32,699 nucleotides of DNA from Candidatus Eiseniibacteriota bacterium (lineage in GTDB: Bacteria > Eisenbacteria > RBG-16-71-46): contig JADLGX010000366.1 of NCBI GenBank assembly GCA_020849095.1, positions 1-32,699 of the forward strand, written 5' to 3'. Positions 1 to 32,699 of the stretch are shown here, piece by piece (position 1 is the first letter of the stretch; every line of letters starts with the position of its first letter). Below the pieces are notes generated by a model. It did not search any database. It had not been told where the DNA came from and saw nothing but the letters and a program-made list of their open reading frames with translations. Made by a program: the position numbers and the translations under genes.

Positions 1-2
1 GG

Positions 3-1199
3 CCGGGGCAGTCGGCGTCGCTCGTGCGGCCCGGCGAGTCGGGCATGCTGGTGGTGCGCCACAAGGGCGACGCGCTGCAGGTGGCGCTGCGTCGCGCGGA
101 CGGCAGCATGCAGGAGCGGCCCACGCGAAAGCTCGCGGACCTGGCGCGCGAGGAGACGCGCGTGTGTGTGACGGGAGGTGATGGCTCGCGCCGCGCGTTC
201 GTGGTTCGGGGCGGCGCCGTGGCGTGGACCGACACCGCGGGCCCGGTGATGAACATGTTCGCGGGCAAGCTGCCGTTCGCCCTGAACGACGGCGACTGGA
301 TCGTGCAGACGGAAACCTGGCAGCGCCCGCTCGCCGCCGCGCCGGCGGGCCGCATGGCGCTCGAGCGCGGCCGCTACCTGACGGCGCTCGCCACGCTGCC
401 CGGCGGCGGGCGCGGGACGTTCATCGTGGACCTGGGCGCGGCCGAGAGCGTGGTGTCGCGCGCGTTCGTGCCGGAAGGCCAGGCGATCGAGCCTTCGGCG
501 ATGACCGAGTACTCCTCGCGCGGCACGCGCCTGCTCGACTACCAGGCCGGAGGCGCCACCGGCCCCGCGCCGGTCGCGCTCGGGCACACGGTGTTTCCCG
601 TGATCTCGCTGGGCGGCGTCGCGGTGGATTCGCTCGAGGCGCAGGTGACCGACCTGCCGCGCGGACTGGGCGAGGGCGTGGTGGGCATTCTCGGCATGGA
701 CGTGCTGCGTCGCTGCGCGCGCGTGCGGCTCTCGGTGCCGGCCGCGCACGGCGCCGCGTCGTTGGAGTTCGATCCCGTCGCGCCGCTGTCGCGGCCCGCG
801 GGCGAGTGCGCGTTCAGCTGGGTGTCGTCGCACGCCGTGCTGCCGGGCGAGATCGCGGGGCGCGCCGCGCGCTGGATCGTGGATTCGGGCGCGCCGGAGT
901 CGTTCGTGGATTCGGCGGCGGTGGCCGGCGAGGGCTGGGCGCGCGCGGCGGCGCCGTCGCACACCGTGCATGGCGCGGGCGGACAGGACGCGCGCACGGC
1001 GAAGGCGGTCGCGCCCACCGCCCGCGTCGGTTCGGCCGCCGCCTGGAAGGCGCTGCCGGTTCGCGTCGCCCGCCTGGCGCCGCTCGAAGCGCTGCGCGTG
1101 GACGAGCGTGTGCCCGCGCTGCTGGGCTTGGGCGAACTGGCGCGCATGGGCACGCTCGAGCTGGATTTCGGCAGCCTGCGCGCCCGCTGGGTGCGCTGA
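3..1199 (+). CDS. Two-lobed aspartyl-protease-like protein (5' partial)
   Basis: The reading frame is open to the left edge, so the GTG at 24 is probably not the true start and the gene begins outside the window. The visible part has two retropepsin-like units. The first has FIVDLGAAES and later GILGMDVL; the second has WIVDSGAPESFVD and later ALLGLGEL. The D-[SL]-G-A motif followed by a hydrophobic-hydrophobic-G element is the signature of pepsin/retropepsin-like aspartic proteases. The first unit has DLGA where DTG/DSG is usual, so it may be inactive or structural. In retropepsins two copies of the lobe form one active site, and here both are on one chain. The signal peptide, if any, lies outside the window, so location is unknown. 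It could instead be a non-catalytic 'aspartyl protease family' protein. A gap of about 140 bp separates it from the next gene. Confidence 0.7.
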   Translation, partial: PGQSASLVRPGESGMLVVRHKGDALQVALRRADGSMQERPTRKLADLAREETRVCVTGGDGSRRAFVVRGGAVAWTDTAGPVMNMFAGKLPFALNDGDWIVQTETWQRPLAAAPAGRMALERGRYLTALATLPGGGRGTFIVDLGAAESVVSRAFVPEGQAIEPSAMTEYSSRGTRLLDYQAGGATGPAPVALGHTVFPVISLGGVAVDSLEAQVTDLPRGLGEGVVGILGMDVLRRCARVRLSVPAAHGAASLEFDPVAPLSRPAGECAFSWVSSHAVLPGEIAGRAARWIVDSGAPESFVDSAAVAGEGWARAAAPSHTVHGAGGQDARTAKAVAPTARVGSAAAWKALPVRVARLAPLEALRVDERVPALLGLGELARMGTLELDFGSLRARWVR

Positions 1200-1342
1200 G
1201 CATTTCACGCACTCCGCGCGGCCCGGGTACGGGAGCGCGTGCTATCGTGCGCCCGTCCCGAAGCGGCCGGACCATTTCATGTCCGCGCTCCGTCTGGGAC
1301 ACTTGCCCATTTCGACGGCGATTCCCGTTCAGGAGACTGCGC

Positions 1343-2401
1343 ATGATCAAGCTCATGCTGTTCATCGACGGCACGTGGCTGTATTCCAACACCCCGCGCC
1401 TGGTCGAAGCCTCGGGCGAACCGGGCTTCATGCTCGACTTCGGCAAGCTGCCGCGCGTGCTGGCCGACGAAGTCTCGCGCCAGCTGGGCCACCTCGAGTA
1501 CACGGTGGTGCGCACGCACCTGTTCGGCAGCTACGCCGACAACGTGGACCCGCGCGACAACGAGCCCGTGCAGCGCCGGCTGAACTTTTTTTCGATGCTG
1601 CGCCAGCAGCACCACTACGAGATCGAGGCGTTCCCCATCAACTACCGGGGCAACCGCCTGCGCAAGACCGACCGCGACCCCGCCGGCAACTTCGAGCCCA
1701 AGGAAAAGTGCGTCGACATCGCGCTGGCCACGTCCATGCTGTTCAACGCCGCCATGCCCAACGCGTACGACGTCGCCATCGCGGTGCTGGGCGACCAGGA
1801 CTTCAAGCCCGTGCTGCAGAGCGTGCGCCGCCTGGGCAAGCGCGTGGCCATCGCCAGCGTGCAGGGCGCCTGCTCGAGCGAGTACTCCGATCCCTCCGAC
1901 CAGGTGCGCGTGCGCGACCTCGACCTCATCTGGCTCGAGGACCTGCTGCCGCGCCTCGCGCGCCGCTACGATCCGCATCCGCTCGAATGCCAGTCGCCCA
2001 CGCACAAGGGTGAGCGCACGGTGATGACCACCTACTATCCCAAGCGCGGCGAGAAGTTCTACTGCGAGGCCTGCCGCGACGCGTTCTCACGGATCAAGCA
2101 GGACACGGGCGAGGCGGCGCAGGAGGCGCGTCCCATCCGCTGGGCGCCCACCGGAACCGCTTTGTCGGGCCTGGTGAGCCACAAGCGCATGGACAAGGGC
2201 TACGGGTTCATCCGCGTGGAAGGCTGCGGCGAGTGGGACGGCCCCGAGTACTTCTTCCACGACTCGGACATTACCGACAACATCTCGTTCCTCGAGCTGC
2301 CCGAGGGCGAGCGCGTGGACTTCGAGGTCAAGGCCGAGCCCCCCGCAGGCAAGGCGCCGCCCGCGCGCAACGTGCGGCGGACGGGGGCGGGACCGGCTTG
2401 A
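1343..2401 (+). CDS. NYN-domain (PIN-like) RNase fused to a cold-shock domain
   Basis: This 352-residue cytoplasmic protein is likely to act on RNA. The start is ATG 1343, preceded by AGGAGA at 1331; the longer frame from 224 is only the shadow of gene 1. The N-terminal ~200 residues look like a NYN/LabA-DUF88 domain: MLFIDGTW (Asp9), KCVDIALATSM and LGDQDFKPVL supply the conserved acidic residues that bind metal in PIN-like nucleases. A linker carries FYCEAC (CxxC), perhaps half of a metal site with the earlier LECQS. The C-terminal ~75 residues are a cold-shock/OB fold with an RNP1-like KGYGFIRV and an RNP2-like YFFHDSDI. The family knowledge (NYN cleaves RNA, CSD binds single-stranded nucleic acid) is established; the combined role is inferred. 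TATCGT at 1243 is a possible -10. It converges with the next gene across only 25 bp. Confidence 0.85.
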   Translation: MIKLMLFIDGTWLYSNTPRLVEASGEPGFMLDFGKLPRVLADEVSRQLGHLEYTVVRTHLFGSYADNVDPRDNEPVQRRLNFFSMLRQQHHYEIEAFPINYRGNRLRKTDRDPAGNFEPKEKCVDIALATSMLFNAAMPNAYDVAIAVLGDQDFKPVLQSVRRLGKRVAIASVQGACSSEYSDPSDQVRVRDLDLIWLEDLLPRLARRYDPHPLECQSPTHKGERTVMTTYYPKRGEKFYCEACRDAFSRIKQDTGEAAQEARPIRWAPTGTALSGLVSHKRMDKGYGFIRVEGCGEWDGPEYFFHDSDITDNISFLELPEGERVDFEVKAEPPAGKAPPARNVRRTGAGPA

Positions 2402-2426
2402 CGCTGCCTCGCACCCGCCGCGTGTT

Positions 2427-3608
2427 TCAGCCCACGCGAGAGGCGACCGCCTCGGCCAGCCGCTCGTAGTCGCCCGGCTCGTTGTAGGCCTGCGCGCACA
2501 CGCGCACGTGCAGCCCGTCCTTCAGGCACAGCACCGGCGCCTCGATGCAGTCCTCGAACAACAGCGCGCTGCGCAGGCGCTGCGCGTCCTCGGGGCTGCT
2601 GCCGGCGGACTCGGGCAGGCGCACGGTGGCCATGCAGCCGATCATCTCCTCGGGCGTCTCGAACGCCGTGCCCCAGCGCGCCGCCAGCACGTGCGCGCCG
2701 CCCCACGCCAGCATGTGGTTCCACTTCCAGAGCGCATCGAGCCCGAGCGACTCGAGAAACGCGAAGCCCGCGGGCGCGGCCAGCCACGGTGACGGATCGC
2801 GCGTGCCCATCCAGTCGAACTCCATCGTGTAGCCCCGGTCGAGCCCCCACGACAGCACGGGTGCGTGCATCGCGGCCTGGCGGTGCACCGGCGTCCACAG
2901 GATCCCGCAGCTGCGCGGCGCCATCGCCCACTTGTGCAGGTTGGCCACGTACCAGTCGGCGCCGATCGCCCCGATGTCGAGCGGCATGGCGCCCGGCACG
3001 TGCGCTCCGTCCACCAGCACCGGCACGCCGCGCTTGCGGCACTCGGCCACGATGCGCTCGATCGGCAGCACCAGCGCGCTGCCCGAGGTGACGTGGTCCA
3101 CGATCGCGAGCCGGGTGCGCCCGCCGATGCCGCGCGCGATCGCGTCCACGAACGCATCCGGCCCCGCCGCTGCGCGCGACAGGTCCACCGTGCGCACCAC
3201 GCCGCCCGCGCCGCGGATGACGCCCTCGGCCGCCAGCGCCAGCGCGCCGTAGCCGTGGTCGGTCACCAGCACTTCGTCGCCCGGTCCCCACGGCAGCGAA
3301 CGCAGCACCGCGTTCGCGCCGGCGGTCGCGTTGTCCACGAACACCAGGTCGTCGCCGGCCGCGCCGATGCGCGCGCCCACCGCGGCGGCCGCGGCGCGCA
3401 GGCGCGGCTGTTCGGGCTCCGGCATGTCGTGCAGGTGCGCGAGCTCGCGAATGAGGTAGCGCGCGGGCTGGCGTTCGATCTCGTCACGAATCGCCTGCTG
3501 CGCCGCCATCACGGCGCGCGGCGTCACGCCGACGGTGCCGTGGTTCAGGTACGTGATCTCGGGATCGAGCGGCCAATCCTCGAGCCGGGCGCGGCCGAAC
3601 TGGGTCAA
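2427..3608 (-). CDS. Class V PLP-dependent aminotransferase (isopenicillin N epimerase-like)
   Basis: This 393-residue enzyme is of the aspartate-aminotransferase fold type I, class V (NifS/CefD-like). Visible marks are TYLNHGTVGVTPRAV near the N-terminus, VDGAHVPGAMPLDI (the Asp that pairs with the PLP ring nitrogen) and NLHKWAMAP, which holds the Schiff-base lysine. The HGT-VG-TP opening and absence of a cysteine-desulfurase Cys loop favour the isopenicillin-N-epimerase-like branch; the substrate cannot be told. I prefer the TTG start at 3608, preceded by GGAGGT with 4 nt spacing. The ATG at 3701 adds 31 low-complexity residues and lacks a convincing ribosome binding site. It follows the DUF5916 gene on the same strand after about 220 bp, so it probably has its own promoter. 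Confidence 0.88.
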   Translation of the reverse strand: MTQFGRARLEDWPLDPEITYLNHGTVGVTPRAVMAAQQAIRDEIERQPARYLIRELAHLHDMPEPEQPRLRAAAAAVGARIGAAGDDLVFVDNATAGANAVLRSLPWGPGDEVLVTDHGYGALALAAEGVIRGAGGVVRTVDLSRAAAGPDAFVDAIARGIGGRTRLAIVDHVTSGSALVLPIERIVAECRKRGVPVLVDGAHVPGAMPLDIGAIGADWYVANLHKWAMAPRSCGILWTPVHRQAAMHAPVLSWGLDRGYTMEFDWMGTRDPSPWLAAPAGFAFLESLGLDALWKWNHMLAWGGAHVLAARWGTAFETPEEMIGCMATVRLPESAGSSPEDAQRLRSALLFEDCIEAPVLCLKDGLHVRVCAQAYNEPGDYERLAEAVASRVG

Positions 3609-3829
3609 GAACACCTCCGGGTGATCGTGAGCGCGCAAGGTAGCGCAGGAGCCGCGCCGCGAAAAAGGAGCGGCAGGCTCGGGAGTGCGTGTCGAGGGCA
3701 CCCGTCGCCTGCCGCCATCCGCCCGGTCGGGCGAAGGTCAACCCAGTGAGGTATCGGGTTCGCCGCGGGAGCGCCGATGGTTCCGCCACATCGAGCGCTT
3801 CCCGGCCCGCGGCTCACCCTTCACGAACG

Positions 3830-6109
3830 TCACAACTGCCACAGGTAACTCGCCTTCATGAAGAGGCTGTGGTTCTCCGCGCTCAGCGGGCCGGTGTCGC
3901 CACCCGTGAAGCGCGCGCCGTAGCCCAGGTACACGACCGTCCCCGGGCGCAGCAGGTAGGAGACGAGCAGGTCCTCGGTGAGCGTGCGGTCGCGCTCGAC
4001 CTGCGCGTCGTTCGCGTCGTAGAGCCGGCGGTCCACCCACTCGGTGGTCCAGCGCAGCGAGATCTCGCGCGAGAACTGGTAGCTCAGCCGCACGCGCGGA
4101 ATGATCGCCTCGGCGAAGCGCGAGTCGTTGGACGAGCGCCGGATGCGCACGCCGGTCACCGAGACGCCGCCGTCGAAGCGCTCGCTCAGCCGAACATCGC
4201 CCCAGACCTCGGGGTTGATGCTCGTGCCCGGCGCCGCCTCTTCGTAGATCACCTCGGAGCCGCGGCTCACGAAGAAGCCGGGGCGCAGCGTCCGCCAGCG
4301 GCCGGTCTCGGCCCACGCGAACTGGCGCCACCGCGGCTCGAACGACACGCCGTCGTACCACGTGGACAGCCGGTTGAAGCCCGCCGCCACCGCGGTGCTG
4401 CCCGCCATGTGCAGCACCAGCTCGGGGCGGGCCGAAAAGTCGGTCATGCGGCCGGTCACGCCCTGCTCGCCGTGGTCGTACAGCTGCTGCACGCCGAGCC
4501 GGCTTTCGATCGACTCGTACCAGCCGCCCTTCTTGCCGTACTTGCGCCCCTGGAACCAGTGAAACACCTCGAAGGTGCCGGGACGGCTCACGAAACCCGC
4601 GTCGGTCTGGAAGTCGCGGGTGACGTCCTCGAAGTTGGTGTTCCACGAGAACACGCGCGAGCTGTAGGCGATGTTCGCGCGGTGCGCGAAGCCTTCGCGG
4701 CGGCTGCCGTCCAGCGCGCGCACGCGGCCCGGCACGTTGATCGCGGTCGCGGAATCGAGTCCCGCGATCACTCCCGACAGGTCGGGGTCGGCGCTCCACG
4801 TGCGCACGGTCTGCCCGCTCAGCGTCCACTTGCCGCGGAAGGTCCAGCGCCCGTCGAACGCCGCCACGCGGTTGAACGCGTCCTCGTGCGAGCGGCTGGT
4901 GCCGAGCACACCCAGGCTGAGCCTGTCGCTGAAGTCGTGCCGCGCGCGCGCCACCACGAACTGCGCGTCCCGCTCGAAGTACGGGTTCATGGGATTCGGA
5001 ATGCCGCGCATGCCGTGGGCCGCGCTGCGGTCGGCGGCGTTGAGGATGCCGACCGCGGTCTTGCCCACCTTGCCCGTCAGCTTGACGCCGTAGAGCGGGT
5101 CCACGATGCGCCGCGTGTACACCAGATTGAGCGGAGTCGAGAAGATGTCGGCGCCCTCCAGGAAGAACGGGCGCTTCTCCGAGAAGAAGATCGCGAACCG
5201 CTCGTTCACGTCGAGCACGCCGGCGTCGGCTTCGACCTGGCTGAAGTCGGGCGTCACGGTGACGTCGGCGGTGAGCGCGCTCGTGACGCCGTACTTGAGC
5301 CCGAAGCCCTGGCGGTTCACCGGCTCTTCCCAGGTCATCCCGTCGGGACCGCGCGAAGCGCCGCTCGCGCCGGTGACGTAGGGGTTCACCTCCAGGTTGC
5401 GACCCGGCCGGATGCCGCTCATGCCCGTGAAGTCGCCCAGCTGGCGGTGGTAACCGGCGATGTTGCGCGTGATCGGCGCCCAGTACATGTGCGCGCCCGT
5501 GCGGCGCTGGTCGCGGATGGCGTTGAACCCGAACGTCACCGGATCGGCCGGAGGAAAGCGCAGAGACTTGAACGGGATCGCGAACTCCACCTCGAAGCCC
5601 TCGTCCGTGACCCGGCCCTCGCTCGTGAACTGGAAGTCGGGCGACATGTCGGTGTCCACGCCCTCCTGGTCCACGCCGTCGGCCTGCACGCCCTGCGGGT
5701 TGGCCCCGATGAAGTAGGAGTGCTGGCGGTCGTGGTAGGAGTCGATGCTCACGCCCACCCAGTCGCCGGACCAGATATTGTCGCGGTTGGAGATGGGCGC
5801 CTGCACCATTCCGGGCAGCTCGCGGCAGCGGAAGGCCACGTACAGGTTCTTGTCGTCGTAGCCCACGAAGCAGGTGGTGCCGAGCGAATCGCGCACGCCC
5901 TCGATGGGCCGGCCGTGTGTGAAGCCCTCCAGCTGGGCGGCCGCGCTCCACTCGGATGCATCCACGCGCCCGTCCACGACCGGGGCCTGCCCCAGGCGGG
6001 GTGGCGACAGCTGGATCTGTTTCTCGTGCCCGAGGAACGGCGCGGCGGCTGCCGTGGTGGCGGTGAGTGCGGACAGCAGGAGCAGCGTCGGGGCGAGCTT
6101 CCGGGGCAT
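3830..6109 (-). CDS. DUF5916 outer-membrane-type protein with CBM9-like N-terminal domain
   Basis: This 759-residue exported protein has a signal peptide at residues 1-22 (MPRKLAPTLLLLSALTATTA). The start ATG at 6109 has GAGGA 5 nt upstream; the longer ORF start at 6280 is rejected because it lacks a site and precedes the signal peptide. Residues ~35-200 resemble a carbohydrate-binding family 9-like domain (PVVDGRVDASEW ... DDKNLYVAFRC). The rest matches the DUF5916 pattern: EADAGVLDVNERF followed by FFSEKRPFFLEGADIF, then alternating strands ending in an aromatic-rich SYLWQL tail, as expected for an outer-membrane beta-barrel. The family has no established function; the usual suggestion is surface binding or uptake. 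It is divergent from the glucosidase gene across a 247-bp gap, so the pair may share a control region, but no sugar-specific operator is visible. Confidence 0.88.
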   Translation of the reverse strand: MPRKLAPTLLLLSALTATTAAAAPFLGHEKQIQLSPPRLGQAPVVDGRVDASEWSAAAQLEGFTHGRPIEGVRDSLGTTCFVGYDDKNLYVAFRCRELPGMVQAPISNRDNIWSGDWVGVSIDSYHDRQHSYFIGANPQGVQADGVDQEGVDTDMSPDFQFTSEGRVTDEGFEVEFAIPFKSLRFPPADPVTFGFNAIRDQRRTGAHMYWAPITRNIAGYHRQLGDFTGMSGIRPGRNLEVNPYVTGASGASRGPDGMTWEEPVNRQGFGLKYGVTSALTADVTVTPDFSQVEADAGVLDVNERFAIFFSEKRPFFLEGADIFSTPLNLVYTRRIVDPLYGVKLTGKVGKTAVGILNAADRSAAHGMRGIPNPMNPYFERDAQFVVARARHDFSDRLSLGVLGTSRSHEDAFNRVAAFDGRWTFRGKWTLSGQTVRTWSADPDLSGVIAGLDSATAINVPGRVRALDGSRREGFAHRANIAYSSRVFSWNTNFEDVTRDFQTDAGFVSRPGTFEVFHWFQGRKYGKKGGWYESIESRLGVQQLYDHGEQGVTGRMTDFSARPELVLHMAGSTAVAAGFNRLSTWYDGVSFEPRWRQFAWAETGRWRTLRPGFFVSRGSEVIYEEAAPGTSINPEVWGDVRLSERFDGGVSVTGVRIRRSSNDSRFAEAIIPRVRLSYQFSREISLRWTTEWVDRRLYDANDAQVERDRTLTEDLLVSYLLRPGTVVYLGYGARFTGGDTGPLSAENHSLFMKASYLWQL

Positions 6110-6356
6110 GAAGTCCTCGAAACGGGAGGGGCGGCGATTCGGATGGCCGGCAGGTTCGCCCGGAAAGACGGGGCCAGTCGCCGATAAGTTGACGAGGGCG
6201 CACGCACGATGGACCGGCGCGGCCCTCGCATGCACCAGCGCAGGCTCGCGGCCCCATTCCGCACGACACATCGGCCCCAAGCTTGGCTTACGCTGTGCCG
6301 AAACCTCCCGGGCCCCGTCCCGACCCTTCCGCCTTCCGCACCCACCGGAGCACGTA

Positions 6357-9065
6357 TTGGACGCCGAAGCGACCCGACTCGAGGAAGACGCCGCACGAGC
6401 GAAGAACTGGAAGCGCTGGGGTCCCTACCTGTCCGACCGGCAGTGGGGAACGGTGCGCGAGGACTACTCGGCCGACGGTGACAGCTGGTCCTACTTTCCG
6501 CACGACCATGCACGCAGCCGCGCCTACCGCTGGGGAGAGGACGGCCTGCTCGGCCTGTGCGACCGTGAGGGCCGGCTGTGCTTCGGCCTGGCGCTGTGGA
6601 ACGGGCGCGATCCCATCCTCAAGGAGCGGCTGTTCGGGGTCAGCGGGCACGAGGGCAACCACGGCGAGGACGTGAAGGAGGAGTACTTCCATCTCGACTC
6701 CACGCCGACCCACTCGTATCTGAAGGCGATGTACAAGTACCCGCACGCCGCGTTTCCGTACGACCAGCTGGTGGCGCAGAACAAGGCCCGCAGCAAGACG
6801 CAGCCCGAGTACGAGCTGGCGGACACGGGCGTGTTCGCCGAAGACCGCTGCTTCGACGTGACCGTGGAATACGCCAAGGCGTCGCCCGACGACGTGCTGG
6901 TGCGCATCACGGTGGCCAACCGCGGACCCGAGAGCGCGACGATCCACGTGCTGCCGCAGCTCTGGTTCCGCAACACGTGGAGCTGGAACCGCACCGGCGA
7001 GGCGTATCCGCCGCGCCCGCGGCTGCGCGCGGACGGCGCGGGATCGATCGTGGTGGAGCACGGCACGCTGGGCCGGCTGCACTTCGACGTCGAGCCGGGA
7101 CCCGGCGGGGCGCCGGAGCTGCTGTTCACCGAGAACGAGAGCAACCAGCAGCGGCTCTACCGCACCCCCAACCGCCAGCCGTACGTGAAGGACGCGTTCC
7201 ACGAGTACGTCGTCCACGGCGGCAAGGGCGCCGTGCGCGCCGAGCGCTTCGGCACCAAGGCGGCCGCCCACCACGTGCTCACGCTGGCGGCGGGCGAGGA
7301 ACGCGTGCTGCGCGCGCGGCTGACCGCCGAATCCGAGGCCAAGGCGCAGCCGTTCGCCGAGGAGTTCGACGCCACCTTCGCCGCGCGCGTGGCCGAGTGC
7401 GACGCCTACTACGCCACGGTGATCCCGGCGGAGCTGAGCGCCGAGGAGCGCCGCGTGGCGCGCCTGGCCTACGCGGGCCTGCTGTGGAGCAAGCAGTTCT
7501 ACTTCTACGTGGTCAAGGAGTGGCAGGAGGGGGACCCCGTCATGCCCGCGCCGCCGGCGGCGCGCAGCCGCGGGCGCAATCGCGACTGGACGCACCTGTA
7601 CAACCGCGACGTGATCTCGATGCCGGACAAGTGGGAGTACCCCTGGTACGCGGCGTGGGACCTGGCGTTCCACATGCTGCCGTTCGCCCGCGTGGACGTG
7701 GAGTTCGCCAAGCAGCAGTTGGTGCTGTTCACGCGCGAGTGGTACATGCACCCGAACGGCCAGCTGCCCGCCTACGAATGGGCGTTCGACGACGTGAACC
7801 CGCCCATGCACGCGTGGGCGGCGTGGCGCGTGTACAAGATGAGCGGTCCGCGCGGACGGCGCGACCGGCTGTTCCTGGAGCGCGTGTTCCAGAAGCTGCT
7901 GCTCAACTTCACGTGGTGGGTCAACCGCAAGGACCTCGACGGCAACCATCTGTTCGCCGGCGGCTTCCTGGGCCTCGACAACGTGGGCGTGTTCGACCGC
8001 AGCAAGCCGCTGCCCGGCGGCGGGCGGCTGGAGCAGGCCGACGGCACCGCGTGGATGGCGTTCTACTGCGGCACCATGCTGAGCATCGCGCTCGAGCTGG
8101 CGAGCGGAGACCCGGCCTACGAGGACCTCGCGAGCAAGTTCTTCGAGCACTTCGTGGCCATCGCCGACGCCATGAACCACTTCGGCGGCACCGGGCTGTG
8201 GGACGACCACGACGGCTTCTACTACGACCGCCTGCACCTGAACGGGCAGGTCACGCCCATGCGGTTGCGCTCGGCGGTCGGGCTCATTCCGCTCATCGCG
8301 GTCGAAGTGCTGGAGCAGGAGGTGATCGACCGCCTGCCCGGGTTCAAGCGCCGCATGCAGTGGTTCGTCGAGAACCGCAAGGACCTCGCGCACCACATCG
8401 CCTATCTCGACCGCGACGGCGACGGCCGCCCCGACGCCACCGGGCTGCGGCTGCTGGCCATCCCGTCGCGCGAGCGGCTGGAGCGCGTGCTGCGCGTGAT
8501 GCTGGACGAGCGCGAGTTCCTTTCGCCCTACGGCATCCGCTCGATGTCGCGCGCGTACGCCGACAAGCCCTACGAGTTCGCGGTGGACGGGCAGACGCAC
8601 CGCGTCAGCTACTCGCCGGCCGAAAGCACCAGCGGGCTGTTCGGGGGCAACTCCAACTGGCGCGGGCCGGTGTGGTTCCCGCTCAACTTCCTGTTGATCG
8701 AGGCGCTCGAGCGCTACCACTACTTCTATGGCGACTCGCTGCGCGTGGAGTGCCCGACCGGCTCCGACCGCTGGCTCGACCTGCGGCAGGTGGCCGGCGA
8801 ACTGTCGGCGCGGCTCACCGGGCTGTTCCTGCCCGACGAGCAGGGCGTGCGGGCGTTCGCCAACGGCGACGCGCGCTTCGCCACGAATCCGCACTGGAAG
8901 GACCTGGTGCTGTTCCACGAGTACTTCGACGGTGACCACGGGCGCGGGATCGGCGCCAGCCACCAGACGGGCTGGACCGCGCTCGTCGCCAACTGTTTCG
9001 AAAAACAGGCGCGTGACCGCGCGGCGGCCGCCGCCGGCACGTTGCACTCCGGAGGACTCCGATGA
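6357..9065 (+). CDS. GH63-like (MGH1-type) glucosidase
   Basis: This 902-residue cytoplasmic glycoside hydrolase has no signal peptide. The start is TTG 6357 with GGAG 6 nt upstream, which places the protein start at [11 protein letters not shown], where the conserved family opening (LEED...[22 protein letters not shown]) begins. The ORF start at 5874 runs back through the divergent gene and is a shadow. Marks of the (alpha/alpha)6-barrel family are [55 protein letters not shown] and [15 protein letters not shown]; the last resembles the W-x-GPVW segment of GH63 enzymes. Family knowledge: inverting alpha-glucosidases acting on oligosaccharides or glucosylglycerate-type compounds; the substrate here is unknown. 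Its TGA overlaps the ATG of the next gene (ATGA), so the two are translationally coupled. Confidence 0.88.
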
Positions 9066-9877
9066 TTCGCCGCATGCTCACCGCCATCGCGCTCGCCGCA
9101 GGACTGTCCGCCGCACCGGCCGCCCTCGCCCAGGAGTCGCCGGTCGAGCCGCCCGCGGGTCCCGCGACCGCCGCCGCGCACCTGCACGACGATTGGGACG
9201 CCATCCTGCGCGCGCACGTGAGAGGTGACCGTGTGGACTACATGGCATTGGCGGGCCGCGACCTCGGCAAGCTCGACCGCTACCTGCTGCGGCTGGCCGC
9301 CGTGAACGCCGACACGCTGCCCGCGCCGGACCGTGTGGCGTTCTGGCTCAACCTGTACAACGCCACCGTCGTGCGCGCGGTCTGCGCGCGGTGGCACGAG
9401 GGCTGGCGGCCCGACGCCGATGCCTTCGCGCTGTTCAAGGCGCCGCTCGTGCGGATGAAGGCCGGCGAGATCACGCTCGACATGCTCGAGCACAATGTGA
9501 TTCGTCGCCGCATGATGGATCCGCGCATCCATGCCGCGCTGTGCTGCGCCGCGGTGTCGTGCCCGCCGCTGCAGCCGCGCGCCTACCTCGGCGCCACCGT
9601 GGACTCGCTGCTCGAGGTGGACATGCGCACGTTTGTGATGGACCGCACGCGCAACCGGTTCGATCCCGCGACGCGAACCGCGAATCTGTCGCAGGTGTTC
9701 GAGTGGTACGTGCGCGACTTCGGCGGCGAGGCGCGCCGCGCCGAGATCCTCGATTCGTTCAGCGGCCTGGACACCAAGGGCTGGACGGTGAAGTACCTGC
9801 CCTACGACTGGGCACTCAACATCGTCGGGTCCGCCGCGGCGCCGGCCGGCAAGCCCGGCAAGGGAAAGCAGAAGTAA
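9062..9877 (+). CDS. Exported DUF547-domain protein
   Basis: This 271-residue protein has a clear signal peptide ([20 protein letters not shown], cleavage near ALA-QE). GGAGGA sits 5 nt before ATG 9062 and the start overlaps the preceding stop as ATGA. DUF547 marks are HDDWDAILRAHV, VDYMALAGRD, DRVAFWLNLYNATVVRAV, HAALCCAAVSCPPL and WTVKYLPYDWALN, covering nearly the whole mature chain; the length is typical. The family is widespread in Gram-negative bacteria and has no established biochemical activity, although the conserved Cys/His-containing pattern has prompted suggestions of an enzymatic role. Coupling to a cytoplasmic glucosidase is unusual and does not by itself reveal a function. The C-terminus is a short Lys/Gly-rich tail. 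Confidence 0.88.
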   Translation: MIRRMLTAIALAAGLSAAPAALAQESPVEPPAGPATAAAHLHDDWDAILRAHVRGDRVDYMALAGRDLGKLDRYLLRLAAVNADTLPAPDRVAFWLNLYNATVVRAVCARWHEGWRPDADAFALFKAPLVRMKAGEITLDMLEHNVIRRRMMDPRIHAALCCAAVSCPPLQPRAYLGATVDSLLEVDMRTFVMDRTRNRFDPATRTANLSQVFEWYVRDFGGEARRAEILDSFSGLDTKGWTVKYLPYDWALNIVGSAAAPAGKPGKGKQK

Positions 9878-9916
9878 CGCGGGATCCCGAGACGATCGCT
9901 CTACGGCACAAAGTAC

Positions 9917-9946
9917 TTGACGGTGGCTCTGCGCGCCCCGCAGAAT
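9917..9946 (+). promoter_or_regulatory. Sigma-70-type promoter giving a near-leaderless transcript
   Basis: TTGACG (5/6 match to the -35 consensus) is followed by an 18-nt spacer and CAGAAT (4/6 match to the -10). The -10 ends 8 nt before the ATG at 9955, so transcription should begin at or within 1-2 nt of the start codon. No Shine-Dalgarno sequence precedes that ATG, which fits leaderless translation. Confidence 0.6.
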
Positions 9947-9954
9947 CCGCCCCC

Positions 9955-10572
9955 ATGAGTCCCACCGAGCCCGAGCCCCGCCCGGCCCCGCCGGATCCCA
10001 TCCCGCTGCACCGGCACGCCGAAGCCGACCTGCGCTACATCCGCACGGCCATCGAGCGCGCCCACGAGTTCACGTCCATCTCGGGCTGGGGCCAGGTGCT
10101 CGTGGGCGTCACCGCGATCGGCGCCGCCCTGCTGGCGCCCGCCGATCTGTCGACCGACCGCTGGGTGGCCATCTGGCTCGGCGAGGCGCTGGTGGCCGCC
10201 GCGATCAGCGTGAGCAGCGCCGCGCTCAAGGCGCAGCGGCTGGGACTGCCGCTCTTCGGTGTGGCCGGCCGGCGCTTCCTGCTCGCCTTCGCCACGCCTG
10301 CCGCGGCCGGCATCGCGCTGACCGCCGCGATGGTGCGCGGCGACGCCAACGCACTTCTGCCCGCCACGTGGCTGCTGCTGTACGGCGCGGCCGTCACCGG
10401 CGGCGGCGCGTTCTCGGTTCCCAGCGTGCCCGCGATGGGTGCGTGCTTCATGGCGCTCGGCGTTCTCGCGGCGTTCGCGCCGCCCGAGTGGGCCAACGCG
10501 ATTCTCGCGCTCGGCTTCGGCGGAGTGCACCTGGTTTTCGGAGCATGGATCGGACGGAGGCACGATGGCTGA
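9955..10572 (+). CDS. Polytopic membrane protein of unknown function
   Basis: This 205-residue protein starts at ATG 9955; the upstream part of the ORF (from 9391) is a shadow of the DUF547 gene. A proline-rich N-terminus (PEPRPAPPDPIPLH) and a charged stretch (HAEADLRYIRTAIERAHEF) are followed by about six hydrophobic segments, for example GWGQVLVGVTAIGAALL, FLLAFATPAAAGIALTAA, WLLLYGAAVTGGGAF and ALGFGGVHLVFGAWIG. I do not recognise a named family. It ends inside the start of a winged-helix regulator gene (8-nt overlap), so the two are probably made together. The regulator may control this membrane protein, or the membrane protein may be its signal partner; both ideas are inference. Confidence 0.75.
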   Translation: MSPTEPEPRPAPPDPIPLHRHAEADLRYIRTAIERAHEFTSISGWGQVLVGVTAIGAALLAPADLSTDRWVAIWLGEALVAAAISVSSAALKAQRLGLPLFGVAGRRFLLAFATPAAAGIALTAAMVRGDANALLPATWLLLYGAAVTGGGAFSVPSVPAMGACFMALGVLAAFAPPEWANAILALGFGGVHLVFGAWIGRRHDG

Positions 10573-10936
10573 ACCCGCACGCAAGAAAGCCGCGCGGCGC
10601 GCACCGGAGGCGGCCAAGGCCTCGTCCCCGGCCACGTCGGCGAACCATTCGCTCGATCGCGTCATTCACGAACGCGTGCGGCTGGCCATCGTCAGCGCGC
10701 TCGCGGTGACGCCGGCGATGTCGTTCAACGACCTCAAGAAGCTGCTGCGCATCACCGACGGCAACCTGAGCGTGCATGCCCGGCGGCTCGAGGAGGCCGG
10801 TTACCTGGAGTGCCTCAAGTCGTTCGAGGGGCGGCTGCCGCGCACGGAGTACCGGCTGACGCCGGCCGGCAAGCGCGCACTGCAGGGCTATCTCGATCAC
10901 ATGGAAGCGCTGATCCGGGCGACGCGCGCGCGCTGA
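10565..10936 (+). CDS. Winged-helix transcriptional regulator (HTH_34-like)
   Basis: This 123-residue regulator starts at ATG 10565 with GGAGG 4 nt upstream, overlapping the end of the membrane-protein gene by 8 nt. A basic Ala/Lys-rich N-terminus of about 28 residues leads into a winged-helix domain: LDRVIHERVRLAIVSALAV, then SFNDLKKLLRITDGNLSVHARRLEEAGYLE (helix-turn-helix with recognition helix), then the wing RLPRTEYRLTPAGKRALQGYL. This matches the short MarR/ArsR-related winged-helix family (PF13601 type) that acts as a cytoplasmic DNA-binding dimer. No metal- or ligand-binding residues stand out. The likely target is its own operon, but I see no convincing operator palindrome at the promoter. 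Confidence 0.85.
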   Translation: MAEPARKKAARRAPEAAKASSPATSANHSLDRVIHERVRLAIVSALAVTPAMSFNDLKKLLRITDGNLSVHARRLEEAGYLECLKSFEGRLPRTEYRLTPAGKRALQGYLDHMEALIRATRAR

Positions 10937-11062
10937 CGGCGCGCCTTCGCCCTGAACTCGCACTTTACTTCGCAAAGGGCCCGGCCGATGACAGCCACAT
11001 CCGCTCGTCCGTGGCCTGGCCGCCCTGGCGAACCGTCCCGACACTCTCCGGAGACACCGACC

Positions 11063-11224
11063 ATGAAGCGCACGAAGCGAGTCCGCCGTGACTCCCGCAC
11101 CACGTCCGTTCCCCGCCGTACCGAACTCCGCCGGCTGAACGACTCGTGGCCGCTGGCCGGCCGCGTGGCCGTGGCCGTGCTGGGCGCCGTGGGCCGCCTG
11201 GCCCGCCGGCTCGGCCCGGCGTAA
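11063..11224 (+). CDS. Small basic hypothetical protein (53 aa)
   Basis: ATG 11063 follows GGAG with about 9 nt spacing and opens a 53-codon frame. The product is highly basic at the N-terminus (KRTKRVRRDSRTT) and ends in a short amphipathic or membrane-leaning segment (AGRVAVAVLGAVGRLARRL). I recognise no family. Support comes from the ribosome binding site, from its position in an otherwise empty 416-bp gap, and from a GC hairpin followed by CTCTTT just downstream. A chance ORF in GC-rich DNA remains quite possible. Confidence 0.4.
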   Translation: MKRTKRVRRDSRTTSVPRRTELRRLNDSWPLAGRVAVAVLGAVGRLARRLGPA

Positions 11225-11272
11225 CGACCCTGCGCTGAGCCCCGCGCGGCCCGCGCCAGTCCCCCCGGCCGC

Positions 11273-11294
11273 CGCGCCCGGAGGCGCGCTCTTT
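11273..11294 (+). terminator. Possible intrinsic terminator
   Basis: CGCGCC-CGGA-GGCGCG forms a perfect 6-bp stem with a tetraloop, followed by CTCTTT. The T-tract is short, so efficiency is doubtful. It would isolate the small ORF from the sigma-factor operon. Confidence 0.4.
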
Positions 11295-11316
11295 CGCCAG
11301 GTCCCGGTCCGCCTCC

Positions 11317-11340
11317 AACCTTTGGACCGTTCCCGCCGTC
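11317..11340 (+). promoter_or_regulatory. Candidate ECF-type (autoregulatory) promoter
   Basis: AACCTTT (11317-11323) and CGTC (11337-11340) are separated so that AAC and CGTC lie 17 nt apart, the arrangement of many ECF sigma promoters (-35 with AAC, -10 with CGTC). It lies directly before the ECF sigma gene, which suggests autoregulation. The expected transcription start falls within a few nucleotides of ATG 11353, and no Shine-Dalgarno sequence is present there. Confidence 0.45.
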
Positions 11341-11352
11341 CTATCCGGTGCA

Positions 11353-11949
11353 ATGGAAGTCACGGCCACCTGGCAGTTGCGCCCTTTCATCACGGAAACC
11401 AGAGCCCTGTCCCCGATCCTCGAGACCAGTGACGTGGCGGCTGCCGCGCGCGGTGATGCGCGGGCTTTCGCGCGCCTCTACGAGGAGCACAAGGACCGGA
11501 TCTACGGACTCGCGGTCCGCATGGCGGGCTTCGACCGCGCCGCCGAGCTGACGCAGGACGTGTTCGTCCGGGCCTGGCAGAAACTGGGTTCCTTCCGGGG
11601 CGATGCGCAGTTCTCCACCTGGCTCCACCGGCTCGCGGTCAACTGGATCATCAGCCGGCGGGCCGCGTGGTCGACCGAGCGCATGCGGTTCCTCGATTCC
11701 GAGGAGGCGCTCGACGGCCTCACGGCGCGGCCCTCGCAGCGCGACCTGTCCATGGACTTCGAGACGGCGATCGCGCGGCTTCCCGAGGGAGCGCGCATGG
11801 TGTTCCTGCTTCACGATGTCGAAGGCTACCGCCACGAGGAGATCGCCAAGCTGCTGGGGGTCACCTCGGGCACCACCAAAGCGCAGCTGCATCGAGCCCG
11901 GATGATGTTGCGCACGGTCCTTTCACCGACGGAATCCCAGTCATCATGA
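11353..11949 (+). CDS. ECF-family RNA polymerase sigma factor
   Basis: This is a 198-residue sigma-70 family factor with only regions 2 and 4. Region 2 includes FARLYEEHKDRIYGLAVRM, AAELTQDVFVRAWQKLGSF and FSTWLHRLAVNWIISRRA; region 4 includes ALARLPEGARMVFLL-type spacing and the helix-turn-helix GYRHEEIAKLLGVTSGTTKAQLHRAR. ATG 11353 has no clear ribosome binding site and sits just after an ECF-like promoter, so it may be read from a leaderless message. The stop overlaps the next gene's ATG (ATGA), the usual arrangement for a sigma factor and its anti-sigma factor. In the cell it should redirect RNA polymerase to its own operon and possibly to unlinked genes; the inducing signal is unknown. 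Confidence 0.92.
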   Translation: MEVTATWQLRPFITETRALSPILETSDVAAAARGDARAFARLYEEHKDRIYGLAVRMAGFDRAAELTQDVFVRAWQKLGSFRGDAQFSTWLHRLAVNWIISRRAAWSTERMRFLDSEEALDGLTARPSQRDLSMDFETAIARLPEGARMVFLLHDVEGYRHEEIAKLLGVTSGTTKAQLHRARMMLRTVLSPTESQSS

Positions 11950-12626
11950 GCGACCGCTGGACGGACACGCTTTCCGAATACCTCGACGGCGACATGCCGG
12001 CGACCGAGGCGCGCGAACTCGAACGCCATCTCGAGTCGTGCGAGGAATGCCGGCTCACACTCGAACAACTCCGCGGAGTCATGGCGGGCGCGCGTGCGCT
12101 CGTGGACCCGCCGGCGCCGGACGATCTCTGGGCGGGGATCGCGTCACGAATCGGCACGGCGGGATCCACCAGCGCATCGCGCGGCAAGGTGCTCGAGCTT
12201 CCGTTCCACATGCGCAGCGTCGCGCTGCCCTGGGCGATGGCGGCGGGTTTCGCGCTGCTGCTCGTGGGCGCGGCGGGCATGTGGTTCGTGATGCGGGGCC
12301 CCGCGCCCTCGCCGGGCTCGATCGCGCAGCGCGACGCCGACACGCCGGCCAACGGCGGCGTGCAGTTCGCGTCGTTCGACGCGGCGCAGGTCGAGACCGA
12401 GATCGCGCAGCTGCAGTCGGCGCTCGATCACGGCCGCGAGCGCCTCGATCCCAAGACGGTCGAGGTGCTCGAGAAGAACCTCACCATCATCCGGCAGGCC
12501 ACCGCCGACGCGCGGCTCGCGCTCGCGAAGGATCCGGCCAACCGGGAGCTCCAGACCTACTTCGCGGGCACGGTCGGCCGCAAGCTCGACCTCGTGCGCC
12601 GCGCGGCCACGCTCGCGGGAGTCTGA
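11946..12626 (+). CDS. Membrane-anchored zinc-finger anti-sigma factor
   Basis: This 226-residue protein has the classic layout. A cytoplasmic zf-HC2 motif at residues 28-35 (HLESCEEC, H-x3-C-x2-C) is preceded by EYLDGDMPATEARELE. One membrane segment lies at about 93-116 (ALPWAMAAGFALLLVGAAGMWF), and a periplasmic portion follows, rich in predicted helix (QVETEIAQLQSALDHGRERLD; LEKNLTIIRQATADARLALA). The zinc-binding domain is known in this family to hold the cognate ECF sigma factor inactive. The periplasmic coiled region is presumably the sensor or the target of regulated proteolysis. It overlaps the sigma gene by 4 nt and is followed 4 nt later by the first DUF4097-like gene. Confidence 0.9.
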   Translation: MSDRWTDTLSEYLDGDMPATEARELERHLESCEECRLTLEQLRGVMAGARALVDPPAPDDLWAGIASRIGTAGSTSASRGKVLELPFHMRSVALPWAMAAGFALLLVGAAGMWFVMRGPAPSPGSIAQRDADTPANGGVQFASFDAAQVETEIAQLQSALDHGRERLDPKTVEVLEKNLTIIRQATADARLALAKDPANRELQTYFAGTVGRKLDLVRRAATLAGV

Positions 12627-12630
12627 CGCC

Positions 12631-13779
12631 ATGCGCCGCTTCGTCCTGCTTTCGGTATCGCTCACGCTCGCGGTCACGCTGGTGACCTCGGCCGGGGCGC
12701 GCGAGCGCGAGGAACGCCAAGTTCGCGTGTACCGGCTCGCGCCGGCGCCGGCGCCCGCTCCGGCCGCCTTGCCGGTGCCGCCGCAGTCGCGCGAGAGCTA
12801 CGCGCCCACGCCGGATGCGCCGGCGTCCCCGCCCGAGTACTGGGAGTTCACGTTCGGCGCCGGCCCGCGCACGTTCGAGGCCCGGACCGACACGATCATC
12901 ATGGTTCCCAAGGGCACCGCGCTGGCGCTGAGCAACATGGTCGGCGACATCAGCGTGGAGAGCTGGAAGAAGAACGCGGTCCGGCTGCGCGCGCAGCACG
13001 CGCGGCGCGACCGCTTCGTGCTGTCGATCAAGCACGGCGTGCTCACGATCGAGGCGGTCAACCGCCGCGGGATGCCCCCGTTCGTGGACTACGACCTGGT
13101 CGTGCCCGAATGGATGGCGCTGCGCCTGTCCGGCATCGAGACGGACATCCGCATCGACGGCATGGATTCCGCCGTCCAGGCGGAATGCATGCGGGGCGAC
13201 ATCACCGTGACCAACAGCGAGGGCCCGCTCCAGCTCAGCTCGATCGAGGGCTCGGTGATGGTGACCGACGCGCACGACGTGAGCGCCACGTCCATCAACA
13301 ACAACGTGCAGCTCGAGCGCATCGGCGGGCAGATCGAGGTCGAGAGCGTGAACGGCGACATTCGCCTGGGCGAGGTGCGCTCCGGCGACGTGCAGGCCAG
13401 CTCGATGACCGGCTCGGTGGTCTTCTCGGGCGCCTTTCAGCCGCGCGGCCGCTACCGGCTCACTTCGCACACGGGCAACCTTCAGGTGGGGGTTCCCGTA
13501 AACGCACAGGTCGACGTGAGCGTGGCTTCGTACAACGGCGCGTTCCAGAGCTCGTTCCCGCTGCAGGTGGGGCGCCAGCGCAACGGCCGCAGGTTCAACT
13601 TCACGCTCGGCACCGGCGGCTCGCTGCTCGAACTCGAATCGTTCCAGGGGTTGATCCAGCTGATGCGCCCGGGAGCGCTCGAGCCGGCCCAGCCCGCCAA
13701 GGCACCCAAGCCACCCAAGGCGCAGAAGGCGCCTCGGGCGCCACAGACTCCGGCCCGGCCGGAAGGGGAGAACCGATGA
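12631..13779 (+). CDS. Exported DUF4097-like beta-solenoid protein 1
   Basis: This 382-residue protein has a signal peptide (MRRFVLLSVSLTLAVTLVTSAGA), a Pro/Ala-rich linker (LAPAPAPAPAALPVPP) and a repetitive beta-strand body. The body has the short 'G.I.V....G.V.' rungs of DUF4097/adhesin-like domains: LSNMVGDISVESW, LSGIETDIRIDGM, SIEGSVMVTDAH, SVNGDIRLGEVRS and SSMTGSVVFSG. The tail after about residue 347 is Pro/Lys/Ala-rich (KAPKPPKAQKAPRAPQTP), which could interact with peptidoglycan or simply be disordered. It is the third gene of the sigma/anti-sigma operon. Proteins of this type are often found beside ECF or LiaFSR-type envelope-stress regulators; an envelope role here is inference. 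Its last codon overlaps the next gene (ATGA). Confidence 0.85.
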   Translation: MRRFVLLSVSLTLAVTLVTSAGAREREERQVRVYRLAPAPAPAPAALPVPPQSRESYAPTPDAPASPPEYWEFTFGAGPRTFEARTDTIIMVPKGTALALSNMVGDISVESWKKNAVRLRAQHARRDRFVLSIKHGVLTIEAVNRRGMPPFVDYDLVVPEWMALRLSGIETDIRIDGMDSAVQAECMRGDITVTNSEGPLQLSSIEGSVMVTDAHDVSATSINNNVQLERIGGQIEVESVNGDIRLGEVRSGDVQASSMTGSVVFSGAFQPRGRYRLTSHTGNLQVGVPVNAQVDVSVASYNGAFQSSFPLQVGRQRNGRRFNFTLGTGGSLLELESFQGLIQLMRPGALEPAQPAKAPKPPKAQKAPRAPQTPARPEGENR

Positions 13780-14594
13780 ACGACCTGATCCGCACCCTGC
13801 GTTCCGCGCGGCTGCTCGTCGCGGCGGGCGCCACGCTGATCGCGCTGAGCAGCGGAACCTCGTCGTGGGCGGGGGAGCACGGCGGCAAGCACGAGAGCTG
13901 GAGCTGGCAGGGCGCCGCGCCGGCCACGGGCAAGCTCGCGATCCACGGGGTCAACGGCCAGATCTCCGCCGAACCCGCCACGGGCAACCGCATCGAGATC
14001 ACCGCCGACAAGCACGGCCGCAAGCAGGATCCCTCCACGGTCGAGATCAAGGTGGTGCAGGACTCCGACGGCATCTCGGTGTGCGCGGTATATCCCGACG
14101 GCGGCAGCCCCTGCACGGGCCGCGGCAACATGCACCGGAACACGCGCAACAACGACGTGCAGGTGGACTTCACGGTGCGCGTTCCCGCCGGGCTCACGTT
14201 CGACGCGAACACGGTCAACGGCGCCGTGCGCGCGATCGGGCTGAACGGCCCGGTGCGGGCGCACACGGTCAACGGCGAGTGCGAGATCGAAACCTCGCAG
14301 AGCGGCGAGGCTTCCACCGTCAACGGTGGCGTGCGCGCCACGATCGGCAAGGTGGGCGCCCGCGAGAAGCTCGACTTCAACACCGTCAACGGCAGCATCA
14401 CGCTGCTCCTGCCCGACGGCATCGACGCACGGCTCGACGGCAGCACGGTGAACGGCTCGATCCAGTCCGACTTCCCGGCCAAGGTGTCGGGCAAGTGGGG
14501 GCCGCGCTCCATGACCGCCACGCTGGGCGAAGGTGGCGCGCGGGTGAACGCCTCGACCGTGAACGGATCCATCCGGGTGCGCCGCTCGCAGTAG
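13776..14594 (+). CDS. Exported DUF4097-like beta-solenoid protein 2
   Basis: This 272-residue protein is translationally coupled to its predecessor (ATGA) and preceded by GGAAGGGGAG. It has a signal peptide (ARLLVAAGATLIALSSGTSSWA). The body is a ladder of repeated turns with the motif [HNS]TVNG[SAEG]: GVNGQI, NTVNGAV, HTVNGEC, STVNGGV, NTVNGSI, STVNGSI and STVNGSI, ending at VRRSQ. Such regular spacing indicates a right-handed beta-solenoid. Two cysteines (SVCAVYP, SPCTGRG) could form a disulfide in the periplasm. It appears to be a diverged paralogue of the preceding gene. The operon ends here at a strong terminator. Function is not known; structural, adhesive or signal-feedback roles are all possible. 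Confidence 0.85.
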   Translation: MNDLIRTLRSARLLVAAGATLIALSSGTSSWAGEHGGKHESWSWQGAAPATGKLAIHGVNGQISAEPATGNRIEITADKHGRKQDPSTVEIKVVQDSDGISVCAVYPDGGSPCTGRGNMHRNTRNNDVQVDFTVRVPAGLTFDANTVNGAVRAIGLNGPVRAHTVNGECEIETSQSGEASTVNGGVRATIGKVGAREKLDFNTVNGSITLLLPDGIDARLDGSTVNGSIQSDFPAKVSGKWGPRSMTATLGEGGARVNASTVNGSIRVRRSQ

Positions 14595-14646
14595 CGCCCG
14601 AAGAGTTGCACCTCCTGCCCGGACGCGAACCCCGGGCTGGACACCA

Positions 14647-14698
14647 CCGCGGGCCCGCGTCTACTGGGTGTCGACGCCGGGTCCGCGGCTTTTCTTTT
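14647..14698 (+). terminator. Strong intrinsic terminator of the ECF operon
   Basis: An 11-bp arm CCGCGGGCCCG (14647-14657) pairs with CGGGTCCGCGG (14678-14688) with one G-U pair. An inner CGTC/GACG pairing extends the stem. CTTTTCTTTT follows directly. This is the most convincing Rho-independent terminator in the window. Confidence 0.85.
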
Positions 14699-14780
14699 CG
14701 GCGCCGTGACCGCCGGCGCCTCGGGGCCGTGTTAGCATTCGCGCGCCGTGCACGCCGCCGTCCACTCCGGAGCCCTTCGC

Positions 14781-15260
14781 ATGCGTTCCACCCCGACGAA
14801 CCTCGTTCTCGCGCTCGCGCTGGCCCTCGCGGCCGTGGCCGCGTTTCCGGGCGCAGCGGGCCGGGCCTGCGCGCAGGGCGCGTCGCGGTTCACCTGAGTG
14901 CCGGACATGGTCCCGTCGGGACCAGTCGTGGATTCGGAGTTCGCGCTCTTCCACATGCAGCGCGCGCTGTGGGACCCCGTGGACCCCGACCGCCTGGGCT
15001 CTCTGGCGGACACGCTGCAGTACCGCGTGAACGGCGAGGTGTACCGCTTCGCCGACGAGCGCACGCTGCACCGCTTCGTGATGGCCCCGGCCCTGTACTG
15101 CGGGCTGGTGCGCGATCCGGTGAACGGCAGGCGGTTCCATCCCTCCACGCGCACGCCGGCCGCCTACTGGATCGGCGGCCCGTACTTCTTCTCGCACGAC
15201 TCCACCAAGGCCGCGTTCGTGGACGATCCGAAGAAGTACGAAGTGCTGCGCGCGTTTTGA
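14781..15260 (+). CDS. Exported tandem YHS-like protein with in-frame TGA (candidate selenoprotein)
   Basis: ATG 14781 has GGAG 8 nt upstream and begins a signal peptide (NLVLALALALAAVAAFPGAA). The frame meets TGA at 14895-14897 and then stays open in the same frame to TGA 15258-15260. Read through, the product is 159 residues with the TGA as residue 39. Mature N-terminus RFT-[TGA]-VPDMVPSG resembles the FTC-PMHP start of heavy-metal-binding/YHS-associated domains, with TGA in place of Cys. Two YHS-like units follow: YRVNGEVYRFADERTLHRFV...ALY, and DPVNG...YWIGGPYFFSHDSTKAAFVDDPKKY, where the usual YHS cysteines are mostly replaced. A SECIS-like hairpin lies just after TGA. Alternatives are a nonsense mutation or assembly error, or separate translation from GTG 14898, which has no ribosome binding site. 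It ends 2 nt before the cytochrome gene. Confidence 0.6.
14904..14927 (+). other. SECIS-like hairpin downstream of in-frame TGA
   Basis: TGGTCCC-GTC-GGGACCA forms a perfect 7-bp stem with a three-base loop beginning with G. GAC/GTC below a single bulged A extends it to 10 bp. The loop starts 17 nt after the TGA. Published descriptions of bacterial SECIS elements give a loop 16-37 nt from UGA with G in the first two loop positions, which this meets. Chance hairpins are common in GC-rich DNA, so this is supporting evidence only. Confidence 0.45.
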
Positions 15261-15262
15261 TC

Positions 15263-16483
15263 ATGTCGCCCGGCCGCATCGCCCGCGCGGCGGCCGCCGC
15301 GGTGTTCACCCTGCTGCTGGCCGGGTGTGCCGGCGGGCAGGAGGCGCTGCCCGCGTTCTACCGCACCCGCCCCGTGTTCGAGCAGCCCTTCGCCCACCAG
15401 CGCGTGCCGCGCGGGCTCAAGACGCTGTCGGCCGCCGAGTGCGGCAGCTGCCACGTGCAGATCTACCGCGAGTGGCGCCAGTCGGTGCACGCGCAGGCGT
15501 GGGCCGACCCGCAGTTCCAGGGCGAACTGCACAAGCAGCCCGGCGTCAGCTGGCTGTGCATCAACTGCCACACGCCGCTCGTCAATCAGCTCGACTCGCT
15601 CGTCGTGAGGCTGCAGGACGGCGACGTCGAGCGCCCGGTGAAGGTGCGCAACGCGCGCTACGACGAGTCGCTGCGCGACGAGGCGATCACCTGCGCCAGC
15701 TGCCACGTGCGCGACGGCGCGGTCGAGGGGCCGTTCGGCGACACGCGCGCCCCGCACGCCGTGCGCAAGAGCGCGGCGTTTCGCAGCGCCGAGCTGTGCC
15801 TGCGCTGCCACCAGGCGGTGCAGACCTATCCGGGTAAGTCGTTCACGTGCACGTTCGACACCGGCAACGAGTGGAAGGCGGGCCCGTTCGCGGCGAACGG
15901 CGTGGTCTGCCAGGACTGCCACATGCCGCCGGTCGAGCGTGCGCTGGTCGAGGGCGGGCCGGTGCGCCGCGTGGGCATGCACGGCTGGATCGGCAGCCAC
16001 CTGCGCAAGGGCGGCGAAACGCTGCCGGCGCTGTGGGACTCGCTCGCCGCGCGCCGCCCGCCGGGCATCGAGCTGCGCGCGGACTCCGTGCGGGCCGCCT
16101 CGCCCGGCGCGGCGGTGGAGTGGACGGTGCGCGCGGTCAACGCCAACGCCGGGCACATGCTGCCCACCGGGGACCCCGAGCGCGCGGTGATCGTCACGCT
16201 GGCGGCGCTGTCGGCGGCGGGCGACACGCTCGCGCGCGAGGACGTGCGGCTGGGCCAGCGCTGGGAGTGGTGGCCGGCGCCGCGCAAGCTGGGCGACGAG
16301 CGGCTCGCGCCCGGCGCCGAGCGCGCGATCACGTTGCGCCTTCGCGCGCCCGCGGGCGCGTGGACGCTGGGGGCGCGTGCGGTCAACGAACGCATCAGCG
16401 ACGCGAACGCGGACTTTCACCGGCTTGCCGAAAGCTATCCGCGGCGCACCGAGGTGGCGCGCGTGGCGGTGCGCCCGCGCTGA
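15263..16483 (+). CDS. Pentahaem c-type cytochrome lipoprotein
   Basis: This 406-residue protein has a lipoprotein signal (LLLAGC, Cys22). Five CxxCH haem-attachment motifs lie in the N-terminal half: CGSCH (60), CINCH (99), CASCH (144), CLRCH (179) and CQDCH (about 216). Extra His residues (SVHAQAW, TRAPHAV) are candidate distal ligands. The arrangement resembles cytochrome c-554/NrfB-like multihaem proteins. The C-terminal ~130 residues have no haem and look like a beta-sandwich (SPGAAVEWTVRAVNANAGHMLPTG). It is likely anchored in the cell envelope and carries electrons; donor and acceptor are unknown. ATG 15263 lies 2 nt after the YHS-like gene, so the two are in one operon and may work together, perhaps in metal or redox handling. 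Confidence 0.9.
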   Translation: MSPGRIARAAAAAVFTLLLAGCAGGQEALPAFYRTRPVFEQPFAHQRVPRGLKTLSAAECGSCHVQIYREWRQSVHAQAWADPQFQGELHKQPGVSWLCINCHTPLVNQLDSLVVRLQDGDVERPVKVRNARYDESLRDEAITCASCHVRDGAVEGPFGDTRAPHAVRKSAAFRSAELCLRCHQAVQTYPGKSFTCTFDTGNEWKAGPFAANGVVCQDCHMPPVERALVEGGPVRRVGMHGWIGSHLRKGGETLPALWDSLAARRPPGIELRADSVRAASPGAAVEWTVRAVNANAGHMLPTGDPERAVIVTLAALSAAGDTLAREDVRLGQRWEWWPAPRKLGDERLAPGAERAITLRLRAPAGAWTLGARAVNERISDANADFHRLAESYPRRTEVARVAVRPR

Positions 16484-16566
16484 GCATTTCGCCGCTGCGG
16501 CCGGGCCGTGCGCCGGACTAGACTGCGCGCGGTGCCTGAAGTGATTCCATCCCACTCGGAGGTTCC

Positions 16567-17085
16567 ATGGCCAGCCGTGAGTACGAGCAGTTCCTCGCCA
16601 CCTGGGCGTTCGAAGCCCAGCGCAACGCGCAGCTGATGCGCGCCCTGCCCACCGCGCAGTACGACTTCCGTCCCGAGAAGGACTGGCGCTCCATTGGTGA
16701 GCTCGCCTGGCACCTTGCCGAGGGCGATGCCTACATGGCCGACGCCGCGGCCAAGGGACAGTTCGACTTCGAGAGCAAGATTCCCGGGCTCGAGCGCCCC
16801 AAGACGATCGCCGAACTCGCGCCGGCCTACGAGCGCGTGCACGCCGACGCGATCGCCAAGGTGCGCGCCCTGAAGCCCGAGGACTTCGACCGCACGCTGA
16901 CCGACTTCGACGGCAAGCAACTGCGCATCGGCGACATGCTCTGGGCCTACCTGCTGCACCACAACATCCACCATCGCGGCGAACTGGTGCTCATGTGCCG
17001 CATGGCGGGCGGCGTGCCGCCGGGGCTCTACGGCCCGAACCGCGAAGAGATGAAGGCCATGATGGAAGCGCGCGCCAACGGTTGA
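16567..17085 (+). CDS. DinB-family protein
   Basis: This is a 172-residue four-helix-bundle protein of the DinB/YfiT superfamily. ATG 16567 has GGAGG 5 nt upstream. The expected metal-binding histidines are visible: ELAWHLAEGD early and LLHHNIHHRGELVLM late (H-x3-H type). The family binds a divalent metal; some members are thiol (bacillithiol or mycothiol) transferases and others are of unknown function, so the substrate here is open. The length is typical. TAGACT at 16519 is a possible -10. It converges with the next gene, with a hairpin in between that could terminate both. Confidence 0.88.
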   Translation: MASREYEQFLATWAFEAQRNAQLMRALPTAQYDFRPEKDWRSIGELAWHLAEGDAYMADAAAKGQFDFESKIPGLERPKTIAELAPAYERVHADAIAKVRALKPEDFDRTLTDFDGKQLRIGDMLWAYLLHHNIHHRGELVLMCRMAGGVPPGLYGPNREEMKAMMEARANG

Positions 17086-17111
17086 ACGCGGCGCGAGCCA
17101 CAGGCGGAAAC

Positions 17112-17152
17112 GGAAGCGGGCGCCCGGTCTCTCAGGACCGTGCGCCCGTTCC
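17112..17152. terminator. Symmetric hairpin between convergent genes
   Basis: CGGGCGC (17117-17123) pairs with GCGCCCG (17142-17148). CGGTC/GACCG pairs inside and GGAA/TTCC pairs outside across one bulged G. It lies between convergent stops at 17085 and 17194, so it may act as a bidirectional terminator, although neither side has a long T-tract. Confidence 0.55.
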
Positions 17153-17193
17153 GTCTCCCACCGGACCCCTCCGGCAGTCGTGTCTCCGGCCCG

Positions 17194-18072
17194 CTACGAG
17201 CCGAAGTATTCCTCGCCCACGGGCGGCGGAGCGCCCACGAGGATCGGAAGGATCCACGTGCGCGAGTCCGCCGGAGCCGCCGGGTCGTAGACGCTGGCGC
17301 GCGAGAACACCGTCACGCCGATGGACTGGAGCCGGGTGCCGCCGTCCAGCTGCAGCGCCACCTGGAAGTGCGCTTCGCCGTCCGACCGTGCGGCGAACGA
17401 GCGGCCGTTGGCGAACACGGTCACGACCGCATCGCGGGCAACGCCGCTCACGAACACGCGCACGCTGTCGCCCGGCGCCGTGACGGCGCAGGTCTGCGGA
17501 TGCACCGCGAGCTCGTCGAGGTCCGACAGCACGCTCAGGTAGCCGCTGCTCACGCGGCTGGTGTTCAGGTCCACGAGCGGCAGCTGGGTGCGGCCGCCGG
17601 TGGAGGCGAGCACCTGCGCGCTCATGGTGGTCACGCGCCAGCGCCGGCCGTCGCGGCGCAGCGTCACCTGGCGGTAGGCGTCGTCCTCGACCTGCTTGGT
17701 GGTGAAGCGGTCACGGCCAAGCAGGTCGCGGCGCTCGATCTCGAGCGAGCCGGCGAGGTGCCGCGTGATGCGGACGGTGGCTTCCTTCGCGAGGCCCGAG
17801 GCGTCGCGCGACTCCCACGCGACCGACACCTGGGGCTCGCTGGTGCGAAGCCGGTGGGTGATGGTCACGTCGCCCAGCGTGGTGACCGCGCCCGAGAGCG
17901 CGACCGGGTCGGCCAGCAGCCCTTCCTGCTCCAGCGTGGCCCGCACACTCGCGAGCGCGGCGTCGTCTCCGGAGTCCGCGGACGCCGGGCGGGCCAGCAT
18001 CGTGGCGGACAGGGAGGGCGCGAGCAGCAGCGCGAAGACGAAGAGTCGGGCGAGGCGCCTCGAAGCGGACAT
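17194..18072 (-). CDS. Exported protein of unknown function
   Basis: This 292-residue protein starts at ATG 18072, preceded by GGAG with 7 nt spacing; the 33 extra residues of the longest ORF are dropped because the signal peptide ([20 protein letters not shown]) begins here. The mature region is mixed beta: [36 protein letters not shown]-type strands and [15 protein letters not shown] later segment with [17 protein letters not shown] and [11 protein letters not shown] looks like an Ig-like sandwich. It ends VGEEYFGS. I do not recognise a family or catalytic motif. It is divergent from mccB across 278 bp. A periplasmic or surface location is inferred from the signal peptide. Confidence 0.8.
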
Positions 18073-18350
18073 GGCAGGTCTCCGGCAGGAACGCTGGTGC
18101 GGGACGACCGCAGGGCGGCGGATCGTCCGGGGACTCCGAGGTGCGGATTCCAGTCGCATCGCATGTGCCACGCGCGTCCCGCGGTCCGCTCACGCCCTTG
18201 CCGCCACTTGAACGCCCGGTCCCGCGGCCGGTTCGCGAGGGCCGCGCATCCTGCCATGCGACGAGTTGCGTTTTGCGCTATACATGCCCGGTCCCGAACG
18301 CCGCACCACCGCGATTTCCGCGCCTTTCGCGCAGCCGTCCCGAGGGCCTG

Positions 18351-19958
18351 ATGGAACGTCTCGAGTCGCATCTCGATCCGAACAGTGCCGAATTCCAGGC
18401 CAACGCCGCGCACCATCGGGCGCTGGCGGCCGACCTCGCCAAGCGCCTCGCGGCGGTCGCGCAGGGCGGCGGCGCCGACGCGGTGGCGCGCCACACGTCG
18501 CGCGGCAAGCTGTTCGTGCGCGAGCGCATCGAACGCCTGCTCGATCCGGGCACGCCGTTTCTCGAGCTGTCCCCGCTCGCCGCGACCGGGCTGTACGGCG
18601 ACGAAGCGCCCGCCGCGGGCGTCGTGACCGGCGTGGGCGTGGTGCACGGCCGGCAGGTGATGGTCGTGGCCAACGACGCCACGGTGAAGGGCGGCAGCTA
18701 CCTGCCCATGACGGTCAAGAAGCACGTCCGCGCGCAGGAGGTTGCGCTCGAGAACCGGCTGCCGTGCGTCTACCTGGTGGACTCGGGCGGCGCGTTCCTG
18801 CCGCTGCAGGCCGACGTGTTTCCCGACCGCGATCACTTCGGGCGCATCTTCTACAATCAGGCGCGCATGTCGGCGCAGGGCATCTCGCAGATCGCCGTGG
18901 TGATGGGCTCGTGCACCGCGGGCGGCGCGTACGTGCCGGCCATGAGCGACGAGACGGTGATCGTGAAGAACCAGGGCACCATCTTCCTGGGCGGCCCGCC
19001 GCTCGTGAAGGCGGCGACCGGCGAAGAGGTGACGGCCGAGGAGCTGGGCGGCGGCGACGTGCACACGCGCATCTCCGGCGTGGCCGACCACCTGGCCGAC
19101 GACGACGCGCACGCGCTCGAGATGGCGCGCGAGATCGTCGCTCACACGGGCGCTGCCCGCCGTGCTCCGCTGGATCTTCGTGCTCCGGAGCCGCCGGCCT
19201 ACGACCCGTCCGAGATCTACGGCGTGCTGCCGCGCGACGCGCGCACGCCCTACGACGCGCACGAGCTGATCGCGCGCCTCGTGGACGGCTCGCGCCTGCA
19301 CGAGTTCAAGGCGCGCTACGGCACCACGCTGGTCACCGGCTTCGCCCACATCCACGGCATGCCCGTCGCCATCCTGGCCAATCAGGGCATCCTGTTCAGC
19401 GAGTCGGCGCAGAAGGCCGCGCACTTCGTGCAGCTGGCCTCGCAGCGCGGCACGCCGCTGCTGTTCCTGCAGAACATCACCGGGTTCATGGTGGGCCGGC
19501 AGTACGAGCACGGTGGCATCGCCAAGGACGGCGCCAAGATGGTCAACGCCGTCGCCAACGCGCCCGTGCCCAAGATCACGGTCATCGTCGGCGGCAGCTT
19601 CGGCGCCGGCAACTACGGCATGTGCGGCCGCGCCTACCAGCCGCGCTACCTGTTCATGTGGCCCAACAGCCGCATCTCGGTCATGGGCGGCGAGCAGGCG
19701 GCCAGCGTGCTGGTGACGGTCAAGCGGGCGCAGCTCGAGGCCGCGGGCAAGGCGCTGTCCGAGGCGGAAGAGCGCGCCATCCGCGAGCCCGTGCTGGCCA
19801 AGTACGAGGAGGAGGGCAATCCCTACTTCTCGACCGGCCGGCTGTGGGACGACGGCGTGATCGATCCCGCGTCCACGCGCGACGTGCTGGGCCTGGCGCT
19901 CAGCTCGTGCCTGAACGCGCCGATTCCCGAACCGAAGTTCGGCGTCTTCCGGATGTGA
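18351..19958 (+). CDS. mccB: Methylcrotonyl-CoA carboxylase beta (carboxyltransferase) subunit
   Basis: This 535-residue biotin-dependent acyl-CoA carboxylase carboxyltransferase is of the length usual for MccB. ATG 18351 has GAGGG upstream. Two crotonase-fold halves are visible. The N-terminal one has [52 protein letters not shown] and [16 protein letters not shown]. The C-terminal one has [44 protein letters not shown] and [28 protein letters not shown] and [12 protein letters not shown] are closer to methylcrotonyl- than propionyl-CoA carboxylases. The enzyme carboxylates 3-methylcrotonyl-CoA in leucine breakdown, together with a biotin-carboxylase alpha subunit that is not in this window. 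Geranyl-CoA or another branched acyl-CoA remains an alternative. Its stop overlaps the GTG of the next gene. Confidence 0.88.
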
Positions 19959-21601
19959 GCCGGTCCAAGCCGGCAAAGTCCGCCGCTCGCTCGCGCACGC
20001 CCTTCGTCACGCCGCTGCTGGCGGCCGTGGCGGCGGCGATTGCCGCGTGGCTTCACCGCGGCGCGCTGGCCACCTTCTTCACGACCGACGACCTCATCCT
20101 GTTCGAGCGCGCGCGCGGGATCGCCGAGTACCCCGCCACGCTGTGGCGCGTCATTCCCGGGCGGCTGTGGTTCCAGGGACTGATTCCCTTCTTCAGCACC
20201 AACCCGGGACCGTGGCACGCGGCCAGCCTGTTCCTGCACGCGGCCGCCACCGCGCTCGTGGTGGCATGGGCCCGCCGCATGGGCGCGTCGCGCGCCGCGG
20301 CGTTCCTGGCCGCGCTTCTCTTTGGCACCGCGGCGCGCGCGCGCACCGCGGTGTGGCCCGTCTCCGGCGCGGGCGAGCTGCTGGCCACGCTGCTGCTGCT
20401 GGTGACGCTGCTCGCGTTGACGGACGAGGGCCGGGACGAACGCCGCGCGCGGCTCTCGAAGATCGTCGCCGGCCTCGCGCAGGGCATCGCCATGTTCTGC
20501 AAGGAAACCGTGGCGCTCGCGCCGCTGGTGGCCTGGCTCGCGCCGCCGCCCGGCGCCGCGCGCCGCGTGCCGTGGGTGCCGCTCGCCCTGGGCGCGGCCA
20601 TGTGGGCGTACGTCGCGATCACGCGCGGCAGCACGGGCTCGCTCTCGGGCGACGCCTACGCGCTCGGCGTCGGCCCGCACGTGCTGAACCACCTGCTCAC
20701 GTACGTCATCTGGTCGAGCGACTTCCTGCACCTTTTCGGCGCGGTGGCGCCGCCGCTGACGGGCGCGCAATCGGCGCTGGCCGCCGCGCTGCTCGTCTCG
20801 CTCGCGTTCGCCGCCTGGAAGAGCGGCTCGCGCGCCGCGCAGGCCGGGCTGTGGCTCTGGCTGCTGCTCCTGTTGCCCGTGCTGCCGCTGCGCAACGCGG
20901 TGTACGACCACTACCTGTACGCGCCGCGGCTCGGCTGGGCGCTGGCGGTGGCGGCGCTGCTCGATCGCGCGGTGCGCGGCGCGGCGGTTGGCGCGGCGGC
21001 GCCGGCGTGGCGGGCGACGGCCGCGCGGAGCGTCGCGGCCGTCGTGGCGCTGCTGCACGTGGTCACGGCGCTGTTCTTCCTGGCCGCCGCCGAGGGCTCG
21101 CGCATCGAGTCGGTGGGGCTGCCGCGCGACACGTTCCTGCGCAAGATCGAGGTGGCGCGCAACGCCGCCGTCTCGCTCGAGGGCGCGCTGCGCCCCGAGG
21201 ACCGGAGCGTCGTCATCTACGAGGCGGCCGAGGGGGGGCAGGTGCTGAGCGTGCGCGAAGGGGACGTGGTGAGCGGGGAGGCGGGCGGCCCGTCGGTCCG
21301 GCAGCGCCTGCTGGGCAGCGTGCTGGACCAGGGCCGGGGGCTGCGCGCGCTGTTCCCGCGGCTCGAATCCGTCCGGATCGGCACCAGCGTCGAGCCCGCC
21401 GATCGCGACGGCGCGCTGTTCGTGGCCAACTCCGACGGGCGGCTCATTCCCTGCGGGCGTGGCCCCGAGGGCCACCTCGAGGTGGCGCGCCTGTGGGAAA
21501 GCGTCGGGCTGGCCGCCTCCGCGAAGCTGCATCTGGCGCAGGCTTCGGCGCTCCATCCGGGCCTCGAGTCGCTCGCGCTCGAGGGCGAAAGCGCCCCCTG
21601 A
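19955..21601 (+). CDS. Polytopic membrane protein, possible GT-C glycosyltransferase
   Basis: This 548-residue protein starts at GTG 19955, which overlaps the mccB stop (GTGA); the longer track ORF is a shadow of mccB. After a basic N-terminus there is a membrane segment, then the loop [15 protein letters not shown]. An acidic pair in the first extracytoplasmic loop is the feature of GT-C (PMT/ArnT-like) glycosyltransferases. Roughly nine to ten further hydrophobic segments follow, including [15 protein letters not shown] and [24 protein letters not shown] is a pattern often seen in these membrane proteins. The last ~170 residues are soluble and probably periplasmic. A polyprenol-sugar-dependent transferase is plausible but unproven. 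Coupling to mccB seems metabolically unrelated. Confidence 0.7.
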
Positions 21602-21667
21602 GCCCGGTGGCGGTCGCGTCGGTGGGCATCCCCCGGGTTCCTCCGGACGACCGCGCCCGGCATTTTC

Positions 21668-21720
21668 TTGCAGAAATCTGCGACGAGGATGGGCGAAACC
21701 GGCCGATCTGGGGATAGAAT
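21668..21720 (+). promoter_or_regulatory. Possible promoter region with inverted repeat
   Basis: TAGAAT (21715-21720) is a 5/6 match to a -10 and lies 116 nt before the Calx-beta gene. No good -35 is visible at 16-18 nt. About 35 nt upstream is the inverted repeat TTGCAGA-AA-TCTGCGA, which has the shape of a dimeric protein site. This is an A/T-rich island in GC-rich DNA. Confidence 0.3.
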
Positions 21721-21836
21721 CTCACCCACCTGCATCCTCTGGTTCGCGCACCCGGCCCAATGGCGGCTTCGCTCCGCACGAGAAGGGCCGCTTGCACCCC
21801 CGGCAATCCCCTCGCCCCATCTCATCTGGAGCCGTC

Positions 21837-24800
21837 ATGACGTCGAAGCCCCCGCTTCTTCTTGCCGCCGCGATTGCGCTGGCGGTCCTCGTTTCCGTCC
21901 CGGGCGCCTACGCGCAGCCGGGCGCCGAGGCCCCCGTGCTCTCCGCCACCTCCACGGGCGCCGTGGGCATTCGGGAGAGTGTCTCCGACCTGGCGGCGCG
22001 CCAGGCGCAGAAGGACCTCACCCACCCGCGCATCATCCGCAACGCGGAGAAGAAGAGCGAAGGCAAGCAGAAGCGCGACCGGCGGGACCTGCCGCTGAAC
22101 CCGGAGTCGCCCCACTTCGCCGCCACCGGCGAAGGGCTGCGCGCGGTCGCTCCGCTTTCGCGCATCACCCAGCCGCTGGCCCCGCAGACGATCGGCACCA
22201 GCTTCACCGCCGCGACGCTCTCGGGCACCAACCCGACGCTGTCGTTCCCGCCCGACAACATGGGCGCCGTGGGACCGACTCAGTTCGTCACGTTCGTGAA
22301 CGGCCGCCTGGTCACGTTCAACAAGACCACCGGCGTCGCCGACGCCGTGCTCAACGTGGACCCCGACGTGTTCTTCGCCAGCGTGGTCAACGGTTCCAGC
22401 ACCAGCGATCCGCGCGTGCGCTACGACCGGCTCACCGGCCGCTGGTTCCTGCTCATCATCAATGTGTCCACGCCCAACCGCATCCTGATCGCGGTGAGTG
22501 ACGCGGCCAGCGCCGGAGTGATCTCGGGCAGCACGACCTTCACCTACTTCTTCATCAACATCGCCACCACGCCGCCGGCCATCGCGAACACCTGCTTCGC
22601 GGACTACCCGACGCTGGGCATCGACGCCAACGCGCTCTACGTGGGCACCAACAACTTCTGCGGCTCGCCCAGCCAGACCTACAACAGCACCGACGGCTAC
22701 GTGATCCGCAAGACGTCCATCCTGGGCGCGGGCCCCATCGTGCTGACCACGTTCCGCGGCCTGGTCGCCAACAGCGGGGCCGCCGGCCCCTACACGCCGC
22801 AGGGCGTGGACAACCTCGACGCGAGCGCCACCGAGGGCTACTTCATCGGCGTGGACAACCAGGCCTACGGCCTGCTCCAGATGCGCCGCGTCACCAATCC
22901 TGGCGGCACGCCGGCCATCTCGGCGAACATTCCCATCACCGTCTCGGCGACCGCCGCTCCCATCAATGTCGAGCACCAGGGCAACACCGGTGGTGCCAAC
23001 GGCCGGCTGAGCTCGCTGGACGACCGGCTGTTCGCCGCCACGATACGCGGCGGCAAGCTGTGGACCGCGCACAACATCGGGGTCAACAACACCGGCGTCT
23101 CCTCGGGCACCAGCACGCGCAACGGCTCGCGCTGGTACGAGCTCAACGTGCCGGTCGGCGGCACGCCCACCGTGGTGCAGTCCGGCACGGTGTTCACCGC
23201 CAGCGCCAGCAACGTGACGACCGAGCGCAGCTACTGGGTGCCGTCGGTGATGATTTCCGGCCAGGGCCACGCCGCCATGGCGCTGTGCGCCGCCGGAACC
23301 AACGACCGCGCCAACGCCGCCACCGTCGGCCGGCTCGCCGGCGACGCCGCGGGCACCATGCAGGCGCCCACGCTCATCACCGCCAGCTCCACGGCGTACA
23401 ACCCGCCCAGCGATCCCGGCGGCGCCGGCATCGGCCGCCGCTGGGGTGATTACACGTACACGAGCGTCGATCCGCTCGACGACATGACCATGTGGACGGT
23501 CTCGCAGTTCACCAACGCCACGAACTCGTACGGCGTGCGCGTGACCAAGCTCATCGCGCCGCCGCCCGCCACGCCCAGCGTGCTCGCCGACATCACCGCC
23601 GGCCAGGCCACGGTCAACGTCACGCTCACTGGCGCGGTGGTTTCGGGTTCGGGTTTCTTCGACCCGGGCGCCAACCTGCCGGGCGTTCCGGCGTTCAACC
23701 ACCTCTCGGCCGCCATCACCAACGGCTCGGCGACGGGCACGCCGCCCACCGTCGTGTCGGCCACCTACGTGAATCCCACCACGGTCAACCTGGTGCTCAA
23801 CGCTTCCAGCGCCACGGCGAACGTGGGCGCCGAGAAGTACACGCTCACCATCACCAACCCCGACGGCCAGGCCACTTCGGCCGCGGTGGTGCACGTGGTG
23901 GGCGGCACGCCGGTCGCGAGCATCAACAGCGTCTCGGCTACCGAGACCAACTCCGGCACCACGACGTTCGCGTTCACGGTGTCGTTGTCGCAGACCTCGG
24001 CCTCGCCGGTGTCGGTCAACTTCGCCACGTCGGACGGCACCGCCACCACCGCGGACGGCGACTACGTGGGCGCCTCGGGCACGCTGAACATTCCGGCGAA
24101 CCAGCCCTCGGGCACCATCAACGTCACGGTGAACGGCGACACCAAGCACGAGGCCGACGAGACCTTCACGGTGACGCTGTCGTCGCCGGTCGGCGTCACG
24201 CTCGGCACGGGCACGGGCACCGGCACCATCACCAACGATGACGCCGTCCCGTCGGTCACGGTGAGTGGGGTCACGGTCGCCGAGGGCAATGCCGGCGCCA
24301 CCACGGCCTCGTTCACCGTCTCGCTGTCGCAGGCGAGCGGGCTGGCCGCGAGCGTCGGCTACGCGACCGCCGACGGCAGCGCCACCGAAGCCGACGGCGA
24401 CTACACCGCCGCCGCGGGCACGGTCAACTTCGCGCCGGGCGCCACCAGCGTCACGGTGGACGTGAACGTGACCGGCGACACCAAGCACGAGGCCGATGAG
24501 GCCTTCTCGCTCATCCTGTCGAGCCCCACGGGCGCCGGGTTGGGCGTGCAGTCCTTCGCCGACGGCACTATCACCAACGACGACGCGGCGCCGACGCTGG
24601 TGCTGAGCGGATTCGTGACGGCCGAGGGCGACGCGGGTTCGCACACGGCGAACTGCGTGCTGACGCTGTCGGCCGCGAGCGGCTTGCCGGTGAGCGTGGA
24701 TTTCGCGACCGACGACAGCACCGCGACGATCGCCAATGGCGACTACGCCTCGGGAGGCGGCACCGCCACGTTCACGCCCGGCGAGACCAGCAAGAACCTG

Positions 24801-25874
24801 GGCGTGCTCGTTTACGGTGACGTCACTTTCGAGCCCACCGAGTTGCTGCTCGTGCGGCTCTCGAACGCCACGGGCGCGCTCATCCAGACGCCCTCGGCGG
24901 CCTGCGGCATCCTGAACGACGACTCCGGCCCCATCGTCACGGTCGGCGCGGGCTCGATCACCGAAGGCGACGCCGGCACGGTCGTGATGCAGTTTCCGGT
25001 CACGCTGAGCAACGGCAGCTCGCTGCCGGTGTCGTTCGACTGGGTGACGGCCGATGGCACCGCGAACGGCGGCACGGACTACGTCGCGGCGACCGGCACG
25101 CTCACCGTGGCGGCCAAGACGTTGTCCGACACGATCGAGGTCACGGTGAACGGCGACCTGTGCGACGAAGCGCACGAGACGTTCACGCTGCAGCTCTCGA
25201 ACGAGGCGGGCGGCACGCTCGCTTCGACGAGCGCCACCGGCACGATCGAGAACGACGACAACACGGTCGCCCCGACGGTGGCGGTGACGTCGCCCAACGG
25301 TGGCGAGACGCTCACCACCGGAACGAGCGCGACGCTCACCTGGACGGCGACGGACGATGTGGCCGTGGCGAACGTGAAGATCGAGTTGTCGCGCGACGGC
25401 GGCGCGACGTTCTCCGAAGTGATCGCGGCGAGCGCACCGAACACGGGCTCGTACAACTGGACCGTGACCTCGCCCGCGGTGGCGACGGCGACGGTCCGCG
25501 TGACCGCCGAGGACGTGAACTGCCACACCAGCGCGGACACGAGCGACGCGGTGTTCGCCATCCAGGACCCGACGACGGGCGTGCCCGGCGGTCCGGTGAC
25601 GGCCTTCGCGCTGGGCGCGATCGTCCCGAACCCCACGCGTGGCGCGATTCAGTTCGAGTACGCGCTGCCGCGTGACGCGCGCGTGCGCGTGAGCGTGCTC
25701 GACGTGCAGGGCCGCGAAGTTGCGGTGCTCGCGAGCGGCGTGGAGAACGCCGGCCGTCATTCGGTGCAGTGGGCCGGAGCCCGCGCCGGCGCCGCGGTGC
25801 CGCGCGGTCTGTACTTCGTCCGCTTCGAGGCGGGCGGCAAGGTGCTGAGCCGGCGCTTCACGATCATCCGGTGA
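21837..25874 (+). CDS. Large secreted protein: beta-propeller-like region, four Calx-beta domains, Ig-like domain, FlgD-like C-terminal domain
   Basis: This 1345-residue exported protein starts at ATG 21837, with GGAG 6 nt upstream and a signal peptide (PPLLLAAAIALAVLVSVPGAYA). Residues ~110-570 look like a secreted beta-propeller-type region (PPDNMGAVGPTQFVTFVNGR, RWGDYTYTSVDPLDD). A short IPT/TIG-like stretch follows (~580-690). Four Calx-beta repeats lie at ~694-802, 803-916, 917-1029 and 1030-1141, most ending in TNDD/NDD, which binds Ca2+ in known members. Next is an Ig-like PNGGETLTTGTSATLTW domain (~1150-1250). The last ~85 residues are a FlgD-like/type-A sorting-like domain (PNPTRGAIQFEYALPRD ... 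VLDVQGREV ... GLYFVRFEAGG). It is probably a calcium-stabilised surface or secreted protein exported through a T9SS-like or comparable route; the route is inference. Confidence 0.88.
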   Translation: MTSKPPLLLAAAIALAVLVSVPGAYAQPGAEAPVLSATSTGAVGIRESVSDLAARQAQKDLTHPRIIRNAEKKSEGKQKRDRRDLPLNPESPHFAATGEGLRAVAPLSRITQPLAPQTIGTSFTAATLSGTNPTLSFPPDNMGAVGPTQFVTFVNGRLVTFNKTTGVADAVLNVDPDVFFASVVNGSSTSDPRVRYDRLTGRWFLLIINVSTPNRILIAVSDAASAGVISGSTTFTYFFINIATTPPAIANTCFADYPTLGIDANALYVGTNNFCGSPSQTYNSTDGYVIRKTSILGAGPIVLTTFRGLVANSGAAGPYTPQGVDNLDASATEGYFIGVDNQAYGLLQMRRVTNPGGTPAISANIPITVSATAAPINVEHQGNTGGANGRLSSLDDRLFAATIRGGKLWTAHNIGVNNTGVSSGTSTRNGSRWYELNVPVGGTPTVVQSGTVFTASASNVTTERSYWVPSVMISGQGHAAMALCAAGTNDRANAATVGRLAGDAAGTMQAPTLITASSTAYNPPSDPGGAGIGRRWGDYTYTSVDPLDDMTMWTVSQFTNATNSYGVRVTKLIAPPPATPSVLADITAGQATVNVTLTGAVVSGSGFFDPGANLPGVPAFNHLSAAITNGSATGTPPTVVSATYVNPTTVNLVLNASSATANVGAEKYTLTITNPDGQATSAAVVHVVGGTPVASINSVSATETNSGTTTFAFTVSLSQTSASPVSVNFATSDGTATTADGDYVGASGTLNIPANQPSGTINVTVNGDTKHEADETFTVTLSSPVGVTLGTGTGTGTITNDDAVPSVTVSGVTVAEGNAGATTASFTVSLSQASGLAASVGYATADGSATEADGDYTAAAGTVNFAPGATSVTVDVNVTGDTKHEADEAFSLILSSPTGAGLGVQSFADGTITNDDAAPTLVLSGFVTAEGDAGSHTANCVLTLSAASGLPVSVDFATDDSTATIANGDYASGGGTATFTPGETSKNLGVLVYGDVTFEPTELLLVRLSNATGALIQTPSAACGILNDDSGPIVTVGAGSITEGDAGTVVMQFPVTLSNGSSLPVSFDWVTADGTANGGTDYVAATGTLTVAAKTLSDTIEVTVNGDLCDEAHETFTLQLSNEAGGTLASTSATGTIENDDNTVAPTVAVTSPNGGETLTTGTSATLTWTATDDVAVANVKIELSRDGGATFSEVIAASAPNTGSYNWTVTSPAVATATVRVTAEDVNCHTSADTSDAVFAIQDPTTGVPGGPVTAFALGAIVPNPTRGAIQFEYALPRDARVRVSVLDVQGREVAVLASGVENAGRHSVQWAGARAGAAVPRGLYFVRFEAGGKVLSRRFTIIR
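23916..25260 (+). repeat. Four in-frame Calx-beta repeats
   Basis: Four units of roughly 330-345 bp occur in tandem. Repeats 1 and 2 still share near-identical DNA around GGCGACACCAAGCACGAGGC (24136 and 24475), whereas units 3 and 4 have diverged. This indicates duplication at different times. Confidence 0.8.
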
Positions 25875-25900
25875 TCGATCGGCACAGGTAGCAACATGAG

Positions 25901-25936
25901 CGGGCGGGCCTTTCGGGGTCCGCCCGTTCGTCTATT
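25901..25936 (+). terminator. Intrinsic terminator after the Calx-beta gene
   Basis: CGGGCGGGCC-TTTCGG-GGTCCGCCCG forms a 10-bp stem with one G-U pair, followed by TTCGTCTATT. It begins 27 nt after the stop codon. Confidence 0.75.
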
Positions 25937-25965
25937 GGGGCATGAAGGCGCCGAGAGTGAAATAC

Positions 25966-25982
25966 GACAAAGTAGAATTGTC
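25966..25982 (+). promoter_or_regulatory. Candidate -10 within an inverted repeat
   Basis: TAGAAT (25973-25978) is overlapped by the inverted repeat GACAA-N7-TTGTC (25966-25982), in the first A/T-rich DNA after the terminator. A repressor bound there would cover the -10. No consensus -35 is evident, so this is tentative. Confidence 0.35.
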
Positions 25983-26071
25983 TTGCCATGGGGGGGGGCG
26001 GCGGGAGTAATGCTCGTGGCAATTGGGACGACGAAACCGGAATCGAGTCGTTCACCTGCCGCGAGGTTCGC

Positions 26072-28180
26072 ATGTCGAGCACGATCTACCGCTATGATGG
26101 CGCTGAGTTCTTGAGCAATACACCTGAGGCCGATCCGGCCTCAGGCGCCTTTGTGATTCCGTATCGCAGGAGTGCCGTGGTGTCGCAGTGGACCGAGCTG
26201 CTCGAACAGGAGACGGTCGAAGTGCCCGTGACAGACGCCGGTGATGTTGTGGCGGGCGACCTGCTTCGAATCTGGGGAAGGGATTACCCCGACTACCAGC
26301 TCAGTGTGGTCTCGGTGAATGCGTCACGCACCGTGCTCACGATCCAGAACTACGGTGCCCACGTGGGGCTCGCATCCGGTGAGCTGCTGCTGCCGCCGAC
26401 GGATCCGCCCGTGCTCTATCGGGACGCAAATCTGAGCCACCCCTATGGTCAGGTTCTGCCGCGAACGGATAACGCAGGTCGCTGGGATTTCTACGCCGCA
26501 GTCCCGGCGTTGGATCTGGTCATTGGCGGTGGCGGGCTCTCGGCCGAGCTCCTTCAGCACGATCGTTCGGGCTTTCGGGTCGTTCGTGCGTCGTCCACGC
26601 GCGACGCTCGCGACTACGCCTCCATCCAAGCCGCCATCGACGCGCTGCCACCAGAGGGCGGAACGGTGTTCATCCCGGCCGGAATCTGGTATCTGACGCA
26701 GACTCTGTACACGCCGTGTGATCGCCCCTGCCACCTGCTCGGCGAGGGCTCGAATCACGAGGGCGACAAGGGTACGGTGCTGGTGTGGACGACGAACACT
26801 GGGATGCTGAGGCTGCGAGGGAACGACTCGACTGCGCGCAAGATCGTGCTGAGGAATGACTCCACGGGTGAGTCGAGTGCGGAGCACGAGGGCTATGGAG
26901 TCTCGATCGGGCGTCGCAATCGCACGGACGAGCACCCTCATCCCGGCACGAGTGCGACGCAGACCGAGTACGAGAAGGGTGGTTTCCTGCCACTGCGCTC
27001 GGTCGTCCTCGAGGACCTGACGATCAAGAATGCGCCCGGCTGGGGCTTGAGCATTCCCGGGCACGGGCACCAGTCCGACGGCAGCACGGAAGAGCTCTAC
27101 GCGTCTGCTCCGAGCGGCCAGCACGGCGGCACGCTCTCGTTCTGGGTGACGGTGAATCGGGTCAGGATCATCGAGTCGCGAAAGTTCGGCGGGATCTTCA
27201 CCGGGCTCGGATGCACGACGGTGTTCTTCTCGGAGGGCGCATCGCTCGCGCATGGTGTCGGGCAGTCAAACGCCCCGGCCTACTACGCCTACATCCGCGG
27301 CGTCACCCATCCGTCTTTTCACAAGTGGACGTTCGAAGGGACGAGTCCGGAGGGGAATGCAGACGGAACGAGCCGGCCATGGGTGAAGTTCGTCGGCTGT
27401 GAAGCCGTCGTGCTGGATACGGTGTATTTCGAGAACGACATGCATATTTCGGATCTGGAGCCCGCCCCGGGGGCGTCCTACCACGCCCAGTACTTCCTCG
27501 CGTTCTCACAGCGCAATCGTGCAGTGTCGGTGCGCAACATGTTCTTCGCGCGACATGGTGTGTCGAGCGGCAAGCTCAGGTGTATCTACTGTGAGAAGGA
27601 TGGCGTGCGGGGACTGCACATCGAACAGCCTTGCGCAATGTCGAGTACGGCACTTTCGGCACAGATCGGTGGCCAGTGGACTCCCCACGACCGTGAAGCG
27701 ATCGTGCTCAATGCGGACGGGACCGCCACCCACGACAACGAGCACATCGTTCTGGCTGGCGCGGGAGTCGCGCGAGACGCCACGCAGTCCGACGGTGGGG
27801 TGTTGGAGTTCCCACCCCTCACTCACGCCAAGATCCCGCTGACGACGCACGTCCTCGGAACACGCGGTTTGACCGTGCCGCGCTCCACGCCTGCAACTCG
27901 CACGGCAAACGTTCTCGACAATCAGGCCATGCTCACTCGCGAAGGCGCGATCGTCGTGGAGGCGTTGACTTCGGACGCATCCGGCCCACACGGACTGGTC
28001 TATTCGACGGGGCCGGACTCGGGTTGGCGACACATCGGGAACGTTCCCACCCTGACCGAAACACAGCGTGGCCAGTGGTCGGGTTGGCAGCAGGGCGACA
28101 TGGTGATCGACCCTTCCGTTCCGAAGCTCCTCATGTACGTCGAGGGCCAGTGGCAGACCGTCAAAGTGTTCCCGTACTGA
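26072..28180 (+). CDS. Pectate-lyase-like right-handed beta-helix protein, tail-spike-like
   Basis: This 702-residue protein is read from ATG 26072 (GAGG 5 nt upstream). An alternative ATG at 25988 would add 28 residues beginning with a Gly run coded by nine consecutive G. There is no signal peptide. Residues ~170-240 carry the pectate-lyase-superfamily opening (ARDYASIQAAIDALPPEGGTVFIPAGIWYL), followed by irregular beta-helix rungs (VVLEDLTIKNAPGWGLSIPG, NRVRIIESRKFGGIFTGLGC, VVLDTVYFENDMHIS). The end (QQGDMVIDPSVPKLLMYVEGQWQTV) resembles the C-terminal cap of phage tail-spike and similar surface proteins. Local GC is clearly lower than upstream, and codon choice is less biased, which suggests acquisition by transfer. 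No phage genes surround it. A polysaccharide-binding or -cleaving role is plausible. It is followed after 26 nt by the next gene. Confidence 0.7.
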   Translation: MSSTIYRYDGAEFLSNTPEADPASGAFVIPYRRSAVVSQWTELLEQETVEVPVTDAGDVVAGDLLRIWGRDYPDYQLSVVSVNASRTVLTIQNYGAHVGLASGELLLPPTDPPVLYRDANLSHPYGQVLPRTDNAGRWDFYAAVPALDLVIGGGGLSAELLQHDRSGFRVVRASSTRDARDYASIQAAIDALPPEGGTVFIPAGIWYLTQTLYTPCDRPCHLLGEGSNHEGDKGTVLVWTTNTGMLRLRGNDSTARKIVLRNDSTGESSAEHEGYGVSIGRRNRTDEHPHPGTSATQTEYEKGGFLPLRSVVLEDLTIKNAPGWGLSIPGHGHQSDGSTEELYASAPSGQHGGTLSFWVTVNRVRIIESRKFGGIFTGLGCTTVFFSEGASLAHGVGQSNAPAYYAYIRGVTHPSFHKWTFEGTSPEGNADGTSRPWVKFVGCEAVVLDTVYFENDMHISDLEPAPGASYHAQYFLAFSQRNRAVSVRNMFFARHGVSSGKLRCIYCEKDGVRGLHIEQPCAMSSTALSAQIGGQWTPHDREAIVLNADGTATHDNEHIVLAGAGVARDATQSDGGVLEFPPLTHAKIPLTTHVLGTRGLTVPRSTPATRTANVLDNQAMLTREGAIVVEALTSDASGPHGLVYSTGPDSGWRHIGNVPTLTETQRGQWSGWQQGDMVIDPSVPKLLMYVEGQWQTVKVFPY

Positions 28181-28206
28181 CAGAGCGCTTCCCCAGGAGC
28201 CACTGC

Positions 28207-30201
28207 ATGATCTCGCGTCTTGCCTGCCCGTCGACACTCCTGCTCCTTGCCGTCGCGCTGATTGCGGTCTCGCGCGTGCGAGAGGCATCCGCTGCCTGGC
28301 CGGCGCAGGCGAGTGTGGGCGGAGTGGTCGTCTGCGACACCACAGGCGACCAGGAGGAGTTTCGCATTCTCTCGGATGGCGTGGGCGGCGTTTACTGCCT
28401 TTGGGCAGATGTTCGAACCGGATTCGGAGAGGTCCGCCTGAAGCGATTCAATGCTTCGGGCCTGGCCGCAGGTTGGCCGGAACAGGGCTTGCGGATCGCG
28501 GACAGAACGATTGGCGCCTCTGTGCTGACACTTGCACCCAATGGTGCGGGAATGATCGTCGCGACTTGGTGGTCGTCGCCTGACTCCAAGGTCAAGTCGC
28601 AGTGCTTCGACTCGACCGGTGCCGCGTTCTGGACGCCTGGCGGCGCGATCCTCGCCAATCATTTCATCGACCTCTACAATGGCGTGGCGGTGTCTCCCGA
28701 CGGCAGCAGGGTCTATGCGGGCGTCACCGGGACGGCCAATGGGCCGACGATCGCAGCGATTCGTCAGCGTCCAGATGGTTCGCTCGCATGGCCCGCCCCG
28801 ATCGGGTTGCGCGAGTCCTTCCAGCCCGTCTACGAGCCCGTGATCTGCGCCATCACCGACAGTACGGTTGCGATCACATGGCGAGACGACCGAACGGGTG
28901 CTCCCGGTATCTACGGTCAGAGTCTCGACCGGAATGGCAATATCCTCTGGGGCGATGGCGGCAAGCGCCTCATGCCGACACCTGCCACCGAGGGAAGGCT
29001 GTCGCCAAATGGCCTCGGCGGGCTGAGCGGTTGCTACCTCTCTCTCGTGGATGATCCGACTTTCGGCGACTTCCGCCTGTTCAATGTGGATGCGAACGGC
29101 GACACCCTGCGGCACTGGCCTTCTGGCGGCCTGCCCTACATCACGGAACCCAACCAGAACCCGGGTGGATTGCCTGCGGTGACCTTTACCGACATCCCGG
29201 GCGAAGTCCTGCTCGGCTGGCGGGACACCTACGACACCCCGAACGGCATCTTCCGCGTCCAACGTTTCGACACGACTGCGACACCCTTGTGGCCCGGCCG
29301 CGGGCGGATCGCTTATCAGGCGACGTCGCCCACGGGCGACACGCACGGTTGGCCCGACGGAAAGGGCGGCTTCTGCGTCAGCGTGCTCGGCAAGTCGCCG
29401 GGCTACGACGTGTTCGGGCAGTATGTGCGGCCCGACGGTTCGGCGAAATGGCTGACACCCTTCGTACCGGTCTGCACTGCGGCAGGCGTACAGGATCGCG
29501 GCACCTATACGGCGCAACTCGTGACTCCCGATTCCTCCGGCGGCGCCTTCTACTGCTGGGTGGACTATCGCAACGCCTCGACGGCTTCCGACCTCTACAT
29601 CCAGCACGTGAACGCCGACGGCACTCTCGGTGGAGTCGTCACTGCTACCGAGGCGTCGGCCGTCTCTGCGACCTTCCTCGAAGGCTGCGCGGAGGTGCGG
29701 TGGCACGCGTCGGTGGACCCCGGCGTTTCGTTCACCTTGCAGCGCCAGCCCGAGGACGGCGAGTGGGTCGCCATCGGCGTGCCTGCCGACGAGGGCGAGG
29801 ATCTCTGGGCGGCGCGTGACTGCGCTGTCGAACGAGGCGCGCGCTACGCCTATCGGCTCGAATGGTCGCAGGACGGCGAACTTCGGCACTCGGCCGCCAT
29901 CTCGCTCGCGATCCCGCTTCAGCCGCAGTTCGCCTTCTCCTCGCCGTGGCCGAATCCAGTGCGCGACCGGATGTCGTTCGACTACTCGCTGTCGCGTTCG
30001 GGTGCGGTGCGCGTGAGCCTGCTGGACCTCTCGGGGCGCGAGGTGTCGCTGATCGAGTCGGGTGTTCGCGATGCCGGCGAACATCGCGTCACATGGCGAG
30101 CCGGCGGCCGCGGTGGTGGAGTGCTGCGGCCGGGCTGCTACTGGGTCCAGCTGGAGGCCGAGGGCCAGAAGCGTTCGCGGCAGATCGTCGTCGTGAAATA
30201 G
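28207..30201 (+). CDS. Secreted beta-propeller-like protein with FlgD-like C-terminal domain
   Basis: This 664-residue exported protein starts at ATG 28207 (AGGAG 7 nt upstream) with signal peptide LACPSTLLLLAVALIAVSRV. The body contains WD/BNR-like repeated strands with 'G..W' endings: GGVYCLWADVRTGFGEVRLKRF, STVAITWRDDRTGAPGIYGQ, GEVLLGWRDTYDTPNGIFRVQ and GGAFYCWVDYRNASTASDLYIQ. This suggests a propeller of four or more visible blades. A fibronectin-III-like stretch (ATFLEGCAEVRWHASVDPGVSFTLQR) precedes a C-terminal domain PNPVRDRMSFDYSL ... LLDLSGREVSL ... GCYWVQLEAEG. That domain is homologous in pattern to the end of the Calx-beta protein. The gene sits 26 nt after the beta-helix gene and shares its lower GC in the first two thirds. 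The role is probably extracellular; the ligand is unknown. Confidence 0.8.
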   Translation: MISRLACPSTLLLLAVALIAVSRVREASAAWPAQASVGGVVVCDTTGDQEEFRILSDGVGGVYCLWADVRTGFGEVRLKRFNASGLAAGWPEQGLRIADRTIGASVLTLAPNGAGMIVATWWSSPDSKVKSQCFDSTGAAFWTPGGAILANHFIDLYNGVAVSPDGSRVYAGVTGTANGPTIAAIRQRPDGSLAWPAPIGLRESFQPVYEPVICAITDSTVAITWRDDRTGAPGIYGQSLDRNGNILWGDGGKRLMPTPATEGRLSPNGLGGLSGCYLSLVDDPTFGDFRLFNVDANGDTLRHWPSGGLPYITEPNQNPGGLPAVTFTDIPGEVLLGWRDTYDTPNGIFRVQRFDTTATPLWPGRGRIAYQATSPTGDTHGWPDGKGGFCVSVLGKSPGYDVFGQYVRPDGSAKWLTPFVPVCTAAGVQDRGTYTAQLVTPDSSGGAFYCWVDYRNASTASDLYIQHVNADGTLGGVVTATEASAVSATFLEGCAEVRWHASVDPGVSFTLQRQPEDGEWVAIGVPADEGEDLWAARDCAVERGARYAYRLEWSQDGELRHSAAISLAIPLQPQFAFSSPWPNPVRDRMSFDYSLSRSGAVRVSLLDLSGREVSLIESGVRDAGEHRVTWRAGGRGGGVLRPGCYWVQLEAEGQKRSRQIVVVK

Positions 30202-30218
30202 GTCGCCGCGTTTCGTGC

Positions 30219-30250
30219 GAAGCGGGCGAGCCTCCGGGTCCGCCCGCTTC
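30219..30250 (+). terminator. Hairpin terminator after the FlgD-tail gene
   Basis: GAAGCGGGCGAGCC-TCCG-GGTCCGCCCGCTTC forms a 14-bp stem with one mismatch and one G-U pair. It lies 17 nt after the stop. The downstream sequence GCGTTGGGG is not T-rich, so it may need Rho or act only as a 3'-end stabiliser. Confidence 0.6.
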
Positions 30251-30296
30251 GCGTTGGGGCCCGCCACCGGCGCCATATGCGGTACCGTGGGCTCCC

Positions 30297-31166
30297 ATGA
30301 CTCTCCTCACGCTCGCGCTCGTGCTGGCTTCGGCTGTGATTCACGCCAGCTGGAACCTGTGGGCCAAGCAGATCGGCGCCACCGCCCGGCAGGCGGCGCT
30401 CATGTGGCTGCTCACGGGCATCTCGAGCTTGGCGTACGCGCCGCTGGCCGTGTGGCTGTACCTGCACGGCGACTGGCGGCCCTCGCCGCTGGCGCTCGGC
30501 GTCACCATGGCGAGCGGCGCGGTGCATATCGTGTACTTCCTGCTGCTGCTGCGCGGCTATCGCGTGGGCGACCTGTCGCTCGTCTATCCCGTCGCGCGTG
30601 GCACCGGACCGCTGCTGGCGTTCGGCGGAGCGCTCGCGCTGTTCGGGGAGGCGCTCACGCCGGCGGCGCTGGCCGGAGCGCTGCTCATCGCGCTCGGCGT
30701 GCTGGTGCTGACGGCTGGCGCGCCCATCGCCGATCGCAGCAAGCTGGCGCCGGGCCTGCGCTACGGGCTCGCGACCGGAGTGCTGATCGCCACCTACACG
30801 CTGTGGGACGGCTGGGCGGTGAAGGGCGCGCACATTCCGCCGCTGCTCTTCTACTGGGGCGGCGAGGTGACGCGCGTGCTGCTGTTCACGCCCGCGGCCA
30901 TGGGACAGCGTGACGAGATCGCGCGGCTGTGGCGCGACGAACGCCCGCGCGTGCTGGGCATCGCGCTGCTCTCGCCGCTCAGCTACATCCTGATCCTGCT
31001 CGCCATGAGCACGGGCGCCGTCAGCCGCATCGCGCCCGCGCGTGAGGTGGGCATCCTGGTGGGCGCGTACCTGGGTGGCCGCGTGCTGGGCGAGGGGCAG
31101 CGCCGGCGGCGGCTGTTCGCCGCGGCCGCGTTTGCGGCCGGCGTGATCGCGCTGGCGGTGGGGTAG
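30297..31166 (+). CDS. EamA/DMT-family transporter
   Basis: This 289-residue inner-membrane protein is of the drug/metabolite transporter superfamily, with about ten membrane helices in two EamA repeats. Visible marks are HASWNLWAKQIG in helix 1, SLVYPVARGTGPLLAFGGALALFGEALTPAALAG at the end of repeat 1, and YTLWDGWAVKGAH plus APAREVGILVGAYLGG in repeat 2. The substrate is unknown; family members export amino acids, metabolites or drugs. ATG 30297 has no Shine-Dalgarno sequence. TACCGT ends 8 nt upstream, suggesting a leaderless message. The last codons (GVIALAVG, stop) are repeated exactly 940 bp downstream. The gene is convergent with the LamG-like gene, with only 15 bp between stops. Confidence 0.9.
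   Translation: MTLLTLALVLASAVIHASWNLWAKQIGATARQAALMWLLTGISSLAYAPLAVWLYLHGDWRPSPLALGVTMASGAVHIVYFLLLLRGYRVGDLSLVYPVARGTGPLLAFGGALALFGEALTPAALAGALLIALGVLVLTAGAPIADRSKLAPGLRYGLATGVLIATYTLWDGWAVKGAHIPPLLFYWGGEVTRVLLFTPAAMGQRDEIARLWRDERPRVLGIALLSPLSYILILLAMSTGAVSRIAPAREVGILVGAYLGGRVLGEGQRRRRLFAAAAFAAGVIALAVG
31139..31166 (+). repeat. 28-bp direct repeat, copy A
   Basis: This is the final 28 nt of the EamA gene including its TAG. It is identical to 32081-32108 and in the same orientation. Confidence 0.9.
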
Positions 31167-31181
31167 CAGCCCCCGCGGTGG

Positions 31182-31898
31182 TCACCGGAAGAGCGACTTG
31201 ATCCGGCCCCAGGTGGACGGCTTCGCGCCGGTCGAGGCCCCCTGCAGGAACCGGTACTGCGTGATCTCGGCGTGTGCGTTGGACGCGCCGGTGCCGTCGC
31301 CCAGCGTGAGCCGGTTGGCCACCTGGCCAAAACCGGCGCTGTTCGTCGAGATGAGAGTGCCGTCCACGTAGTAGCGAACGGACGATGGCGGCGTCCACTC
31401 GAGCCGGTAGTCGTGGAACTGCGTGTTGTCGTAGGCGCTCGACAGGATGACGCCGTTGACGTTGCGGATCTGGGTGGGCGAGATGCCCATCATGTAGTAC
31501 GTCGCGCCCTGTGCGAACCCGAACGAGAACCCACCCCCGACGAAGCTGTTCGTGAAGTCCCCCTCGAACTGGATCACGCGGCCGCGCATGGTGATCACGA
31601 TGGGTTCGAAGTTGTTGACCACGCCGGTGTGCGTGTAGAGCGCCGAGGTGCCGGCGCCCGTGAATCCGAAGGCCATCGAGTTGAGCGTCAGCACGCCGCT
31701 GCCCAGCGAAAACGTCTGCGCCTCGGTTGCGACGGGCGAGCCTCCGCTCACGAAGGTCCAACCCTGGGCCGATGGCAGCGAGCCGAAGTCGAGCGCGATG
31801 TCGGTGGCGAGCGCGGCGGCGGGCCAGAGGACGAGCAGCAGCGTTGCGGCGGCGGCGAACGCCGCCGACGAACGGCGGAGGGCGGGATTCGAGGACAT
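31182..31898 (-). CDS. Exported LamG/concanavalin-like protein
   Basis: This 238-residue protein starts at ATG 31898 with a weak GAAGG upstream. The signal peptide (SSAAFAAAATLLLVLWPAAALA) is followed by a beta-rich domain: TDIALDFGSLPSAQGWTFVSGG, FEPIVITMRGRVIQFEGDF, FHDYRLEWTPPSSVRYYVDG and NRLTLGDGTG. The FHDYRLEW...VRYYVDG pattern is that of LamG/laminin-G or GH16-like jelly-roll domains, where it forms the central strands. No catalytic E-x-D-x-E motif is visible, so it is more likely a binding protein. The chain ends PSTWGRIKSLFR, an odd Trp/basic tail that could be a sorting or anchoring signal. It sits between two copies of a 28-bp repeat, which suggests that it was inserted here. Confidence 0.8.
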   Translation of the reverse strand: MSSNPALRRSSAAFAAAATLLLVLWPAAALATDIALDFGSLPSAQGWTFVSGGSPVATEAQTFSLGSGVLTLNSMAFGFTGAGTSALYTHTGVVNNFEPIVITMRGRVIQFEGDFTNSFVGGGFSFGFAQGATYYMMGISPTQIRNVNGVILSSAYDNTQFHDYRLEWTPPSSVRYYVDGTLISTNSAGFGQVANRLTLGDGTGASNAHAEITQYRFLQGASTGAKPSTWGRIKSLFR

Positions 31899-32060
31899 GG
31901 TTCACGGCCTTCGGATGAGAGGTGGCGGCGCACCTCGGCCGCGGACGAACCCGCGAGCCGGGTGCGCAATTCTCGCCAGCCGGTTCGATCCGTCGCAAGG
32001 GGAAAATCGGGGCGAAGGCCCTGCCCTGTGAGCGAGAATGGAGTCGCGGCCGCTCTCATT

Positions 32061-32108
32061 GCCCGGGGTACGGGACCACTCGGCGTGATCGCGCTGGCGG
32101 TGGGGTAG
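32061..32108 (+). pseudogene. Remnant resembling an EamA gene fragment
   Basis: In one frame this reads ARGTGPL then GVIALAVG and stop. ARGTGPL also occurs in the intact EamA protein about 180 residues before its C-terminal GVIALAVG. In the ARGTGPL part nearly every third codon base differs from the intact gene, whereas the last 28 nt are identical. An internally deleted relic with a recently converted tail would explain it. The match is short and chance cannot be excluded for the first part. Confidence 0.35.
32081..32108 (+). repeat. 28-bp direct repeat, copy B
   Basis: Exact copy of 31139-31166. It ends 11 nt before the acetyltransferase ATG and contributes the TAG of a possible TAGGAT -10 hexamer. 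Confidence 0.9.
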
Positions 32109-32119
32109 GATTCCCGCCC

Positions 32120-32635
32120 ATGACCATCCAACGCCTGACCCCGGCCCACGCGAGCGCCTACCGTTCGCTCATGCTCGAGGCCTACGACACGCGGCCTGTG
32201 GCATTCGGCACCACGTCGCACGAGGCGGCCGGGTTCCCCATGTCGTGGTGGGAGACGCGCACCCACGACGCGCCCGACTCCACCTGCCTCGTCATGGGCG
32301 TGCTCGACGGCGACGCGCTCATGGGCGCCGCCGGCCTGCTGTTCGAGGCCCGCGAGCGCGCCTGCCACCGCGCCACGCTGTTCGGCATGTACCTGCGCCC
32401 CGTGCTGCGCGGCGCCGGGCTGGGGCGCATGCTGGTCACGGCCACGCTCGACGCCGCGCGTTCGCGGCCCGGAGTGCGCGTGGTGCAGCTGTCGGCCATC
32501 GAAGGCAACGAAGGCGCGCTCCGGCTGTACGAGAAGTGCGGGTTCGTGCGCTACGGGCTGGAGCCCATGTGCTTTTCGTCCGACGGCGGCTGGCTGTCGC
32601 GTGTCCACATGTGGCGCGAACTGGAGGCGCGATGA
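32120..32635 (+). CDS. GNAT-family N-acetyltransferase
   Basis: This 171-residue acetyl-CoA-dependent acyltransferase has motif A visible as LFGMYLRPVLRGAGLGRMLV, where RGAGLG is the R/Q-x-x-G-x-G/A pyrophosphate loop. Motif B is VVQLSAIEGNEGALRLYEKCGFVRYG. The N-terminal IQRLTPAHASAYRSLMLEAYDTRPVAFGTT is typical of the branch that acetylates small amines or amino acids; the substrate is unknown. ATG 32120 lacks a Shine-Dalgarno sequence. TAGGAT ends 8 nt before it, so the message may be leaderless. The longer track ORF upstream is not used. Its stop overlaps the ATG of the next gene. Confidence 0.88.
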   Translation: MTIQRLTPAHASAYRSLMLEAYDTRPVAFGTTSHEAAGFPMSWWETRTHDAPDSTCLVMGVLDGDALMGAAGLLFEARERACHRATLFGMYLRPVLRGAGLGRMLVTATLDAARSRPGVRVVQLSAIEGNEGALRLYEKCGFVRYGLEPMCFSSDGGWLSRVHMWRELEAR

Positions 32636-32699
32636 GCGACGGCGACCTGGGGTTCACGTGGCGGGCGCGCAAGAGCGGTGACGTCGAGGTGCTGCACCA
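32632..32699 (+). CDS. Start of a small hypothetical protein (3' partial)
   Basis: ATG 32632 overlaps the acetyltransferase stop (ATGA) and has GGAGG 6 nt upstream. The 22 visible residues (SDGDLGFTWRARKSGDVEVLH) run off the window. The FTWRxRKSGDVEVLH pattern resembles short uncharacterised proteins often found beside acetyltransferases, but too little is present to name it. Confidence 0.6.
   Translation, partial: MSDGDLGFTWRARKSGDVEVLH

Follow-up and report, generated by a model that had tools for sequence, protein, structure and literature searches.

An exact 28-bp direct repeat around a LamG-like gene, most likely the scar of a one-gene insertion in a Candidatus Eiseniibacteriota genome

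A repeat pair at the end of an EamA gene

In the window analyzed here, a 32,699-nt stretch of DNA from a Candidatus Eiseniibacteriota bacterium, the last 28 nt of an EamA-family transporter gene recur ahead of a GNAT acetyltransferase gene, and a LamG-like gene lies between the two copies. We interpret this repeat as a real, non-random recombination scar, ordinary in kind and most likely left by the insertion of one gene between EamA and GNAT, with a 28-bp EamA stub remaining on the GNAT side; we consider such an insertion probable, if far from assured. The locus would then offer a clean case of an uncultured bacterium gaining one gene between two others, neither of them damaged, with the scar still legible; taken alone, the insertion changes little.

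The EamA gene occupies positions 30297–31166 on the plus strand (Pfam PF00892 EamA, E 2.6e-8), and its final 28 nt, CGGCGTGATCGCGCTGGCGGTGGGGTAG, constitute copy 1 of the repeat (31139–31166, plus strand), coding for GVIALAVG and the stop. Copy 2 (32081–32108, plus strand) matches it at 28 of 28 positions, at a start-to-start distance of 942 bp, and is non-coding; it stands in front of the GNAT gene (32120–32635, plus strand; Pfam PF00583, E 8e-16), whose ATG at 32120 begins 11 bp after the copy ends. These 11 bp form the spacer GATTCCCGCCC (32109–32119, plus strand), which together with the TAG of the repeat gives TAGGA, judged from its letters a possible ribosome-binding site. The segment between the copies (914 bp, 31167–32080) comprises 15 bp, the gene for a LamG/ConA-like secreted protein (31182–31898, minus strand) and a 182-bp region upstream of that gene. 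The original prediction had described this layout—the terminal 28 nt of EamA, stop included, recurring before GNAT, with the LamG-like gene on the opposite strand in between—and both the exact match and the gene order were confirmed.

Similarity drops to background immediately on either side of both copies, and beyond the 28 bp the repeat search gives just a loose 35-bp extension at 91%. The right border of the repeat coincides exactly with the EamA stop codon, while the left border has no comparable landmark. Since EamA in congeners likewise ends in GVIALA(V/L), copy 1 is native to the gene; as it belongs to the EamA coding sequence whereas the other copy is non-coding, copy 2 is the derived or left-over one. 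No notable DNA folding was found at the repeats, and a promoter and terminator scan of the locus returned nothing. Just 5′ of copy 2, at window positions 32060–32080, the peptide ARGTGPL can be read in the frame of GVIALAVG, and the same peptide occurs inside EamA. A remnant of a second EamA gene ahead of copy 2 was nevertheless set aside, and the resemblance treated as coincidence: the codons are nearly all different, and peptide sharing of the scored length was seen in 2 of 660 comparable windows.

A chance origin, or convergence through base composition, is barely credible. The region has a G+C content of 70%, and the EamA end of the nearest relative (G001) has 27 of the 28 bases alike, both of which would favor such an origin. 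Against it, copy 2 lies outside any gene, and when the window was simulated 40 times with a third-order Markov model, the longest exact repeats measured 15–20 bp, compared with the 28 bp observed. Moreover, exactly these two sites of the 28-mer exist in the 4.48-Mb assembly when up to three mismatches are allowed, with no further one. The simulations and the whole-genome search together led us to reject chance; the earlier claim that such a match exceeds chance thus held against a simulated maximum of 20 bp, and the search for the 28-mer elsewhere that it had proposed found no third site.

The locus in related genomes

For comparison, we used the five genomes of the genus (the source genome, G000, and four congeners, G001–G004) and 47 genomes of the phylum. 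All four congeners carry EamA orthologs, at 60–84% amino acid identity, and in none of them does the LamG-like gene stand at the EamA 3′ position. That position is instead taken by a metallopeptidase gene in G001, a TetR gene in G002, a CheW-like gene in G003 and an enoyl-CoA hydratase gene in G004. Because each congener has a different gene there, the EamA 3′ flank (loci L037, L042, L043 and L044) looks like a gene-turnover spot. When the window is aligned with G001, EamA identity reaches the stop codon and then ceases. The agreement of the G001 EamA end with the repeat at 27 of 28 bases is no more than chance would give when identity is 81% (P about 0.4), so that an attempt to date the event from the identity of the two copies was dropped.

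Among the congeners, a homolog of the GNAT gene (60%) is present downstream of EamA in G001 only, about 2.7 kb away and with the metallopeptidase gene in between; no such GNAT follows EamA in G002, G003 or G004. The LamG-like gene was found in 4 of the 47 phylum genomes, the source genome included, and its homologs lie at other loci in G004 (65%), G001 (41%) and G008 (40%), with a further one in G071. Its absence from this site in the congeners, combined with homologs at unrelated loci, marks the segment as lineage-specific at this place. Neither an empty site, in which GNAT directly follows EamA, nor a donor, in which the LamG-like gene follows EamA, was detected in the 47 phylum genomes. Of what the original prediction had proposed, an insertion of roughly 0.9 kb with duplication of the junction therefore still fits best, given that the four congeners have no LamG-like gene at this position. 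Its premise that the two genes were formerly adjacent fared less well: direct EamA–GNAT adjacency was not seen, and in G001 the metallopeptidase gene intervenes. The comparison of this junction in relatives, which it had suggested, gave the arrangement without the LamG-like gene in all four congeners but no empty site.

Origin of the repeat

We infer that EamA and GNAT were originally adjacent and that the event was anchored within EamA, and we also infer its direction. In the ancestor, EamA would have been followed by GNAT 11 bp further on, and the empty-site junction expected from this is EamA-TAG-GATTCCCGCCCATG. A one-gene segment, made up of the LamG-like gene and its own upstream region, would then have entered at the EamA end, with the GNAT-side joint falling 28 bp short of where EamA used to end. 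The outcome would be a complete EamA end before the insert and a 28-bp EamA stub before GNAT. The most economical route to this may be homology-facilitated illegitimate recombination (HFIR), in which incoming DNA carrying the end of an EamA homolog followed by the LamG-like gene would have recombined within the resident EamA, its other end being closed by an illegitimate joint. For this anchored route in particular our confidence is tentative, and clearly lower than for an insertion as such.

Several observations count in favor of an insertion. The 11-bp spacing between an EamA stop and the GNAT start is operon-like, comparable to the 12 bp that separate the EamA stop from the next gene in G003; in G001, too, GNAT is found downstream of EamA; and the gene 3′ of EamA varies in every congener. 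The right border of the repeat falls at the stop codon, where identity with relatives ceases, which fits guidance of one side by EamA homology, and since both neighboring genes are intact, an insertion could persist. Counted against it are the lack of both empty site and donor in the 47 genomes, the metallopeptidase gene that splits EamA and GNAT in G001, and a sampling of the genus that comprises just five genomes.

Alternatively, the order EamA–LamG–GNAT could be the older one, and repair or replication could have placed a copy of the last 28 bp of EamA ahead of GNAT. One short templated insertion would give an exact copy with no gene moved, and copy 2 indeed stands outside any gene context. 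Such a patch would, however, leave the absence of the LamG-like gene at this site in the congeners unexplained, and would make it accidental that the repeat border meets the stop codon and that GNAT starts at an operon-like distance of 11 bp; we regard it as unlikely.

A second enclosed gene in the same genome

About 582 kb of sampled contigs from the source genome, including some 32 kb of masked sequence, were surveyed for exact direct repeats of at least 24 bp at a spacing of 100–6000 bp, counting only repeats that stand alone, outside longer paralogous repeats. A 31-bp repeat at locus L154 was left out, since its flanks are 48% identical and the repeat looks coding. Two isolated repeats were recovered: the 28-bp pair of the window and an exact 38-bp pair on contig C10 (locus L064, 12515–12552 and 13869–13906). 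The latter encloses one SLFN/AlbA_2 gene, with a GNAT gene on one side and a CCA-type nucleotidyltransferase gene on the other, and has the same anatomy as the window's 28-bp case. Neither AlbA_2 nor GNAT occurs within 1.5 kb of the two nearest homologs of the nucleotidyltransferase gene (in G001 and G003). In 800 kb of G001 and G002 no isolated repeat of such size was found, a contrast with the source genome that is not significant, as both events would fall in its share of the sample with a probability of about 0.18.

We consider it very unlikely that a recurrent process, duplicating some 28–38 bp of target, adds single genes in this lineage and that the window and C10 are two examples of it. 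Under such a process both neighboring genes would keep functional ends, and if C10 does reflect the same process as the window, the genome could be used to study the entry of single genes without mobile elements.

The lengths of 28 and 38 bp, ten apart, also give reason for caution over a mis-join of strains. An assembly artifact would have merged two strains, one with EamA–LamG and one with EamA–GNAT, into a single contig, the overlap between graph pieces being left behind as the repeat. The assembly is in 629 contigs, the window ends 591 bp past copy 2, and the two isolated repeat lengths resemble a ladder of word sizes with a step of 10; to our knowledge, though, 28 and 38 fit exactly no common default list of word sizes. 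In addition, contig ends overlap by 127 bp, which implies a final assembly word far longer than the 28-bp repeat, and a mis-join would require reads that support the joining of the segment's right end to the 28-mer. These points make an artifact quite unlikely.

Comparison with known systems

HFIR has been reported from S. pneumoniae, A. baylyi and P. stutzeri, and rarely from E. coli; it usually pairs an insertion with a deletion and shows 3–10 bp of microhomology at the illegitimate joint (PMC3240628). The locus resembles it in that HFIR produces insertions of about 1 kb, anchored in homology on one side, for which no mobile-element enzyme is necessary. As for the features by which HFIR can be recognized, the segment is missing from the site in relatives (the four congeners) and its border coincides with the EamA end, where an anchor would lie, while the 47 genomes contain no EamA–LamG donor. 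Of the HFIR picture, it is the anatomy alone that fits.

A long target-site duplication, produced either by fill-in of a 28-nt staggered break or by a site-specific recombinase with the 3′ end of EamA as its target (and the copies as attL and attR), would generate the same anatomy: an exact direct repeat around a one-gene segment, with the gene 3′ end restored. That a second one-gene segment of the genome is flanked on both sides by an exact 38-bp repeat speaks for it as well. Integrative elements that target gene 3′ ends are similar, in that the repeat corresponds to a gene 3′ end with its stop and the gene stays intact. They differ from this locus in that it has no integrase, no integrase-type site structure and no other copy, and holds one gene only; no recombinase gene is present in the 914-bp segment, which contains just the LamG-like gene. 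Transposons likewise leave exact direct repeats on either side of an inserted segment, although the usual duplications are shorter than 28 bp. No terminal inverted repeats were seen on inspection at the segment ends, and no transposase is present among the open reading frames. There is also no second copy of the 914-bp segment in the genome, apart from a 27-bp coding match, and no plasmid match to it; a multi-copy mobile element was rejected on these grounds. The C10 repeat differs from that of the window in both length and sequence, which speaks against a single enzyme with a fixed site or a fixed duplication length. Given these observations, a target-site duplication appears fairly unlikely, and we continue to favor the one-gene insertion that left an EamA stub.

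XerCD dif-like (pdif) modules and integron cassettes are similar in being one-gene modules between short sites, and dif sites are likewise 28 bp long. The inverted arms of the 11-6-11 dif arrangement are absent from the repeat: with CGGTGGGGTAG reverse-complemented, a count by eye finds agreement with CGGCGTGATCG at 5 of the 11 positions. The GTTRRRY core of attC sites was also not discerned by eye, as the repeat contains no GTT and the segment's right end shows no such core. A search of the literature on short-patch recombination found nothing useful.

The LamG-like protein and its C-terminal tag

The LamG-like protein, which resembles sugar-binding proteins, matches GH16 exactly at the Pfam cut-off, and its matches to Laminin_G_3 and to β-glucanases in the PDB are weak; a single-sequence structure model had a mean pLDDT of 34 and was useless for the fold. 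Its translation has a hydrophobic segment at the N-terminus and lacks an intact GH16 catalytic ExDxxE motif, the nearest stretch being EGDFTN. From these two features of the translation, a secreted binding or structural protein appears more likely than a glycosidase.

The protein ends in STWGRIKSLFR, an instance of the tag WG.[ILV]K.L[YF]R-stop (window 31182–31220, minus strand), which terminates many otherwise unrelated, secreted-looking proteins; its carriers span two phyla. We searched genomes at the DNA level for WG..K.L[YF]R with a stop-like codon (TRR) directly after it, using the reversed pattern as a control. The pattern has 15 matches in the source genome, 9–21 in the congeners and at least one in each genome of the family, and occurs in most genomes of the phylum (G000–G046); within the class, too, most genomes have it, though some do not. 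Genomes from other phyla gave no match in 51 of 52 cases, the exception being G071, through which a second phylum was reached with the pattern in 50 of 58 sampled genomes. The reversed control had no match in any genome. Within the genus, 78 motif matches carry a stop-like codon, as against 1 with a codon not starting with T, and an N-terminal hydrophobic segment is present in 31 of 34 complete carriers versus 11% of control open reading frames. Preferences extend outside the pattern: S/T is favored ahead of WG, and so is a T-P-T/A/V stretch near positions −16 to −14. No NCBIfam or Pfam model covered the tag in the 10 carriers tested, and a search of the literature on it turned up nothing useful. 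We take the tag for a putative signal for sorting or processing.

Two further features of the window concern other coding regions. At 28117–30201 (plus strand), a large secreted-type protein is encoded whose C-terminus carries a FlgD-like/T9SS-type sorting domain, near threshold; because of this domain, two different C-terminal signals may be in use in the source genome. At 24015–25199, three copies of a 168-nt repeat, 61–71% alike, lie within a long open frame and probably represent repeated protein domains.

A covarying hairpin element

The C-terminal tag and a hairpin element encountered in this genus may matter more than the insertion, and both merit separate study. The element, which is not present in the window and had no match in Rfam, is about 140 nt long, with arms of 23–29 nt and a conserved core. 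Copies are located in the source genome (L081 295–435, L093 3926–4066 and L102 4823–4962), in G001 (L194 4300–4440) and in G002 (L213 9538–9685). The arms are complementary inside each copy and different from copy to copy, and an alignment of the five sequences revealed compensatory changes in 23 of the 48 predicted pairs.
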